From Chryseobacterium sp. CY350 (GTDB lineage Bacteria; Bacteroidota; Bacteroidia; Flavobacteriales; Weeksellaceae), in the NCBI RefSeq assembly GCF_027945075.1, contig NZ_CP116034.1:1922001-1986000 (forward strand): 64,000 nucleotides of DNA, in the 5' to 3' direction. A program made the position numbers and the translations under genes. Positions within the stretch are counted from its first letter, which is position 1, and every line of letters begins with the position of its first letter. Below, piece after piece: positions 1-64,000 of the stretch. The notes below the pieces were generated by a model, which was not told where the DNA came from, ran no database searches, and saw only the letters and a program-made list of their open reading frames with translations.

Positions 1-434
1 TGCGTTTTGTAAACAATTTTATAAGTATAAATGCCGGAACTTAGTTGATAATCCTTATCACCAATGTAGATCGTGAATACTCCATTTTCTTTTTTGCTGT
101 GGTGCGGCTCTTTCGCTCCTTCTCTTTCTACAGCAATAATTTTGTAATCAATATCAATCTTCCCACCGTTAATATTTCTTACAGTTGGCAATGCGCGGAA
201 AATACCTCTTTTAATTGCACCTCCGTTTGCAAATACTTTAATTATTTCTGTAACGGTGACATCTGCATTTTCTGCAATAGAAATATTTGAATTAAATGAA
301 ATAATTCTTTCTTGATCAGCTTCAGGTTCAATTACATCTGTTGCAACAGCGCTGGAAGGCGATAAAACATAGTCGTCTTGTGCAAATGTGAGAAAGCAGA
401 ATAGTACCGCAAATATTTGAATCAACTTTTTCAT
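1..434 (-). CDS. DUF2207-family membrane protein, 3' end cut by window edge
   Basis: An open frame starts at the ATG at 434 and runs without a stop off the left edge (about 144 residues visible). It opens with a signal peptide (MKKLIQIFAVLFCFLTFAQ) and then resembles the N-terminal DUF2207 domain of the next gene (445-2397). Both contain ERIISF, a VTE/ITE-IKV stretch and KRGIFR-LP followed by RN, so the two are tandem paralogues. The gap to the upstream stop is only 10 bases, so it is probably the third gene of a lemA-DUF2207-DUF2207 operon. DUF2207 proteins are predicted membrane proteins of unknown biochemical role. The C-terminal membrane and glycine-rich parts cannot be seen here. Confidence 0.85.
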   Translation of the reverse strand, partial: MKKLIQIFAVLFCFLTFAQDDYVLSPSSAVATDVIEPEADQERIISFNSNISIAENADVTVTEIIKVFANGGAIKRGIFRALPTVRNINGGKIDIDYKIIAVEREGAKEPHHSKKENGVFTIYIGDKDYQLSSGIYTYKIVYKT

Positions 435-444
435 AACTGTTATT

Positions 445-2397
445 TTACCAGCCGCCACCGCCGCCGCCGCCACCGCCGCCGCCGGAAAAACCACCCCCAC
501 CTGATCCAGAACCGGAACTGCTGCCAGAACTTGAAGGTTGCGTTGATGAAGACTGTATAGAATTGGTTAAGCTTGAATTTAGAACATTCGACATGGCAAA
601 ATGATTCATAGATGAGCCGACATACCAACTGCTTTGATATTCGGCAGACATTTTTTGAAGTAAATCATCAAATTTCTTCCCCCAAATCTCATCAACTCCT
701 AAAACCATCGCAAAAGGGAGTAGTTTTTCAAAAGACTGCGGAGTCATTTCGGGTGGATTATGAAATTTAATCTGTTCGTTTTCTGCTGCACCCATGTACA
801 TTTTGAAACCTTCAATGAGCGATTTTTTCCGAAGTTTTTCTTCTGACGGCCGTTTAATCAAAAACTGATAAATCACTAAAAACATACTGCTCAAAATAAT
901 AAAAATGTAGCAAACATTGAAGTTATTGTCAATCGTAAAATCACTTTCATTATGAATGAGTATCGCCAAAAGCACGAAGGCAATCACTGGGAACGCCAGA
1001 AAAACTTTAAATAAACCCGGAAAGAATTTAAACAAGACAACCGCAACTATAAAAAATACCGTTAGCATCGCAAGAATAAAAATCCCTAAAAAAACTTTCT
1101 CGAACTCTGGGAAAATCCTGAAACTCAAAAATAATCCTAAGAAATATACAGACAAAATAATCAGAATGGGAGATATCAGTTTCTTAGAATTATTACCTTC
1201 CTTTAAGAAAGAATCGTGCTGAAACCTCATTGATGACTGGAAAGTACTTACCGCATTGTGAACTTTAGGATCATATTCTCCATTAAAAGTAACAATGTCT
1301 TTGCCGATTGTAAAAAGACTGTTCATCAAACCAATTTCCTCTTTCGGTAACGTTTGATCTGGTTCTATGAGTTTTTTGACAGTGTAAATTTTTGATTTAA
1401 ATAAACCCAAAATTCCAGAATCTGCACCCTCAATAATCTGAACATATCCTTTCACAGCCAAATTGACTATGGCTGCGGTAAGAAATTTATTTTTAAAACT
1501 TTCATTCTGAATATATCCCAATGAAGCCGGCGAAAGATCGTCGGGTGAATTAAATTGTGGATAAACAACGGGTTTTTCAGGATCTACACCATACTTTCTC
1601 CAGGTTGAATAATAATAAAACAGTAAACCTAAAAATATAAGAACTCCTGCAATTAAAATCCCGAACTTCTCAAGAAAAGTTGGCGGTGGCGGAGGAACCA
1701 TCACACCTTTTTTAAAACCTACAGCAACCGTCAAACCCTCACCGGAACTTAGATTTTCTGCACTCCATTCAATGGAATATTTTGATAAAATATTGGCAGT
1801 ACAATCCTGAGAATTACTTCCGTAAGATCCTTTGTAACACGAGTTCTGAAGAATTTGCGCACCTTCAGGGAGATTGATTCTCGCCGAAATACTGTCCACC
1901 GGAAAATCCCAGTCATTGCCATTCACATTCCAGTAAAGTTCATCATATTTAGGGAAAAAGCCAATTTGCTTTTCTGTCGTATATTTTATTTCATAGTCAT
2001 AATCGCCCGGTTCTAAAATGACGTCTTTATTTCCAACATAAATTTTAACAGTACCATCTTCAAATTCTTCATGATAATCTTCATCTACCCCATTTTTCTT
2101 CACAGAAATAATGTCGTATTGCACTTTCTGTCTGGTATTATTAAGATTTCTTGTCAGTGGAAGAGACCGGAAAATCCCTCTTTTAATTTTATCTCCAAGA
2201 CTGTGTACTTTTATTTTTTCAGTAATGCTTAATCCAGAATTTTTATCAACATTAATATCTGCATAAAACGAAATGATCCTTTCAGAACCTTCATAAGAAG
2301 TACCAGATTCTAAACTCACAGTTTGAGCACCTTCTGCTTCCTGAGCATAATTAAAGGAAAATACAATAATAAAAAGAAACGCAAATATATTTTTCAT
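445..2397 (-). CDS. DUF2207 domain-containing membrane protein with Gly-rich tail
   Basis: This 650-residue protein has a signal peptide (residues 1-18, ending NYAQ), an exported N-terminal DUF2207 domain (about 30-230), one membrane segment near 245-265, and a cluster of further hydrophobic segments near 405-500. The C-terminus is low-complexity Ser/Gly ending in a long glycine run and a final Trp, a tail typical of this family. The molecular function is unknown; the family is regularly found beside lemA, as here (3 bases downstream of it). The very G/C-rich end of the gene (455-520) stands out in this AT-rich region but codes in frame for the expected tail. The next gene downstream is a paralogue. 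Confidence 0.9.
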   Translation of the reverse strand: MKNIFAFLFIIVFSFNYAQEAEGAQTVSLESGTSYEGSERIISFYADINVDKNSGLSITEKIKVHSLGDKIKRGIFRSLPLTRNLNNTRQKVQYDIISVKKNGVDEDYHEEFEDGTVKIYVGNKDVILEPGDYDYEIKYTTEKQIGFFPKYDELYWNVNGNDWDFPVDSISARINLPEGAQILQNSCYKGSYGSNSQDCTANILSKYSIEWSAENLSSGEGLTVAVGFKKGVMVPPPPPTFLEKFGILIAGVLIFLGLLFYYYSTWRKYGVDPEKPVVYPQFNSPDDLSPASLGYIQNESFKNKFLTAAIVNLAVKGYVQIIEGADSGILGLFKSKIYTVKKLIEPDQTLPKEEIGLMNSLFTIGKDIVTFNGEYDPKVHNAVSTFQSSMRFQHDSFLKEGNNSKKLISPILIILSVYFLGLFLSFRIFPEFEKVFLGIFILAMLTVFFIVAVVLFKFFPGLFKVFLAFPVIAFVLLAILIHNESDFTIDNNFNVCYIFIILSSMFLVIYQFLIKRPSEEKLRKKSLIEGFKMYMGAAENEQIKFHNPPEMTPQSFEKLLPFAMVLGVDEIWGKKFDDLLQKMSAEYQSSWYVGSSMNHFAMSNVLNSSLTNSIQSSSTQPSSSGSSSGSGSGGGGFSGGGGGGGGGGGW

Positions 2398-2400
2398 TCT

Positions 2401-2955
2401 TTAAAATTTCACCATTGGAACTTCCCTTTCTGCAACATTTTCAAGCTCAAAGAATTTGGCTTTTTCAAATTTGTACATATTAGCGACGATATTACTAGGA
2501 AAAGATTCTACCAAAGTGTTATTTTCTCTCACGGTTCCGTTGTAATATCTTCTAGATTTTTCGATGTCGTTTTCGATTGAACTAAGTTCTGCCTGCAACT
2601 GCTGGAAATTGGTATTTGCTTTCAAATCAGGATATTGCTCTGCAACCGCAAAAAGATTTACCATTGCCTGGTTCAGATTTTTCTCTGCAATCTCCTTCCC
2701 TTCTACAGAATCTGCTCCTACTGCAAGATTTCTGGCTTTAGTTACATTTTCTAAAGTTTCGCGTTCATGTGTCGCATATCCTTTCACTGTTTCCACTAAG
2801 TTCGGAATGAGATCGTGACGTTTTTTCAGCATCACATCAATACTGCTCCATGCTTCCTGAACAAGATTTCTGAATTTTACAAGACGGTTATAAATGGAAA
2901 CTCCGTACAAGGCCGCAATGATTAAGACCCCAAGAACAATAATAATTGTCATCAT
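2401..2955 (-). CDS. lemA: LemA family protein
   Basis: This 184-residue LemA protein has an N-terminal membrane anchor (about residues 3-22) followed by the helical LemA domain. The hallmark stretch is visible: LVKFRNLVQEAWSSIDVMLK, then KRHDLIPNLVETVKGYATHE. LemA proteins are membrane-anchored helical proteins of unclear role, often encoded with DUF2207/TPM-type membrane proteins. The gene leads the minus-strand cluster lemA-DUF2207-DUF2207, with gaps of 3 and 10 bases, so the products probably act together at the envelope. Two adjacent ATGs (2955 and 2952) are equally possible starts. Confidence 0.93.
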   Translation of the reverse strand: MMTIIIVLGVLIIAALYGVSIYNRLVKFRNLVQEAWSSIDVMLKKRHDLIPNLVETVKGYATHERETLENVTKARNLAVGADSVEGKEIAEKNLNQAMVNLFAVAEQYPDLKANTNFQQLQAELSSIENDIEKSRRYYNGTVRENNTLVESFPSNIVANMYKFEKAKFFELENVAEREVPMVKF

Positions 2956-3005
2956 ATATGTAATTTTATTTTAGCTAAAAATAATGTTTTTCTCTGACAA
3001 TTGAA

Positions 3006-3034
3006 TAAAAAAAGCGCTCAATACATTGAACGCT
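3006..3034 (-). terminator. Rho-independent terminator of NIL-domain gene
   Basis: A stem with arms AGCGCTCAAT and ATTGAACGCT (9 of 10 paired, 2-base loop) at 3013-3034 is followed, on the minus strand, by a run of T. It lies just after the stop of the 3059-3364 gene. Confidence 0.75.
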
Positions 3035-3058
3035 CCTCAAACTATATGGACTTACAGC

Positions 3059-3364
3059 TTACGAATACTTTCTGCAGGTATAATCTACAGTTGTATTCAT
3101 CAGTTTATGTTTATTAAGGAAAAACTCCAGCTCCTGAGATTCTTCTTCGTTTGCTTTGATATGTAGTTGAAAAGATCCGAAATTTGCTCCGTTCATATAT
3201 TCTACATTGACGCTCAAAACCTTATAGCAGATTCCTGTTTGCTGATAAATTACATGTAGAAGATGATCAAACTTCATTTTGCCGTTCAGTTCGACTTCGA
3301 TGATCAAATCTTTTTTAGCAAGGCGACCATTTTTTGGCAAGGTTTGGAAATCTGGAATCATCAT
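3059..3364 (-). CDS. Stand-alone NIL (ACT-like) domain protein
   Basis: This 101-residue soluble protein has no signal peptide. From about residue 18 it reads like the NIL domain found at the C-terminus of methionine ABC transporter ATPases: a first strand LIIEVELNG, helix DHLLHVIYQQTG, strand VLSVNVEYMNGANFGSFQLH, helix ELEFFLNKHKL. The A-N-F-G-S/T motif followed by an alternating hydrophobic strand is the key similarity. In other flavobacteria, as I recall, such small NIL proteins sit near sulfur-assimilation and methionine genes, which suggests a sensor or carrier role in that pathway; no such enzyme is adjacent here. It is monocistronic, with its own terminator and a palindromic operator candidate upstream (3449-3475). 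Confidence 0.7.
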   Translation of the reverse strand: MMIPDFQTLPKNGRLAKKDLIIEVELNGKMKFDHLLHVIYQQTGICYKVLSVNVEYMNGANFGSFQLHIKANEEESQELEFFLNKHKLMNTTVDYTCRKYS

Positions 3365-3448
3365 AATTTAAACAATTGATTATTAAAATTTTCTGAATTA
3401 CATCTTGAAATATTGAATCATTAATTCTTAACAAAAGTATAAAAAAAT

Positions 3449-3475
3449 ATTAGTCTACAAAATTAGTAGGGTAAT
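3449..3475 (-). promoter_or_regulatory. Palindromic operator overlapping a TANNTTTG promoter element
   Basis: The arms ATTAGTCTAC and GTAGGGTAAT (8 of 10 paired) are separated by 7 bases. Read on the minus strand, the centre contains TAATTTTG, a perfect Bacteroidota -7 element (3458-3465), about 90 bases ahead of the NIL-domain gene. The layout ACCCTAC...GTAGACT recalls sites of Rrf2-family regulators (IscR/CymR type). The regulator is not in the window. The palindrome is seen; the assignment to Rrf2 is inference. Confidence 0.5.
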
Positions 3476-3491
3476 AATTTTTGATTTTAAC

Positions 3492-3521
3492 AAAAAAAGA
3501 GAAGATTTATACCTTCTCTTT
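3492..3521 (-). terminator. Terminator of YiiX-like gene
   Basis: Perfect 9-base stem AAAGAGAAG / CTTCTCTTT with an 8-base loop, followed on the minus strand by a T-run. It begins 4 bases after the stop codon of the 3526-4179 gene. Confidence 0.8.
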
Positions 3522-3525
3522 ATAT

Positions 3526-4179
3526 TTAAAGCTCTCTAATTCTTTCTATTTTGTCTGAAGCGGCAAGTCCGTTTGGATTACACCCTAGCTCGCCTTCCGG
3601 GACTTTGAGTTTTTTTCTGGAATAAAATTCTTCCCAAAATGTGTTAGTTTCACCAGTTTTAGGATCAATAAAAGTCATGGGTTCTAATTTGAAAATATGA
3701 TCTTTCCTCAATGCTCTTTCAATAAAATCTGAACAGTAATATGAATTTTCGTCTAAGATATAATTGAAATTGTAAGGTTTCCCCAACATTGAATTTGCTT
3801 TTTCAATCGCATTAGGAATCACATTTCGGAATTCGGGCTTTAGCCTGTAGACAATAACTTTTTGTCCGTCATTTGCCTGATCTTTTAAAAATTCTTCGAG
3901 ATTTTGTTTTTGAGAGCCATTCTTTGGGGCCGCGTGAAGCACAAAAGTATTTTTTCCTTCTTTTTGTAAAATTCCGATATGATCAAATGAGGCATTTTTT
4001 TGCTTTTGGGTAACATTATTGATCGCTCCGGAAAGTCCGTCTTCTTTTGCTGTTACAAATAGCAAATCACCGTTTTTCAGATTCGAGGAAATCGAGTTTT
4101 TGCAAGCCGTTAATAGAATAAAAAAACAGGTAATTGCTACGATTTTAGCAACATTATTATTTTTTAAAATTGCTTTCAT
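3526..4179 (-). CDS. YiiX/YebB-like NlpC/P60-type cysteine hydrolase, lipoprotein
   Basis: The protein is about 217 residues from the ATG at 4179. That start gives a clean lipoprotein signal peptide ending ILLTAC; upstream in-frame starts (TTG 4200, ATG 4197) would lengthen it and lie further inside the preceding gene. The body matches the permuted papain-like (DUF830/YiiX) fold: an N-terminal NLKNGDLLFV, a catalytic-type His in FDHIGIL, and a Cys in YYCSDFIERA, with GKPYNFNY between them. These enzymes are thought to cleave amide bonds in peptidoglycan or lipid-like substrates; the substrate is unknown. The start overlaps the end of the DUF1801 gene by 23 bases, so the two are probably co-transcribed. 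Confidence 0.82.
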   Translation of the reverse strand: MKAILKNNNVAKIVAITCFFILLTACKNSISSNLKNGDLLFVTAKEDGLSGAINNVTQKQKNASFDHIGILQKEGKNTFVLHAAPKNGSQKQNLEEFLKDQANDGQKVIVYRLKPEFRNVIPNAIEKANSMLGKPYNFNYILDENSYYCSDFIERALRKDHIFKLEPMTFIDPKTGETNTFWEEFYSRKKLKVPEGELGCNPNGLAASDKIERIREL

Positions 4180-4612
4180 AAATATTAATCCATTCATCAA
4201 CGGTCATTTTTTTGCTCAGTTCGGCGATTAATTCAAAAGGAATTTCATCCATCTTTTTAAAACGGATACAAGATTTTCCCATATCCAGTTTTCTTTTAGA
4301 ATGTTTAGGAAATTCTTCTACGAACCAGTCTAAGAGCTCAGGTTTTGCATAAATTCCCATATGATATAGTGCAATAAAATTTTTCTGTGAAACCAGAGCC
4401 AAAAAAGGTAATGGTGAGCCCGGTGTACAGTGATAACCTGCCGGATATTTTTCCAAAGGAACGTTCCAGCCGATCATTCCGCTGCTGAGGCCGTTTTCAA
4501 AACCTGCCGGTAAATTTTGATTGATGATATCAAAAAGCTGTTTAAAAACAACCTTTCTTTCTTCAGGAATTTGAGAGATATAATCTTCTACAGTTGACGC
4601 AGGAATTTGCAT
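4157..4612 (-). CDS. DUF1801 domain-containing protein
   Basis: This 151-residue cytoplasmic protein is of the DUF1801/YdhG type. The recognisable parts are the N-terminal VEDYISQIPEERK, the central FENGLSSGMIGWNVP and YHMGIY stretches, and the C-terminal KSCIRFKKMDEIPFELIAEL. DUF1801 proteins are small alpha/beta proteins with a frataxin-like fold and no settled function. The gene overlaps the downstream YiiX-like lipoprotein gene by 23 bases. There are no obvious catalytic residues to assign. Confidence 0.85.
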   Translation of the reverse strand: MQIPASTVEDYISQIPEERKVVFKQLFDIINQNLPAGFENGLSSGMIGWNVPLEKYPAGYHCTPGSPLPFLALVSQKNFIALYHMGIYAKPELLDWFVEEFPKHSKRKLDMGKSCIRFKKMDEIPFELIAELSKKMTVDEWINIYESNFKK

Positions 4613-4655
4613 ACTATAACAATTTTAAGTTTTCAAATTAACAAAATAATATTTA

Positions 4656-4689
4656 AATAAAAAAGCAGCCCTACTTTCGTAAAGCTGCT
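4656..4689 (-). terminator. Terminator of T9SS cargo gene
   Basis: Stem AGCAGC / GCTGCT (4664-4689) around a partly paired loop. The A-rich plus strand just before it (4656-4663) gives a T-run on the minus strand after the hairpin. Confidence 0.6.
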
Positions 4690-4712
4690 AAAAAATAATT
4701 CAAAAATAAAGG

Positions 4713-7130
4713 TTATTTCTTGATTGCTTTTGTAACAGATTCTGTTCCGTCCTTAAAGCTTACTTTAATCATATACAATCCTTCTTTCACTTCAGATAAA
4801 TTGATTTCTTTCGAAGCATCATTTAATTGTTTTACGATACGACCGGCAACATCGTAAACTGTTACTGATTTGATATCTTTCGTTTCAGAAATATAGATTA
4901 CGTCTTTGAATGGGTTTGGATAAACTTTGACCTCTTTTTTAACCGCAGAAGTTTCCGCAGTCGCTAAAGTTGCATCATAAGCAGAAATTCTAAACTGTCC
5001 GTTTGTAGAACTTGAGTAATTCCAAGCACTAATCAGCAAAGTAGCTCCAGGAGTTTGGCCTGTTAAAGTGACAAGAGAGAAGAGTCCATCTGTTGAGCCG
5101 TCGTCATCACAGCCAACCTGCGTTAAACTACCACAAGATCCTGTATAAACTCCTAAAACAGTATCTGTAACTGATGACCCAGTTGCAGATTGCGTCTCTA
5201 TAGTAAGGCTTCCGCTTGCAGGAACTATTACAGAATACCAAGTTTCATTGTAGCCTGTATTTTGACAGCTATGAGTAGCAGTTGTATCTGATGTAGTAGT
5301 TGCTCCTACAGTTGTCGCGATCACAGGATTTGTTCCAAACGTTGCTCCGGGAGTAATAGCAACAGGTGCAGAACACTCATCATTTATAGCTTTGGTAGCA
5401 ACTGTGGCACTCATCCAAACGCTCGCACTGGTGGCAGTACATTTTGATCTTACCCATAAATAATAGGTTGTGGAAGGAGAAGGTAAAGCTATCGTAGCCG
5501 TGGTTCCTGAAACAGATGTTCCACTTCCTGTAGGTGCAACATTCGTAGTTGTAAAAGCATACTCATATCCAGATGCAGGAACAGCAGTAGGTGCCGTCCA
5601 GCTTAATGTAGCAGAAGTTGCTGTAATAGCAGAAGTTGTAAGTGCTGTAGGTGGAAAACAAGAAGGAACAGCTTCCCAAACCACATCATCCCAGTAATAA
5701 CCTTTACCATCAGCAGTATTACGAATTGCCAATCTTGCATTTGCAGGAACGGAAGACGGTACAATGACAGTATATTCAGGGTTAGTACTCGTATAGTTTG
5801 TATTGGCAATACTTAAAGCCTGTATTAAGACAAAAGTGCTTGGATCTGTAGGATTAGTAACATATCCAACATTTAATGTTCCGGTCGCAGTATTGACTCT
5901 CGCTTTTAATTTCAGCCAATGAGTACCGGCACTGATATTACTAAATTCTGGCAAAACTGCAGTTGTTGGAACTTGTGTTGTTGAACTCGTCTGGTAGACA
6001 TTTCTATTTCCAGATGCTGGAGTAGTACTGCTGATTGATAAGGTACCTGTAGTAACAAATCTAGCCCAACAATCAGGAAAAGTAGTTCCTGTAGCATAAG
6101 AATCAAAATTTTCAGATAATGACGTCACCGCACCGCAAGCTGATTTGAAAGTTGTAGCGTAAGCCCATTGTCCTACATTTCCTGAGCAGTTTGATCTTAT
6201 CCAAACATGATATTTCGTTAAAGCAGATAATCCACTCATAGAAATTATTGTTCCTGTAACCCCTGTAAACGAAGGTGTTGTTGCTGCAGCCGGAGCAACC
6301 GTAGAAGAGGTATAGTACACATCATAGCTGCTTGGTGCAGTTGCGGGCGCAGTCCAGCTTAGTGTTGCTGAAGAAGCTGTAATAGCAGAAACTACAGAAG
6401 CAGTCGGAGCCAAACATGTAGTATATTTATCTGCAGAAACACCAAAAATATTTACAAATCCGGAACCTGAAGTTTTGGTAAAGGCAACACTTTGTACAGT
6501 TTTAGTTTGATTAGCTGCTGTTATTGCTAATGGAATCTGATAAATCCTTGGATTAATACCTGCCCCATCTTCTAATACGTTACTAACAATATTAATTCTG
6601 CCAATGCCTTGTATTGCAAAATTGGGTTTATCGTACCAGTCGCTCACCGCTAAATTTGTAAATGCCTGTGATGTTCCGTCTGAGAAATTCACTGTTGCTC
6701 CTACAACTGCATCACCACTACCTCCGGTTGCTAAAAAATAAAGATTGTAAGCCGCAGTAGGAGTAGCAAAAGTTAATGTTCCGACATCATTTGCTACACT
6801 CAGCTTTATTGCATTACTGCCGCTGTAAGGAGCTAACTGGAAAGTAAGACCTGGTGTAGATGTATTAACTGTCATAAACTGACCAGTTACAGGAAGACCG
6901 TATGAAAGTACGGGACTTGTAGCAGTAGACTGAAAATCTTTAGCTACATAAGCAAAGTCAACAGCATCAACCGAAGTAGTTGTACTGGTATTGGCATTAC
7001 CAACTCCGTTTGCAATTACATCTTGCGTAAAACCAGATACCGATACCGGATAATAGTACTGAGCCGATAAGCCTGAGGAAGCTAACAGAAAGGCCAAACT
7101 GGCAATTCCAAAAAATCGATTTGTTTTCAT
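4713..7130 (-). CDS. T9SS-exported adhesin-like protein with FN3 domains
   Basis: This 805-residue secreted protein has a signal peptide ending about GLSAQ. The order is: a unique N-terminal beta-rich region (about 25-235), a fibronectin type III domain (about 236-325, SATLSWTAP), a MAM/choice-of-anchor-J-like region (about 330-487, ending YYWDDVVWE), a second FN3 (about 488-578), and a region near 584-720 beginning NDECSAPV with CDDDG, typical of pre-peptidase-like beta domains in flavobacterial secreted proteins. The C-terminal type A T9SS sorting domain starts at VYPNPF (about 736) and ends VTKAIKK. No catalytic domain is visible, so an adhesive or structural cell-surface role is likely. 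It is monocistronic with its own terminator. Confidence 0.88.
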   Translation of the reverse strand: MKTNRFFGIASLAFLLASSGLSAQYYYPVSVSGFTQDVIANGVGNANTSTTTSVDAVDFAYVAKDFQSTATSPVLSYGLPVTGQFMTVNTSTPGLTFQLAPYSGSNAIKLSVANDVGTLTFATPTAAYNLYFLATGGSGDAVVGATVNFSDGTSQAFTNLAVSDWYDKPNFAIQGIGRINIVSNVLEDGAGINPRIYQIPLAITAANQTKTVQSVAFTKTSGSGFVNIFGVSADKYTTCLAPTASVVSAITASSATLSWTAPATAPSSYDVYYTSSTVAPAAATTPSFTGVTGTIISMSGLSALTKYHVWIRSNCSGNVGQWAYATTFKSACGAVTSLSENFDSYATGTTFPDCWARFVTTGTLSISSTTPASGNRNVYQTSSTTQVPTTAVLPEFSNISAGTHWLKLKARVNTATGTLNVGYVTNPTDPSTFVLIQALSIANTNYTSTNPEYTVIVPSSVPANARLAIRNTADGKGYYWDDVVWEAVPSCFPPTALTTSAITATSATLSWTAPTAVPASGYEYAFTTTNVAPTGSGTSVSGTTATIALPSPSTTYYLWVRSKCTATSASVWMSATVATKAINDECSAPVAITPGATFGTNPVIATTVGATTTSDTTATHSCQNTGYNETWYSVIVPASGSLTIETQSATGSSVTDTVLGVYTGSCGSLTQVGCDDDGSTDGLFSLVTLTGQTPGATLLISAWNYSSSTNGQFRISAYDATLATAETSAVKKEVKVYPNPFKDVIYISETKDIKSVTVYDVAGRIVKQLNDASKEINLSEVKEGLYMIKVSFKDGTESVTKAIKK

Positions 7131-7385
7131 ATTATTAATTTTAGATGCGCTAAATTAATAAAAAATCAATACAAATTATTTAAATTTAATTATAATATGT
7201 TAATATTTTACAATTTAACTACTAAAACGCAATTCTATAATATTAACAATTTTAGCATAAATTCAACAATTAAATTCTCACAATGAGACAACAGTAAAGT
7301 TATTGTTGAAAATTTAAACAAAATTCAAATTCTAGCGAAATATAACATTCTTTACATAGTTTTTAATTATTAAGAATTTTAATCT

Positions 7386-7393
7386 TATTTTTG
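7386..7393 (+). promoter_or_regulatory. -7 promoter element of aminotransferase gene
   Basis: TATTTTTG matches TANNTTTG and lies 19 bases before the ATG at 7413. A clear TTG -33 element is not seen at the usual spacing. Confidence 0.5.
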
Positions 7394-7412
7394 TCGTACA
7401 AATTTTAGAACA

Positions 7413-8618
7413 ATGCCCAACATCTCAAACAGAGCACAACAAATGCCGCCTTCGCCGGTAAGAAAACTTGTTCCTTTTGCATTAAAAGCAAAACAGAGAG
7501 GAACTAAAGTGTACCACCTGAATATCGGCCAGCCGGATATAGAAACCCCGGAAACTGCTCTTAATGCTTTAAAAAACATTGATTTAAAAGTATTGGAATA
7601 TGCACTTTCTGAAGGAAATATAGAATACAGAAAAGCACTTACCGATTACTATCACTCGTTAGATTTCACAGATCTTACTCCAGATAATTTTATCGTAACA
7701 AATGGCGGATCAGAAGCGTTGAACTTCGCAATATCTACCTTGTGTGATGATGGCGATGAGGTAATTATCCCAGAACCTTATTATGCAAACTATAACGGAT
7801 TTACAAGTACCTTCAATGTGAATGTTGTTGCCGTACCCTCAACAATTGACACAGGATTTGCGCTTCCTCCGATTGAAGAATTTGAAAAAAAAATAACAGC
7901 AAAAACTCGGGCAATCGTTATTTGCAACCCCGGAAATCCTACCGGATATCTTTATACAAGAGAAGAGCTTCAGCAATTGGCTGATATTGCTTTAAAATAT
8001 GACATCGTAATCATTTCCGATGAAGTTTACAGAGAATATGTTTACGATGGCAAACAGCAAATTTCAATGTTTGCTTTTCCTGAATTGGCAGAAAACTGCA
8101 TCATTATCGATTCAGAATCTAAAAGATACTCAATGTGCGGAGTAAGAATTGGCTGCCTGATTACCCGCTCAAAAAAAATTCATGATGCCGCGATGCTTTT
8201 TGCACAGGCAAGATTAAGCCCTGTACTTTTAGGACAAATTGCGGCAACTGCTGCTCACCAAAATGACGGAGCATATATCAGAGCAGTGAGAGAAGAATAC
8301 ACACACAGAAGAAATGTATTGGTTGATTTACTGAATGCAATTCCCGGTGTTATCTGTCCTAAGCCAAAAGGCGCATTCTACTGCGTGGCAGAACTTCCGG
8401 TAGACGATACTGAAATATTCGCACAATGGCTTTTAGAAAAATACACTTTGAACAACGAAACCATCATGGTGGCACCGGCAGGAGGATTCTACAGCAACCC
8501 CGAACTGGGCAAAAAGCAGGTAAGAATCGCATATGTTCTGAAGGAAGATGATCTTAGGAAAAGTGCTGCAATTCTGAAAGACGCTCTCGAAAAATACAGA
8601 CTGGAATTTAATTTCTAA
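7413..8618 (+). CDS. Pyridoxal-phosphate-dependent class I/II aminotransferase
   Basis: This 401-residue cytoplasmic enzyme has fold-type I aminotransferase hallmarks: an N-terminal LNIGQPD, a CNPGNPTGYLY motif (the Asn near 172), ISDEVY with the cofactor-binding Asp near 203, and the Schiff-base lysine near 237 in SESKRYSMCGVRIG. It most resembles aspartate/aromatic aminotransferases of the AspC family. The amino-acid specificity cannot be read from sequence. It is the first gene of a short plus-strand run ahead of a small lipoprotein gene 8 bases downstream. Confidence 0.92.
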   Translation: MPNISNRAQQMPPSPVRKLVPFALKAKQRGTKVYHLNIGQPDIETPETALNALKNIDLKVLEYALSEGNIEYRKALTDYYHSLDFTDLTPDNFIVTNGGSEALNFAISTLCDDGDEVIIPEPYYANYNGFTSTFNVNVVAVPSTIDTGFALPPIEEFEKKITAKTRAIVICNPGNPTGYLYTREELQQLADIALKYDIVIISDEVYREYVYDGKQQISMFAFPELAENCIIIDSESKRYSMCGVRIGCLITRSKKIHDAAMLFAQARLSPVLLGQIAATAAHQNDGAYIRAVREEYTHRRNVLVDLLNAIPGVICPKPKGAFYCVAELPVDDTEIFAQWLLEKYTLNNETIMVAPAGGFYSNPELGKKQVRIAYVLKEDDLRKSAAILKDALEKYRLEFNF

Positions 8619-8626
8619 TAAAACTG

Positions 8627-9109
8627 ATGTCAGCAATAAAACTGAATATTCTGAAAATATTTTTTTCAATATTATTATTGCTGACATTACTTTTTTGCAC
8701 AAAAAATGAGTCTGCAAAAAAAACATCTTCCGCAAATCATGAGGAAATCACTTTCATCGAATTATCACATGTAGGAGGAGAATTAGGAAGCTATAGCAAT
8801 CTGAAAATCACAAAAGATTCCATCCATTTTGAGCGCGGAATGTCTGCCAATAAAACCCATAATGAATGGCACAATAAAATAAGCACGAAAGATTGGAAAA
8901 ACCTTACATCTTCTTTCAAAATTAAAAATTTTAATTCGATAGAAAGTTCGCCCAGCATTCAGCCAATCGATGGTATGGACGAAACTTTTCAGATTAAAAC
9001 CACAAAAAACTCTCACGTATTTGTTAACGCATACAGCGACAAACATTACAGACAATTTGAAGAATTTAAAATAAAACTTCAAAATATAATTCCTAAGAAA
9101 CATCAATAG
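8627..9109 (+). CDS. Small lipoprotein of unknown function
   Basis: This 160-residue protein has a hydrophobic signal peptide and a lipobox ending TLLFC (Cys about residue 24), so it is probably membrane-anchored. I do not recognise the mature part; it is hydrophilic with a beta-rich middle (LKITKDSIHFERG) and no cysteine after the lipobox. It follows the aminotransferase gene by 8 bases and precedes murB by about 47, consistent with one transcript. No functional link is evident. Confidence 0.75.
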   Translation: MSAIKLNILKIFFSILLLLTLLFCTKNESAKKTSSANHEEITFIELSHVGGELGSYSNLKITKDSIHFERGMSANKTHNEWHNKISTKDWKNLTSSFKIKNFNSIESSPSIQPIDGMDETFQIKTTKNSHVFVNAYSDKHYRQFEEFKIKLQNIIPKKHQ

Positions 9110-9156
9110 CATCATAATTCTTGTCTGCTAAAAACAATTTAAAATTCAAATCTTTA

Positions 9157-10170
9157 ATGCACGAAAATTTTTCTTTAAAAGCTTACAATACTTTCGGCGT
9201 CGATGCAAAAGCCCAATATTTCGCAGAAGTAAATTCAGTAGAAGAATTAATTAAGTCAATCAAGCCGGCAAATTCTCAGATTTTCAAGATCCTTTTTCTT
9301 GGAGGAGGAAGCAATATTTTGTTCACCAAAGATTTTGACGGATTAGCTATTAAATTAAATTTAAAAGGAATTACAGAAGAAATTTTAAATGAAAACGAAA
9401 TTCTAGTTACCGCAAAAGCAGGAGAAAACTGGCATGATTTTGTGATGTTTTGTTTAAATAAAAACTATGGCGGACTGGAAAATCTTTCGTTGATTCCGGG
9501 CAACGTAGGAACTTCACCCATGCAGAATATCGGAGCTTACGGAACAGAAATAAGAGATATTTTTGTAAACTGCAAAGTTTTAAATCTCGAAACGCTTGAA
9601 GTTGAAGCATTTGATCTTGAAAAGTGCAGATTCGGATATAGAGATTCTATTTTTAAGCAGGAAGGAAGAAATAATTATGTAATTCTGGAAGTTACCTTTA
9701 AACTTACAAGAAAAAACCACATCATTAAAACCGAATACGGCGCAATAAAAACCGAACTGGAAAACTTAGGAATTCAAAACCCTACAATTCAGGACGTTTC
9801 TAGAGCTGTAATCAATATCAGGCAAAGCAAATTACCTGATCCGAAAGTTATTGGTAACGCGGGAAGTTTTTTCAAAAACCCAACCATTCCTTTAGTTCAG
9901 TTTGAAGATTTAAAGCAAAAATTTGAAAACATTCAAGGATATCCAAAGGGAGATTTCGTAAAAGTTCCTGCTGGTTGGCTGATCGAACAGTGTGGCTGGA
10001 AAGGAAAACAGATCGGGAATGTGGCTTCTCATCAATTACAATCTTTAGTCATCATTAATGCTACCGGAAATGCTACGGGAAAAGAAATTTTTGATTTTTC
10101 GACGATGATTATTGATTCGGTGAAAGAAAAATTCGGGATCGAATTAGAGAGAGAGGTGAATATTATTTAA
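9157..10170 (+). CDS. murB: UDP-N-acetylenolpyruvoylglucosamine reductase (MurB)
   Basis: MurB reduces UDP-GlcNAc-enolpyruvate to UDP-MurNAc with NADPH and FAD, the second committed step of peptidoglycan precursor synthesis. From the ATG at 9157 the protein has 337 residues, the length of type I MurB. Visible: SLKAYNTFGVDA at the N-terminus, the FAD-binding FLGGGSNILF, GLENLSLIPGNVGTSPMQNI, FGYRDSIFK with the catalytic-type Tyr-Arg, and GSFFKNP carrying the active-site Ser. The C-terminal half has the extra type I domain. An in-frame TTG at 9121 would add 12 residues that do not look like MurB, so I chose the ATG. Confidence 0.95.
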   Translation: MHENFSLKAYNTFGVDAKAQYFAEVNSVEELIKSIKPANSQIFKILFLGGGSNILFTKDFDGLAIKLNLKGITEEILNENEILVTAKAGENWHDFVMFCLNKNYGGLENLSLIPGNVGTSPMQNIGAYGTEIRDIFVNCKVLNLETLEVEAFDLEKCRFGYRDSIFKQEGRNNYVILEVTFKLTRKNHIIKTEYGAIKTELENLGIQNPTIQDVSRAVINIRQSKLPDPKVIGNAGSFFKNPTIPLVQFEDLKQKFENIQGYPKGDFVKVPAGWLIEQCGWKGKQIGNVASHQLQSLVIINATGNATGKEIFDFSTMIIDSVKEKFGIELEREVNII

Positions 10171-10276
10171 AAATAATACATCAAAATCTAGTTTTAACGA
10201 TAGAATTCATTACTTTTAATGTTTAAATAACTTTCAGAAAACAACTGAAAGACTTCATCGTTTAAACAACACACAA

Positions 10277-11080
10277 ATGAAAATTGCCATCATCGGAGCC
10301 GGAAACATGGGCTTATCTTTCTCAAAATCATTTCTAAAATACGATCTCATAAAACCTGAAAATCTTCAGTTGATCACGAGAAATGAATCTAAAATTCCAA
10401 AAATATCTGCAGAGTTTCCAAAATCTAAAATCTCTATTTTTCACGATGTTGAAGAATTAACTGCTGATTTAATTATTATTGCTGTAAAACCACAGGATTT
10501 TCAACATGTTGCAGATTGTTTTAAATTCAAACTCAATGAAAACCAGATGATTCTGTCGATAATGGCCGGAATTAAGATTTCTAAAATCCAGAAACTACTT
10601 CATCATCAATCGGTTGTAAGAGCAATGCCAAACTCTCCTACTCTTCTCGGAATGGGAATTACAGGCTACACTTCTGCGGCAGGAATTGCCTTCAATGAAT
10701 TAATGAATGTGGAGCGACTTTTAAACAGTACTGGAAGATCAGTTTATCTGGAAAATGAAGACTTACTTGATGGCGTCACCGCACTCTCAGGAAGCGGCCC
10801 GGCATATTTCTATTATATCGTTGATGCCATGATCAAAGCCGGAATCAAGATGGGAATTGATGAAAATCTCTCGAAACTTTTTGTAAAACAGACGATGCTT
10901 GGTGCTTATCATTTGATTAATAATTCGGAGAAAAATCTTGAAGAACTCATTAAAGATGTTGCATCAAAAGGCGGAACAACTGAGGCTGCTCTGAAAACAT
11001 TTGAAGAAAATGATTTTAAGGAAATTTTACAAAAAGGAATTTTGAATGCTGAAAAAAGAGCAAAAGAACTGAACGGGTAG
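10277..11080 (+). CDS. proC: Pyrroline-5-carboxylate reductase
   Basis: ProC catalyses the last step of proline synthesis, NAD(P)H-dependent reduction of pyrroline-5-carboxylate. The 267-residue protein has the Rossmann start IAIIGAGNMGLSF, IIIAVKPQDF, the RAMPNSP motif, and the C-terminal dimerisation/active-site helix with LSGSGPAYFYYIVDA and KDVASKGGTTEAAL. The length is normal. It sits about 106 bases after murB and just upstream of a convergent VanZ-like gene. The glutamate-side genes (proA, proB) are not in the window. Confidence 0.96.
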   Translation: MKIAIIGAGNMGLSFSKSFLKYDLIKPENLQLITRNESKIPKISAEFPKSKISIFHDVEELTADLIIIAVKPQDFQHVADCFKFKLNENQMILSIMAGIKISKIQKLLHHQSVVRAMPNSPTLLGMGITGYTSAAGIAFNELMNVERLLNSTGRSVYLENEDLLDGVTALSGSGPAYFYYIVDAMIKAGIKMGIDENLSKLFVKQTMLGAYHLINNSEKNLEELIKDVASKGGTTEAALKTFEENDFKEILQKGILNAEKRAKELNG

Positions 11081-11104
11081 ATATTTTGGAGTGAAATTAT
11101 CTTT

Positions 11105-11536
11105 TTAAACAACTAAAGATTTAAAACGTAATTCCAGAAACTCACAGATTTTCCATCCCAAACAAACCCCAAAAGTATTAAGAATAACATCATCTACGTC
11201 AAAAACTCCGCGTCTCGAAAAATATTGAAAAGCCTCAACAATTATAATTACAGAAACAAAATCTATTGTAAGACTTTTTAAATCTTTCAGACGAGGAAAA
11301 ACCCATCCTAGAAATCCGAAAGGAATAAACATCAGAACATTTCCCAATACGATTGTCAAAATATCTTTTAACGAAAACGTTTCTTCAATAAAATATATAG
11401 TAGAAAGAATTGGTTTAATTCTAATGATATTATATTCCATCTGATGTCTCCCCATCCCAAAAAACATTAGATAGAGCAGAAAGATTGTGTATGGTAAGAT
11501 TATGAATTTATATAATTTCTTTAACATCATTTGCAA
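11105..11536 (-). CDS. VanZ-family membrane protein
   Basis: This 143-residue integral membrane protein has four predicted segments. The VanZ-family core is visible: GNVLMFIPFGFLGW in the second segment, then EAFQYFSRRGVFDVDDVILN and NTFGVCLGW. VanZ was named for teicoplanin resistance, but most chromosomal homologues are of unknown function. It is convergent with proC and divergent from lnt. ATGs at 11536 and 11530/11527 are close alternatives for the start. Nothing nearby suggests a resistance cluster. Confidence 0.88.
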   Translation of the reverse strand: MQMMLKKLYKFIILPYTIFLLYLMFFGMGRHQMEYNIIRIKPILSTIYFIEETFSLKDILTIVLGNVLMFIPFGFLGWVFPRLKDLKSLTIDFVSVIIIVEAFQYFSRRGVFDVDDVILNTFGVCLGWKICEFLELRFKSLVV

Positions 11537-11557
11537 AGTTATTCATTTCAAAAACAT

Positions 11558-11565
11558 TAAATTTG
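11558..11565 (+). promoter_or_regulatory. -7 promoter element of lnt
   Basis: TAAATTTG matches TANNTTTG 17 bases before the lnt start. A TTG lies at 11531-11533, 24 bases upstream, slightly beyond the usual spacing. Confidence 0.45.
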
Positions 11566-11582
11566 TATGTTAAAATAATTTA

Positions 11583-13223
11583 ATGAAATACGTTTTACTT
11601 ACGCTCATTTCAGCGATGCTTTTATCCGTATCGTGGCCAACATACGGAATTCCGTTTTTTATATTTTTTGCGCTTGTTCCGCTTTTAATGATGGAACACG
11701 GCGTTTCAAAGTTTTCACAATTTAATAGAAAAAGCTGGGTCGTTTTCGGACTCTCTTATCTCTGCTTTATTATCTGGAATATCGTAACTACAGGCTGGCT
11801 TTACGGTTCAAAAAACCCGGACGGAAGCCATTCTATGATGGCAGTTGTTTTTCCTGTTTTGGTTAATTCCTTTTTATATTCAATCGTATTTCAATGCTAT
11901 CATTGGTATAAAAATGCACAGGGAAGTTATTGGGGGCTGGCTTTTTTTGTTGCAATCTGGATGAGTTTCGAAAAATTTCACTTAAACTGGGAATTTACCT
12001 GGCCTTGGCTGAATTTAGGAAATGTTTTTTCAGATTACCCTCAGTTTATTCAATGGTATGATACCTTAGGGTCAACCGGCGGAAGCTTCTGGATATTGTT
12101 AATTAATGTGCTCATATTTTACACAATCAGAGTATTTGAAGCGGAAAGAAAAAGAAAAACGCTCATCAGAAATTCATCAATTGTTACTTTATTGATCATT
12201 GTGCCGATGATTATTTCGCTGGTTAAATTTCACAACTTTAATGAAAAACCAATCGGCGAGGTCAATGTGTTAATGTTACAACCAGCGCTAGATCCATATG
12301 CCGAAAAATATTCTAAAGAAAGCGTCACCATCGTAAAAGAACTTCTGTCGCTAGCCGAACAAAATACAAAAGGGAAAATCGACTATTATATTGCTCCGGA
12401 AACGGCAATTCCTGGGAGAGGCTCTATTTCTGAGACAGCATTCGAAAAGAGCGGACTTCTGAATGATGTGAAAGGATTTTTAGCCAAACATCCCGGTTCG
12501 GTTTTCACAACCGGAATTTCATCGCATCGTTTTTACAAAAGCGGAGAAAAATTACCAAAAGAAGCTTATCAACTCAATCCGCAATTATGGGTCGAAAATT
12601 ATAATTCTGCGGTGCAAATTATTCCTAATCAAAAGGTTGAAGTTTACCACAAAGGCAAATTGGTTCCCGGCGTTGAAATATTCCCATATATGAGCGTTTT
12701 TAAGCCTCTTTTAGGTGACGCAATGATTAATCTGGGTGGAACCGTAGCGTCACTTGGAAAAGACGATGAACGTGTGGCTTTTTCTAATCCTTATAATAAA
12801 GGAAAAATTGCTCCGATTATCTGCTATGAAAGTATTTACGGCGAATTTGTAACGGAATACGTAAAGAAAGGAGCAAACTTTTTAGCAATCGTAACCAACG
12901 ATTCTTGGTGGGGCGTTACAGAAGGTCACAAACAGCTTTTATCGTACGCAAGACTGAGAGCCATCGAAACGAGACGTGAAATTGCAAGATCTGCAAACAG
13001 CGGAATTTCTGCCCACATTAATGCAAAAGGTGAGATTTTGGAAGACACTTTTTACGGAGATCAAACAGCTTTATTTGCAAAGGTGAACCTTTATGACCAT
13101 GAAACTTTTTATGTAAAATCCGGAGATTTGCTGACTAGATTTTCTATCTTTTCTTTTGGCTTCCTTCTTTTTTACTTTTTAATTAAATGGGCTCAGAACA
13201 AATTTCAGAAAAAGAAAGTTTAA
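11583..13223 (+). CDS. lnt: Apolipoprotein N-acyltransferase
   Basis: Lnt transfers a third acyl chain from phospholipid to the N-terminal cysteine of lipoproteins at the inner membrane. This 546-residue protein has an N-terminal half with six or so membrane segments, then a periplasmic nitrilase-like domain. The Glu-Lys-Cys triad is visible: Glu about 273 in APETAIPG, Lys about 357 in YHKGKLVPG, Cys about 414 in IICYESIYG. NDSWWG and RLRAIETRREIARSANSG follow, both typical of Lnt, and a last membrane segment closes the protein. Many lipoproteins are encoded in this window, so the substrate pool is evident. Confidence 0.95.
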   Translation: MKYVLLTLISAMLLSVSWPTYGIPFFIFFALVPLLMMEHGVSKFSQFNRKSWVVFGLSYLCFIIWNIVTTGWLYGSKNPDGSHSMMAVVFPVLVNSFLYSIVFQCYHWYKNAQGSYWGLAFFVAIWMSFEKFHLNWEFTWPWLNLGNVFSDYPQFIQWYDTLGSTGGSFWILLINVLIFYTIRVFEAERKRKTLIRNSSIVTLLIIVPMIISLVKFHNFNEKPIGEVNVLMLQPALDPYAEKYSKESVTIVKELLSLAEQNTKGKIDYYIAPETAIPGRGSISETAFEKSGLLNDVKGFLAKHPGSVFTTGISSHRFYKSGEKLPKEAYQLNPQLWVENYNSAVQIIPNQKVEVYHKGKLVPGVEIFPYMSVFKPLLGDAMINLGGTVASLGKDDERVAFSNPYNKGKIAPIICYESIYGEFVTEYVKKGANFLAIVTNDSWWGVTEGHKQLLSYARLRAIETRREIARSANSGISAHINAKGEILEDTFYGDQTALFAKVNLYDHETFYVKSGDLLTRFSIFSFGFLLFYFLIKWAQNKFQKKKV

Positions 13224-13364
13224 TATTAAAAAAAATTAGACAAAACATAAGGGAGAAAAAGCTAGAAAGAGCTTACGATCGCAGTATTCAACTACTACTA
13301 AATCAAAATTGTTTCAGAATAAGAATAAAATACAAAAAATTATTATAAAAGTTTTGCAGAAAAC

Positions 13365-13395
13365 TTGTCTGTCTAAAAAATTATTCGTTATTTTG
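13365..13395 (+). promoter_or_regulatory. Promoter of rpmB-rpmG-DUF4295 operon
   Basis: TTG (13365-13367), 20-base spacer, TTATTTTG (13388-13395, one mismatch to TANNTTTG). The spacing fits the Bacteroidota sigma consensus. The transcript would have a leader of about 30 bases before rpmB. Confidence 0.6.
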
Positions 13396-13431
13396 CAACC
13401 TCAAATATTATACAAATAAGAACATCGAGAT

Positions 13432-13674
13432 ATGTCAAGAATTTGCCAGATAACAGGAAAGCGTGCAATGGTTGGTAACAACGTTTCCCACGCTAATAAC
13501 AAAACGAAGCGTCGTTTTGAAATTAACTTATTGGAAAAGAAATTTTACCTTCCAGAGCAAGACAAGCACGTTACGCTTAAAGTTTCAGCTCATGGATTGA
13601 GAATCATTAACAAGATTGGAATCGAAGAAGCTATCGAAAGAGGCATCAGAGAAGGATTGATTAAAAAGAACTAA
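13432..13674 (+). CDS. rpmB: 50S ribosomal protein L28
   Basis: This 80-residue bL28 has the typical start [20 protein letters not shown], followed by [11 protein letters not shown]. It is a structural protein of the large subunit. It is the first gene of a three-gene ribosomal operon (bL28, bL33, DUF4295) with 4- and 19-base gaps and a recognisable promoter upstream. The length is usual for the family in Bacteroidota. Confidence 0.97.
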
Positions 13675-13678
13675 GATC

Positions 13679-13861
13679 ATGGCAAAAAAAGGAAACAGAG
13701 TTCAAGTAATTCTTGAATGTACAGAGCACAAAGAAAGCGGTATGCCAGGAATGTCTAGATACATTTCTACAAAAAATAAAAAGAACACAACAGAAAGATT
13801 GGAATTGAAAAAATACAATCCTGTTCTTAAGAGATCTACCCTTCACAAAGAAATCAAGTAA
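13679..13861 (+). CDS. rpmG: 50S ribosomal protein L33
   Basis: This 60-residue bL33 shows [41 protein letters not shown] and the C-terminal [11 protein letters not shown]. It lacks the four-cysteine zinc ribbon of the C+ form (only one Cys), so it is a C- type paralogue that does not need zinc. It lies between rpmB and the DUF4295 gene in the same operon. Confidence 0.97.
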
Positions 13862-13880
13862 TTTATAAATATAATTTACC

Positions 13881-14033
13881 ATGGCAAAGAAAGTAGTAGC
13901 AACCCTACAAAGCGGACAGTCAAAGAAAATGACTAAAGTGGTGAAAATGGTGAAGTCTTCTAAATCAGAAGCTTACGTTTTCGAAGAAAAAGTAATGAAT
14001 GCAGACGAAGTTGACGCTTATTTGAAAAAATAA
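13881..14033 (+). CDS. DUF4295 protein, probable ribosomal protein bL38
   Basis: The 50 codons start at ATG 13881: a very basic MAKKVVATLQSGQSKKMTKV at the N-terminus and an acidic-hydrophobic C-terminus ending VDAYLKK. This is the DUF4295 family found only in Bacteroidota, constantly placed after rpmB-rpmG. From memory, the cryo-EM structure of the Flavobacterium johnsoniae ribosome reported a new large-subunit protein, bL38, which I believe is this family; the gene order supports a ribosomal role. The gap to rpmG is 19 bases and a terminator follows at 14056. Confidence 0.88.
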   Translation: MAKKVVATLQSGQSKKMTKVVKMVKSSKSEAYVFEEKVMNADEVDAYLKK

Positions 14034-14055
14034 TCAATAACTTTATTTACAATAC

Positions 14056-14089
14056 AAAAAACTACTCATATTTTGGGTAGTTTTTTTGT
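14056..14089 (+). terminator. Terminator of the ribosomal operon
   Basis: AAAAACTAC / GTAGTTTTT stem around an 11-base loop, ending in a run of seven T, 23 bases after the DUF4295 stop. Confidence 0.8.
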
Positions 14090-14097
14090 TATCTTTG
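14090..14097 (+). promoter_or_regulatory. -7 promoter element of ftsY
   Basis: TATCTTTG matches TANNTTTG right after the ribosomal-operon terminator and 123 bases before the ftsY ATG. No good TTG lies at the usual -33 distance. Confidence 0.45.
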
Positions 14098-14220
14098 CTT
14101 TTAATACGCTGGGTGTCGGATATCTGATGCTAGATGTTTCTAATATATATATTTTAGATTCTAAATATCCATCCACCACATCCTTCGTGCCACAATAATT
14201 AAAATTCCATAATTCATAAG

Positions 14221-15174
14221 ATGAGTTGGTTTAAAAATATTTTTAAAAAAGAAGAAAAAGAAACGCTAGATAAAGGTTTGGAAAAATCTAATCAGGGGTT
14301 CTTTGAAAAAATGACGAAAGCCGTAGTCGGCAAAAGCAAAGTAGATGACGAGGTTCTTGATGATCTTGAGGAAATACTTATCGCTTCTGACGTTGGCGCG
14401 TCTACCACCATCAAAATCATTCAGAGAATAGAAGAACGTATTGCCAGAGACAAATACGTCAATACAAGCGAATTAGATCGTATTCTGCGTGAAGAAATCT
14501 CAGGACTTCTGCTGGAAAATCCACAGGCAAATACAGGAAACATTGACAATTCAAAAAAACCTTACGTCATCATGGTAGTAGGCGTAAACGGTGTAGGAAA
14601 AACCACAACAATCGGAAAATTAGCTCATCAGTTTAAGGCTGACGGCAAAAAGGTTGTTTTGGGCGCAGGAGACACTTTCCGTGCAGCTGCAGTTGATCAA
14701 TTGACTATCTGGAGCGAAAGAGCAGGTGTAACAATTGTAAAGCAGGAAATGGGCTCTGACCCGGCTTCCGTTGCTTTCGATACTGTACAAAGTGCCGTTG
14801 CTCAAGATGCTGATGTAGTGATTATCGATACTGCTGGGAGACTACACAATAAAATCAATTTAATGAATGAGCTTTCTAAAATCAAGCGAGTGATGCAGAA
14901 AGTAATTCCTGATGCTCCTCACGAGATTTTATTGGTATTGGATGGTTCAACCGGCCAGAATGCATTCGAACAGGCAAAACAATTCACAGCCGCTACCGAG
15001 GTAAATGCTTTAGCGGTAACAAAATTAGACGGTACCGCAAAAGGCGGAGTTGTGATAGGAATTTCAGATCAGTTCCAGATTCCTGTGAAATATATCGGCG
15101 TTGGTGAGAAGATGCAGGATCTCCAATTATTTAATGGTACAGAGTTTGTAGATTCATTCTTCAAGAAGAGGTAA
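14221..15174 (+). CDS. ftsY: Signal recognition particle receptor FtsY
   Basis: FtsY is the SRP receptor GTPase that docks ribosome-nascent chains at the inner membrane. The 317-residue protein has only a short charged N-terminus, then the helical N domain and the G domain. Motifs: P-loop GVNGVGKTTTIGKLA (about residue 120), DTFRAAAVDQL, DTAGRLH, TKLDGTAKGG, and the C-terminal YIGVGEKMQDLQLF. The lack of the long acidic A domain is usual in this phylum. It has its own upstream -7 element. Confidence 0.97.
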   Translation: MSWFKNIFKKEEKETLDKGLEKSNQGFFEKMTKAVVGKSKVDDEVLDDLEEILIASDVGASTTIKIIQRIEERIARDKYVNTSELDRILREEISGLLLENPQANTGNIDNSKKPYVIMVVGVNGVGKTTTIGKLAHQFKADGKKVVLGAGDTFRAAAVDQLTIWSERAGVTIVKQEMGSDPASVAFDTVQSAVAQDADVVIIDTAGRLHNKINLMNELSKIKRVMQKVIPDAPHEILLVLDGSTGQNAFEQAKQFTAATEVNALAVTKLDGTAKGGVVIGISDQFQIPVKYIGVGEKMQDLQLFNGTEFVDSFFKKR

Positions 15175-15228
15175 TTACTTTTATCTCTTGAAAATAAATC
15201 ACATTCACTAACATTAAAAATTTAAACT

Positions 15229-15480
15229 ATGGGAATTTTAACATGGATCATTTTTGGTCTTATCGCAGGGGCAATCGCTAAAGCTTTACATCCGGGAAAT
15301 GACCCAGGAGGCTGGATCGTAACGATCATCATCGGAATTTTAGGAAGTATGCTGGGAGGCTGGATAGGATCAATGATCTTCGGAGTAGATGTTTCAGGAT
15401 TTAACTTATCAAGTTTCCTTGTTGCAATCGGAGGTTCAGTTTTATTACTTGCAATCTACAGGATGGTAACTAAGAAATAA
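15229..15480 (+). CDS. GlsB/YeaQ/YmgE-family membrane protein
   Basis: This 83-residue protein has three hydrophobic segments. The family signature is present: GILTWIIFGLIAGAIAKALH at the start, PGGWIVTIIIGILGSMLGGW, and a C-terminal SFLVAIGGSVLLLAIYRM. These small transglycosylase-associated/stress membrane proteins have no firm biochemical function. The gene is followed by a strong symmetric terminator shared with sppA. Confidence 0.93.
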   Translation: MGILTWIIFGLIAGAIAKALHPGNDPGGWIVTIIIGILGSMLGGWIGSMIFGVDVSGFNLSSFLVAIGGSVLLLAIYRMVTKK

Positions 15481-15495
15481 AGAACTACAAAAAAT

Positions 15496-15532
15496 AAAAA
15501 GCCGGATTTGAAATTTCAAATCCGGCTTTTTT
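15496..15532. terminator. Bidirectional terminator between GlsB-like gene and sppA
   Basis: A perfect palindromic stem (AAAGCCGGATTTGAAA and its complement) with A-runs before and T-runs after, 15 bases after the GlsB-like stop and 10 before the sppA stop. It can terminate both convergent transcripts. Confidence 0.92.
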
Positions 15533-15541
15533 GTGAACAAT

Positions 15542-17296
15542 TTAGTTGATTTTAATCTGATATGGCATTTCCATTTTTACTTCAGATTTCAGTTTCTGAT
15601 CTGTCATCTGCTGGAATATTTCGTAGTTTGCCTTACCAATTTTGTTTTTGATCACTCTTGCAGAAATATCATCTTCATTTAAATCCTCAAAAATCTGTTC
15701 GAATGCAGTCTTCGTTTTTGGGTAAGAAGAAACATGATAAGATTTTAAGCCTGCTTTTTGTGCTGCAAATTTCACAGCATCTTCTAGACTTCCCAGCTCA
15801 TCTACCAAACCAATTTGTTTTGCACGTGTACCACTCCATACTCTTCCTCCACCAATTGCATCGATATCTTCGAAAGATTTTTTTCTGTTCTCTGTAACAA
15901 AATGTACAAATCGTTTGTAAGTTCCTTCTACACTTTTTGTCATCAGCGTTACTCCATAAGGTGTTAATCCGTTTAATGAAGAATAATATGCTGAGTTGGC
16001 ATTTGTAGCAACGATATCAGATCGTACACCGTTTTTGTTGGCCAATTCTTTAAAGTATGGCAAAACACCAAATACTCCAATCGACCCTGTAAGCGTATTA
16101 GGTTCGGAGTAGATTTTATCGGCAGCCATCGCAATATAATATCCTCCTGAGGCAGCATAATCACCAAAAGACACAATTAGCGGTTTTTTCTTTTTTAATT
16201 GTTGAAGTTCAAATAAAATTTCATCAGAAGCATTAGCACTTCCACCCGGAGAATTGATTCTAAGAACCACTGCTTTCACTTTTTTGTCTTCCTGAAGATT
16301 TTTAATATAATCAATATATTTATCAGAATAAATATCGCTGTATTCATCGCCATTATTGATAGATCCCGATGCGTACAGTACTGCTACTTTTTCGCCTGAT
16401 TTATGTTTATCAAAAAAAGAATCTATATATTTTGTTAATGAAATTTTATTTAATTTATCATCATCTTTTAAACTCAGTTTCGCTCTGATCATTTGATCAT
16501 ATTCAGTTTTTTGAATCAATTTATCTGCAAGCTTAAATTTCAAGCCTTGATCGGGAATCATACCGTACAAACTGTCTACAACAGTTCTAAACTGAGAAAC
16601 ATCCATTTTTCTGGAAGCAGCAATTTTTGACGCTGTGTTATCCCAGATATCGTTCAAAAGCGTGCTAAGTTGTTCTTTATTTTCCGGTGAAATATCGTTT
16701 CTTAAAAACGGCTCAACGGCAGATTTAAATTTTCCATGACGAATTACTTCAATACCTATTCCGTACTTTTCAGCAAAATCTTTGAAGAAGGTAACTTCGG
16801 TTGAAAGACCCTTCAACTCTATACCACCTGAAGGATTAAGATAATACTGATCGGCAACAGATCCCAGATAATAAGAAGACTGCGAAACAACATTACCATA
16901 GGCGTAAACGAATTTTCCGCTTTTCTTAAAATCCTGAATTGCAGCCCTTAAATCATCGATTTGAGTAATCCCTGCGTTAAGATTATCAACCTCAATACTT
17001 ATACCTTTGATTTTATCATCAGTTTTGGCTTTTTTTACCGCCTGCAAAACATCATAAATAAGAACGTTTGTATTTTTCTTATTCATATTAAAGATACTTT
17101 GCTGATCTTCTGTCGGGCTATCGATGATATCAGTATTAAGATTGATCGTAAGAACAGATTTATCTTTTACACTGACTGATTTTTCGCTACTCATAGATCC
17201 AAACGCAATCATCATGATAAAAAAGAAGAAAAACACTACGCACAATATTGCAATTGCGACTATATTTGCCAATACATTTTTAAAGAAACTCTTCAT
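15542..17296 (-). CDS. sppA: Signal peptide peptidase SppA (long type)
   Basis: SppA degrades cleaved signal peptides in the cytoplasmic membrane. From ATG 17296 the protein has 584 residues, the 67-kDa tandem-domain form. It has an N-terminal membrane segment (about 10-35), a first S49 domain with the general-base Lys in RHGKFKSAVEPF, and a second with the Ser nucleophile in DYAASGGYYIAMAADKI (near residue 383), followed by NTLTGSIGVFG. I prefer 17296 (MKSFFKNVLANIV) to the ATG at 17326, because the latter would overlap the divergent folK and adds a non-signal-like stretch. Confidence 0.94.
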   Translation of the reverse strand: MKSFFKNVLANIVAIAILCVVFFFFFIMMIAFGSMSSEKSVSVKDKSVLTINLNTDIIDSPTEDQQSIFNMNKKNTNVLIYDVLQAVKKAKTDDKIKGISIEVDNLNAGITQIDDLRAAIQDFKKSGKFVYAYGNVVSQSSYYLGSVADQYYLNPSGGIELKGLSTEVTFFKDFAEKYGIGIEVIRHGKFKSAVEPFLRNDISPENKEQLSTLLNDIWDNTASKIAASRKMDVSQFRTVVDSLYGMIPDQGLKFKLADKLIQKTEYDQMIRAKLSLKDDDKLNKISLTKYIDSFFDKHKSGEKVAVLYASGSINNGDEYSDIYSDKYIDYIKNLQEDKKVKAVVLRINSPGGSANASDEILFELQQLKKKKPLIVSFGDYAASGGYYIAMAADKIYSEPNTLTGSIGVFGVLPYFKELANKNGVRSDIVATNANSAYYSSLNGLTPYGVTLMTKSVEGTYKRFVHFVTENRKKSFEDIDAIGGGRVWSGTRAKQIGLVDELGSLEDAVKFAAQKAGLKSYHVSSYPKTKTAFEQIFEDLNEDDISARVIKNKIGKANYEIFQQMTDQKLKSEVKMEMPYQIKIN

Positions 17297-17314
17297 AAAT
17301 AACCATTTTTCAAT

Positions 17315-17728
17315 ATGTCGCAACATAAGGTAGTTTTGTTACTGGGAAGTAACATTTGTGATAAAAAAAACAATCTTGATCACGCTTTAGAAAGGCTAAA
17401 AGAGGTGGGTGACATATTAAAAAACAGTGAATATTTAACATCCGAACCTGTGGAATTTGTAAGTTCCAATAATTTTTGTAATATTGCATCGTTAATATTT
17501 ACGCATCTTTCGCCGATTCAGTTATTAAATTTTATAAAGAAAATTGAGATTGAAATGGGCAGACTTAATGATTCAAAGATATCGGGAAGCTACACAGATA
17601 GAATTATTGATATTGATATTGTTACTTACGATGCCTTGAAGTTTTCATCAGAAAGATTGGAGATCCCTCACACAAAACATCTTTTTGAAAGAGACTTTTC
17701 GAGAATATTATTAAAAGATTTTATTTAA
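17315..17728 (+). CDS. folK: 2-amino-4-hydroxy-6-hydroxymethyldihydropteridine diphosphokinase
   Basis: FolK pyrophosphorylates 6-hydroxymethyl-dihydropterin with ATP in folate synthesis. The 137-residue protein shows VVLLLGSNICDKKNNLDHAL, the substrate loop LTSEPVEF with CNIA, and the metal-binding DRIIDIDIVTYD, with IPHTKHLFERDF at the end. The RxxPRxxD motif of many homologues reads YTDRIIDID here. The gene starts only 18 bases from the divergent sppA start, so its promoter must lie inside sppA. folB is also in the window, at 56801. Confidence 0.93.
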   Translation: MSQHKVVLLLGSNICDKKNNLDHALERLKEVGDILKNSEYLTSEPVEFVSSNNFCNIASLIFTHLSPIQLLNFIKKIEIEMGRLNDSKISGSYTDRIIDIDIVTYDALKFSSERLEIPHTKHLFERDFSRILLKDFI

Positions 17729-17749
17729 TCAAAACATAAAACAAATTGT

Positions 17750-18847
17750 ATGAAATTAGGTTTATTCTTATTGGCCACATTGCCTATTGCTACGTATGCA
17801 CAGGACACCATTGCGGTTAATACATCAGACCAGTATCCCAACACTTTTTCGTCTGGTTCTGCAAACATTCAAAAATTTGACAATAAAGCACGTAGATTCA
17901 ACGATTGGTCTGTTTCGATTGGTGGAGGCCCGGCTTTCATGACATTCGCAGACGTAACATCGTTTTACGGAGACAAAATCAACTGGGGCTGGAGTGCTTA
18001 TGCAAGTATTGATAAGCAGATTACCCATACCTTTGGATTGAGTCTGCAATATCAAATGGGTGAAACAAAACAACAAGCTCAACTTCCGACAAATCCAAAA
18101 GCAGGTGTTGCCAATGCATGGACAAAGTTTAATCAGGTATCAATCTTAGGAGATGTGAACTTCTCAAATTTATTGAGAAGAGTTGATAACAAATCACCAT
18201 TCAGATGGGCTCTTCACGGTTATTTAGGAGGAGGTTTCCAAGGTTATAAAACTGAGCTTATCGATAAAGACATCTCTCAATGGCAGACCAACCCGCCAAA
18301 CTTTCCTATCATGGTTGACCAAAAGCTAGGTATCGCATCATTTTTTATGCAGGCAGGAGTTGGTTTGAAATATAATGTTTCTAGGCTGATTGATGTTGAG
18401 GCAAGAGTAATGTATATCAATAGTTTTGATGAAGAATTTGATGGCGGAGGTGATGTGAGAGAAGTAAATGGTCCAAATGGATACAGACTGAACTATAATT
18501 TAATTAACGACTCTTACTCTGATGCAATGATGTCATTTAATTTGGGCTTATCATTCAAATTAGGAAAACAGCAATCTCACTTAGCTTGGCACGATCCTTT
18601 GCAGGAAGTTTATTACAAAACATATCTGCTTGAAAATACAGCGGAAGATCTTGTAGTATGTGAAAAAGGAGATAACGACAATGACGGAGTTTGTGACGAC
18701 TGGGATAGAGAACTAAATACGCCTGCCGGAGCTAGAGTTGACGGAGCTGGTGTAGCATTAGATATAGATCTTGACGGTGTAATCGACTTGTACGACAAGT
18801 GTGTAACTGTTGCGGGACCTACAGACAACAATGGTTGTCCAAAATAA
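17750..18847 (+). CDS. Outer-membrane beta-barrel protein with TSP3 repeat, no OmpA domain
   Basis: This 365-residue protein has a signal peptide (ending ATYAQ) and an outer-membrane barrel (about 45-280). It then has a calcium-binding thrombospondin type 3-like stretch ([12 protein letters not shown]...[14 protein letters not shown]) ending NNGCPK. It is a tandem paralogue of the next gene (18887-20347), sharing [24 protein letters not shown] and the whole TSP3 segment. It stops exactly where the paralogue goes on into the OmpA peptidoglycan-binding domain. So it probably sits in the outer membrane without a cell-wall anchor. Confidence 0.88.
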   Translation: MKLGLFLLATLPIATYAQDTIAVNTSDQYPNTFSSGSANIQKFDNKARRFNDWSVSIGGGPAFMTFADVTSFYGDKINWGWSAYASIDKQITHTFGLSLQYQMGETKQQAQLPTNPKAGVANAWTKFNQVSILGDVNFSNLLRRVDNKSPFRWALHGYLGGGFQGYKTELIDKDISQWQTNPPNFPIMVDQKLGIASFFMQAGVGLKYNVSRLIDVEARVMYINSFDEEFDGGGDVREVNGPNGYRLNYNLINDSYSDAMMSFNLGLSFKLGKQQSHLAWHDPLQEVYYKTYLLENTAEDLVVCEKGDNDNDGVCDDWDRELNTPAGARVDGAGVALDIDLDGVIDLYDKCVTVAGPTDNNGCPK

Positions 18848-18886
18848 TTCAAATAATAACAAATCAATTAATTAAAAAAATACACT

Positions 18887-20347
18887 ATGAAATTAAGTTT
18901 AGCAATTGTTGCATTTGCTTTAGCAGTACCTACTGTAGCGTTTGCACAAGATTCAATAGCGGTAGTTTCAAATGATGGATATCCAAATACATTCTCATCT
19001 GGCTCTGCTAATGTTTCTCCATTTACTCAGAAATCAAAAAGATTCAATGATTGGGCAGTTTCATTCGGTGCAGGTGTACCTCTGCTTCAATCGGCTGATT
19101 TGACTTCCATTAAAAACGGTAACGGAAAAAACCTTATTGGTTATTCTGCTTACGTAAGTATTGACAAAGCAATTACCCATGCCTTTGGTATTAACTTACA
19201 GTATGACAGAGGAGAAACTAGACAAGGCTGGTTTAATACCAAAGATGCAGCTCCAACTAATGCAGCAGCAAACAGACAGGAAGGTGCAAGAACTCAATAT
19301 GATGCAATTTCAATCTTAGGGGATATTAATTTTTCAAATCTTTTAAGAAGAGTTGACAATAAATCTACTTTCAGATGGGCACTACATGGTTACGCAGGTG
19401 TAGGAACTTTAGCATATAGAGCATATCAGAAAGACGATTCAGGTCAGAGATTAATGACAGAAGTTAAGCCTTTCAAATTTGGCTCATTTTTCGGCCAGGC
19501 CGGAGCAGGGCTTAAATTTAAAGTAAACAGAAGATTAGATCTTGAGACAAGATTAATGTATGTTTACACCGGTGATGATGAATTCGACGGTGGAGGTGCT
19601 CAGTATAGTAACATTAATAAAAGAGAAGATCAGATTTCTGACAACTTCTTCAACGCTACTGTAGGTTTATCTTTAAAGTTAGGAAAACACGAGTCTCATC
19701 TAATGTGGCATGACCCATTGCAGGAGATTTACTACAAATTAGATGTTTTGGCTAACAAAAACCAAGATATTGAAGTTTGTAAGAAAGGTGATGCAGATAA
19801 CGACGGAGTATGCGACGATTGGGACAGACAACTTGATACTCCTGCAGGTGCAAGAGTTGACGGTGCTGGTGTAGCTCTTGATGCAGATTTAGATGGTGTA
19901 ATTGATCTTTACGATAAATGTGTAACGGTACCGGGACCAGTTGAAAATGACGGTTGCCCTTTAACTCCTACCACTCCTGTAGGACCCGTTGATGAGAAGG
20001 TTACAAACATGGAAGGAATTGAATTTGATTTAAATTCTGACAGAATTTTACCTTCAAATACTCCAATTCTTAACAATGCTGTAAGCTATATCAATTCTTC
20101 AAGCGGTTCTTATACTGTAATCGGAGCAACTGATACCAGAGCTTCTGACGCTTACAACCAAAAGTTATCTGAAAGAAGAGCAAACAGTGTGAAAAATTAT
20201 TTAATCAAAAATGGTGTAGATTCTTCTAAGATCAACGCTGTAGGTAGAGGCGAAAAAGACCTAAAATACCCAGAGTGTGATCCTGCTACTAAATGTCCTG
20301 AATGGAAAAACAGAGCAAACAGAAGAGTTTATTTTGAAGCAAAATAA
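18887..20347 (+). CDS. OmpA-family outer-membrane protein
   Basis: This 486-residue protein has a signal peptide ending VAFAQ, an N-terminal beta-barrel (about 45-285), a TSP3-type calcium-binding linker ([13 protein letters not shown]), and a C-terminal OmpA domain (about 378-486). That domain shows [39 protein letters not shown] and [11 protein letters not shown], the peptidoglycan-binding fold. It ties the outer membrane to the wall and is usually among the most abundant envelope proteins in flavobacteria. It lies 39 bases after its shorter paralogue and ends at a terminator. Confidence 0.94.
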
Positions 20348-20364
20348 TAAACTTCTTATATAGT

Positions 20365-20393
20365 AAAAAGTCACGCAGTGCGTGGCTTTTTTT
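20365..20393 (+). terminator. Terminator after OmpA-family pair
   Basis: Stem AGTCACGCA/TGCGTGGCT (one mismatch) with flanking A5 and T7 runs, 18 bases after the stop codon. Confidence 0.88.
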
Positions 20394-20421
20394 GTTAAAT
20401 TAGTTTCTATATTATTACAGT

Positions 20422-22323
20422 ATGATTTCTTCAGATGATTTTCAGGAATTGAAAAGTAAAACCCTTAAGCACTTTTGGGGTTACGACACCTTTAGGGATT
20501 CTCAGGGTGATATTATTGATTCTGTAATTACGGGCAACGACACCTTGGTATTACTTCCCACCGGTGCAGGAAAATCACTTTGTTACCAGCTTCCCGCATT
20601 ACTCAGAGAGGGAGTTTGTCTTGTAATTTCTCCCTTATTGGCTTTAATGAAAGATCAGGTTAATCAACTGAAATTTAAAGGAATTGAGGCCGAATATTTA
20701 TCATCAGAATTAGAAGATTTTGATGCTGAAGTAATCTATAACAGATGCAAAGACGGTTTAACCAAACTACTTTACATCTCTCCGGAAAGGCTGACAAATA
20801 CTCAGTTTATTCAGCAAATTGAAGAGATTCAACTGTCATTTATTGCAGTAGATGAAGCACACTGTATTTCAGAGTGGGGACAAGATTTCAGACCGAGTTA
20901 TCAGAATATCAAAGAGTTCAGGAGAAACAACCCTGAGATTGCTTGTTTAGCATTAACGGCCACCGCGACTCCGAAAGTTTTAGAAGAGATAAAAAACAAA
21001 TTAGAATTAAAAAAGCCAAACGTATTTCAGCGAAGTTTTAAAAGAAGTAACATAAAAATATTTTCCGAGCAAGTTTCAGACAAATATCAAAGGATATTTA
21101 ATATTCTGAAATACGCAAAAGAATCCGGCATCATCTATGTGAGAACAAGAAAGGATGCGGAGTTACTCACAGAATTTCTTCACCGAAATAAAATTAATAA
21201 TGTAGATTTTTATCATGCAGGTCTGGCGACGAAAGAAAAAAACGAGCGCCAAAACGCATGGAATAACAGTGATCAAAACGTGTTGATTTCCACCAACGCA
21301 TTTGGGATGGGAATCGATAAAGACAATGTACGATTCGTTATCCACTTCTCTCCTTCCCAGTCGATTGAAAATTATTATCAGGAAATAGGTCGTGCTGGAA
21401 GAGACGGAAAAAAAAGTTTTGCATTCATTCTCTGGAATGAGCAGGAAGTCTTAAACTTTGACCAGATTTTAAGAAATCAAATTCCTAATAAAGATGAATT
21501 TCTTAAGATACTTTCCTATCTGTATTCTAAATTTCAAGTTGCAGAATTTGAACTTCCGGAGAAAGTCTTTCAACTGAATATCTCTGGAATTCAAAATTTT
21601 ACTAAACTTTCGACAGCAAAAATTAAAAATGTTTTAAACTTTTTGCATACTCAGGAGATTATTTATTATAACAGCAACAAAAGCTTATCTTCATTAGAAC
21701 TCCTGATAAAGCCTGATGAAATTGATCAGATTCCGCAGAAAGATGCTTATTTCGTGGAATTGCTTTTGCGTTCAGTTTCCGGAATTACGACACACAAAGT
21801 AATGTTCAGCGAACAGAAAGTAAGTGATAAAATTGGAGTGAGTATTCATTTGATTAAAGAAAGGCTAAAAGAACTTCAGCAGAAAAACTATCTTGAATAT
21901 ATTGATGGCGCTTTGGCGAGTGTAAAATTTCTTAAACCAAGGGATGAGAGAGTCACCAAAAGCATTTACTGGAAACTCTTTGAACAGATTCAAAAAAACA
22001 AGATTCAGAAATGGGAAGAAATGAAATTTTACATTGAAGATTCTACTTATTGCAAAATGAAATTGATTTTGGCTTATTTTGGAGAAAAGAATTCAAAAAA
22101 TTGTGGACAGTGTACCGTATGCGAGAAAAATAAACAATCTATTTTTGGGAAAAATATGGGTGGTGAAATCTTGAATCTTTTAGCTAAAAAGCCTGCAACT
22201 ATTGAGGAGCTTTCGATACAGTTAAATTTTCATGCGAAAGAAGATATTTTGGAAAACCTCATATTTCTTTTAGATTCAGGAAAAGTGAAAATGCTGAATT
22301 TCAGAACGTACGCTTTGACGTAA
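20422..22323 (+). CDS. recQ: RecQ-family ATP-dependent DNA helicase
   Basis: This 633-residue 3'-5' DNA helicase has motif I LPTGAGKSLCYQLPAL, motif II DEAHCISEWGQDFRP, motif III LTATATPKV, motif V NAFGMGIDKDNVRFVIH and motif VI YYQEIGRAGRDG. The RQC region has the zinc cysteines (YCKMKLILAYF...NCGQCTVC, about 545-570). The HRDC domain at the C-terminus of E. coli RecQ is absent; a short winged-helix-like tail follows the zinc site. The stop codon TAA is the first triplet of an eight-copy TAAGCAA repeat. Confidence 0.94.
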   Translation: MISSDDFQELKSKTLKHFWGYDTFRDSQGDIIDSVITGNDTLVLLPTGAGKSLCYQLPALLREGVCLVISPLLALMKDQVNQLKFKGIEAEYLSSELEDFDAEVIYNRCKDGLTKLLYISPERLTNTQFIQQIEEIQLSFIAVDEAHCISEWGQDFRPSYQNIKEFRRNNPEIACLALTATATPKVLEEIKNKLELKKPNVFQRSFKRSNIKIFSEQVSDKYQRIFNILKYAKESGIIYVRTRKDAELLTEFLHRNKINNVDFYHAGLATKEKNERQNAWNNSDQNVLISTNAFGMGIDKDNVRFVIHFSPSQSIENYYQEIGRAGRDGKKSFAFILWNEQEVLNFDQILRNQIPNKDEFLKILSYLYSKFQVAEFELPEKVFQLNISGIQNFTKLSTAKIKNVLNFLHTQEIIYYNSNKSLSSLELLIKPDEIDQIPQKDAYFVELLLRSVSGITTHKVMFSEQKVSDKIGVSIHLIKERLKELQQKNYLEYIDGALASVKFLKPRDERVTKSIYWKLFEQIQKNKIQKWEEMKFYIEDSTYCKMKLILAYFGEKNSKNCGQCTVCEKNKQSIFGKNMGGEILNLLAKKPATIEELSIQLNFHAKEDILENLIFLLDSGKVKMLNFRTYALT

Positions 22324-22376
22324 GCAATAAGTAATAAGCAATAAGCAATAAGCAATAAGCAATAAGCAATAAGCAA
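22321..22376 (+). repeat. Tandem heptanucleotide repeat (TAAGCAA)8
   Basis: Eight end-to-end copies of TAAGCAA, the second copy reading TAAGTAA. The recQ stop codon is formed by the first unit. Because 7 is not a multiple of 3, copy-number change would not affect recQ but would change the spacing to fmt. Confidence 0.95.
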
Positions 22377-22381
22377 AATTA

Positions 22382-22409
22382 ATCTTTGATCTTTAATCTT
22401 TAATCTTTT
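22382..22409 (+). repeat. Second heptanucleotide repeat (ATCTTTA)4
   Basis: Four units of ATCTTTR (ATCTTTG, ATCTTTA, ATCTTTA, ATCTTTT) directly after the TAAGCAA array and ahead of the fmt promoter. The unit resembles the ATCTTTG part of the -7 element. Confidence 0.8.
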
Positions 22410-22427
22410 ATAAAATAAAAAGAGAAT

Positions 22428-22435
22428 TATCTTTG
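22428..22435 (+). promoter_or_regulatory. -7 promoter element of fmt
   Basis: TATCTTTG matches TANNTTTG and ends only 4 bases before the fmt ATG at 22440, so the mRNA would be leaderless or nearly so. Confidence 0.6.
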
Positions 22436-22439
22436 TGTT

Positions 22440-23387
22440 ATGAAATCATTGAAAGTCGTTTTTTTTGGCACTCCTGAGTTTGCAAAGACAGCTTTGGCAG
22501 CCATTCATCAGTCAAATCACGAAGTTGTAGGCGTTGTTACCGTTGCAGATAAAGCAAGCGGACGTGGACAAAAAATTAATCAATCTGCCGTAAAAATGTA
22601 TGCGGTTGAAAATAATCTACCTGTTTTACAACCTGAAAAACTAAGAAATTCTGAATTTTTAGAAGATATAAAAAATTTAAATGCTGATGTTTTCGTTGTC
22701 GTGGCGTTTAGAATGATGCCAAAAATTTTATTTGAAATGCCAAATCTTGGAACTTTCAACCTTCATGCTTCCCTGCTTCCGGACTATCGGGGCGCAGCTC
22801 CCATTAATTATGCTGTGATCAATGGGGAAGAAAAGACAGGAGCGACAACATTTTTTATTAATGAGAAAATTGATGAAGGAAATATTCTTCTACAGGAAGA
22901 AATTGAAATTTTACCCGACGAAAACGCCGGAAGTCTTCATGACAGACTCATGGAAATGGGTGCTAAACTAATTGTAAAAACTTTAGACGGTTTATCTGAA
23001 AATTCAATCACAGAAAAGCCTCAGCCGCATGTAGATCATCCGAAAAATGCTTTTAAAATATTTAAAGAAGATACAAAAATCGACTTTAATAGAACTTCAA
23101 AAGAAGTGCATCAGTTTATCTTAGGAATGTCACCTTATCCCGCAGCTTTCACTACATTAAAAATTGCAGAGGAAGAAAAAGGCTTGAAAATTTATGGTGG
23201 TAAATTTGAAATATCTGATCACGGGAAAACTTCGGGAACTTTAGATATTTCTAAAAATGAACTTAAAATTTACACCCAAGATGGAATCTATTATCCGCTA
23301 GAATTACAGCTAGAAGGTAAGAAAAGAATGAAAGTAAAAGATTTTCTGAACGGTTTTAGAAATTTTGATGAAATAAAAATGGCTTGA
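22440..23387 (+). CDS. fmt: Methionyl-tRNA formyltransferase
   Basis: Fmt formylates initiator Met-tRNA. The 315-residue protein has the N-terminal formyltransferase domain with VVFFGTPEFAKTAL, KASGRGQKIN, the HASLLPDYRGAAPINYAVIN catalytic segment (Asn, His and the following Asp of the family), and a C-terminal OB-like tRNA-binding domain (about 205-315). The length is normal. The stop codon lies inside the stem of the downstream terminator, and the start is 4 bases from a -7 element. Confidence 0.96.
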   Translation: MKSLKVVFFGTPEFAKTALAAIHQSNHEVVGVVTVADKASGRGQKINQSAVKMYAVENNLPVLQPEKLRNSEFLEDIKNLNADVFVVVAFRMMPKILFEMPNLGTFNLHASLLPDYRGAAPINYAVINGEEKTGATTFFINEKIDEGNILLQEEIEILPDENAGSLHDRLMEMGAKLIVKTLDGLSENSITEKPQPHVDHPKNAFKIFKEDTKIDFNRTSKEVHQFILGMSPYPAAFTTLKIAEEEKGLKIYGGKFEISDHGKTSGTLDISKNELKIYTQDGIYYPLELQLEGKKRMKVKDFLNGFRNFDEIKMA

Positions 23388-23406
23388 GTACATCAAGCCA
23401 TTTTTT
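23379..23406. terminator. Terminator between fmt and ribB
   Basis: Perfect 10-base stem AATGGCTTGA / TCAAGCCATT with a 5-base loop, ending in six T. The fmt TGA stop is within the left arm. Confidence 0.88.
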
Positions 23407-23445
23407 ATGTTTTAATTGTGAATTTCATTCGAAGTCAATTCACTT

Positions 23446-24567
23446 TTAAAGCTGAACCATTTCCGTCACCTCAACGTCATAACCACCAACTTGCGGTTTT
23501 ACATTAGGGTTTTGAGTGATTACTTTAAATTTATTGATTCCTAAATTTTTCAATATCTGAGTTCCGATACCGTAATCTCTGTAATTAAAGGCTGCGGTTG
23601 GATGTTTTTGCTGACCATCCTGATAATTTAAAAACTGTTGTAATTTTCTTAAAGTATTTTCAGAATTAGAAACATTATTAATAAAAATAATAGCTCCCTT
23701 TCCTGCTTCATTGATCATACTGGTCACCTTTTCCAACTGTGGTTTTTCACCATTATTCAATCTGGTCAAAACATCAAAGTAAGAATCTGAGGACTGTACT
23801 CTTACCAAAACAGGCTCATCAACCGTCCACGTTCCTTTGGTTAAAGCAAAGTGAATCTGGTCGTTAGAAGTTTCTCTAAAAGCCAGAAAATCAAAATCGC
23901 CATATGCGGTTTTCACTTCTCTCTCTTCAAGTCTTTCAATAAGGTTTCCTTTTTTCAACTGATAATGAATCAAATCTTCTATAGAAATGATTTTCATATC
24001 ATGTTTTTGCGCAAAAGTATATAATTCCGGCAGACGAGACATACTTCCGTCATCATTCATGATTTCACAGATTACTCCACCCTCTTTCAAACCTGCAAGA
24101 CACGTAAGATCAATTGCAGCTTCTGTATGTCCGGCTCTTTTTAAAACACCACCTTTTTTTGCACGAAGCGGGAAAATATGACCGGGACGCATAAAATCTG
24201 TAGGTTTCGATTTTTCGTCCATTAATGCTAAAATCGTTTTAGCTCTGTCGCCTGCAGAAATTCCTGTAGAAGTTCCGTCACCTAAAAGGTCGACAGAAAC
24301 CGTAAATGCAGTCTCTTTAGGATCACTGCTTCTACTTACCATTATATCCAGACCAAGTTCATCGCATCTTTTTTCGGGAAGTGGCATGCAAATTAATCCT
24401 CTTCCGTGAAAAGCCATAAAATTGATCAGTTCAGGAGTTGTTAGCTCGGCAGCACATAGAAAATCTCCTTCATTCTCTCTATCTTCATCGTCTACCACTA
24501 TGATTATCTTACCATTTTTAAGGTCTTCAATAGCCTCAGGAATAGTATTTAATTTAATCTCAGACAT
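23446..24567 (-). CDS. ribB: 3,4-dihydroxy-2-butanone-4-phosphate synthase with degenerate GTP cyclohydrolase II domain
   Basis: RibB converts ribulose-5-phosphate to the four-carbon riboflavin precursor. From ATG 24567 the protein has 373 residues. The N-terminal half keeps the active site: VVDDEDRENEGDF, FHGRGLICMPL, GISAGDRAKTI and RAGHTEAAIDL. The C-terminal half has RibA shape (FALTKGTWTVDEPVLVRVQS, then ATAAF/NYRDYGIGTQIL) but lacks the zinc-binding C...C-D-C cluster, reading SSDSYFDVLTRLNN there, so GTP cyclohydrolase II activity is unlikely. The start at 24567 is preferred over 24618 because a full promoter (24588-24618) lies between them. A functional ribA is not in the window. Confidence 0.92.
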   Translation of the reverse strand: MSEIKLNTIPEAIEDLKNGKIIIVVDDEDRENEGDFLCAAELTTPELINFMAFHGRGLICMPLPEKRCDELGLDIMVSRSSDPKETAFTVSVDLLGDGTSTGISAGDRAKTILALMDEKSKPTDFMRPGHIFPLRAKKGGVLKRAGHTEAAIDLTCLAGLKEGGVICEIMNDDGSMSRLPELYTFAQKHDMKIISIEDLIHYQLKKGNLIERLEEREVKTAYGDFDFLAFRETSNDQIHFALTKGTWTVDEPVLVRVQSSDSYFDVLTRLNNGEKPQLEKVTSMINEAGKGAIIFINNVSNSENTLRKLQQFLNYQDGQQKHPTAAFNYRDYGIGTQILKNLGINKFKVITQNPNVKPQVGGYDVEVTEMVQL

Positions 24568-24587
24568 TTTTTTACTATAAATTTTCG

Positions 24588-24618
24588 CAAATATACTCAT
24601 AAAAATAAGCATCAACAA
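24588..24618 (-). promoter_or_regulatory. Promoter of ribB
   Basis: On the minus strand, TATATTTG (24588-24595) with TTG at 24613-24615 or 24616-24618, spacer 17 or 20. It lies 20 bases before the ATG at 24567. Confidence 0.65.
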
Positions 24619-24706
24619 TTAATATGGATGGTTTGTGTTTATCTTAACTACAAAAGATTTTCTACACATAAGTCACATCAGTTTTCACTTCATGATTGGA
24701 TAATAT

Positions 24707-25702
24707 TCAGAAAGAATCTGTTGCTTTGCGAATTATTTCGTACGATTCCAATCTTTTCTGATGGTCGTAAATATGAGAATTGATCATTAATTCATCCACC
24801 TGATATTTCTCCTGAAAGTCTTTTAGCTGATTGCAAATTTCAGATTGATTACCGATAAAGCTAAATTTCAGCATCTTTAAAACCATTGCTTTTTCCATCG
24901 GAGACCAAATATTATCCATATCTGAAATCGGTTTCGGAAATGGTTTTCTGTCGTTTCTGATGATATTAATGAATGCTTGGAATAGAGTAGTTGAAAGAAA
25001 GTTTGCTTCTTCGGAAGTTTCGGCTGCAACTCCGTTTACGCAGGCAATTATGTAAGGTTTATCTAAATATTTTGACGGCTCAAAATGTTCTCTGTAAATT
25101 TTAAAAGCCATTTCCATCTGATCCGGAGCAAAATGACCTGCAAAAGCATAAGGCAACCCTAATTCTGCAGCCAGCCAGGCGCTGTCTGTACTTGATCCTA
25201 AAATATATAATGGAATATCTAAACCTTCGCCAGGAATTGCACGAACCAACGAATCAGAATTTTCTTTAGAAAAATATCTCTGCAGCTCAAGAATCTGTCT
25301 CGGAAACTGCTCGTTAATCGTCATCGGATTTCTTCCCAAAGCTTTTGCAGTCATGCCATCAGTTCCCGGAGCTCTTCCTAAACCCAAATCTATTCTTCCC
25401 GGAAAAAGTGATTCTAAAGTTCCGAACTGTTCGGCAATCACTAATGAACTGTGATTCGGAAGCATAATTCCTCCAGAGCCTACTCTGATTTTTTTTGTTC
25501 CGTTGGCGATAAAACCGATCAGAACTGAAGTTGCCGAACTGGCAATACTTTCCATATTATGATGTTCGGCAAGCCAGAATCTTTTATAATTTAAATTTTC
25601 AGCAAAGTTCGCCAAAGAAAGACTGTCCTGAAAAGTATCGTTAATGCTTTTTCCCTGCTTTACTGGAGCTAGGTCTAAAACAGATATTTCAAAATTTTTC
25701 AT
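24707..25702 (-). CDS. LLM class flavin-dependent oxidoreductase
   Basis: This 331-residue protein is of the luciferase-like monooxygenase superfamily (a TIM barrel using FMNH2/F420-type flavin). Visible: an N-terminal [57 protein letters not shown] and [20 protein letters not shown]. This matches the YhbW-like group common in flavobacteria; the substrate is unknown. It is monocistronic, downstream of ribB on the same strand, but a 140-base gap makes co-transcription uncertain. A possible TAAATTTG -7 element lies on the minus strand at 25773-25780. Confidence 0.92.
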
Positions 25703-25856
25703 ATTGATATATTTTTTCGTCGAAAGTGACGTTTAACTTTTTTTATTGAGTTCATTAACAAAGATTGAAATACAAATTTAAAGCTAATAAATTGCATTAG
25801 TTACTTTTTGTAATTGATAGGAATAATGGTTATGTTGTGAGAAAAACTATTAATAA

Positions 25857-25864
25857 TAATTTTG
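25857..25864 (+). promoter_or_regulatory. -7 promoter element of orphan gene
   Basis: TAATTTTG matches TANNTTTG, 31 bases before the ATG at 25896. Confidence 0.4.
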
Positions 25865-25895
25865 TTTAGATCTATGAAATTTGATACATTTAAAC

Positions 25896-26663
25896 ATGGA
25901 AGAAAATTTATCAATAGCAGAAATCGAAGAAATAATCAATAAATCTAGAGAGGAGCCTTACAACAACTTATCTTTACTCCATCTTTCATTTAAAAAAACT
26001 GACATCATAAAGATATCTCCAAAAGGATTAATTTTTTTTCACGGGAATAAGGATACAGGATTTATACATATAAATGAAAGACATTCTAATTATTCGTTTA
26101 AACCATTTTGGAAAAACTCAAAATTAGATAATCAGTCGAAATTTCATATCTCTATATTTCCTCTTCAATATGTGACAATTGCTGATGAAGTTTTTAAATC
26201 GGAAAATTTGAATAATGAAAAAAACTCTTCAAACAAAGTTCTTGACTTATACATTGGAAAAGCTGTAATTAATTATATAGAGGAGGATTATAGATTAATG
26301 CTCTACAAAGACACAAAAATTATTCATAATTTATATCCTGTAACAAAACATAATAATATTAAGTTTAATAAAAAATTTTCTCGTGGCCCAATCGAATTAA
26401 AGTATTCCTTTGACGAAGATTCAAAATCCTTATTTCTACCGTATTACAATGAAAATAAGGAAATTTGCTACAGTATTACTATAACCTTTGAGATATTAAA
26501 AAAAGTCAAAAACATAAAGATCACTAAATATTCCCAGCAAATCGAAACTAATAATATAATATTTACTGAAAAAAATATTACTGAAAGTACTTCCGATATT
26601 GATTTATTAAATTACAAGCTTAAAGAATTATTAGATTATGAAAAAGAATTTCTAAATCTCTAA
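25896..26663 (+). CDS. Hypothetical AT-rich orphan protein
   Basis: I do not recognise this 255-residue protein. The ATG at 25896 (MEENLSIAEIEE) is preferred to the in-frame TTG at 25881. No signal peptide or membrane segment is visible. It is rich in Lys, Asn and Ile, with alternating beta-type stretches (FHISIFPLQYVTIADEVF, ICYSITITFEILKKVKNIKI) and a C-terminal coiled-coil-like end (DIDLLNYKLKELLDYEKEF). Its base composition looks more AT-rich than its neighbours, and it sits alone between an LLM oxidoreductase and a convergent helicase gene, only 7 bases from the latter's stop. This could mean recent acquisition. A function cannot be given. Confidence 0.75.
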   Translation: MEENLSIAEIEEIINKSREEPYNNLSLLHLSFKKTDIIKISPKGLIFFHGNKDTGFIHINERHSNYSFKPFWKNSKLDNQSKFHISIFPLQYVTIADEVFKSENLNNEKNSSNKVLDLYIGKAVINYIEEDYRLMLYKDTKIIHNLYPVTKHNNIKFNKKFSRGPIELKYSFDEDSKSLFLPYYNENKEICYSITITFEILKKVKNIKITKYSQQIETNNIIFTEKNITESTSDIDLLNYKLKELLDYEKEFLNL

Positions 26664-26670
26664 CTTTTAA

Positions 26671-28791
26671 TTATTTCTCCTTCAAAAAATTAAAATGATT
26701 AATCAAAATCCTGATTTCATTAAAATCAAAATCATTAGGCAATGCAGTTTTCCATTCGTTTAAAGTTTCTTTTGGATCGGTTTTAAAAGCTTTTTCGAAA
26801 GTTTTAATTTTATCAGAAGTGATTACTCTAGACAAATCAAGCAAACCCTGTTCGGCAAATCTTGCCAAATGTCCCAAAACCGTTTCTTTGACTAAACCTC
26901 TTTCCAAAGCGATTTCTGAAATGGTTTTTCCCTGTTCAAACAATTGAAAAGTAAGAACCTGAGAAGGAACTTTCGCAATTTTCATGCTAAGTTCTTTGTC
27001 GTTTTTTTCGTCTAAAAGCTTCGTTTCCAAAAGATGAGCGGTTTTCAGACCATTCAGATATTCTTCAATATCTTCGAGCCAGCTTCTGAGTTCTTCATTG
27101 TAATTTTTCAGACCTTTCACTCCTTTTATTTCAGAGTAAAATTCTTTCAACGGACTGAAAATTTTATCTTTCACCTCACTGAAAAAGAAATTAACGGCAC
27201 CCTTGGTTTTACTTTCAATCTCGCTCCATTCTTCGGTTTTACTGATGAAATTATTGACTTTTTGGAAAATAATTCGTTCCAGTTTTTCGAAGATTTTACC
27301 CAAATTGACAACGTCACGTTTCAGTTGAAGATAAAGCTGTTTAGATTTTGCATGGTCAATGCTTTTTGTGGTAATCGAAAGATTATTCCACAACTCCACT
27401 TCTTTTAACAACCATTGAGAATCGACATAGCGCAGCACTTTTCTGATGCTGTAATCGTATTTTTCTTTATTGATAATATCTTCCACATGATCATTAGCAA
27501 AAGTAGCACCTTGAAACTGAAGAATTCTGTTGTCCTTAAAAATAACTTCAGGAGTAATTTTAGATTTTAAAACAATTCCTTCTAAAGTTCGGCAACGCGA
27601 TAAAGCCACATAAACCTGACCTGCGGTGAAACTTTTCCCGGCATCGATAATCACTTTATCAAACGTTAAACCCTGACTTTTATGAATTGTCACTGCCCAA
27701 GCTAATTTTATTGGAAACTGCTCAAAGCTTCCCAAGACTTCCTCTTTAATATTTTTTTCGCCGTCCAGAGAATATTTTTTTTGTTCCCAGACTTCTCTTT
27801 TTACGGTAATTTCTCTTTCGCTTCCTTCAAGAATAACCTTGATTTCTTTCTCGTCCAGTGCAGAAATTTCACCAATTTTTCCGTTAAAATATTTTTTCTC
27901 ACCGGAAATATCGTTTCTGATAAACATTACCTGAGCGCCAATTTTTAATTCTAAAAACTGCTCATTAGGATACTGATTTTCTTTAAACTCACCAAAAAGT
28001 TTTGCTTCAAAAGTGGCCGGACTCACTTTTATTTCAGCCAATTTCTGCTGATTGATATCGTCGGCCAATTTGTTGTGCGAACAGAGATAAATGTAAGAAT
28101 CTTCACCCGCATTAAAGTCAGGATTATATCTTTCATTTAAATGTTCAAAATCTATATTGTCTACGTCGCCATCACGAATTGCATTTAAAATTTCGAGAAA
28201 TTCTTCATCGGTCTGACGGTACACTTTCGTCAGCTCAATCGTGAGCAAAGGAATATCTTTTATGGCAAGGCTGTCAAAAAAGAAAGGCGAATTGTAATAC
28301 ATTTTTAAAATATGCTCATCTCTCACCACAGGCGGAAGCTGATACAAATCTCCAATAAATAACATCTGAACACCACCAAAACGCTGGTTATTTCTTCGGA
28401 TAAATCGTAGAGAAAAATCCATCATATCCAAAACATCGGCACGCAACATCGAAACCTCATCAATAATAAGAACTTCTACCTCTCGCAAAAGCTTGAGTTT
28501 GTCTTTTCTATATTTAAAATGCTGTTGTAGATCTGCAATGTTATTCCCTAAACTTCCGTCAATTCTATCTGTTGTCGGTAGAAAAGTACGCAAAGGCAAT
28601 CCAAACATCGAGTGAATGGTGACGCCACCAGCATTGATTGCAGCAATCCCGGTAGGAGCCACAACAATGTGTTTTTTTCTGGTTTTTTTTACAAATTCGT
28701 TAAGGAATGTTGTTTTTCCCGTGCCTGCTTTTCCGGTAAGAAAAACACTTCGGTTGGTATGTTCTATTAAGTCAAAAAAATGATTATTCAT
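26671..28791 (-). CDS. Pif1/RecD2-like superfamily 1 helicase with C-terminal HTH
   Basis: This is a 706-residue ATP-dependent helicase. The N-terminal AAA/SF1B core shows FLTGKAGTGKTTFL, APTGIAAINAGGVTIHSMF, LIIDEVSMLRADVLD and MLFIGDLYQLPPV. It continues with AWAVTIHKSQGLTFDKVIID and GQVYVALSRCRTLEG, the UvrD-like C-terminal block. This is the Pif1-type signature. The last ~100 residues (QLFEQGKTISEIALERGL, ETVLGHLARF) form an HTH_40-like domain also found at the end of RecQ helicases. The ATG at 28791 starts at the conserved part; 27 extra upstream residues are possible but look non-coding. A genome-maintenance role (structured DNA) is inferred from the family. Confidence 0.92.
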   Translation of the reverse strand: MNNHFFDLIEHTNRSVFLTGKAGTGKTTFLNEFVKKTRKKHIVVAPTGIAAINAGGVTIHSMFGLPLRTFLPTTDRIDGSLGNNIADLQQHFKYRKDKLKLLREVEVLIIDEVSMLRADVLDMMDFSLRFIRRNNQRFGGVQMLFIGDLYQLPPVVRDEHILKMYYNSPFFFDSLAIKDIPLLTIELTKVYRQTDEEFLEILNAIRDGDVDNIDFEHLNERYNPDFNAGEDSYIYLCSHNKLADDINQQKLAEIKVSPATFEAKLFGEFKENQYPNEQFLELKIGAQVMFIRNDISGEKKYFNGKIGEISALDEKEIKVILEGSEREITVKREVWEQKKYSLDGEKNIKEEVLGSFEQFPIKLAWAVTIHKSQGLTFDKVIIDAGKSFTAGQVYVALSRCRTLEGIVLKSKITPEVIFKDNRILQFQGATFANDHVEDIINKEKYDYSIRKVLRYVDSQWLLKEVELWNNLSITTKSIDHAKSKQLYLQLKRDVVNLGKIFEKLERIIFQKVNNFISKTEEWSEIESKTKGAVNFFFSEVKDKIFSPLKEFYSEIKGVKGLKNYNEELRSWLEDIEEYLNGLKTAHLLETKLLDEKNDKELSMKIAKVPSQVLTFQLFEQGKTISEIALERGLVKETVLGHLARFAEQGLLDLSRVITSDKIKTFEKAFKTDPKETLNEWKTALPNDFDFNEIRILINHFNFLKEK

Positions 28792-28860
28792 CGCTGCGAA
28801 ATTACAAAAAATGAAAATAAGGAACGAAATTTGATGACGATAAAAAATTAAAATCTGCCT

Positions 28861-29307
28861 ATGAAAAACCAATTTATCAAAATCACCTCGGTTGCTCTGC
28901 TTGCAAGCATTACAATTTTCTCATGCAAATCTGCTCAAAATAATGATCCTTCAGAAATGCCAAAAGATATTTCAGAAAGACCTGCCGACGAAAGTTCTCA
29001 AAAATATGATGAAGCACAGCTTGATAAATTGAAGGCCTCAATAGAGTCGATGGCTACTAAAGAAAAATGTACAAATGCAGAAGAATGGGCTTTTGCTCCC
29101 TTGGGAACTAAAGCCTGTGGCGGACCCGTTTCTTATATTGCTTATCCAAAGAAAAACGAAGAAACTATTCTGCCGAAAATTGAAGAATATACTCAGAAGA
29201 TGTCTGATTTTAATAAGAAATACAGCATTACTTCAGACTGTATGATGGCGGCTGAACCTACAGGTGTAAAGTGTCAAGCTGAAAAGGCAGTTTTAATTTA
29301 TCCGTAA
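28861..29307 (+). CDS. Putative lipoprotein
   Basis: This 148-residue protein has a signal peptide and a lipobox ending ITIFSC (Cys 22). The mature part is hydrophilic and has four more cysteines, in EKCTNAEEW, TKACGGP, TSDCMMA and GVKCQAE, which could form two disulfides in the periplasm or at the surface. I recognise the type from flavobacterial genomes but no function is known. It is divergent from the helicase gene and ends at a terminator (29330). Confidence 0.8.
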   Translation: MKNQFIKITSVALLASITIFSCKSAQNNDPSEMPKDISERPADESSQKYDEAQLDKLKASIESMATKEKCTNAEEWAFAPLGTKACGGPVSYIAYPKKNEETILPKIEEYTQKMSDFNKKYSITSDCMMAAEPTGVKCQAEKAVLIYP

Positions 29308-29329
29308 TCAATCAATTTTAAATATAATA

Positions 29330-29360
29330 AAAGCTCTGAATAAAATTAGTTCAGAGCTTT
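29330..29360 (+). terminator. Terminator of lipoprotein gene
   Basis: Perfect 11-base stem AAAGCTCTGAA / TTCAGAGCTTT with a 9-base loop, followed shortly by a T-rich stretch. Confidence 0.78.
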
Positions 29361-29423
29361 GTGTTTTTTCCGTGATTTAAAAAAAAGGTTTGGATAAAGC
29401 CAATACATTCTTTCCTTATTGAA

Positions 29424-29441
29424 AACGGGCTAAAGCCCGTT
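29424..29441. repeat. REP-like palindrome (ACGGGCTAAAGCCCGT)
   Basis: AACGGGC-TAAA-GCCCGTT, a perfect G/C-rich hairpin in AT-rich intergenic DNA, followed by TCCTCTTGAA. Palindromes with this GGGCTAAAGCCC core are, as I recall, dispersed in Bacteroidota genomes in the manner of REP elements. Only one copy is in this window. Confidence 0.55.
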
Positions 29442-29460
29442 CCTCTTGAACAATTTCATA

Positions 29461-29976
29461 TCACTCTTTATACCAAGAAGAATATTTCACATAATTATTG
29501 GCAATTCGGTTAACTTCGCCTTCCAATAATTCAGAAGAAATATCTTTTATCTTTCTTGCAGGAACCCCGCCCCACACTTCTCCTGATTTTATATGAGTTC
29601 CCTGCGTCACTACAGAACCTGCGCCAACGATCGAATTTTCTTCTACCAAACAGTCATCCATTACGATGGAACCCATTCCGATGAGAACATTGTCTTTAAT
29701 TCTGCATCCGTGAACGATGGCGTTGTGACCGATTGACACATTATTTCCGATTTCAAGAGGAAATTTTTCGAAAGTACAATGCAGCATCGCGTTGTCTTGT
29801 ACATTTACTTTATCTCCCATTTTGATGTAATTTACATCACCTCTTATCACCGCATTATACCAAATACTGCAGTCTTTTCCCATAACAACATCTCCAATGA
29901 TGGTTGCTGTTTCTGCCAAAAAAGTATTTTCTCCGATTTGCGGTGCTTTTCCTAAAAGTTCTTTTACAAGTGCCAT
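29461..29976 (-). CDS. Gamma carbonic anhydrase family protein (left-handed beta-helix)
   Basis: This 171-residue protein is built of hexapeptide repeats (IGDVVMGKDCSIWYNAVIRG, IGNNVSIGHNAIVHGC, IGMGSIVMD, VGAGSVVTQGT), forming a left-handed beta-helix. It belongs to the YrdA/PaaY/CaiE group. The three zinc histidines expected for the gamma class are visible, one in MLHC and two in SIGHNAIVHG. Family members bind metal but carbonic anhydrase activity varies, so the enzyme role is unproved. It is monocistronic. Confidence 0.92.
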   Translation of the reverse strand: MALVKELLGKAPQIGENTFLAETATIIGDVVMGKDCSIWYNAVIRGDVNYIKMGDKVNVQDNAMLHCTFEKFPLEIGNNVSIGHNAIVHGCRIKDNVLIGMGSIVMDDCLVEENSIVGAGSVVTQGTHIKSGEVWGGVPARKIKDISSELLEGEVNRIANNYVKYSSWYKE

Positions 29977-30100
29977 TTATATAAATTTGAAATTTGTTAA
30001 TGAGTCCAATTGAAAAATTAAATAGTAAAATCACGAATTCTAAATTACAGTGATAGCAAAAATCTAACTCTCTAGCTCCGACTTCTAAGTTCTAAATCCG

Positions 30101-30108
30101 TATTTTTG
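30101..30108 (+). promoter_or_regulatory. -7 promoter element of nfu gene
   Basis: TATTTTTG matches TANNTTTG, 21 bases before the ATG at 30130. It overlaps the TTG at 30106, which argues against that codon as the start. Confidence 0.55.
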
Positions 30109-30129
30109 TATCTCAAATTTAAAGAAAAA

Positions 30130-31008
30130 ATGCATACTATTCTTATAGAACCAACAGAAAACCCGAAAGTGATGAAATTTGTAGCTGATTACAATTTGAT
30201 TCCCGGGTCTTTAGAGCTGGACAGAAATTCAGATATATCAGAAATCCCTTTGGCACAGGAAGTTTTCAACTACCCTTTTGTAGAAAGAATTTTCATCACT
30301 GCTAATTTTGTTGCAGTTGCAAAACAAGATACTGTGGAATGGGAACACATTGCCGAAAATCTGAAAAATGTAATTGAAGACGAGCTTTTGGCCAACCCAA
30401 GAATTTATCTTCAGAAGAAAAAAGAAATGATTCAAATCTATGCAGAGATGACACCGAATCCTAATGTGATGAAATTCGTTTCGAGCAAAATTCTTATGGA
30501 AGGTTTCGTAGAAGTAAAATCCAGAGAAACTTCGGAAGGAGTTCCTTTGGCTCAGGCTATTTTTAAAGATTTTGATTTCGCCAAAGAAGTTTTTATTTCA
30601 GATAATTTTGTTGCAGTAACGAGAGACAATTCTGTAGAATGGCATCAGGTAATGATGGCGGTTCGTGGCTTTATCGCTGAATACCTTCAAAGTGGTGGCG
30701 AAATTTCAAATATCGTCGCACAAAAACACGAAAGTCCGGTTGAGAATATTATCAACAGAGACTATACAGATAACGAACAAAAAATTTCAGATATTTTAAA
30801 TGAATATGTAGCTCCCGCTGTAGAAAATGACGGTGGAAAAATTTCATTAATTGAATATGATGAAGCCAACAAAACTGCAAAAATGCTTTTACAGGGCGCT
30901 TGCTCAGGATGCCCAAGTTCTACTGCAACATTAAAAGGTGGAATTGAAAACATTCTTAAACAATTTGTTCCGGATCTTGTCGAACACGTGGAAGCCGTAA
31001 ACGGATAA
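30130..31008 (+). CDS. NifU/Nfu-family iron-sulfur cluster carrier with two Nfu-N domains
   Basis: This 292-residue Nfu-type scaffold/carrier delivers Fe-S clusters to client proteins. The N-terminal Nfu_N domain is present twice, at about 1-85 (EPTENPKVMKFV, IPLAQEVFNYPFVERIFITA) and 105-195 (EMTPNPNVMKFV, VPLAQAIFKDFDFAKEVFIS). The C-terminal NifU domain (about 215-290) carries the cluster-binding CxxC, Cys258 and Cys261, in GACSGCPSSTATL. The ATG at 30130 is chosen because the in-frame TTG at 30106 lies inside the -7 element. It is the first gene before a lipoprotein gene and hemH, a client-like iron-handling context. Confidence 0.94.
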   Translation: MHTILIEPTENPKVMKFVADYNLIPGSLELDRNSDISEIPLAQEVFNYPFVERIFITANFVAVAKQDTVEWEHIAENLKNVIEDELLANPRIYLQKKKEMIQIYAEMTPNPNVMKFVSSKILMEGFVEVKSRETSEGVPLAQAIFKDFDFAKEVFISDNFVAVTRDNSVEWHQVMMAVRGFIAEYLQSGGEISNIVAQKHESPVENIINRDYTDNEQKISDILNEYVAPAVENDGGKISLIEYDEANKTAKMLLQGACSGCPSSTATLKGGIENILKQFVPDLVEHVEAVNG

Positions 31009-31016
31009 CCATTTAC

Positions 31017-31454
31017 ATGAAAATATTTCTTTATTTAATCTGTCTAAGTCTTTTTTCATGCAAAAAAGAACCACAATTGAATGACGGCATTCATGATGAT
31101 CTGGTGGAAATGGGTGTTGCGAAAGACAGCCTTCAGAAAATGGATGTTATTCTGGAAAAATTAAACAAGAAAAACACAACCTTTCTCGATTACTATTTCC
31201 ACAATTACTATATACTTGATCAGGAATCTCATGAAGAAATAAAGAAGTTAAAAGGAGAAGAATTTGCCTATGATGCAGATGAAGAATACCAAAAGATGTT
31301 CACAAAAACCATTATTCAAAAAAGTGGTCAATACTTAAAATCTTTCGGAATTACGGATGAAGAAAAGCATTTAGCACTTGAAATTTATGTTTTACGCTTA
31401 AAAAAGAAGTACGGGCCGACAATAGACTCGCAACTGGAAAATCTTAATAAATAA
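31017..31454 (+). CDS. Putative lipoprotein
   Basis: This 145-residue protein has a signal peptide and a lipobox ending LSLFSC (Cys 15), followed by KKEPQ. The mature region is helical and charged, with no cysteine. I do not recognise a domain. It lies 8 bases after the nfu gene, and its stop TAA overlaps the hemH start ATG by one base, so it is translated from the same mRNA as hemH. Whether it has a role in heme or iron handling is unknown. Confidence 0.8.
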   Translation: MKIFLYLICLSLFSCKKEPQLNDGIHDDLVEMGVAKDSLQKMDVILEKLNKKNTTFLDYYFHNYYILDQESHEEIKKLKGEEFAYDADEEYQKMFTKTIIQKSGQYLKSFGITDEEKHLALEIYVLRLKKKYGPTIDSQLENLNK

Positions 31455-32476
31455 TGAAAGGAATATTATTAGTCAATCTCGGTTCGCCAAGATCAACCTC
31501 TGTCCCCGATGTAAGAGAATATCTTGACGAATTTTTGATGGACGAAAAAGTGATTGATTACCGATGGTTTTTCCGGGCACTTTTAGTTCAGGGAATTATT
31601 TTAAATACAAGACCTGCAAAATCTGCCGAAGCTTACAAAACTGTTTGGACAGATGAAGGTTCGCCATTGATCGTCATCACTCAGAAAATTCAGAAAAAAC
31701 TTCAGAAATTGGTGGATGTTCCTGTAGAAATCGGGATGAGATACGCTCAACCGAGTATCGAAGCCGGAATTCAGAAATTGGTAGATCAAGGTGTTACTGA
31801 AATTGTGTTATTTCCCTTGTATCCGCAATATGCGATGAGTACTACAGAAACGGTGATTGATAAAGCGGAAGAGGTGAGAAAAAAGAAATTTCCGGGTATT
31901 AAAATTAATTATATTCAGCCTTTTTACAACAGAGAAATTTACATCGATTGTCTTGCAGAAAGCATCAAAGAAAAACTTCCTGAAAATTTCGATGCATTGC
32001 AGTTTTCTTATCACGGTGTTCCGGAAAGACATATTTATAAGACAGATCCTACAAACACCTGTAACCTGAACGATTGCTGCTCGCGAGAGAATAATCCGAG
32101 TCATCAGTTTTGCTATCGTCATCAATGTTTTGATGTAACCAATTCTGTGATTAAAAAATTAGGTTTACCCAAAGAAAAAGTGATGGTAACTTTCCAATCA
32201 AGATTAGGAAAAGATAAGTGGATGGAACCTTATACAGATGAAACTTTGGAAAACATTGGCAAAAAAGGAATTAAAAACCTGGCAATTGTTTGTCCGGCAT
32301 TCGTTTCTGATTGTCTTGAAACTTTAGAAGAGATTTCTGTTGAAGGAAAACATCAGTTTGAGCATGGCGGCGGAGAAAATTTCCATTACATTCCTTGCCT
32401 GAATGATGAAGACCGATGGATTGATGTTGTGAAAACTTTATGTGAAGAAAAACTGAACGAGTTTTATCTGGTTTAG
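31454..32476 (+). CDS. hemH: Ferrochelatase
   Basis: HemH inserts Fe2+ into a porphyrin ring in the last part of heme synthesis. The 340-residue protein shows GILLVNLGSPRSTSVPDV at the start, the active-site His187 in FSYHGVPERHI, and CPAFVSDCLETLEEI with the conserved Glu. A cysteine-rich insert follows the His (TCNLNDCC and FCYRHQCF), which may bind an Fe-S cluster as in some bacterial homologues. The start overlaps the upstream lipoprotein stop (TAATG), indicating coupled translation. Confidence 0.95.
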   Translation: MKGILLVNLGSPRSTSVPDVREYLDEFLMDEKVIDYRWFFRALLVQGIILNTRPAKSAEAYKTVWTDEGSPLIVITQKIQKKLQKLVDVPVEIGMRYAQPSIEAGIQKLVDQGVTEIVLFPLYPQYAMSTTETVIDKAEEVRKKKFPGIKINYIQPFYNREIYIDCLAESIKEKLPENFDALQFSYHGVPERHIYKTDPTNTCNLNDCCSRENNPSHQFCYRHQCFDVTNSVIKKLGLPKEKVMVTFQSRLGKDKWMEPYTDETLENIGKKGIKNLAIVCPAFVSDCLETLEEISVEGKHQFEHGGGENFHYIPCLNDEDRWIDVVKTLCEEKLNEFYLV

Positions 32477-32505
32477 TATTTAATTTTCTAAAAACAATAA
32501 TAAAG

Positions 32506-32532
32506 AAGACCACATGAAATTCCTGTGGTCTT
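32506..32532. terminator. Bidirectional terminator between hemH and M4 protease gene
   Basis: Perfect 9-base stem AAGACCACA / TGTGGTCTT with a 9-base loop between two convergent genes; a T-rich stretch follows on the plus strand. Confidence 0.75.
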
Positions 32533-32556
32533 ACTCTTTTTAATTATTAAATAGTA

Positions 32557-34506
32557 TTATTTCTTAATTAAGTTCCCTGCTTTCTGTCCGTTTACGGTTA
32601 CCAGATAAATTCCAGGAAGGATATTACTTGGGAGTTGAATTTCCAATCTGTTAGCTCCATCTATTAGCTTCACTTTTTCGGAAACCTCTCTTTTACCAGT
32701 TAAGCTCGTCAATTCTACCACTCCGCTTCCCGATTTACCATCAAATGAAATAGTAAATCTGTCTGTTGCCGGATTAGGACTGATTGTATATAACGATGCA
32801 TCTGAAACAGCAATTTTTCCTGCAGCAGAAAGTCCGCCTCCCACTCCTACAGCATTCCAAGCATTGATAACCTGCGTAACTTCATTACTTCCTGCACCAT
32901 AAAGATCAGCTGCGGCCTGAAGAGAATAAGTTCTTGCATTCATATATGTAGAAGAAGAAGATAAATAACTTGTTAGAGTTCTATAAGCGATTGCTGCCGA
33001 TTTATCAAGACCAATTCCTGAAACATTATAAGCAAATCCTTTATCATTTGTTCCGCTTCCTCCTGTTACTAATAAATAATACCAGAAATTAAGAACTCCT
33101 GAATTAGTATGAACTCCACAATAGTCATTAGATTCAATAGGACTAAAACAACCTACAGTAGTTGTTGCTTTCCAATACTTTCCAAGATATGTATCGGGTT
33201 GGGAGAATGCATTAGGATTTGACATATCTCTAATTGCATAACTAAAATCTTCTCCTAAAGTCCAATTGTATTGCGTAGGTCTTGCCCAACGCTCAATTGA
33301 ATTTCCGAAAATATCAGAAAATCCTTCATTCAATGCGCCGGATTCTCTTTGGTAAGCGAGGTTTGCGGTTTTTGTAGTTAATCCGTGAGTAATCTCGTGA
33401 CCGCAAACATCTAAAGCGGTAAGTGGTTTCCCTCCGTTTGCTGAGCTTCCGTCACCGTAAGTCATTCTGGTTCCATCCCAGAAAGCATTGAAAAAATTAG
33501 TAGAATAATGTACATAAGATTTTATTGCGAAATGATTGTTATCGATACTCTTTCTTCCGAATTTTGTAAAAAGATAATCCAATGTCATTTCAGCTCCCCA
33601 ATGAGCATCAGTTGCATATTGATCTTTATTTGTATTTACGTTGTTCCAGCTATTATCGGTGTCTGTAAAATCTACCGCAGAAGAGTAATTAGTTCCTTTC
33701 TTCAGATTAAAAGTCTGTACAGCAGTTCCTCCGTTTCTTCCGGCTTCTCTCAATCTGTAGCTTCCGCTATAAGAATCTGTCATAATATTTCTGGTTGAGC
33801 TATAAGCTGTAACAGCCGTTCCCGGAGTATTTACTTCATGGATGATCGCATCAACACCCAAGATTTTTCCGCTTTTTGCATCTACAAAAACATATTGTCT
33901 GCTTAACGGCTTTTCTGCGTAGATATCAAACTTATAAGCAAGCTTCAGATCGTTCATTTTTTCGTCTGTAGGATCAGAATAATAAACTACTTCACCTTTA
34001 GGAGCGAAAGAAGCATTCGCATCATTCGATTCTTTCTTAATAAATTCTTCCTCTTCTTTATTCTGCCATTTGTAAGATTCTGCGCCTACAAAAGACATAG
34101 CATTCTGTAAAGCTAAACCTTCCGAAATTTTAACAGTTTTTTCTAAATTCTTAGGAGCTTTAACGATCCATTTTCCAGTTTGACCTTCAATTTTACCGTT
34201 TTTGGTCTGTACAGCCATCATGCCGTATTCTACAGGAATTCCATCGATTGTCTGCTGAAATCTATATGTTTCAAATCCTAACTGATCTTTCTCAGAACCA
34301 AGTTTAAGACCTTTAGCTGCAGATAACCGTTGAGTTGCCTCGTCAAATAAGACCGGATTTCCCTGAAAAGCAGGCTTGTCTTTTTCAAACCTCATAAAAT
34401 CTGCATGAAGCCCGTCTTTAGCAGGATTTAATTTTGATGGAACACTTTGTCCGAAAACCAATGAGCAAGCTGCAACGCTAGATAATAAGATAATTTTTTT
34501 TCTCAT
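32557..34506 (-). CDS. Secreted M4 (thermolysin-like) metalloprotease with T9SS sorting domain
   Basis: This 649-residue zinc protease has a signal peptide (ending LVFGQ) and an FTP/PepSY propeptide (about 30-225). The M4 catalytic domain has HEITH at 370-374 (zinc ligands His370 and His374, base Glu371) and the third ligand Glu394 in GALNEGFSDIFG. The substrate/structural motifs GGSGTNDKGFAYNVSGIG and AIAYRTL follow. A type A T9SS sorting domain closes it, starting about 570 (YTISPNPATDRFTISF) and ending GNLIKK. So it is exported by the type IX system as a nutrient-acquiring or virulence-type protease. It is monocistronic. Confidence 0.95.
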   Translation of the reverse strand: MRKKIILLSSVAACSLVFGQSVPSKLNPAKDGLHADFMRFEKDKPAFQGNPVLFDEATQRLSAAKGLKLGSEKDQLGFETYRFQQTIDGIPVEYGMMAVQTKNGKIEGQTGKWIVKAPKNLEKTVKISEGLALQNAMSFVGAESYKWQNKEEEEFIKKESNDANASFAPKGEVVYYSDPTDEKMNDLKLAYKFDIYAEKPLSRQYVFVDAKSGKILGVDAIIHEVNTPGTAVTAYSSTRNIMTDSYSGSYRLREAGRNGGTAVQTFNLKKGTNYSSAVDFTDTDNSWNNVNTNKDQYATDAHWGAEMTLDYLFTKFGRKSIDNNHFAIKSYVHYSTNFFNAFWDGTRMTYGDGSSANGGKPLTALDVCGHEITHGLTTKTANLAYQRESGALNEGFSDIFGNSIERWARPTQYNWTLGEDFSYAIRDMSNPNAFSQPDTYLGKYWKATTTVGCFSPIESNDYCGVHTNSGVLNFWYYLLVTGGSGTNDKGFAYNVSGIGLDKSAAIAYRTLTSYLSSSSTYMNARTYSLQAAADLYGAGSNEVTQVINAWNAVGVGGGLSAAGKIAVSDASLYTISPNPATDRFTISFDGKSGSGVVELTSLTGKREVSEKVKLIDGANRLEIQLPSNILPGIYLVTVNGQKAGNLIKK

Positions 34507-35044
34507 AATGATTTGATTGTATTTTTAGTTAATTAATAAATTATTTACATCAAATTAACAAATAAATTATTTAATATTTATCAAAAATTTAAATCAAATG
34601 AAAAATAACAATCTTGAATTTCATCAAAAGTCTATGATATTTTAGCGAATAATAACACATATGCTGATATTGACTCAAAATAGATAATTTAAAACAATTT
34701 ATAATGTATAATTATTTCAATATGCAAAGCATAGTATTAAACTTTGGTGAATTTTGACAATTTCTAATTTATAATGAGGATCTTTCTGCCACTTAATTTT
34801 TTATGCTAAGAATTACAATCAATACGAACTCTCTTTTGGTTACTTTACAATTTTATAGAAAGACATTAAATAATAAAATTTTTATCATTTTCTACTGACA
34901 CCCCATAAAAAACAGTATCAATCGATTAAATTTTGAAATTTTTAAAAATAATATTCAAATTTAATGGGGTTAATTTTGTTTTTTAATATTTTTTTGTACA
35001 TTTACCCTATCAAATGACAGAGGCCATTCAAAAATTTAGAAATT
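34507..35044. other. AT-rich intergenic region with nested inverted repeats
   Basis: The 538 bases hold no convincing gene. They carry the divergent promoter regions of the M4 protease and the toxin-antitoxin pair. Near the plus-strand end lie an inverted repeat ACCCCAT (34900-34906) / ATGGGGT (34964-34970), an inner pair near 34927-34937 and 34954-34963, and a -7 element directly after. Confidence 0.6.
34971..34978 (+). promoter_or_regulatory. -7 promoter element of toxin-antitoxin pair
   Basis: TAATTTTG matches TANNTTTG and abuts the right arm of an inverted repeat (34900-34970). This would let a repressor bound there block transcription, as expected for an autoregulated antitoxin. It lies 66 bases before the antitoxin ATG. 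Confidence 0.45.
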
Positions 35045-35272
35045 ATGGATTCAAGTATAGAAATTCTTAAAAGAAAAATTGAAAGTTTCACTCCGGAACT
35101 TGCAGAAGCGTTTATTAGAATTGTGGATAATCTAGATACAACTCCAAAATCTGATGTTTTGCAATTTCAGTTAGATGAACTATCTCAAAGAATTCAGTTT
35201 CATTCTGAAAACACAAAGACAAAACTTGATTTTTTTGAAAGCTTATCAGAATTAGAAAAAATCTGTGCATAA
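35045..35272 (+). CDS. Putative antitoxin of a ParDE/RelBE-like module
   Basis: This 75-residue, acidic, mainly helical protein begins MDSSIEILKRKIESF and has a Gln/Glu-rich middle (VLQFQLDELSQRIQ). Small helical proteins of this shape directly upstream of a RelE/ParE-type gene are usually antitoxins. Its stop TAA shares a base with the start ATG of the next gene, a typical TA arrangement. I see no clear ribbon-helix-helix motif, so the assignment rests mainly on context. Confidence 0.6.
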   Translation: MDSSIEILKRKIESFTPELAEAFIRIVDNLDTTPKSDVLQFQLDELSQRIQFHSENTKTKLDFFESLSELEKICA

Positions 35273-35532
35273 TGAAAGTTTTATTGTCCTCCATCGCAAA
35301 AAATGACATCAGAATGTTGATGAGAGTTTTTAATGCTGAAGAACACAATAAAGACAAATTTTTTTTGGATGATTTAAAAGAATCAATCAAGACAATTTTA
35401 AAAAACTGCGACAATTTAGATATCAAAAGTAGAGAGATTCAGGTTTATAAGACCGAAAAATTTCCCGTTAACATTCATTATTTATTTGAAGACAATGACA
35501 GTCTTTTTATCACAGCCGTCTTTAAGAATTAA
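35272..35532 (+). CDS. Putative RelE/ParE-superfamily toxin
   Basis: This 86-residue protein has the order of the ParE/RelE fold: a first strand VLLSSIAKNDI, two helices (FLDDLKESIKTILKNCDNL), then strands around REIQVYKTEKFPVNIHYLFE and SLFITAVFKN. The PVNIHY...AVF block is the typical ParE C-terminal sheet. The usual final Arg (AVFHxxRNP) is missing: the chain ends at KN, so the active site may be altered. ParE toxins act on gyrase and RelE on ribosomal mRNA; which applies is not readable. It overlaps the antitoxin gene by one base and ends before a terminator. Confidence 0.65.
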   Translation: MKVLLSSIAKNDIRMLMRVFNAEEHNKDKFFLDDLKESIKTILKNCDNLDIKSREIQVYKTEKFPVNIHYLFEDNDSLFITAVFKN

Positions 35533-35604
35533 TAAAATGAGACTTTTTTGACATTATTATATAGTTTGATTTTATCTGTAAAGGTCTTGTACACCTTAAG
35601 CAGC

Positions 35605-35637
35605 AACCTTACAAATTTTCATTTGTAAGGTTTTTTT
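35605..35637. terminator. Terminator after toxin gene
   Basis: Perfect 11-base stem AACCTTACAAA / TTTGTAAGGTT with a 6-base loop, ending in seven T. It lies between the toxin gene and the convergent DUF5103 gene. Confidence 0.85.
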
Positions 35638-35670
35638 ATTTAAATCTAATTTCTCCTAAGAAAATGACAA

Positions 35671-36882
35671 TTATCTCACAGGCGTTCTAAATTCGCCATA
35701 CCCCAATAAGCCATCATAGTTTCTGCCAAAGGGTTTGTAGTACAAAAATGCCTGATATAAGTTTTCTGTCTGCCAAAAATTCCCGTTGATTTCGCCAAAA
35801 TTTAAAGAACCGTTAGTTTCTTTTGTTGCCAGAATATAATTGTAGAAACCTTGTTTCAGAAAAATTTTCGCAACATATTTTTTCTGTTCTGCATCGTAAA
35901 TCATCTGTGATTCTTTGGTCGCCTTAAAATCATTAAAACCTCCGAGAATGTACAATTCTTTTTCCATAGGATCGGAGTCTAATGAGAAATGAACCCATGC
36001 GTAATCTGCTTCTCTTTCTGCATTTCTTTCTAAGCCTAAATCATTTCTCCGGTAATAAAATGCTCCGTTTACATCCGGCTGGTACTGATAATTAAGCGGA
36101 TACGCCCACACCGGATGGAGATAAGTATGATTAATCCCATCTTTCAAACCTGTTTCATACACCATATCCGCAGGCATATTCATGTTTTTATTATCAAAAT
36201 AATAGAATTCGTTATTCCCTGGAAACACAATACTCATTTGCTGAAACAAAATCTGACTTCCCAGCGTAGAACTTGGCCTCAGATTGGAAATCCTCATATT
36301 CGGATTGTTATTTTGCATTACATTCAGCGTCATAGAATTTACATTTGACGAAAGATCTCCACCTTTTGATGTCACCTGCACTTCTACTCGTTGGTTTACA
36401 TTTGGATTTCTCGCATCTGAAATCCTGGAAATATTTAATGCTAAATTTGCCTGATCTTCAACCAGCGAAAATCTTTTGGTGAAAAGCGGTTGATCAGCAG
36501 AATCTTTGTAAACGATGATTTCAAAATTTCCAGATATTTTTGGTCTGATCTTATCGTTTGGAAAATTCAGTTTATAATGCGTGTAAGACTGTATCGTATT
36601 GAAAGAATATTCAAACTGATCCAGCAGCGCATTCATGCTTCCGTTGGCAATTTCTGTAAAGAAAAGATTGTCATCCTGCCAGTTTCTGTCGTAATGTTTG
36701 ATCGTATATCTATAAACATTACTTGAATTTGTAAGATCATCAAAACTCAAAATCAGCTGCTGATTCATAGTGATGACCGGCGTTTCGTCATTTGTCTGAG
36801 GATTAAATAACTGCACACTTTGAATGTTCTGCCCGAAAGCCAGAGAACCTAAACTAAATAAAAATATCTGCAACGTTTTCAT
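35671..36882 (-). CDS. Type IX secretion system plug protein (DUF5103)
   Basis: This 403-residue exported protein has a signal peptide (ending AFGQ). The family DUF5103 was identified as the Plug protein that closes the SprA translocon from the periplasmic side in F. johnsoniae. Recognisable stretches are IKHYDRNWQDDNLFFTE, YSFNTIQSYTHYKLNFPND, YFDNKNMNMPAD and LFYYKPFGRNYDGLLGYGEF. It is unlinked to other T9SS genes here, but two T9SS cargo proteins are encoded nearby. It is monocistronic and divergent from the MBL hydrolase. Confidence 0.9.
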   Translation of the reverse strand: MKTLQIFLFSLGSLAFGQNIQSVQLFNPQTNDETPVITMNQQLILSFDDLTNSSNVYRYTIKHYDRNWQDDNLFFTEIANGSMNALLDQFEYSFNTIQSYTHYKLNFPNDKIRPKISGNFEIIVYKDSADQPLFTKRFSLVEDQANLALNISRISDARNPNVNQRVEVQVTSKGGDLSSNVNSMTLNVMQNNNPNMRISNLRPSSTLGSQILFQQMSIVFPGNNEFYYFDNKNMNMPADMVYETGLKDGINHTYLHPVWAYPLNYQYQPDVNGAFYYRRNDLGLERNAEREADYAWVHFSLDSDPMEKELYILGGFNDFKATKESQMIYDAEQKKYVAKIFLKQGFYNYILATKETNGSLNFGEINGNFWQTENLYQAFLYYKPFGRNYDGLLGYGEFRTPVR

Positions 36883-36916
36883 TATGACGAAGATAACGAA
36901 TCTCTAAAGAATATTG

Positions 36917-36924
36917 TATTTTTG
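36917..36924 (+). promoter_or_regulatory. -7 promoter element of MBL hydrolase gene
   Basis: TATTTTTG matches TANNTTTG, 19 bases before the ATG at 36944. Confidence 0.5.
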
Positions 36925-36943
36925 ATAAAAAAATATTCAGAAT

Positions 36944-37582
36944 ATGTTTCAAATACAAGCTTTCGTGTGCAACTTTGCGAGTGAAAATACTTATGTTCTT
37001 TTTAACGAAAATAAAAATGCCTGGCTGATTGATCCGGGAAATATGAATGAGCAGGAAACCAAAGCGATCGAAAGTTTCATCACAGAAAACAAACTGAACA
37101 TTGAAAAAATTATTTTAACGCATGCTCATATAGATCATGTTTTGGGTTTACAATGGGCATTCGACACGTATAAAGTTCCTGTGACGATGCACGAAGATGA
37201 TAAGGAGGTTTTGGATATGTTCCAGATCAGCGGAATGAGATTCGGATTTGAACTCGACCACATCAATGTCGATTTAGAGTATGTAAATGAAGGAGACGAA
37301 CTGGATTTTGACGGAGAAAAATTCAAGATTTATCATGTTCCGGGGCATTCTCCGGGAAGTGTTGTTTATCATCATGAAAATCAGAAATTTATTATTTCCG
37401 GAGATGTTCTGTTTGAAGGAAGCATCGGAAGAACAGATCTTTACAAAGGAAATTACGAACAGCTTATCGAAGGAATTAAAACTAAACTTTTTATTTTAGA
37501 TGAAGAAACCAAGGTTTTTTCAGGACACGGAAATCCTACAAAAATTGGTTTTGAGAAGCAATACAATCCGTTTTTCAAATAA
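36944..37582 (+). CDS. MBL-fold metallohydrolase (glyoxalase II-like)
   Basis: This 212-residue protein has the binuclear-zinc signature THAHIDHVLG, then YHVPGHSPGSVVYH (third His), FIISGDVLFEGSIGRTDL (bridging Asp) and VFSGHGNPTKIGFEK (last His). It is the short YcbL-type form without the C-terminal glutathione-binding domain of true glyoxalase II, so hydrolysis of a thioester is plausible but the substrate is unknown. It is cytoplasmic. It is monocistronic with its own -7 element. Confidence 0.92.
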   Translation: MFQIQAFVCNFASENTYVLFNENKNAWLIDPGNMNEQETKAIESFITENKLNIEKIILTHAHIDHVLGLQWAFDTYKVPVTMHEDDKEVLDMFQISGMRFGFELDHINVDLEYVNEGDELDFDGEKFKIYHVPGHSPGSVVYHHENQKFIISGDVLFEGSIGRTDLYKGNYEQLIEGIKTKLFILDEETKVFSGHGNPTKIGFEKQYNPFFK

Positions 37583-37640
37583 AATTTATTTATTTTTAAG
37601 AGAAATAAATTTTTAAGTTTCGGTAAAATATACAAGCGAA

Positions 37641-37664
37641 AACCGTCAGAAAAATCTGACGGTT
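37641..37664. terminator. Terminator between MBL hydrolase and TonB receptor gene
   Basis: Perfect 10-base stem AACCGTCAGA / TCTGACGGTT with a 4-base loop between convergent genes. Confidence 0.78.
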
Positions 37665-37687
37665 TATCAATTTATTAAAAACTAACT

Positions 37688-40123
37688 TTAGAAATCTAAC
37701 GTAATTGAAGCTCTCGCTGCAGCACCCATGATTGGTCTTGCCATAATTGTTGAATTTCCTGCAGACTGTACTGATGGTGATCTTGGATCTCCTTCTGTAA
37801 TACCGATCGTATTAAACACATTTGTAGCATCAACAGCAAAACGTATTTTTCCTAACTGATAAGACATTCCCGCTCCCACTTCACTGAATGAAGGTAAAGT
37901 ATCCTGATTGGTCTGATCTTGGAAACGTTTTCCGTAATAATTTAAGCTCACATACGTTCTCCATTCTTTTGTAATATTTACAGCAGGAGAAATATTGAAG
38001 TACAGTTTCGGCATTCTTCTTACTGTGTTGTCTTCCAAAGTACTGTTTCCTGCAAGTCCTGTATATTTAGGATCCTGAATTGTTCCATTGAAGTTTAATT
38101 CAACTAAATTGTTGAAAAAACGTGCAAAACCTTCAATCTCAACACCCATATTTTTGGTATCGGCAAATGTATTTTCTGAACTTCCGTCTGAGAAAACATC
38201 TGTAAATGATAAGTTTTTAAGTGTAGAATAAAAAGGAATTACTCCGATATCAAAATTACGAGTGTAATATTTGTAACCTACTTCTACCTGATTTGTAGTA
38301 ACCGCTTTCAGTGGCTGATCAGGATTTGTTGTCGTGAAATAATTGTAATACGCTTCCTCGTTTGGAGATCTGAAACCATGAGAGAAACGACCGTAAACTG
38401 CATTGTTAGAATTAATCTTATAATTCGCAGCTAAAGTGTAAGAAATTTTATCGATGTCGTATTTCCAGTAAGAATATTGATTGCCCAAAACACTCATGTT
38501 ATCATCTGCCGTTGTGGTAAGAAAACTGTGAGTACCGTCAGTCGTCAAACCCGAATTATTAAGGTTTCCGCTTGTTGTATTTACAGAATATCCTTTGTAG
38601 AAATCTCTGCTGTAACGGATTCCCGCATTAAGGTTTAAATTATCTGTTACATTTAAATCTAAATTTGCATACAGATCATTCAGACTACCCTGAACCTGAG
38701 AATCTCTCTGTAAAAACGATAAAGCCGTAACACCATTGTATGTTTTAGAATACCCTGTTGAAGTTGGTAATAAAGAGTTGTCTACAAGATTCAGCAATTC
38801 CGGTTTATCGGTCGCCGTTGTAAGAATATTGCTCCAGTTCCAGTTTTGTTGCGATTTCCAATTAGATTTATAGAAACCTGCGGTAACATTTCCTTTATCA
38901 AATTTATAATTAAACTGTAAATCGTTGACGAAGTTATTCATCTTTTTATCAATTGCCCAAAAACCTAATTCCTGAACAAACTGAGGATTTACATTTTGCG
39001 CGTTACTTACCAGAGAATATTGGAAAGTGTTGCCAGTGATTCCTTTTTTCTTGGCAAAATCTGCCGCAGAAGTTGGTCCGCCTGCAGGGAAAATTCCGGT
39101 ATAGCTCAGATCAATATTCGTGTATCTTGTTTTGTTTAAAACGGTAATGTTATTTCCAAGATCATATTTAAATTCTGCTCCTACTACATCAACTTTTGGA
39201 TGAATTCCGTCTTCCAGATTTCTGCTGAAAAATCCTCCTCCAGCTTGTGGAATGTTAAGCTGACTGATATTTCTGTAGCTGTACGTACCGTAATTGGCAT
39301 CGAACCCCGAAAATTCTGAAATATCATTCCCGTTTCTTACCAATGGAATTGGCAAATAGAATGTATTTCTATCGTCCAGTTTCTTGTAGTAAACTTTAGC
39401 ATATCCTTTATCGAAGACATATTTCAGATTCATCCTGATTTGTCCACCCTGATTGGCTTTGAAATCAGTTTTTCTGATACCGTCATCCGTTCTGTAAAAA
39501 CCTCCTACGTTGAAGAATAATTTATCCTGAATTAATGCGCCGCCAAGGTTCACATCAGTACGCATCAAACCATAAGTACTGGTTTCTAATTTTGCCGTTC
39601 CTTTAAAGTCGTTTGTTCCTTCTTTAGAAATAAAGTTGATTAAACCTCCAGGCGAATTGGTTGCAAAAATAGAACCCGATCCTCCTCTTAAAGCTTCTAA
39701 TCTTCCCGTTGTATTATCTACTCTGAAAAAATTATCTGCATTGGCAAATTGCAGTGCGCCGTCTTCAAAAACCGGTAAACCATCTTCCTGAACCTGAGTA
39801 AATTCGTATGCCCCCGCAGAAGGAATTCCTCTTGCGAAAAGGTTGTTACCTACTTCACCACCAGAAGTTTCGACAGCAAAACCGGGAACTCTCTGCAATA
39901 ATGCAGCAGCGCTTATCGGGTTTTGTTTCTGAATTTCTTTTGCTGTAAAAGTTGAAATTGCGGTACTTGATTCAATTTTTGTTTTCGGTCGGGAATTCCC
40001 TGTAATAACTACCTGATCGATGGATGCTGTTCTGGTAGAATCCTGAACAGTTTCCTGCGCGTAGGTGTTGTTAAAGTAGAATGTTGCAATACCTGTAAGC
40101 AACAGAATAGATTTTTTTTTCAT
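37688..40123 (-). CDS. TonB-dependent receptor, probably for trehalose or related sugar
   Basis: This 811-residue outer-membrane receptor has a signal peptide (ending NTYAQ), a plug domain (about 35-165) with DQVVITGNSRPKTKIESSTA, RVPGFAVET and LRGGSGSIFATNSPGGLINF, and a 22-strand barrel ending ARASITLDF with the C-terminal Phe. It has no CarboxypepD-like N-domain and no SusD partner, so it resembles FecA-type receptors. It is the last gene of MFS-trehalase-receptor (gaps 2 and 23 bases), so trehalose or a trehalose-containing oligosaccharide is the inferred ligand; a siderophore cannot be excluded on sequence alone. Confidence 0.9.
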   Translation of the reverse strand: MKKKSILLLTGIATFYFNNTYAQETVQDSTRTASIDQVVITGNSRPKTKIESSTAISTFTAKEIQKQNPISAAALLQRVPGFAVETSGGEVGNNLFARGIPSAGAYEFTQVQEDGLPVFEDGALQFANADNFFRVDNTTGRLEALRGGSGSIFATNSPGGLINFISKEGTNDFKGTAKLETSTYGLMRTDVNLGGALIQDKLFFNVGGFYRTDDGIRKTDFKANQGGQIRMNLKYVFDKGYAKVYYKKLDDRNTFYLPIPLVRNGNDISEFSGFDANYGTYSYRNISQLNIPQAGGGFFSRNLEDGIHPKVDVVGAEFKYDLGNNITVLNKTRYTNIDLSYTGIFPAGGPTSAADFAKKKGITGNTFQYSLVSNAQNVNPQFVQELGFWAIDKKMNNFVNDLQFNYKFDKGNVTAGFYKSNWKSQQNWNWSNILTTATDKPELLNLVDNSLLPTSTGYSKTYNGVTALSFLQRDSQVQGSLNDLYANLDLNVTDNLNLNAGIRYSRDFYKGYSVNTTSGNLNNSGLTTDGTHSFLTTTADDNMSVLGNQYSYWKYDIDKISYTLAANYKINSNNAVYGRFSHGFRSPNEEAYYNYFTTTNPDQPLKAVTTNQVEVGYKYYTRNFDIGVIPFYSTLKNLSFTDVFSDGSSENTFADTKNMGVEIEGFARFFNNLVELNFNGTIQDPKYTGLAGNSTLEDNTVRRMPKLYFNISPAVNITKEWRTYVSLNYYGKRFQDQTNQDTLPSFSEVGAGMSYQLGKIRFAVDATNVFNTIGITEGDPRSPSVQSAGNSTIMARPIMGAAARASITLDF

Positions 40124-40146
40124 AGCTTTTTGATTTTTATTATATG

Positions 40147-41628
40147 TTAGTTTTGTTTTAATTTTAAATAGACACCGTTGGTCCAGCCAAAACCGTCCTG
40201 ATTGGGATATTCTCCTCCACCAGCGATGTTTTCTGTGTCCAGAGCGTTATATTTTTCCATAAGTTTTCCAGTGTTATTGTAGACTCTTTCTACATTTGAG
40301 CACCAGTTATTTTTAATTTTATTCGCCAGATCATCAAATCCATAATTTTTTGATGAAACAAATCCTAACCATTGATAAGGAGCCCATGCATTTGGAAGAT
40401 CCCATTGCTGTCCAGAATTTTTGGTCGTAGTAACCAATCCTCCCTGATAAAGAAATTTATCTTCAATGGTTTCTATCACCGCTTTTGCCTGTCCTAAATT
40501 TGCCAACTTTAAAAACACAGGATAAAGCGTTGCTATGCTTTCTGATGAGGTTTGCATGTGATTTTTTATATGATAATCTCTATAGATTTTCCCATCTGCA
40601 TCCCAAAAATATTGATCGATTGCCTTTTTCCTGTTTTCAGCTCGCTGAGTATAATATTCCTTTTTTTCTGAAAGATTTTTGAGCTCGGCAGCCTGAGCTA
40701 AAGTTTTTTCTAAATGCCACAAAAGACAGTTAAGATCTACCTGAGCAATATCTAAAGTTTCAATGGACTGAATTGTATTTCCATCGGCAAACCATCGGCT
40801 TGAAAAATCCCAGCCAGATTCGCAGGCAGCTCTTACATTTCGGTAAAACTCGCTTCCTAAAGCTTTTTCAGCATCTTCAATATCAATTAAATAACTTTCA
40901 GGACGAGGTGTATTTTCTTCATCACAATATCTGTTTAGAATTGCTCCTTCCTGAGTTTTAACAACCCTTTTAAAGGCAGAATCATTTTCCAAGCCTTCTT
41001 CGCCATCCATCCAAAACTTATATTCCTTTTCAAGACTTTCGTAATACTTAATGTAGATTTCTCCATCATTTGTGCTTTCAAAGAGCAAATCAAGCATTAG
41101 CGAAAAGTAGGGTGGTTGTGAGCGGCTCAGAAAATGCGTTCGGCTTGCATTAGGAACAAATCCGAATTTCTGAATTAGATATGAGCAATTTTCAACGATG
41201 TTTTCCATCATTCCAAATCTTTTGGAAACTTGCAATCCCAACATTACGTAATAACTGTCCCAATAAAAAAATTCATTAAATCTTCCTCCGGGAACAATAT
41301 ATGGTTTCGGGAGTTTCAGAAGTGTTCCTTTTTCATCGGTAGCGGTTCTAGTTAATTCGTCCCACAGTTTCTCAATATGGTGATCAATTGGTAACTGATC
41401 TGCTCTTTCAATGGTAATTTTAGTTCCCAAAAAATCGAAATTTGAAACAACAAAAGATTTCAGATTAAAACCTGCAGCATTTTTTTCTTTTTCATATTTT
41501 TCATTGATTTCCGAAACAGGAAATAAAGGAACGGCATCTGTCATTGTTTTCTGATCTTCAAAGATTTTTGATCTTTGGACATCATCAAACAGAGACTCAA
41601 TATCTTTTATATATAGTTGAGGACTCAT
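40147..41628 (-). CDS. Trehalase (GH37 family)
   Basis: Trehalase hydrolyses trehalose to two glucose. The 493-residue protein carries the family signatures PGGRFNEFFYWDSYY (about 113-127) and QWDLPNAWAPYQWLGF (about 407-422; the usual G of QWDxPxGWAP is A here), plus FGFVPNASRTHFLSRSQPPY and the C-terminal ENIAGGGEYPNQDGFGWTNG. There is no signal peptide, so it is probably cytoplasmic, like E. coli TreF, and would act on trehalose brought in by the adjacent MFS protein. It is the middle gene of a three-gene operon. Confidence 0.94.
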   Translation of the reverse strand: MSPQLYIKDIESLFDDVQRSKIFEDQKTMTDAVPLFPVSEINEKYEKEKNAAGFNLKSFVVSNFDFLGTKITIERADQLPIDHHIEKLWDELTRTATDEKGTLLKLPKPYIVPGGRFNEFFYWDSYYVMLGLQVSKRFGMMENIVENCSYLIQKFGFVPNASRTHFLSRSQPPYFSLMLDLLFESTNDGEIYIKYYESLEKEYKFWMDGEEGLENDSAFKRVVKTQEGAILNRYCDEENTPRPESYLIDIEDAEKALGSEFYRNVRAACESGWDFSSRWFADGNTIQSIETLDIAQVDLNCLLWHLEKTLAQAAELKNLSEKKEYYTQRAENRKKAIDQYFWDADGKIYRDYHIKNHMQTSSESIATLYPVFLKLANLGQAKAVIETIEDKFLYQGGLVTTTKNSGQQWDLPNAWAPYQWLGFVSSKNYGFDDLANKIKNNWCSNVERVYNNTGKLMEKYNALDTENIAGGGEYPNQDGFGWTNGVYLKLKQN

Positions 41629-41630
41629 AT

Positions 41631-42860
41631 TTATTTTTTAGGATTTATTTTTAATTTATTCATGATTATTGCCGAAACTATAAGCAAAGTCAAAGGAATC
41701 AAAGACAGATAAAAAGCCTGTTGTCCGCTAAATTCCTGAAATACAAAACCTGTAATAATTGACCCTATTGTTCCGCCGATTGCAGAGAAAACCACTATTA
41801 ATCCTGCCATTGCGCTATGTAAGTATTTAGGAATTGAAGCCAGAATCACAGAATTGATACTTGGATAAATGGGCGCCAACAAACCTCCCATCAAAGGAAA
41901 TAAATAAACAACCAGCGGCGCATTCAGCCAGTTTGTATTGGTTCCGATGACAACATTGTGCGTTAATGGTAAAACCAGTAAAATACTTATCGCAAAACCA
42001 ACAACACAGAAAGAAACAACATAGATCCAACTGATTTTTTTTGAGAAAAAGCCCGATAAAAATCTTCCTAAAGCAAATGCTCCCGCCAAAACCGCGCCCG
42101 CCTGAATGCTCATAGAAGTCGGAACTTTCAAAATTTCTTTATAGAAAGTCGGCGTCCAGGTCTGGAAACTTTGTTCGACCAAAACAAATAGGAAAGCACA
42201 CAGTAAAAAAAACAAAACTTTTTTATAACTGAATAAACTGATGCTGTTTTTAAGATCTCCAAGCAAGCTTGTCTGTTCGCTTTTAGCTTCATTTTCATTC
42301 AATTTGGAAAAGAAAAGAAACAGAAAAGACAGAACCGAAAGACCTCCCAAAACCCAGTATGCATTTAACCAATATGTAGATTTAGGATTATTATCATCCA
42401 TAAAAAGACTGAAAAGTACGTTTCCCATCAAAACTCCGATCATGAAAAAACCCTCAAGAAATCCCATAAAACTGGAATGCTCTTTATCGGTTTCTGTCAC
42501 CAAACCGATCGATGTAAAAACTGAAATTTTAATTAAAGCGAAAGAAATCCCGACGATAGCAAATAACAATTTGAAAAACCAAAACTCATTGGCAAAAGGC
42601 ATTACAAAACACATGCAGCTTACCAAAAAAAGTGCGATAAGCATTGAGTTTTTGATTCCTATTTTTGGTAAAAAAGATGCCAGTAAAAATGAGCATATTG
42701 CGATCGGAAGATCTTTAAAACCTTCCAAAATACTAGCCTGAGATTTTGAGATTCCGAAGTTTTGCTGCATCTGCAAAATCACTGTACCAACAGAATTGAG
42801 CAGAATGGCAAAGACGAAATAATTTAAAAACAAAGCTGCCTTTATATTGAAATTTTTCAT
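41631..42860 (-). CDS. MFS transporter, putative trehalose/sugar permease
   Basis: This 409-residue inner-membrane protein has about 12 hydrophobic segments of the major facilitator type. It opens FNIKAALFLNYFVFAILLNS and has an MFS-like loop near KFGI-type residues (SFLPKIGIKNSML). It precedes the trehalase gene by 2 bases, so import of trehalose is the most likely role. It starts 123 bases from the divergent AraC regulator. Substrate assignment is from context only. Confidence 0.9.
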   Translation of the reverse strand: MKNFNIKAALFLNYFVFAILLNSVGTVILQMQQNFGISKSQASILEGFKDLPIAICSFLLASFLPKIGIKNSMLIALFLVSCMCFVMPFANEFWFFKLLFAIVGISFALIKISVFTSIGLVTETDKEHSSFMGFLEGFFMIGVLMGNVLFSLFMDDNNPKSTYWLNAYWVLGGLSVLSFLFLFFSKLNENEAKSEQTSLLGDLKNSISLFSYKKVLFFLLCAFLFVLVEQSFQTWTPTFYKEILKVPTSMSIQAGAVLAGAFALGRFLSGFFSKKISWIYVVSFCVVGFAISILLVLPLTHNVVIGTNTNWLNAPLVVYLFPLMGGLLAPIYPSINSVILASIPKYLHSAMAGLIVVFSAIGGTIGSIITGFVFQEFSGQQAFYLSLIPLTLLIVSAIIMNKLKINPKK

Positions 42861-42899
42861 GGAGTTAATTTCTTGGTGGCTAAGATAGAAGCATTTTAC

Positions 42900-42909
42900 T
42901 TAACGTTAA
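42900..42909. promoter_or_regulatory. Palindrome in trehalose-locus divergent promoter region
   Basis: TTAACGTTAA, a perfect 10-base palindrome between the MFS and AraC starts. It could be an operator for the adjacent AraC regulator; being short and AT-rich it may also be chance. Confidence 0.25.
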
Positions 42910-42983
42910 TTTAACATAGTAAATCAATATTTGAACTATATTAATATAATTAGTATTTTCAGAGCTTAAATATCATTAATTAA

Positions 42984-43889
42984 ATGAAAGTAACTTTTGA
43001 AAGAGTAATTACCGATGAGAAGAGTTCTTTTCGCACAATTCACAATACGGCACCAATTTCAGAATTCAAATGGGAGTATCATTATCATCCGGAAATTGAA
43101 CTCGTCTGCGTTGTTTCGGGGAGCGGAACCCGTCACGTAGGTTATCATAAAAGCAATTACACAAATGGAGATTTGGTATTAATTGGTTCAAATATTCCGC
43201 ATTCGGGTTTTGGTTTAAACTCTATTGATCCGCATGAAGAAATCGTTTTGCAGTTTAACGAAAATATTTTGCAGTTTCCGGAGCAGGAATCTGAAGCAAG
43301 GTCAATCAAAAGTCTTTTGGAATTATCAAAATTCGGAATACTTTATAGTACAGAAATAAAGACAAAACTACTTCCAAAGCTAAAACAAATGTTGAAATCT
43401 GAAGGTTACAAGCGGTATCTTTTGCTGCTGGAAATCCTTTTTGAGCTTTCAAAATGTGAAAAATATGAGCTTCTCAATCAGGAAATCATGCCTTACACCA
43501 TCATCGCAAAAAATAAGACAAGATTACAAAATATTTTCACATATGTAGAACACAATTATGATAAATATATTGATATTGAAGATGTTGCCAGATTAGCAAA
43601 TCTCACTTTACCGGCATTTTGTAATTTTTTTAAAAAGGCGACGCAGATTACTTTTACTGAATTTGTAAATCGCTACAGGATCAATAAAGCCTGTCTTCTA
43701 ATGACGCAGGATAAAACGATTTCCGAATGCAGCTACAGTTGTGGCTTTAATAATGTAACTTATTTCAACAGAATGTTTAAAAAATACACAGAAAAAACAC
43801 CTTCTGAGTTCATTAAAAACTACTCTCACAATAAAGTAAATGTTGAATTAAAAGTTGAAGCTAATATTAAAGCTACATTTTTAGAATAA
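42984..43889 (+). CDS. AraC-family transcriptional regulator
   Basis: This 301-residue protein has an N-terminal cupin-like sugar-sensing domain (about 20-110, WEYHYHPEIELVCVVSGSGT) and a C-terminal double helix-turn-helix (about 185-285). The second HTH shows the AraC signature CSYSCGFNNVTYFNRMFKKY followed by TPSEF. It is divergent from the MFS-trehalase-receptor operon and most likely controls it in response to trehalose or a derivative. It ends at a terminator shared with the convergent thioredoxin gene. Confidence 0.92.
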   Translation: MKVTFERVITDEKSSFRTIHNTAPISEFKWEYHYHPEIELVCVVSGSGTRHVGYHKSNYTNGDLVLIGSNIPHSGFGLNSIDPHEEIVLQFNENILQFPEQESEARSIKSLLELSKFGILYSTEIKTKLLPKLKQMLKSEGYKRYLLLLEILFELSKCEKYELLNQEIMPYTIIAKNKTRLQNIFTYVEHNYDKYIDIEDVARLANLTLPAFCNFFKKATQITFTEFVNRYRINKACLLMTQDKTISECSYSCGFNNVTYFNRMFKKYTEKTPSEFIKNYSHNKVNVELKVEANIKATFLE

Positions 43890-43892
43890 AAA

Positions 43893-43919
43893 AAGCTGTT
43901 CAAAAGAAGTGAACAGCTT
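43893..43919. terminator. Bidirectional terminator after AraC gene
   Basis: Perfect 9-base stem AAGCTGTTC / GAACAGCTT with a 9-base loop and an A-run upstream, between convergent genes. Confidence 0.78.
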
Positions 43920-43941
43920 ATCTATCTTTAAATAAATCAAA

Positions 43942-44496
43942 TTATTTCCATTTAATATTACAACCCATACTCGGACGTTGAATTTCTTCCTGTGGCTCAC
44001 CAATTAAAAGATTTTCGAAAGCAATAATTAAATCTTCACCAGTAACTTCTTTATGATTTCCCGGTCTAGAATCATCCATCTGACCTCTGTAGATAAGGTC
44101 TAGCTTGTCATCAAAGAAAAAGAAATCTGGAGTGCAGGCAGCATCATATGCTTTTGCAATTGCCTGACTTTCGTCATATAAATAAGGAAAATCGAAATTT
44201 CTCTCCATTTGGAACTCAATCATTTTCTCCGGAGAATCTGCCGGATATTTCTCAACATCATTAGAATTTATTGCGATAAATTCAATCCCGGCTTCATTAT
44301 AATCTTCATACAATTCTGTCAGTTTATCGATAACATGAAGTACAAACGGACAATGGTTGCATATAAAAATTACCAAAGTTCCTTTTTCACCTTTCAAATC
44401 ATCAAGTGACTGAATTTCATTTCCTGTAGAAGGATTCGGAAGTTCGAAAAATGGTGCTTTTGTACCTAATGCCAGCATATTTGAAGGTGTATTCAT
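43942..44496 (-). CDS. Thioredoxin-family (redoxin) protein
   Basis: This 184-residue AhpC/TSA-like redoxin opens LALGTKAPFFELPNP. The active-site region reads VIFICNHCPFV with Cys46 and Cys49 in a CxxC. It then has GIEFIAINSNDVEKYPADSP, FPYLYDESQAIAKAYDAACT and TPDFFFFD with the cis-Pro. There is no signal peptide, so it is cytoplasmic. A thiol-peroxidase or reductase role is likely from the family; the partner is unknown. Confidence 0.92.
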   Translation of the reverse strand: MNTPSNMLALGTKAPFFELPNPSTGNEIQSLDDLKGEKGTLVIFICNHCPFVLHVIDKLTELYEDYNEAGIEFIAINSNDVEKYPADSPEKMIEFQMERNFDFPYLYDESQAIAKAYDAACTPDFFFFDDKLDLIYRGQMDDSRPGNHKEVTGEDLIIAFENLLIGEPQEEIQRPSMGCNIKWK

Positions 44497-44722
44497 TTCT
44501 TTTTATTTAATTACAAAGATAAAGATTTCTTTTAGTAGTTGAGTAAATAATGAGATGATTGACACTGACTATGCAATCTATTAATTTATGCAATAATAAA
44601 AAAAATCATCTTTAAAGCTGCATTTTGTCGGGCTTTTGTTAATGATTCGACCTTACATTCTTAATTATGATTAAAATTTTAAAAAAAGATTTGGTTGGTA
44701 TGGTTAAATCTTTGTAGTTTTG

Positions 44723-44735
44723 CTAACACTGTTAG
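44723..44735. promoter_or_regulatory. TetR operator copy O1 upstream of tetR gene
   Basis: CTAACACTGTTAG, a near-perfect palindrome (CTAACA-C-TGTTAG). It lies 9 bases after an AATCTTTG -7-like element (44707-44714) and 12 bases before the TetR ATG. This fits autorepression. Related copies occur at 45364, 45490 and 45611. Confidence 0.65.
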
Positions 44736-44747
44736 TAAAATAAAATC

Positions 44748-45344
44748 ATGGGTTTACATGAACGTCGCCAAAGAGAAAAAGAATCTATCCGAGCAAATAT
44801 TTTGCAGGCTGCATTCACTTTGGCTAAAACTGACGGTTGGGCTTCGCTTTCTATTCGTAAAATTGCAGATGCAATTGAATACAGCGCGCCTGTAGTTTAT
44901 GATCATTTCGAAAACAAAGAGGCGATTCTGTATGAAATCTCAATCAATGGTTTTCACTGTTTACAAATAGAATTACTAAAAGCTCAGAAAAAACACGAAA
45001 CTCCTGAAGATCAATTGACAGCAATTGTAGATGCTTACTGGAATTTCGCTTTTAAAAACAAAGAATATTACCAGTTGATGTTTGGTCTGGGAATGCAGTG
45101 CAGCGGAAAAGGTTTAATGAAAGAAGAGTTTTCATCTTTTCAGGATATGATTTACGACTGTACTTTTGAAATTATTAAGAAAAAAGGATCAAATCCCGAT
45201 AATGCATGTCACTCTTCTCACGCTTTGTTTTCTGCAGTTCATGGATTGATCTCAATTATGATGATGAGAAATGATGACATCCCTTCTACAATGAATAAAA
45301 CAACTTTGGACGAAACAGTTTCGGCTTTTATTAAATCTTTGTAA
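44748..45344 (+). CDS. TetR/AcrR-family repressor of the RND efflux operon
   Basis: This 198-residue regulator has an N-terminal TetR HTH (about 12-60): IRANILQAAFTLAKTDGWAS, LSIRKIADAIEYSAPVVYDH and FENKEAIL. The rest is a ligand-binding helical domain (FAFKNKEYYQLMFGLGMQC). It lies upstream of, and on the same strand as, a three-gene RND efflux operon. Its own promoter and the operon leader contain copies of one palindrome (YTAACACYGTTAR), so it very likely represses both. The inducer is unknown. Confidence 0.93.
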   Translation: MGLHERRQREKESIRANILQAAFTLAKTDGWASLSIRKIADAIEYSAPVVYDHFENKEAILYEISINGFHCLQIELLKAQKKHETPEDQLTAIVDAYWNFAFKNKEYYQLMFGLGMQCSGKGLMKEEFSSFQDMIYDCTFEIIKKKGSNPDNACHSSHALFSAVHGLISIMMMRNDDIPSTMNKTTLDETVSAFIKSL

Positions 45345-45363
45345 ATTTTTTTTAAACCAAAAA

Positions 45364-45376
45364 TTAACACCGTTAG
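45364..45376. promoter_or_regulatory. TetR operator copy O2
   Basis: TTAACACCGTTAG, matching YTAACACYGTTAR, 20 bases after the tetR stop and 309 before the adaptor gene. Confidence 0.6.
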
Positions 45377-45489
45377 GAAAAGTAACACGAATTGATTAAT
45401 ACATTCATTAATAATATTAAAAAATAAAAATTCTTTAAAATGAAACATAACTTCTTTACCTTATTTTTGGCTATATTTTTTCCTTATCA

Positions 45490-45502
45490 TTAACACTGTT
45501 AA
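45490..45502. promoter_or_regulatory. TetR operator copy O3
   Basis: TTAACACTGTTAA, a fully symmetric version of the motif. It overlaps the stop codon of the 17-codon ORF. Confidence 0.6.
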
Positions 45503-45610
45503 GAAAAATAACATCTAAAAACGCTCAACCAAAAAATATATTTAAAAATTGTAATCATGGAAACGATAACTTAGTTAAGCAATAAAAGCGTAATTTTTTT
45601 TAACCAGAAA

Positions 45611-45623
45611 TTAACACCGTTAG
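45611..45623. promoter_or_regulatory. TetR operator copy O4
   Basis: TTAACACCGTTAG, identical to O2, 61 bases before the adaptor ATG and so best placed to control the operon. Confidence 0.65.
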
Positions 45624-45684
45624 AAAATATCACATCTATAAAATTATAATTACCTACTCAACATTTTATTAAAAATAAACTAAA

Positions 45685-46845
45685 ATGAAAATAACTGTAA
45701 AAACAAAGATGATTGTACTTATATCAAGTATAATTCTTTTACAAAGTTGTACTAAAGCTGCAGAAAGCACAAACGCAGCACCGCCTGCACCACAATTACC
45801 CGTATTTACCGTAACATCAGCACCGGCAACTATCTATCAAGAGTTCCCAACTGCTTTAGAAGGGAAAAACAATGTAGAAATCCGTTCACAGGTTGACGGA
45901 TATTTAGATAGAATTTATGTAGAAGAAGGCGCTTACGTAAGAGCCGGACAAGCATTATTTAAAATAGATTCAAGAGCTTACGGAGAACAAATGAATATGG
46001 CCAACGCCAATTTACAGGTTGCCAATGCCAATATTCAGAAAGCTAAAGTGGAAGTTGACAGACTTCAGCCGCTGGTTGCCGCAAAAGTAGTTTCTGATGT
46101 ACAGTTGAGAACTGCAAAAGCCAATTATGCAGCAGCAGTTGCAGCAGGATCACAGGCAAAAGCTTCAGTTGGTGGAGCCAGAATCAACGTAGGATTTACA
46201 ACAATTACAGCACCCGTAAGCGGTTACATCGGAAGAATTCCTTATAAAAAAGGAAGCCTGATTTCAAGAACAGATGCCAATCCCTTGACCATGTTATCTG
46301 ACATCAGCGAAATTTATGCATATTTCTCTCTAAGCGAACTTGATTTTATCGGTTTCCAGAAAAAATATCCCGGAGCAACGCTGAATGAAAAACTCAAAAA
46401 TATGCCAATGGTAGAATTAGTGATTGCTGACAACAGCACGTATCCTGAAAAAGGTAAAATGAGTATTGTTGACGGACAGTTTGATAAAACTACAGGTGCA
46501 ATCAGCGTTCGCGCAGTGTTCCCAAATGCAAACGGAGCTTTGAGAACTGGAAATACAGGAAGAGTTCGTATGCCACAGTTATTCGCCAACACACTTGTTA
46601 TTCCTCAAGAATCAACCTTCGAAATTCAGGATAAAGTCTACGTTTATGTAGTTGGAAAGGATAAAAAAGTAACCTCAAAACCTGTAACGATCTCAGGAAA
46701 AACAGACAGTTATTACTTTATTTCTGAAGGACTTGCTACAGGTGATAAAATCGTTTACACTGGAATCGGAGCGTTGAAAGATGGGGTTACCATTCAACCA
46801 AAAGCTATTTCTTCTGACAGTCTTTTGAGAGCAAGACCTCTTTAA
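45685..46845 (+). CDS. RND efflux periplasmic adaptor (MexA/AcrA-like) lipoprotein
   Basis: This 386-residue protein has a lipoprotein signal (ending ILLQSC, Cys 22). It shows the lipoyl half-motifs VEIRSQVDGYLDRIYVEEGA and FTTITAPVSGYIGRIPYKKG, a helical hairpin between them (MNMANANLQVANANIQKAKV), and a beta-barrel/membrane-proximal part. It bridges the inner-membrane pump and the outer-membrane channel. It is the first gene of adaptor-pump-channel, under the TetR-type operators upstream. Confidence 0.94.
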   Translation: MKITVKTKMIVLISSIILLQSCTKAAESTNAAPPAPQLPVFTVTSAPATIYQEFPTALEGKNNVEIRSQVDGYLDRIYVEEGAYVRAGQALFKIDSRAYGEQMNMANANLQVANANIQKAKVEVDRLQPLVAAKVVSDVQLRTAKANYAAAVAAGSQAKASVGGARINVGFTTITAPVSGYIGRIPYKKGSLISRTDANPLTMLSDISEIYAYFSLSELDFIGFQKKYPGATLNEKLKNMPMVELVIADNSTYPEKGKMSIVDGQFDKTTGAISVRAVFPNANGALRTGNTGRVRMPQLFANTLVIPQESTFEIQDKVYVYVVGKDKKVTSKPVTISGKTDSYYFISEGLATGDKIVYTGIGALKDGVTIQPKAISSDSLLRARPL

Positions 46846-46856
46846 AACGGCTTAAA

Positions 46857-46873
46857 ACTTTTGACACAAAAGT
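46857..46873 (+). other. Intercistronic hairpin between adaptor and pump genes
   Basis: ACTTTTG-ACA-CAAAAGT, a 7-base stem with a 3-base loop and no T-run after it. It may shape mRNA stability rather than terminate. Confidence 0.4.
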
Positions 46874-46912
46874 CAGAATAGCGTTTAAACAACATTAAAA
46901 AATAAACTTCTT

Positions 46913-49900
46913 ATGTTAAAAAAATTCATAGATAGACCGGTACTTTCTACGGTTATCTCCATCATATTGTTGCTGTTGGGAGCGATGTCGGTATTCAACC
47001 TTCCGATTACGCTGTTTCCCGATATTGCACCACCGAGTGTTCAGGTAACGGCGTTTTATCCGGGAGCGAATGCAGAAGTTGTTGCGCGTTCCGTGGCTGT
47101 TCCTATTGAGGAAGCCGTGAATGGTGTTGAGAACATGACGTACATGACCTCAAATTCAAGTAACGACGGATCAATGACCTTGAGTGTATTTTTCAAACAA
47201 GGTTCAGATCCTGATAATGCAGCGGTGAACGTTCAAAACCGTGTTTCTAAAGCGATGAGCCAGCTTCCGCAGGAAGTTGTACAGGCGGGAATTTCAACAC
47301 AGAAAGTTCAGAACAGTATGATTATGTTTATGGGATTATCAAGTGATGATCCAAAACAATACGACGAACTTTTCTTACAGAATTATTTAAAAATCAACGT
47401 CATTCCGCAGATACAGCGAATTCCGGGAGTTGCGCAGGCTCAGGTTTTCGGAACCAGAGATTATTCCATGAGACTTTGGCTGAAACCAGATCGTTTAGCC
47501 GCCAATAATCTTTCTCCGCAGGAAGTCCTGGCAGCAGTAAAAGATCACAATCTTGAGGCAGCACCAGGACGTTTGGGACAGGGAAGCAAGGAAACTTACG
47601 AATATATTTTAAAGTATAAAGGTAAATTAAATAAAAATGCAGACTACGAAAACATCGCCATCAAATCAAACAGTGACGGTTCATTTTTAAGATTAAAAGA
47701 TGTTGCGAGAGTAGAATTTGGTTCTTATACGTACACCGCAGCCAACAGAATGGATGGGAAACCTGTAGCAGGATTTGCAATTTTACAGACTGCAGGTTCT
47801 AATGCAAATGAAATCTTAACTGATATTGAAAAGCAGGTTGAGCAAATGAAAACTACCCTTCCAAAGGGAGTTGAGCCCATCATCATGTACAATTCAAAAG
47901 ACTTTTTGGATGCATCAATTCATCAGGTTGTGGAAACCTTAATCATTGCATTTATTTTGGTATTTATTGTTGTGTATATTTTCCTTCAGGACTTCAGATC
48001 TACATTAATTCCTGCGATTGCCGTTCCGGTAGCAATTATTGGTACATTCTTCTTCCTACAGATGTTTGGTTTCAGTATCAATATGTTGACATTGTTTGCA
48101 TTGGTACTCGCCATCGGGATTGTGGTGGATGATGCGATTGTCGTCGTAGAAGCCGTCCATTCAAAAATGGAACAGACTGGTATGCCAGTCGAGCAGGCAA
48201 CTACAAACTCGATGAGTGAAATTTCGGGAGCTATTATTTCTATTACTTTGGTGATGTGTGCGGTATTCATCCCCGTTGGTTTTATGGAGGGTCCTGCAGG
48301 AGTTTTCTACAGACAGTTTGCCTTTACTTTGGTGATTGCGATTTTGATTTCAGCGGTTAATGCATTGACTTTAAGTCCTGCTTTATGTGCTTTATTATTA
48401 AATGATCCTCAGGGAGAACATGGTGATCATGGTCAGAAAAAAGGTTTTGGAGCGAAGTTTTTTAATGCTTTCAACAAAAGCTTCAACAACATGACCAGAA
48501 AATACATCTACAGCCTTAAATTTTTAATTAAAAATAAATGGGTTGCGGTTACCGGTTTAGCGTTACTCACAGCGGCAAGTGTTTTCTTGATTAATAAAGC
48601 TCCGACAGGATTTATTCCTACAGAAGATCAGGGATTTGTTTTGTATGCAGTGAATACTCCTCCGGGAAGTTCATTAGACAGAACGCACAGAGCCACTGAA
48701 CAGATTGATAAAATCATCAACGGTGAAAAAGCCAAAAATCACCTTTGGGTAGCCGACGGAATGAACTTCATCAGTAATTCCAATGCTTCTCCTTATGCTG
48801 CAGGTTTTATTAAACTGAAAGATTTTGAAGACCGTGGCGAAGTGAAAGATCCCGATCAGATTGCTGCGGGATTGACAGGAAAAGTAGCACAGGTAAAAGA
48901 TGCCAGTGCATTCTTCTTCAACTTCCCTACCGTACAGGGTTTTGGTAACGTTTCGGGGTTTGAATTTATGTTGCAGGATAAAACCAACGGCTCTTTTGAG
49001 CAGTTGGGAACAACGACTCAGGCGTTTATCGGAGAATTGATGAAACGACCGGAAATTGCTTTTGCCTTTACAACGTATGCAGCTGGGAATCCTCAATATA
49101 CAATTGATGTCGATACCGATAAAGCCAACCAATTAGGCGTTTCTATAACCGAATTGATGCAGACCATGCAGATTTATTACGGAAGTAGCTTCGTTTCAGA
49201 TTTCAACAGATTCGGGAAATATTACAGAGTGATGGCACAGGCAGATATTCCTTACAGAACTGATGCGAATTCTATGGAAGGAATTTATGTTAAAAATAAA
49301 ACAGGCGAAATGGTTCCTGTAAAGACTTTGGTGACTTTAAAAAGAACTTTCGGACCTGAAACGGTTTCAAGAAACAACTTATTCAACGCCGTGACAATCA
49401 ACGGAACTCCAAAACCTGGCTACAGTACCGGAGATGCTATTAAAGCCGTAGAAGAAGTTGCCCAAAAATCACTTCCTCGTGGATATGGATATGAATGGAC
49501 AGGAATTACCCGTGAAGAAATCAAAACCGGTGGACAGACTGCTTTTGTATTTTTGTTAAGTATCATATTTGTGTATTTCCTGTTAGCTGCACAATATGAA
49601 AGTTATATCCTTCCGTTTGCGGTTATTCTGACCATTCCCACAGGGGTTTTCGGAGTATTTGCCTTCACAGGATTGGCTGGAATTGATAACAATATTTATG
49701 TTCAGGTTGGATTAATCATGCTCGTCGGATTATTGGCGAAAAATGCGATTCTGATTGTCGAATTTGCCGTTCAGCGAAGAAAAGCAGGAAAAACACTGAT
49801 TGAATCTGCACTTCAGGCCTCAAGATTGCGTCTAAGACCCATTTTGATGACTTCATTCGCCTTCATCATCGGTATGCTTCCGTTGGTTTGGACTCAAGGT

Positions 49901-50095
49901 GCAGCAGCAAAAGGAAATCACTCTATCGGAATCAGTACTGTTGGTGGAATGTTTACAGGAGTTGTCTTCGGGATTTTCATTATTCCGGTGATGTATGTGA
50001 TCTTCCAGTATTTACATGAAAAAATGCCAAGCCGAAAAAATAAAAGACTTCAAAAACAAAAATTGGAGGCAGAACTTTTAGCAACAGCACATTAA
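46913..50095 (+). CDS. RND multidrug efflux pump, HAE1 family inner-membrane subunit
   Basis: This 1060-residue proton-driven pump has 12 membrane segments and two large periplasmic loops. Visible: the start MLKKFIDRPVLSTVISIILL, ITLFPDIAPPSVQVTAFYPG, the proton-relay Asp pair in GIVVDDAIVVVEAVHSKMEQ, APTGFIPTEDQGF, and the last block GLLAKNAILIVEFAVQRRKA followed by RLRPILMTSFAFIIGMLPL. It is AcrB/MexB-like. The substrates cannot be read. It lies between the adaptor and the TolC-like gene. Confidence 0.96.
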   Translation: MLKKFIDRPVLSTVISIILLLLGAMSVFNLPITLFPDIAPPSVQVTAFYPGANAEVVARSVAVPIEEAVNGVENMTYMTSNSSNDGSMTLSVFFKQGSDPDNAAVNVQNRVSKAMSQLPQEVVQAGISTQKVQNSMIMFMGLSSDDPKQYDELFLQNYLKINVIPQIQRIPGVAQAQVFGTRDYSMRLWLKPDRLAANNLSPQEVLAAVKDHNLEAAPGRLGQGSKETYEYILKYKGKLNKNADYENIAIKSNSDGSFLRLKDVARVEFGSYTYTAANRMDGKPVAGFAILQTAGSNANEILTDIEKQVEQMKTTLPKGVEPIIMYNSKDFLDASIHQVVETLIIAFILVFIVVYIFLQDFRSTLIPAIAVPVAIIGTFFFLQMFGFSINMLTLFALVLAIGIVVDDAIVVVEAVHSKMEQTGMPVEQATTNSMSEISGAIISITLVMCAVFIPVGFMEGPAGVFYRQFAFTLVIAILISAVNALTLSPALCALLLNDPQGEHGDHGQKKGFGAKFFNAFNKSFNNMTRKYIYSLKFLIKNKWVAVTGLALLTAASVFLINKAPTGFIPTEDQGFVLYAVNTPPGSSLDRTHRATEQIDKIINGEKAKNHLWVADGMNFISNSNASPYAAGFIKLKDFEDRGEVKDPDQIAAGLTGKVAQVKDASAFFFNFPTVQGFGNVSGFEFMLQDKTNGSFEQLGTTTQAFIGELMKRPEIAFAFTTYAAGNPQYTIDVDTDKANQLGVSITELMQTMQIYYGSSFVSDFNRFGKYYRVMAQADIPYRTDANSMEGIYVKNKTGEMVPVKTLVTLKRTFGPETVSRNNLFNAVTINGTPKPGYSTGDAIKAVEEVAQKSLPRGYGYEWTGITREEIKTGGQTAFVFLLSIIFVYFLLAAQYESYILPFAVILTIPTGVFGVFAFTGLAGIDNNIYVQVGLIMLVGLLAKNAILIVEFAVQRRKAGKTLIESALQASRLRLRPILMTSFAFIIGMLPLVWTQGAAAKGNHSIGISTVGGMFTGVVFGIFIIPVMYVIFQYLHEKMPSRKNKRLQKQKLEAELLATAH

Positions 50096-50108
50096 TAAAA
50101 AATGATTA

Positions 50109-50233
50109 ACAAAACTTTGAGATCTGAAATTCGCATAAAAATTTTTCTTCAAATTTAATTTTTAAGATTTTCTAAAACGAGCAAAATATTTTCTCCTACT
50201 AAAGACAACTTTGCTTACCACTCAAAGTTTTGT
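50109..50233. repeat. 13-bp inverted repeat bracketing the pump-channel spacer
   Basis: ACAAAACTTTGAG (50109-50121) and its exact complement CTCAAAGTTTTGT (50221-50233) flank 99 bases of AT-rich sequence between the pump and channel genes. It could fold as a long-range hairpin in the mRNA, or be a relic of a small mobile element. Confidence 0.6.
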
Positions 50234-50256
50234 GATCAATTTAAATATATAGACTT

Positions 50257-51669
50257 ATGAAAAGAGTAAAAAATATAATCATCGCTTTTGGGATTGCATT
50301 AGGTGCAGTTTCTTGTGTGCCGAAATTGGCATACCAGGAAACGAAACCCGAACTTCCCGAAACATTCAAATACACAGCGACCGCAGACACTGCAAGCGTT
50401 GCTAACTTAGAATGGAAACAGTTTTTCAGCGATCCGATCTTGCAAAATTTAATCGAAAAAGGAATAAAAAACAATTACGATTTACAAATTGCCTTAAAAC
50501 AAGTCGCCTCTTCCCAGGAAAAACTGAAACAGGCAAAATATCTTCAATATCCGGATGTAGGTTTCGGAGTTTCTGCGCAAATTTCAAAGCCTTCAAAAAA
50601 CAGCATGAACGGACAAAGCTTAAATTTATTTTTAGGTCAAAGTCATGTTGAAGATTATAATGCAGCATTCAACTTATCTTGGGAAGCAGACATTTGGGGA
50701 AAAATTAAAAACCAGCAGGAAGTTTCAAAAATGCAGTATCTGCAGACTTATGAAGCGACAAAAGCAATTCAGACACAGGTTGTCGCAGCGATTGCTCAAG
50801 GGTATTATAATTTATTGATGCTTGATAAGCAATTACAGATTGCAAAATCCAACTTAGATTTAAGCAGCAATACACTTTCACTTACAGAAAAATTGTGGCA
50901 AAGCGGCGACACGACTTCTTTGGGAGTTCAGCAGGCGACTGCTCAAAAGCAATCGACAGAACTTTTGATCACTCAATTAGAACAAAATATTGCCATTCAG
51001 GAAAATGCTTTGAGTATTTTGGTCGGTGAAAATCCGAATAAAGTCAACAGAACCATTGAAATGTCTGATACTTCTTTACCACAGGATATTTCAGCAGGAC
51101 TTCCTGCAGCAATGGTGAGTCGTCGTCCGGATGTTCGTCAGCAGGAATTGGTTTTATTGGAATCTAATTCAATGGTGGGAATTGCTCAGGCTAATATGTA
51201 TCCTTCATTAAAAATTACAGCTGCCGGTGGAGTTAATTCATTTAAAATTGATAACTGGTTTTCAATCCCGGCATCATTGTTCGGTTCTGTTTTAGGAGGA
51301 TTGACTCAGCCTATTTTCCAGAAAAGACAGTTAAAAACAGATTTAAATGTTGCTAAAATTCAGAGAGAGAAAAACGTATTGGCATTCCGTCAGTCTGTTT
51401 TGAATGCTGTGGGTGAAGTTTCTGATGCATTGGTTTCCAATGAAAGTTTAAAAGTTCAGGAGCAAAAAGCAAACGAACAGGTGACAACTTTGAAAAACGG
51501 AATCAAAAGTGCCGAACTGTTGTACAAAGGCGGTATGGCCAATTACTTAGAAGTGATTACTGCTCAGGGAAATTCTTTACAGGCTGAACTTAATCTTGCG
51601 TCCGTAAAAAGACAGAGATTGAGCAGTATTGTAGATTTGTACCGAGCTTTAGGTGGCGGATGGAAGTAG
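50257..51669 (+). CDS. TolC/OprM-family outer-membrane efflux channel lipoprotein
   Basis: This 470-residue protein has a lipoprotein signal (ending GAVSC), then two tandem outer-membrane efflux domains (about 60-245 and 270-465) with the usual coiled coils. Typical stretches: FSDPILQNLIEKGIKNNYDL, NLSWEADIWGKI, VSRRPDVRQQELVLLESNS, LTQPIFQKRQLK and LYKGGMANYLEVITAQGNSL. It completes the tripartite pump with the two upstream genes. It is followed by a terminator. Confidence 0.95.
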   Translation: MKRVKNIIIAFGIALGAVSCVPKLAYQETKPELPETFKYTATADTASVANLEWKQFFSDPILQNLIEKGIKNNYDLQIALKQVASSQEKLKQAKYLQYPDVGFGVSAQISKPSKNSMNGQSLNLFLGQSHVEDYNAAFNLSWEADIWGKIKNQQEVSKMQYLQTYEATKAIQTQVVAAIAQGYYNLLMLDKQLQIAKSNLDLSSNTLSLTEKLWQSGDTTSLGVQQATAQKQSTELLITQLEQNIAIQENALSILVGENPNKVNRTIEMSDTSLPQDISAGLPAAMVSRRPDVRQQELVLLESNSMVGIAQANMYPSLKITAAGGVNSFKIDNWFSIPASLFGSVLGGLTQPIFQKRQLKTDLNVAKIQREKNVLAFRQSVLNAVGEVSDALVSNESLKVQEQKANEQVTTLKNGIKSAELLYKGGMANYLEVITAQGNSLQAELNLASVKRQRLSSIVDLYRALGGGWK

Positions 51670-51692
51670 TAAATTAATTATATTGTTTGAAG

Positions 51693-51721
51693 TGCGGTCT
51701 TTCGGGATCGCATTTTTTTTA
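51693..51721 (+). terminator. Terminator of RND efflux operon
   Basis: Stem TGCGGTC / GATCGCA (one G-T pair) with a 6-base loop, followed by nine T, 24 bases after the channel gene stop. Confidence 0.82.
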
Positions 51722-51973
51722 TTTATACTCTAAAAGTGGAGTTTGGAAATCTAATCTGTATCTGTTTAAAAACATACCTGAGATTTCTAATTGGAACTAA
51801 AAGGCTTTTTACTTTGTGTTAAATATGAATTTCACTAGCTAAGAATAGTTTTCATATTTTTTAACTAATCACGAAAAAGAAGATTTGTACGTAAGTTAAA
51901 ATATTTGTGCTTCATCGTATGAAGAAGCACAAAAAATCGCAAACCTTAAAGGTTTAAAAGAAACTGTTACTGA
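51722..51973. other. Non-coding gap with a possible coding remnant
   Basis: No complete gene is seen after the terminator. On the plus strand the frame ending at TAA 51986-51988 reads SYEEAQKIANLKGLKETVTD over its last codons, which looks protein-like. However, a stop lies just upstream with no start codon between, and the end overlaps the YegP-like gene on the other strand. It may be a gene remnant or chance. Confidence 0.3.
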
Positions 51974-52135
51974 TTACATTTCTTTATAACCTGAAAATTT
52001 AGCATTATTAATTGCATTTTGCTTTGAGGAAAAACCTTCACTTGAAGCAGCAACTATTTTACCATTACTGGCTGTCGCTCTCCATCTCCACTCATTTTTA
52101 GAATCTTGATAAAATTCCCATTTAAAATCATTCAT
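51974..52135 (-). CDS. YegP/DUF1508-family small protein
   Basis: The 53 codons run from ATG 52135 to TAA 51974. The sequence MNDFKWEFYQDSKNEWRWRA, then TASNGKIVAASSEGF and SSKQNAINN, is the DUF1508 (YegP) motif: a strand with F-x-x-Y-x-D, W-R-W-R, N-G-K-I-V-A-x-S-x-E-G-Y/F and a following helix with a C-terminal AI. Usual family members have one or two such repeats; this has one. The function is unknown. It stands alone between the RND operon and miaA. Confidence 0.82.
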   Translation of the reverse strand: MNDFKWEFYQDSKNEWRWRATASNGKIVAASSEGFSSKQNAINNAKFSGYKEM

Positions 52136-52504
52136 ACAAATATGTTTTTATTAAGACAAATATACAAAAAATTAACACTTTGTATTAATTTAATTGAAAA
52201 TTTTCTTAATTTAACATACAACCCTTTCATTAAATCGTACATTTCCCAGTATTTTAGAACCATCAAATTTCCTTAATGAACAATCCTGTCCTAATTTTAC
52301 CAAACAATTTCGTGAAAAGTAAGTTACAATTTCGTTTTATTTACCATCAAAAGTTTTCGAATAAGAGAAATAGATATATGGCAAAATACAAGAGATATTT
52401 CGAAGAAACATCCAAAGTTAATTTGGCAATCAAAAAGTATAAGAAAATGAAGAAAAGCTATTTGAAAAATTTATAAATCAGTAAAAAAGTGAAAGAATTG
52501 ACTA
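52136..52504. other. Intergenic gap without a supported gene
   Basis: This is AT-rich DNA upstream of the YegP-like gene. A 66-codon plus-strand frame (52276-52476) is present but has no promoter, relatives I recognise or codon pattern to support it. The gap ends at the miaA stop. Confidence 0.4.
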
Positions 52505-53443
52505 TTATTTTCGGGATTGCACATTTATATACTCAGTCAATTGATCAAAATCCTCTTTAGAATATCCTGCATGAATATAATGAATATTTTCTTCCTTTCT
52601 ATACCAGGTCAATTGCCGTTTTGCAAATCTTCTTGAGTTTTTCTTAATCTCAGAAACCGCAAAATCAAGATCCCATTCTCCATCAAAATATTTGAAAAGT
52701 TCAGAATAGCCAACCGTATTCAATGATGCTAAATTCCTTCCTTCCTGAGATTTTCTTAATTCATCAAGTTTTTTTGCCTCATCAAGCAAACCATTTTCCA
52801 TCATTTTATCGACACGAAGATTGATTCTTTCATAAATCTTATCCCGTGGTGCCTCAATGCCAATTCTTATCGTTTGGAAGTTTCTTGGATTTTTGTCGTG
52901 AGAAATATTTTCAGAATATGTTTTTCCGGTTTGCCAAATCACATCAATTGCTCGCAAAAGCCTTCTCTGATTATGAATATCTACATTTTCATAATATTCA
53001 GGATCTAAATCTTTCAACATTTCCTGAAGTTTTTCGATTCCTTCAGTTTGCCAGATGGCTTCCAGTTTTTCCTGATTTTCTTCGTTGGCTTCAGGCAAAT
53101 CATTCAGACCTTCAATCACTGCTTTCTCATACATCATACTTCCGCCAACCATAATTACAATGTCGTATTTTCCGAAAAGTTGATCTAATAATTCCAAAGA
53201 ATCATGCTCAAACTGGCCGATAGAATAATAATCTTTTACAGAAAGCTGGCCAATAAAATGATGTTTTGCCTGCGAAAGTTCGTCTTCTGAAGGAGCCGCG
53301 GTTCCGATTTTCATTTCACTAAAAAACTGCCGGGAATCACAGGAAATAATTTCGGTGTTAAAATGATTTGCCAGTTCGATAGCAAGTTTTGTTTTGCCAA
53401 TTCCGGTGGTTCCTACTACGGAAATCAATGTTTTATTTTTCAC
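52505..53443 (-). CDS. miaA: tRNA dimethylallyltransferase
   Basis: MiaA adds the dimethylallyl group to A37 of tRNAs reading UNN codons. The 312-residue protein shows the P-loop VVGTTGIGKTKLAIELA, the catalytic Asp in ISCDSRQFFSEMKIGTAAPS, KHHFIGQLSVKDYYSIGQFE, VGGSMMYEKAVIEG, the tRNA-binding HNQRRLLRAIDV, and RFAKRQLTWYRKE near the C-terminus. The length is normal. It is monocistronic. Confidence 0.95.
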   Translation of the reverse strand: MKNKTLISVVGTTGIGKTKLAIELANHFNTEIISCDSRQFFSEMKIGTAAPSEDELSQAKHHFIGQLSVKDYYSIGQFEHDSLELLDQLFGKYDIVIMVGGSMMYEKAVIEGLNDLPEANEENQEKLEAIWQTEGIEKLQEMLKDLDPEYYENVDIHNQRRLLRAIDVIWQTGKTYSENISHDKNPRNFQTIRIGIEAPRDKIYERINLRVDKMMENGLLDEAKKLDELRKSQEGRNLASLNTVGYSELFKYFDGEWDLDFAVSEIKKNSRRFAKRQLTWYRKEENIHYIHAGYSKEDFDQLTEYINVQSRK

Positions 53444-53878
53444 TTGGCTAATTTACGAAATTGCATTTATTTGAATTTTAACTTAAATCCAAAAACACAA
53501 GACAATTAGAATATATGAAATATATAATTATTCCTTCTAGATTTTGAATTTTTGTATTTCTAAAATAAGTGAAAACGACTTTGTTTACCTTATTTCCGCT
53601 TCTTTTGAGTAATTCTTTATCTTTCCTTGCGTATTTTTTAAACGCAAAGAAAAACAAGGTATTGTAATGGAAATGCTTTAATGAAGACATACTAAGGCAT
53701 TTCATTTAACAAAGAAATACAATTATTCTGAACATCAAATACTTGTAATAAAACTGTAAAATATCTAATTGATTTAATATAAAGTTTTTGAATTTCACAT
53801 TACATAAGTAGAGCAAAAAGTTAATTGCTAACAACTACTTACACTTAAATGTTTATCTTTGTAAGACAATAAAAAACT
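53444..53878. other. 435-base intergenic region between miaA and yicC
   Basis: No gene is supported. An imperfect inverted repeat GAAATGCTTTA / TAAGGCATTTC (53670-53703) is present. A minus-strand 75-codon frame here has low-complexity content and no start context. The yicC -7 element (53854-53861) lies at the right end. Confidence 0.5.
53854..53861 (+). promoter_or_regulatory. -7 promoter element of yicC-gmk-nadA run
   Basis: TATCTTTG matches TANNTTTG, 17 bases before the yicC ATG at 53879. Confidence 0.55.
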
Positions 53879-54736
53879 ATGATTTTATCAATGACCGGCT
53901 TCGGTAGAGCCGAAGGTGTTTTTGAAGGAAAAAAAATTTCTATCGATATTAAATCACTGAACAGCAAGAGCTTTGATTTAAATATTAAAATTCCTCTGCG
54001 TTATAAAGAAAAAGAATTTGAAGTAAGAAAAATTCTGAACGATAGAATCATCCGTGGAAAGGTAGATTGCTACATTAATATTGAGAACCTTGAAGAGACG
54101 AATGATGTAAAAATCAACAGAAGCCTAATCGATTCTTACATGAATGAGCTTAAAAATATCGCTTCTGACGGACCAGATTTTGAATACCTGAAAATGGCAG
54201 TTAGACTTCCGGATGCTATAACATCAAGACCAGACGAACTGACAGAAGGTGAATGGGAATCTTTGGCTAAAATTGTAAATAATGCTGTCGATAAATTCCA
54301 GGAATTTAGAAAAACTGAAGGTAAAATTCTTCACGAAGAACTGGAAAGAAATATCAGAAATATCGATAAATCCTTGGCGGAAGTTGTTCCTTATGAGCAA
54401 TTGAGAATTGATGCCGTGAAAGAACGTTATATGAAAACTTTAAAAGAGTTTGAAAACGTTGACGAAACAAGATTCTATCAGGAAATGGCTTATTTTACTG
54501 AAAAATTAGACATTCAGGAAGAAAAAGTGAGACTTTCCCAACATTTGAAATATTATTCAGAAGTAATGGAAAATGAAGATTTTAATGGAAAAAAACTAGG
54601 TTTTATTTCACAGGAAATCGGAAGAGAAATCAATACTTTAGGTTCAAAAGCCAATCACGCTGAAATTCAGAAATTGGTGGTGATGATGAAAGATGATTTG
54701 GAAAAAATAAAAGAGCAAACGTTAAACGTGTTGTAA
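53879..54736 (+). CDS. YicC/YloC-family endoribonuclease
   Basis: This 285-residue protein opens with the family hallmark MILSMTGFGRAEG. It continues with IKSLNSKSFDLNIKIPLRYK and REKEFEVRKIL-type residues, and closes with the highly conserved LGFISQEIGREINTLGSKAN and DDLEKIKEQTLNVL. YicC proteins are endoribonucleases linked to RNA turnover. It precedes gmk, an arrangement seen in many bacteria, separated by a 94-base spacer with an imperfect inverted repeat. Confidence 0.94.
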   Translation: MILSMTGFGRAEGVFEGKKISIDIKSLNSKSFDLNIKIPLRYKEKEFEVRKILNDRIIRGKVDCYINIENLEETNDVKINRSLIDSYMNELKNIASDGPDFEYLKMAVRLPDAITSRPDELTEGEWESLAKIVNNAVDKFQEFRKTEGKILHEELERNIRNIDKSLAEVVPYEQLRIDAVKERYMKTLKEFENVDETRFYQEMAYFTEKLDIQEEKVRLSQHLKYYSEVMENEDFNGKKLGFISQEIGREINTLGSKANHAEIQKLVVMMKDDLEKIKEQTLNVL

Positions 54737-54738
54737 AC

Positions 54739-54822
54739 AGTTATAAGTTTTAATGATGAGTTATAAGTTGATTGTTGCACACTTTTCTAATAATTCATCA
54801 TTTAAAACTCATAATTCATAAC
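54739..54822. repeat. Imperfect inverted repeat in yicC-gmk spacer
   Basis: Left arm reads AGTTATAAGTTTTAATGATG and continues to about 54768. Right arm (about 54789-54822) ends in AACTCATAATTCATAACT, largely its complement with a small insertion. It resembles the simple ATAATTCATAA-type spacer seen at about 14208 before ftsY. Confidence 0.45.
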
Positions 54823-54830
54823 TAAAAAAC

Positions 54831-55403
54831 ATGAATAAAGTTATCATATTTTCAGCGCCGTCGGGCAGCGGGAAAACGACATTGGTAAAGCATTCTTTGG
54901 AAGCTATTCCGGAATTGGAATTTTCCATTTCATGCACCACAAGACAGCCGAGGGGGACTGAAATTCATGCTGTTGATTATCACTTTTTGAGTCCTGACGA
55001 ATTCAGGCAGAAAATTTCTGAAGAAGCTTTTGTAGAATTTGAGGAAGTCTATACCGATAAATATTACGGAACTTTAAAATCTGAGGTAGAAAAGATCTGG
55101 AATCAGGGAAAAGTTGTTATTTTTGATGTAGATGTAAAAGGCGGCATTTCATTAAAAAAATATTTTGGAGACAAAGCATTGTCCATTTTCATCGAACCAC
55201 CTTCGATTGCCGAGTTGGAACGAAGATTGATCTCAAGAGGAACAGATGATGCCGAAACCATTAAAACACGCGTTGAAAAAGCTGAAGAAGAGCTTACCTA
55301 CGCCATAGAATTTGACGAAATCGTGATCAACAGCGATTTAAATCAAGCAAAAGTAGAAATAGAAAGTTTAATAAAAAGTTTTATACAAGAAACTAGAAGT
55401 TAG
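54831..55403 (+). CDS. gmk: Guanylate kinase
   Basis: Gmk phosphorylates GMP to GDP with ATP. The 190-residue protein has the P-loop FSAPSGSGKTTLVKH, the GMP-binding SCTTRQPRGTEIHAVDYHFL, FVEFEEVYTDKYYGTLKSEV, VIFDVDVKGGISLKK and the lid SRGTDDAETIKTRVEKAEEE. The length is normal. Its stop codon lies in the left arm of a 17-base inverted repeat (55388-55449) that separates it from nadA. Confidence 0.97.
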   Translation: MNKVIIFSAPSGSGKTTLVKHSLEAIPELEFSISCTTRQPRGTEIHAVDYHFLSPDEFRQKISEEAFVEFEEVYTDKYYGTLKSEVEKIWNQGKVVIFDVDVKGGISLKKYFGDKALSIFIEPPSIAELERRLISRGTDDAETIKTRVEKAEEELTYAIEFDEIVINSDLNQAKVEIESLIKSFIQETRS

Positions 55404-55449
55404 TAAAAAACACCCGTAGATTTGGTTTAGAAACTAACTTCTAATTTCT
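55388..55449. repeat. 17-bp inverted repeat spanning gmk stop and nadA leader
   Basis: AGAAACTAGAAGTTAGT (55388-55404) pairs with ACTAACTTCTAATTTCT (55433-55449) at 16 of 17 positions across a 28-base loop. It has no T-run on the plus strand, so it is more likely an mRNA-processing or stability structure, or a dispersed repeat, than a terminator. Confidence 0.7.
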
Positions 55450-55489
55450 AAAATTTAACTTCTATAAAAGAAAAAACATTGAGGCTGAA

Positions 55490-56509
55490 ATGAGCATTGA
55501 AACATTAGAAAAAGCAAAATCTGCAATTCCTGTAAGAGGATTTTTAGATATAAAAGATATAGCGATTCCTCAAGGTGAAGATTTGGTAAAAGCCATCCTT
55601 CAACTGAAAGAAGAAAAAAACGCAGTAATTCTGGCGCACTACTATCAACCGGGAGAGATTCAGGATATTGCTGATTTCCTTGGAGATTCTCTTCAATTGG
55701 CAAGACAGGCGAAAGATACAGATGCCGATATGATTGTATTTTGTGGAGTGCATTTCATGGCCGAAGCTGCAAAAATTCTGAACCCGACAAAAAAAGTAGT
55801 TCTTCCAGATACAATGGCAGGATGTTCTTTAGCAGACGGATGTTCAGGAGAAGGTTTGAGAAAAATGCGTGAGCAACATCCAAACGCTTTGATTGCTACT
55901 TACATCAACTGTAATGCAGAAACGAAAGCTGAAAGTGACATCATCGTAACCAGTTCAAATGCCGAAACGGTGATTGAAGCTTTACCGACTGACAGACCGA
56001 TTATTTTCGCTCCGGATAAAAATTTAGGAAGATATTTATCAAAAAAAACCGGCCGTGATATGATTCTTTGGGACGGAAGCTGCATCGTTCACGAAGCTTT
56101 CTCCATGGAAAGAATTGCACAACAGTTAGCCGATAATCCTGATGCAAAAATGATTGCTCACCCCGAAAGTGAAGAAGCCGTTTTGAAACTGGCTCACTTT
56201 ATCGGTTCAACTTCTGCACTTTTGAATTTTGTGGAACAAGACGACTGTCAGAAATTTATCATCGCAACTGAGGAAGGAATTCTTCACGAAATGAGAAAAC
56301 GTGCACCACACAAAGAATTGATTCCTGCTTTGGTTTTTGACGAGAGCTGTAACTGTTCAGAATGTTTTTACATGAAGAGAAATACAATGGAAAAATTGTA
56401 TTTGTGCATGAAATACGAACTTCCTGAAATCATTATTGAAGAAGAGCTTCGACTGAGAGCACTGAAGCCGATTGAGGCAATGCTTGATCTTTCTAAAAGT
56501 ATTAAATAA
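55490..56509 (+). CDS. nadA: Quinolinate synthase
   Basis: NadA condenses iminoaspartate with dihydroxyacetone phosphate to quinolinate in NAD synthesis, using a [4Fe-4S] cluster. The 339-residue protein shows VILAHYYQPGEIQDIADFLG, FCGVHFMAEAAKILNP, MAGCSLADGCSGEGL, NCNAETKAESDIIVTSSNA, the HPES motif in IAHPESEEAV, and ESCNCSECFYMKRNTMEKLY with candidate cluster cysteines. nadB and nadC are not in the window. Confidence 0.96.
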   Translation: MSIETLEKAKSAIPVRGFLDIKDIAIPQGEDLVKAILQLKEEKNAVILAHYYQPGEIQDIADFLGDSLQLARQAKDTDADMIVFCGVHFMAEAAKILNPTKKVVLPDTMAGCSLADGCSGEGLRKMREQHPNALIATYINCNAETKAESDIIVTSSNAETVIEALPTDRPIIFAPDKNLGRYLSKKTGRDMILWDGSCIVHEAFSMERIAQQLADNPDAKMIAHPESEEAVLKLAHFIGSTSALLNFVEQDDCQKFIIATEEGILHEMRKRAPHKELIPALVFDESCNCSECFYMKRNTMEKLYLCMKYELPEIIIEEELRLRALKPIEAMLDLSKSIK

Positions 56510-56555
56510 ATTCTCTACTTGATGATAAAATTTCTCAGCATGTAAATAAATTTAT

Positions 56556-56563
56556 TACATTTG
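56556..56563 (+). promoter_or_regulatory. -7 promoter element of GG-leader peptide gene
   Basis: TACATTTG matches TANNTTTG, 22 bases before the ATG at 56586, showing that the tiny gene has its own promoter. No TTG at ideal spacing is seen. Confidence 0.5.
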
Positions 56564-56585
56564 ATATTCATAAAAATATTTACAT

Positions 56586-56753
56586 ATGAAAAATTTAAAA
56601 AAATTAGACCGATCAAGCTTGAAAAAAATTAAAGGTGGAGATCTAACTTTATAATGTAGTTTAGAATGTAGAATTAGCTACGAATGCAAAATAGGATGTT
56701 ACGGAATTCCTCAATGCGTTCCAATGGGACAATATATTCCACCAAATTGCTAA
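56586..56753 (+). pseudogene. Double-glycine leader, Cys-rich bacteriocin-like peptide gene with in-frame stop
   Basis: The ATG at 56586 opens MKNLKKLDRSSLKKIKGG, a canonical double-glycine leader as in Chryseobacterium bacteriocin-like peptides, then DLTL and a TAA (56652-56654). The same frame goes on for 32 codons to TAA 56751-56753 as CSLECRISYECKIGCYGIP plus QCVPMGQYIPPNC, with six cysteines, exactly the core expected after such a leader. A -7 element lies before it and a hairpin terminator after it. Either the gene has a recent nonsense mutation, the TAA is a sequencing error, or the stop is read through. No C39 peptidase/ABC exporter or modification enzyme is in the window. Confidence 0.75.
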
Positions 56754-56758
56754 AAACT

Positions 56759-56784
56759 AAGTACTCGTAAAGAGTACTTTTTTA
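56759..56784 (+). terminator. Terminator of GG-leader peptide gene
   Basis: Perfect 8-base stem AAGTACTC / GAGTACTT with a 5-base loop, followed by TTTTTA, starting 5 bases after the peptide gene's final stop. Confidence 0.82.
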
Positions 56785-56800
56785 TTTTAAAAACAAAACT

Positions 56801-57184
56801 ATGAGCAAAATATTCTTAGAAGACGTAAAGATTTACGCTTATCACGGCGTTCTTCCCGAAGAAAACATAATCGGGACTTATTATATTGTAAATGCAGAAA
56901 TTCATACAGATTTGTGGGAAGCAGCAGTTTCGGACGATTTAAATGATACAATCAGCTATGCAGATATTAATGAAATCATTCATGACGAAATGAAAATTCA
57001 ATCTAAATTGCTTGAGCATGTCGCAGGAAGAATTATCGCGAAAATCAATGAAAAATTTGATCAGATTTCTTACATCAAATTAAGAATCACCAAAACCAGT
57101 CCGCCCATGAAAGGCGAAATGAAAGGCGCAAGTATTGAGCTTGAAAAAAGTTTTTTATTAGGTGGAATAAAAGGAAATGAGTAA
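56801..57184 (+). CDS. folB: Dihydroneopterin aldolase
   Basis: FolB cleaves 7,8-dihydroneopterin to 6-hydroxymethyl-dihydropterin and glycolaldehyde in folate synthesis. The 127-residue protein has IFLEDVKIYAYHGVLPEENI (with the conserved Tyr and the G-V-x-x-E-E), ISYADINEIIHDEM, LLEHVAGRI and the C-terminal RITKTSPPMKGEMKGASIEL with the catalytic-type Lys. It feeds FolK, whose gene is at 17315. It is followed by a DUF4403 gene 27 bases on. Confidence 0.94.
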   Translation: MSKIFLEDVKIYAYHGVLPEENIIGTYYIVNAEIHTDLWEAAVSDDLNDTISYADINEIIHDEMKIQSKLLEHVAGRIIAKINEKFDQISYIKLRITKTSPPMKGEMKGASIELEKSFLLGGIKGNE

Positions 57185-57211
57185 TTTTCGGTTTAATAAA
57201 TTTAAAACACA

Positions 57212-58576
57212 GTGAAGTTATTCAACATATTATCTTTATTTCTTTCTCTTGGAATTTTTGCACAGAGCAACACAACTTCCGGCGATCCCATCTACAGTTT
57301 CCCGAAAATAAAATCGAGTATTACAATGCCGGTGACGATCCCGCTGTCGGAGATTAGCAATATGATCAATACTTCGGTAAAAGATCTGATTTTTCAGGAC
57401 GATTCTTACAGTGACAACGACAATGATCAGTTTAAAGTAAAAGTCTGGAAAACCCGAGCAATAAGACTTGTAGGAGATGCCAACCAAAATATTTTAATTG
57501 AAGTTCCTTTGAAGATCTGGGCAGAAAAAGGAATAGGAACGTTAGGCATTTATTCTTATCAGGAAACTACTTTCGAAACGGTGATGTACTTTAAAACTGC
57601 TTTAAGTTTTAAAAATAACTGGACGGTGAACACATTTACTCAACCGATGGGTTTCAAATGGGTAAAAAAACCTGTACTTACTTTTGGGAAAATTCAGATC
57701 CCCATCACTTCTTTGGTCGAAAAAAGCCTGAAAGAACAACAATATAATTTTTGCAAAACTATTGACAAACAAATGGCTTCACAGCTAAACTTTCAGCAAT
57801 ATGCAGTTTTAGCTTGGAATGCTTTTTCGCAGCCTTTCAACATTTCTGAAGAATATAATACGTGGTTGAAAATCACACCGATCAACGTAAATATCACTCC
57901 ATTAAAGTTTTATGGTAACGAAATAGACACCAACATAGGCATTGATATTTTCTCTGAAACTTATACCGGTACAAAACCCGAAGCGGCACAACCTGCAAAA
58001 GCGGTTATGAATTTTAATTTCATTCCACTTTTAGCAGACCAGTTTATATTGCAGACCACGGCTAATATTCCGTTTTCTGAAGCAACAAATATTGCGAAAA
58101 AAACTTTTCTCAATAAAGAATTTGATGTTAGAGATTCAAAAGTGACAATTACCGACATTAAAGTGTACGCAGAAGATAAAAGAATCATGATCGAAGCTGA
58201 AACAAAAGGTTATGTGAACGGTACAGCATTTATTTCCGGCATTCCTGTTTACGACGAAACAAAAAGAAAAATAGTGCTTTCGGACACAAAGTTTAAGCTT
58301 AGAACGGCCAATATTCTTCAGAAATTGGCAACCTCTCTTTTTAAAGGAAAGATTGTAAAAATGATCGAAGATGAATACGGAATTCCTACTGTTGAACTGG
58401 AGAATTCATCTAAGAAAAGTATTGAAGAAGCTTTTAATAAAGAGTATTACAAAGGTTTGAAAATGACCGGTAAAGTCTCGAAGCTGAAACCAAATCAAAT
58501 ATTACTGAACGATTCCGGAATTACTGCAGTAATTGACACCAATGCGAATTTAAGATTCACTTTAAAAGGATTTTAA
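57212..58576 (+). CDS. DUF4403 family exported protein
   Basis: This 454-residue protein starts at GTG 57212; that codon gives a proper signal peptide (MKLFNILSLFLSLGIFAQ) and no in-frame ATG is nearer. The mature part matches DUF4403: a repeated SRPBCC/TULIP-like beta domain, with FPKIKSSITMPVTIPLSEIS, FKVKVWKTRAIRLVGDANQN, KPVLTFGKIQIPITSLVEKS and a second half KRKIVLSDTKFKLRTAN. It is probably periplasmic or outer-membrane associated. The role is unknown. Confidence 0.88.
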   Translation: MKLFNILSLFLSLGIFAQSNTTSGDPIYSFPKIKSSITMPVTIPLSEISNMINTSVKDLIFQDDSYSDNDNDQFKVKVWKTRAIRLVGDANQNILIEVPLKIWAEKGIGTLGIYSYQETTFETVMYFKTALSFKNNWTVNTFTQPMGFKWVKKPVLTFGKIQIPITSLVEKSLKEQQYNFCKTIDKQMASQLNFQQYAVLAWNAFSQPFNISEEYNTWLKITPINVNITPLKFYGNEIDTNIGIDIFSETYTGTKPEAAQPAKAVMNFNFIPLLADQFILQTTANIPFSEATNIAKKTFLNKEFDVRDSKVTITDIKVYAEDKRIMIEAETKGYVNGTAFISGIPVYDETKRKIVLSDTKFKLRTANILQKLATSLFKGKIVKMIEDEYGIPTVELENSSKKSIEEAFNKEYYKGLKMTGKVSKLKPNQILLNDSGITAVIDTNANLRFTLKGF

Positions 58577-58605
58577 TATCATACAAACTAAAACCATTAT
58601 TAACC

Positions 58606-59115
58606 ATGAGAAAATATTTACAGATTATTGACAGAAACAGAGCTACAAAATGGACGAGGGTGGGAAACAATGTTATCGACAGGATTGTTTTTAATTTACT
58701 CTTTTTTGCAATTGGTCTCCTAGGAGGAATTGTAGACAGTATTTTTGAAATGTATTACTTCACCAAATATTTTGAACAATTAGCAAATCTGGGAAAAGTT
58801 GCTGATATTTTTATTACAAGCATTTTGTTTTTCTTTTACATCTTTATACTTGAATATCTTACCAAAGGAAGAAGTATAGGCAAATTCGCGACGGGAACAA
58901 AAGTAATTATGATAGACGGAACAGCACCAACTGCAAAAGATTATTTTATCAGGAATATTTGTAGGCTTGTGCCATTTGATGCATTATCATTTTTGGGTGA
59001 AAACGGTTGGCACGACAGCTGGAGCGACACACGAGTAATCAATACAAAAAACTATGAAGCTGAAAAACAGGTTAAAATCGATATCGAAAATCTTGGTAGT
59101 AAAGAAATCGCGTAA
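58606..59115 (+). CDS. RDD family membrane protein
   Basis: This 169-residue protein has two clear membrane segments (about 27-50 and 65-90). The RDD features are present: RIVFNLLFFAIGLLGGIVDS, EYLTKGRSIGKFATGTKVI and FIRNICRLVPFDALSFLGE. The conserved Arg-Asp-Asp of the family name is only partly kept. RDD proteins are small integral membrane proteins of unclear, possibly transport-related, function. It follows DUF4403 by 29 bases, probably in one transcript. Confidence 0.88.
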   Translation: MRKYLQIIDRNRATKWTRVGNNVIDRIVFNLLFFAIGLLGGIVDSIFEMYYFTKYFEQLANLGKVADIFITSILFFFYIFILEYLTKGRSIGKFATGTKVIMIDGTAPTAKDYFIRNICRLVPFDALSFLGENGWHDSWSDTRVINTKNYEAEKQVKIDIENLGSKEIA

Positions 59116-59120
59116 AAATT

Positions 59121-59151
59121 TTGCATTGAATGAGAAAATCTTCTATATTTG
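59121..59151 (+). promoter_or_regulatory. Promoter of tRNA-Cys gene
   Basis: TTG (59121-59123), 20-base spacer, TATATTTG (59144-59151): a full match to the Bacteroidota consensus, 14 bases before the tRNA. Confidence 0.75.
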
Positions 59152-59165
59152 CACCACTTAAAAAT

Positions 59166-59236
59166 GGTACTTTGGCCGAGCGGCTAGGCAGTGGTCTGCA
59201 ACACCATCTACAGCGGTTCGAATCCGCTAGGTACCT
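59166..59236 (+). tRNA. tRNA-Cys (GCA)
   Basis: The sequence folds as a cloverleaf. Acceptor GGTACTT pairs with AGGTACC (one G-U). The anticodon stem TGGT/ACCA encloses the loop CTGCAAC, anticodon GCA. The T-arm is GCGG-TTCGAAT-CCGC. The discriminator is T, as expected for tRNA-Cys. The CCA end is not encoded. A full promoter precedes and a terminator follows it. Confidence 0.95.
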
Positions 59237-59237
59237 C

Positions 59238-59271
59238 AAAAAAACTCCGTTCTTACGATCGGAGTTTTTTT
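59238..59271 (+). terminator. Terminator of tRNA-Cys
   Basis: Stem AAAAAACTCCG / CGGAGTTTTTT with a 10-base loop and a run of seven T, directly after the tRNA. Confidence 0.88.
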
Positions 59272-59474
59272 ATTATTATATCGCGAGAATTCATTCCAAT
59301 TATTCAGGATAGCAGTAGGTTTCACAATCTTTAAAACATTAATAACCTTCCCAATCGCTTTCCCACTCTGTAAAAATAAATTTTAACAGTTTCTTAACTA
59401 AAACTTGGCTTCATAATTGAACATACCACATCAATAAATTGTAAAGTTTATATAAAATTTAAAAAATTTGAGTT

Positions 59475-60011
59475 ATGAAAAATATAGTTTTAACAGGTTT
59501 TTTGTCAATCATGGTATTGGCCGCCTGTAAGAAAGATGATCAGGTCGCCGAAAAGTCACTCGAACAGCAAAAGATAGAATTTCAGGCTAGACAACTTGAA
59601 ATAGAAAAGCAAAAACTGGCAATCGAAAAAGAAAGATTTGCTTACGAAACTCAGAAAAGAACAGACAGTATCGCAGAAGTTCAAAAAGCAAAAGAAACTG
59701 CAGCTGCTGCTAAACCTCAAGTAATAAGAGAAACAAGAACGGTATATAGAGATAATCCTTCGTCATCAAACAACAGTGTTGCAAGTAACAGCGGAGGATC
59801 ATCACAAGGTACAACTGCCAAGAAAAAAGGTATCAGTGAAGCCGCAAAAGGCACTGCCATTGGTGTAGTGAGTGGTGCTGCATTAGGTGCTCTTGTTAAT
59901 AAGAAAAACCGTGGTGGTGGTGCAGTAGTTGGTGGTATTATTGGTGGTGCAACCGGTTATACATTAGGTAGATCTCAGGATAGAAAGAGCGGAAGAGTAC
60001 AGCCGAGATAA
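59475..60011 (+). CDS. Glycine-zipper lipoprotein with coiled coil
   Basis: This 178-residue protein has a lipoprotein signal ending MVLAAC (Cys 18) followed by KKDDQ, similar to the acidic export signal that sends flavobacterial lipoproteins to the cell surface. Next comes a Gln/Glu/Lys-rich coiled coil (about 28-72), a Ser/Asn linker and a C-terminal glycine-zipper (YMGG-like) segment (about 120-170, GAALGALVNKKNRGGGAVVG). Such zippers insert into or pack against membranes. Its terminator forms part of the spacer to the next gene. Confidence 0.85.
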   Translation: MKNIVLTGFLSIMVLAACKKDDQVAEKSLEQQKIEFQARQLEIEKQKLAIEKERFAYETQKRTDSIAEVQKAKETAAAAKPQVIRETRTVYRDNPSSSNNSVASNSGGSSQGTTAKKKGISEAAKGTAIGVVSGAALGALVNKKNRGGGAVVGGIIGGATGYTLGRSQDRKSGRVQPR

Positions 60012-60033
60012 TATTATCAGTATCGAAATATAT

Positions 60034-60066
60034 AAAAGATTGCTTATTTTTAAGCAATCTTTTTTT
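60034..60066 (+). terminator. Terminator of glycine-zipper lipoprotein gene
   Basis: Perfect 13-base stem AAAAGATTGCTTA / TAAGCAATCTTTT with a 4-base loop and trailing T-run. The next gene's ATG (60067) begins immediately after it. Confidence 0.88.
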
Positions 60067-61704
60067 ATGCTTTTTATTTTATTTTCAATGATCGTGGTTA
60101 TTCCTGTCCTGATTGGCTGGGGAAAATTCTTTGAGATCATTACCAAAACACAGCTACTTGAAGGAATCTCCGGAAAAATAATCTTCGGTATTTTCGGGAT
60201 CAGTATGATTTGGACAGTTTCAGCATTTTTTGTTCCCCTGAATATATATGTCGAGGCTTCTACAATATTGATCGGTTTGCTCTATTTTTTTAGGGAGAAA
60301 TTATATCTTGAATTATACAGTTTCTCATCAAAAGATTACATAGTCATAGGAATAGGTTTATTGATAATTTTATTTTGTGGCTCATTTTATCCTTACATTT
60401 TAGATCATTTTGGATATTATGTTCCAAGTTTATTATGGCTGAAAGACTACGGCTTGGTAAAAGGAATATCAAATCTCGATCTTGTACTGGGTCAGATGTC
60501 GATATGGCATATTTTTCAGGCAGGATTTTCAAATTTCACTGATCCTTTTTTAAGAATAAACACGGTTTTACTTCTCGTATATTTACTTTACATTATTGAA
60601 AAAAGAAGCTGGATTCAATTATGTTTCCTTCCCATTTTACTGCTTTTTTCGCAATCTCCAAGTCCCGATTTGCCTGTTATTATTTTTTCATTAATTACTT
60701 TACAAGAAATTCTTGCCAACAACAGAAAAACAGCAATACTTTTTGCTTTTTCAGTTTTTGTTTTTGCAATTAAACCAACAATGATCTGGTTGCCGATTCT
60801 CGCCTTCCTCTACTCTATTTTCATTATTAAATCTCCATTAAAAAAACTGACTGCCGGAATTGTGATTTTCGTTTTATTTTGTGTGAAAAATATCTGGACT
60901 TTTGGATATCCTTTTTTTCCTATTTCAATTATTGATCTGGGACTTAGCTGGAAGCCCAGTCAAGAATTATTAAAGGCGTCATCTGAATTTGCCATTCTGA
61001 AAACCTTCGACAACCAATACTCATATCAACAAATTCAGCAGTTTTCTACATTTGATTATATTAAAAACTGGCTTCTTTTAGATGGAATTAAATCTGTGAT
61101 CAATATCTTGTTTATATTGAGTTTATTGGTTTTCATCATATTTACTTTCATCAAAAAAAACAAAATCATTACTTGTATCTGCATCTCGCTGGTAATAAAA
61201 AGCACTTTTGTTTTGCTGTTTTCTGCACAATACAGATTTTTTATTGATGTGTTTTTTGTGATCATTTTTGTGATGTTTCTAAAATATTTTAATGAAAGAA
61301 AATCATTAATTCTCTCTATTTGTTTAAATCTCGTAATTATCGGTTTTATGATTTTCCCTTCGATTGCCGCACAGTTGATTCCTAGTTACAGAATGTCGTC
61401 AATGATGGGAAAATTTGAATTTAAACAACTTTACAAACCGTCCTCTTACAATTACAAAACATATCATTCTTACGAAGTTGGTAACTTGAAATTTAATGTT
61501 TCTAAAAAATATCCTTTTAATTTCGATACACCTGTTCCTGCAATTTCTGAAAGTTTCGTTTTTGACTATCAGAAAGCCGGAGTTTTTCCTCAGATGATTG
61601 ATAAAAAAGACCTTAAAAAAGGCTTCTATACAAAGAAAATGTCTGTAAAAGAACAAAATAAGGTTAAAAAAATCACAGAGAACATCACAAATTCATATAA
61701 ATAG
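60067..61704 (+). CDS. Large multi-spanning membrane protein, GT-C/LIC_10190-like
   Basis: This 545-residue protein starts at ATG 60067; the in-frame TTG at 60040 lies inside the preceding terminator, so it is rejected. It has about 12 membrane segments through residue 420 and a soluble C-terminal part (about 440-545). An early periplasmic motif DHFGYYVPSLLWLKDYGLVK, with an Asp near the end of a membrane segment, resembles GT-C type glycosyltransferases and the family I know as LIC_10190 membrane proteins. A lipid-linked sugar transfer role is possible but unproved. It stands before aroC. Confidence 0.78.
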   Translation: MLFILFSMIVVIPVLIGWGKFFEIITKTQLLEGISGKIIFGIFGISMIWTVSAFFVPLNIYVEASTILIGLLYFFREKLYLELYSFSSKDYIVIGIGLLIILFCGSFYPYILDHFGYYVPSLLWLKDYGLVKGISNLDLVLGQMSIWHIFQAGFSNFTDPFLRINTVLLLVYLLYIIEKRSWIQLCFLPILLLFSQSPSPDLPVIIFSLITLQEILANNRKTAILFAFSVFVFAIKPTMIWLPILAFLYSIFIIKSPLKKLTAGIVIFVLFCVKNIWTFGYPFFPISIIDLGLSWKPSQELLKASSEFAILKTFDNQYSYQQIQQFSTFDYIKNWLLLDGIKSVINILFILSLLVFIIFTFIKKNKIITCICISLVIKSTFVLLFSAQYRFFIDVFFVIIFVMFLKYFNERKSLILSICLNLVIIGFMIFPSIAAQLIPSYRMSSMMGKFEFKQLYKPSSYNYKTYHSYEVGNLKFNVSKKYPFNFDTPVPAISESFVFDYQKAGVFPQMIDKKDLKKGFYTKKMSVKEQNKVKKITENITNSYK

Positions 61705-61743
61705 TATAAAACCAAAAAACTTTATTATGTGAATAAAAAACGG

Positions 61744-61751
61744 TAATTTTG
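61744..61751 (+). promoter_or_regulatory. -7 promoter element of aroC
   Basis: TAATTTTG matches TANNTTTG and ends 4 bases before the aroC ATG, giving a leaderless or near-leaderless mRNA, as for fmt. Confidence 0.55.
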
Positions 61752-61755
61752 TACT

Positions 61756-62826
61756 ATGTTCAATACTTTAGGTAATCTGCTCAGCCTTACAACTTTCGGT
61801 GAAAGTCATGGTCTGGCTTACGGCGGAATCATCAATAATTTTCCGGCTGGCCTGGAAATCGATCTGGAAAAAATTCAACACGAGCTTGACCGTAGAAAAC
61901 CTGGTCAGTCAGCAATTGTGACTCAACGGAAAGAAAGCGATACAGTGAAATTTCTGTCAGGAATTTTTGATGGTAAAACAACGGGAACGCCGATTGGTTT
62001 TATGATTGAAAATGAAAATCAGAAATCGAAAGATTATGATCACATTTCACAATATTACCGTCCCAGTCATGCAGATTTCACATATGATCAGAAATTTGGG
62101 ATTCGCGATTATCGTGGTGGTGGAAAATCTTCTGCACGTGAAACGATCAATTGGGTAGTTGCCGGAGCTTTAGCAAAGCAACTTTTATCAGATATTGAGA
62201 TCAATGCATATGTTTCGTCTGTAGGCGATATTTTCTGTGAAAAACCTTACCAAGCCTTAGATTTTTCTAAAACCGAAAGCAATGATGTTCGTTGTCCGGA
62301 TGCGGAAACTGCCGAAAAAATGATTTCAAAAATCAAAGAAATTAAAAAAGAAGGCAATACCATTGGCGGAACAATTACCTGCGTCATTAAGAATGTTCCC
62401 GTGGGAATTGGTGAACCTGTTTTTTCTAAATTGCAGGCAGAATTGGCAAAAGCAATGCTTAACATCAATGCGTGCAAAGGTTTTGAATACGGAAGCGGTT
62501 TCTGTGGCGCAAAAATGACAGGAAGCGAGCACAATGATGCTTTTAATACAGATTTTTCTACTAAATCTAATCTTTCAGGTGGAATTCAGGGTGGAATTTC
62601 AAACGGAATGGATATTTATTTTCGTGTTGCTTTCAAGCCTGTAGCAACCATTTTGAGACCTCAGGAAAGTGTAGACAAAACCGGAAACGCTGTTACGGTA
62701 GAAGGAAAAGGCAGACATGATCCTTGCGTGGTTCCGAGAGCGGTACCCGTTGTGGAAAGTTTAGCTGCTTTTGTGTTGGCCGATCTTTTTCTGATCAATA
62801 AAACAAGAAATTTAAATCAATTTTAA
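61756..62826 (+). CDS. aroC: Chorismate synthase
   Basis: AroC makes chorismate from EPSP with reduced FMN, the last shikimate-pathway step. The 356-residue protein carries all signatures: [40 protein letters not shown] followed by [20 protein letters not shown], and [20 protein letters not shown]. The length is normal. It lies 18 bases upstream of the first of two thioredoxin-like genes. Confidence 0.97.
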
Positions 62827-62844
62827 ACCTAAATATTTTAAGTA

Positions 62845-63408
62845 ATGCAAAATTACTGGGAAAAAAGCATCTCCTTTGAGGACTATCTTGAAGTAGGAAA
62901 ACAAAGATTAGAAAATCCTGCCACACAGCAGGAAATTGATTATAAGCAGTACTACGAACTGGGGATTCAGAGGATCGACCGAACATTAAAAAAATATACT
63001 CCAGACGCAGATCAGTTAAAGGAATTAGAAATCAAAAAATTTAAAGGAAAAATTTTGATCATTTCTGAAGTCTGGTGCGGTGACGCAAGTGCAACCGTTC
63101 CTGCTTTGGTTAAATTTTTTGAAGGCAAAAACGAGGTCAAAATTTTTCTTAGAGACAGCGATAAAAGCTTTATCAATCAATTTCTGACCAATGGAACAGA
63201 ATCTATTCCTAAAGTTATCATTCTTAACGAAGATTTTAGCGTCAAAAATTCTTGGGGACCACGCCCGAAATATGGCAAAGAATTGCTCATGAAGCACAAA
63301 GCAGATCCAGAAAATTACACAAAAGATCATTTTTATAATGATCTGCAGGTTTATTATTCAAGAAACAGAGGGAAAGATGCTGTTCAGGAAATTTTAGAAT
63401 TATTATGA
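62845..63408 (+). CDS. Thioredoxin-like protein with single active-site Cys
   Basis: This 187-residue protein has a thioredoxin fold from about residue 65: KGKILIISEVWCGDASATVP, with Cys78 in WCGDAS where a canonical thioredoxin has WCxxC. It then has the ESIPKVIIL cis-Pro loop and NSWGPRPK. The resolving Cys is absent, so disulfide reductase activity is doubtful; this WCGD form is a known flavobacterial thioredoxin family. There is no signal peptide. Its stop overlaps the next gene by 4 bases (ATGA), implying co-translation with a TlpA-like protein. Confidence 0.88.
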   Translation: MQNYWEKSISFEDYLEVGKQRLENPATQQEIDYKQYYELGIQRIDRTLKKYTPDADQLKELEIKKFKGKILIISEVWCGDASATVPALVKFFEGKNEVKIFLRDSDKSFINQFLTNGTESIPKVIILNEDFSVKNSWGPRPKYGKELLMKHKADPENYTKDHFYNDLQVYYSRNRGKDAVQEILELL

Positions 63409-63944
63409 AAAAATTAGTAGTATACATCGTTATTCTGGCGGCTCTGGGTATCATTTTTCTTGTTCCGGGAATCAGAAATTCTCTGAAAGAATTATTCTTT
63501 CCGGTTGCAACGGTCGAAAGTGCTGTACATATTGAGGCAGACGATTACGACGTCGATTTGCAGGGAATCAATGTACCAAGTACCAACATGAAAAACTTTA
63601 GAAACAAGCCTGTTTTTCTGAATTTTTGGGGAACATGGTGTCCGCCTTGCAGAAAAGAATGGCCGTCAATTCAAAGATTGTATGACAGGAGAAAAGATCA
63701 TATCGATTTCGTTTTAATAGCGATGAAAGATGAAGAAGCCGCTGTAAGAAAATTCATGAAAGAAAACAATTATACCGTTCCTGTTTATATCGCTCAAAGT
63801 CCTATCTCAGAGAAGATTCTTCCAAAAGCATTTCCCACAACGTTCCTTTTGGATGAAAATGGAAGAATTCTCATCAAAGAAGATGCTGCAACCGACTGGG
63901 ATTCAGAATCTATCCACCAGTTTATTGATAATATATTAAAGTAA
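63405..63944 (+). CDS. TlpA-like membrane-anchored thiol-disulfide oxidoreductase
   Basis: This 179-residue protein has an N-terminal membrane anchor (about 4-22) and a periplasmic thioredoxin domain with WGTWCPPCRKEWPS, active-site CPPC at 79-82, and the cis-Pro in KAFPTTFLLDENGRIL. This is a TlpA/ResA/DsbE-like reductant, typically involved in cytochrome c maturation or protein thiol repair. It overlaps the preceding thioredoxin-like gene by 4 bases. Nothing coding is seen in the remaining bases to the right edge. Confidence 0.92.
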   Translation: MKKLVVYIVILAALGIIFLVPGIRNSLKELFFPVATVESAVHIEADDYDVDLQGINVPSTNMKNFRNKPVFLNFWGTWCPPCRKEWPSIQRLYDRRKDHIDFVLIAMKDEEAAVRKFMKENNYTVPVYIAQSPISEKILPKAFPTTFLLDENGRILIKEDAATDWDSESIHQFIDNILK

Positions 63945-64000
63945 GTTTTAACTTAAATTATAATTTGTTGGTATAGAATTTGCGAATTTTATTAGGTTGA

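Follow-up and report, generated by a model that had tools for sequence, protein, structure and literature searches.

The window, a 64,000-nucleotide stretch of the genome of Chryseobacterium sp. CY350, holds a short peptide gene on the + strand between nadA and folB. The upstream neighbour nadA (quinolinate synthase, 55490-56509, + strand) serves as the anchor of the site, and folB, annotated as dihydroneopterin aldolase, lies downstream on the same strand (56801-57184). The peptide gene itself occupies positions 56586-56753 (+), and its translation reads MKNLKKLDRSSLKKIKGG, DLTL, a stop, CSLECRISYECKIGCYGIPQCVPMGQYIPPNC and a second stop. The first part, MKNLKKLDRSSLKKIKGG, is a double-glycine (GG) leader (56586-56639, +), followed by the four codons for DLTL (56640-56651, +), which would form the first residues of the mature peptide and are the same in the related proteins P0002 and P0004. 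The frame that opens with the ATG is 22 codons long and is closed by a premature in-frame TAA (56652-56654, +), where close intact relatives have a sense codon. Beyond this stop, translation and profile search identify a remainder of 32 codons in the same frame (56655-56750, +), presumably untranslated, with cysteines at core positions 1, 5, 11, 15, 21 and 32. This remainder stays open up to the original stop TAA of the peptide gene (56751-56753, +), and the gene ends in the same way in genomes G061 and G094. The preliminary description of this DNA had proposed exactly this order of leader, four codons, TAA, 32 six-cysteine codons and a final stop, without any further stop in between, and the translation matches it in full. 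It had also stated that no exporter or modification enzyme adjoins the gene, in agreement with nadA and folB being its neighbours.

The peptide gene is flanked by putative expression signals of its own, as had been suggested for both an upstream element and a terminator. A motif search located a match to the Bacteroidota -7 box TAnnTTTG (consensus as given in an excerpt of PMC9723704) at 56556-56563 (+); the TANNTTTG match is TACATTTG and lies 30 bases before the peptide ATG. The strict TAnnTTTG is not a constant of the nadA peptide site: of 35 loci compared, the window included, 10 carry it upstream, while TATATTTA is found in 20 of the other 25. A sigma-70-type scan, which is not made for Bacteroidota promoters, returned 0 promoters against a mean of 2.0 in shuffled sequences. 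Downstream of the gene, a terminator-like hairpin followed by a T run is located at 56759-56779 (+), and a similar stem is present in G061 and G094. The terminator scan gave two hits, which are one stem read on both strands; shuffled sequences gave 0.1 on average.

The leader places the gene in a known protein family. It scores 35.3 bits to the NCBIfam model leader_Chryseo (NF047798, 'bacteriocin-like protein'; cut-off 23.5), and four intact orthologues score 25.3 to 34.3 bits to the same model. The window gene carries the leader of NF047798 and lacks a translated core, as the TAA follows residue 22; it is a broken member of the leader_Chryseo bacteriocin-like proteins. The term 'bacteriocin-like' is the name given to the family by NCBI (NF047798). 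Like other members, the gene combines the same 18-residue leader with a small cysteine-rich core and belongs to a family with several copies per genome; compared with leader_Chryseo at large, its core represents a six-cysteine subfamily anchored to nadA, and a stop interrupts the window copy. The CCPGW family of putative bacteriocins (NF047792) has a similar leader and length, and membership of this family was rejected, since the cut-off is 80 bits and the five proteins scanned reached 20.9 to 31.9. No Pfam domain exceeded its cut-off in the five peptides scanned. Literature searches under the leader_Chryseo family names returned unrelated papers alone, and a search for double-glycine-leader bacteriocins of Chryseobacterium turned up graspetides alone.

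The distribution of the gene in the genus was determined with a profile built from eight intact relatives, which was run against 173 genomes with at most 39 candidates scored per genome. Among the matches listed, the six-cysteine peptide was found at 64 bits or more over nearly its whole length at 36 places in 35 of the 173 genomes, and each of the 36 copies closely follows nadA and shares its strand. At 34 of these 36 listed places, the reading frame runs uninterrupted from the ATG to the stop and gives peptides of 52 to 55 residues, and all six cysteines are kept in 33 of the 34 open copies, as counted by eye. In the G167 copy (L056 1501-1662, reverse strand), a stretch that is also present in L080 (Chryseobacterium sp. 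CH21), the frame is open and the last of the six cysteines is replaced by serine. Only two of the 36 listed copies are broken, the window copy and that of G019. Intact orthologues at the same nadA-folB site occur in G061 and G094. The uninterrupted peptide that the preliminary description proposed to look for in relatives therefore exists, in frame with a GG leader and at the same nadA site, and 34 open homologues at this site rule out a chance open reading frame. Named matches are also in agreement with Chryseobacterium, the genus that the preliminary description had assumed. At the level of the taxonomic family, a sample of 296 genomes from 33 genera was searched with at most 22 candidates scored per genome; 36 of the 296 genomes matched at 1e-8 or better, all of them in one of the 33 genera, and four of these 36 (G004, G012, G050 and G106) gave partial matches alone, at 38-39 bits. 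Judged from these sequence comparisons, this is a real nadA-linked peptide gene, seen in Chryseobacterium alone within the sample searched.

The window allele has very probably been inactivated recently, and is best explained as a late loss within a nadA-linked gene for a six-cysteine leader_Chryseo peptide with a GG leader. The closest intact protein found, P0002, is named for Chryseobacterium sp. Hurlbut01 and comprises 6 member sequences on 20 contigs; strain Hurlbut01 has been placed near C. aquaticum, according to an excerpt of PMC7471780. P0002 shares 29 of the 32 residues of the core past the stop, and because of this agreement the stop in the window is regarded as recent. Apart from the stop, the window and P0002 differ by eye at 4 of 54 residues, three of which are in the core. 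In a comparison by eye with P0001-P0004, one residue is peculiar to the window core, the serine at core position 2, and this serine occurs also in the intact orthologues of G037, G150 and G016. Against G061, the post-stop core has a dN of 0.076 and a dS of 0.335, the latter from about 20 synonymous sites, so that the timing is rough, and the P0002 step of the dating is drawn from protein sequence. In a neutral simulation, the probability of at most one amino-acid change fell from 0.56 with 0.02 substitutions per site to 0.11 with 0.05 and 0.004 with 0.1. An indel as the cause of the stop is ruled out, since frame and length agree with G061 across it. On this evidence, the TAA at 56652-56654 most likely arose late. 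The preliminary description had offered very recent decay as one option, and the intact relatives at the site and the almost unaltered core past the stop support it.

The synonymous divergence of the neighbouring genes is higher. Between the window and G061, dS is 0.673 for nadA and 0.935 for folB, and the value for the whole peptide gene against G061 (L005), 0.29, lies below both (0.67 and 0.94), with small numbers behind it. Recombination is a possible reason for the low dS of the peptide gene relative to nadA and folB.

The copy of G019 was broken independently and is more decayed, with a frameshift in the leader and two of the six cysteines replaced. No -7 box was found upstream of this copy (L067 around 1488-1650), and the same stretch is present also in a record of Chryseobacterium sp. 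SN22 (L089). With one young and one older loss side by side, the gene shows the pattern of ordinary, recurrent gene loss.

The main rival, which is unlikely, takes the TAA for an error of base calling or assembly, so that the living strain would carry an intact gene. The rest of the peptide gene is undamaged and the TAA is observed in one genome of the species, represented by one assembly, as would be expected of such an error. However, this assembly is a single contig of 4.09 Mb that is 99.48% complete and 0.25% contaminated, the adjoining nadA and folB are open frames with a normal match, and a chance single-base error at such a place would be improbable beforehand.

A tolerated stop is a further rival. 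If some ribosomes read through or recoded the TAA, the full precursor would be made at a low level, and the kept frame, composition and six cysteines of the core are also expected of a read-through gene; the open frame and near-unaltered core past the TAA fit this reading. Yet no internal stop was reported for any of the other 35 listed places, 34 of which have an uninterrupted frame from the ATG to the final stop. The RNA past the stop folds like shuffled sequences (z -0.91; an equal or better fold in 30 of 200 shuffles), on which ground a stimulatory RNA structure was rejected. TAA is also the commonest stop of the window, where it closes 36 of 47 long open reading frames, and it closes the peptide gene, nadA and folB as well. 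A restart of translation meets the obstacle that the ATG overlapping the TAA runs straight into a TAG, and that the sole in-frame ATG past the stop is core codon 24. Nothing was found in support of the readthrough or recoding that the preliminary description had raised, and a tolerated stop is highly improbable. The same holds for its adaptive version, which it would be hard to credit, in which low-rate readthrough yields small amounts of a costly secreted peptide and selection maintains the six-cysteine core.

It has also to be considered whether the 22-residue leader-only product is useful itself, be it as a decoy or as a regulator of the exporter's peptidase. The leader and the -7 box match are intact, but no leader-only product was seen among relatives: in 77 regions downstream of nadA, all 107 peptides detected have at least 35 residues. 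Leaders of this kind are in any case available from five other genes in the window genome; a role for the short product is extremely improbable. The preferred explanation remains a recently inactivated allele. A strong second copy that could complement it was rejected, as the window genome (G000) has two profile matches, of which the second was too weak to appear among those listed.

The 3' flank of nadA is rich in genes of this kind well beyond the six-cysteine subfamily. In total, 78 regions were fetched (L104-L181; also L042-L071), and one of these, L176, was dropped as too short at 160 bases, leaving 77. These regions were hand-picked and are a non-random set, 75 coming from nadA-end matches and three (G004, G106 and G156) from peptide matches, and they are taken from genomes other than the 35 with the six-cysteine family. 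At least one leader of this kind lies within about 1.6 kb in 49 of the 77 regions, with at least 107 peptides in all; both figures are lower bounds, given that the custom leader pattern misses broken or odd leaders. The G156 copy, for example, was matched by the profile and yet missed on the + strand by the leader pattern. Beside nadA, the genes form arrays of up to five in a row, mostly antisense to nadA. In 12 genomes of 4.2 to 5.5 Mb, chosen by hand and several of them for their arrays, 9 to 35 leaders were counted per genome, and simple arithmetic from these 12 indicates that an even scatter would give roughly 0.003 to 0.011 leaders per 1.6 kb. Across Chryseobacterium, cysteine-rich GG peptides of the leader_Chryseo kind have a hot spot in the nadA 3' flank, and this is a more general observation than the stop.

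Machinery that could serve such peptides is encoded elsewhere in the window genome, where the preliminary description had advised searching for C39 exporters and paralogous GG leaders; both were found. At G000:C1 2443189-2450218 there are two C39 peptidase-ABC exporters, both with an HlyD-type protein as neighbour; their C39 domains lie at 2446301-2446666 and 2448711-2449106. The wider stretch G000:C1 2443189-2451591 (L093 3190-11592) contains the exporters, two HlyD-type proteins, a CAAX-protease-like protein and two GG peptides. The leaders of these two peptides are absent from the leader_Chryseo matches of the genome. Six leader_Chryseo leaders are present in the genome, that of the window and those of five other genes. 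Four of the peptides lie around a gene with VKOR and Thioredoxin_4 domains, three on one side (2598319-2598811) and one on the other (2600577-2600741); in this cluster, which spans G000:C1 2598319-2600741 (L094 6320-8742), the fourth peptide faces the three. The VKOR domain, at 2599605-2599979, is the sole VKOR match in the genome, and the VKOR-Thioredoxin_4 protein is a candidate oxidase for the leader_Chryseo peptides. A C39-like N-terminal domain in this protein is not supported, as its first 120 residues gave no Pfam hit.

Similar components are known from the bacteroidetocins. Excerpts of PMC6671954 describe these class IIf peptides of Bacteroidota as GG-leader cysteine peptides with a C39-type ABC exporter and a thiol oxidoreductase. 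In the same excerpts, bacteroidetocins A and B have four cysteines, leaders of 15 residues and a compact four-gene region, and the group generally has a GG leader of 15-16 residues and mostly four similarly placed cysteines. In contrast, the window family has an 18-residue leader and six cysteines, and its exporters and oxidase lie elsewhere in the genome, while its neighbours are nadA and folB. Leader length, cysteine number and the lack of an adjoining exporter or oxidoreductase rule out membership of the bacteroidetocins as these excerpts define them.

By analogy with the bacteroidetocins, it is proposed that a shared C39 exporter would cleave and export the intact peptides and that the VKOR-thioredoxin protein would oxidise them. 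The intact relatives encode a precursor of 52 to 55 residues, which would be recognised by a C39 peptidase-ABC exporter and cut after the GG, and the mature core would fold with up to three disulfides, a step in which the VKOR-thioredoxin protein may help. The intact peptide may act against other bacteria or as a signal. In the window genome, translation would end after residue 22 and yield just the leader with four more residues, leaving no core to export, and the function has presumably been lost in the window allele.

The stop itself is a case of ordinary gene loss. Because the gene is fixed beside nadA, has been lost independently in a young and an older event and lies in a flank that much of the genus has packed with related genes, the gain and loss of secreted peptides can be measured at one orthologous site across many species. 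In addition, the setting points to a candidate oxidase, the VKOR-thioredoxin protein, and to a pair of exporters for an uncharacterised peptide family of Chryseobacterium.
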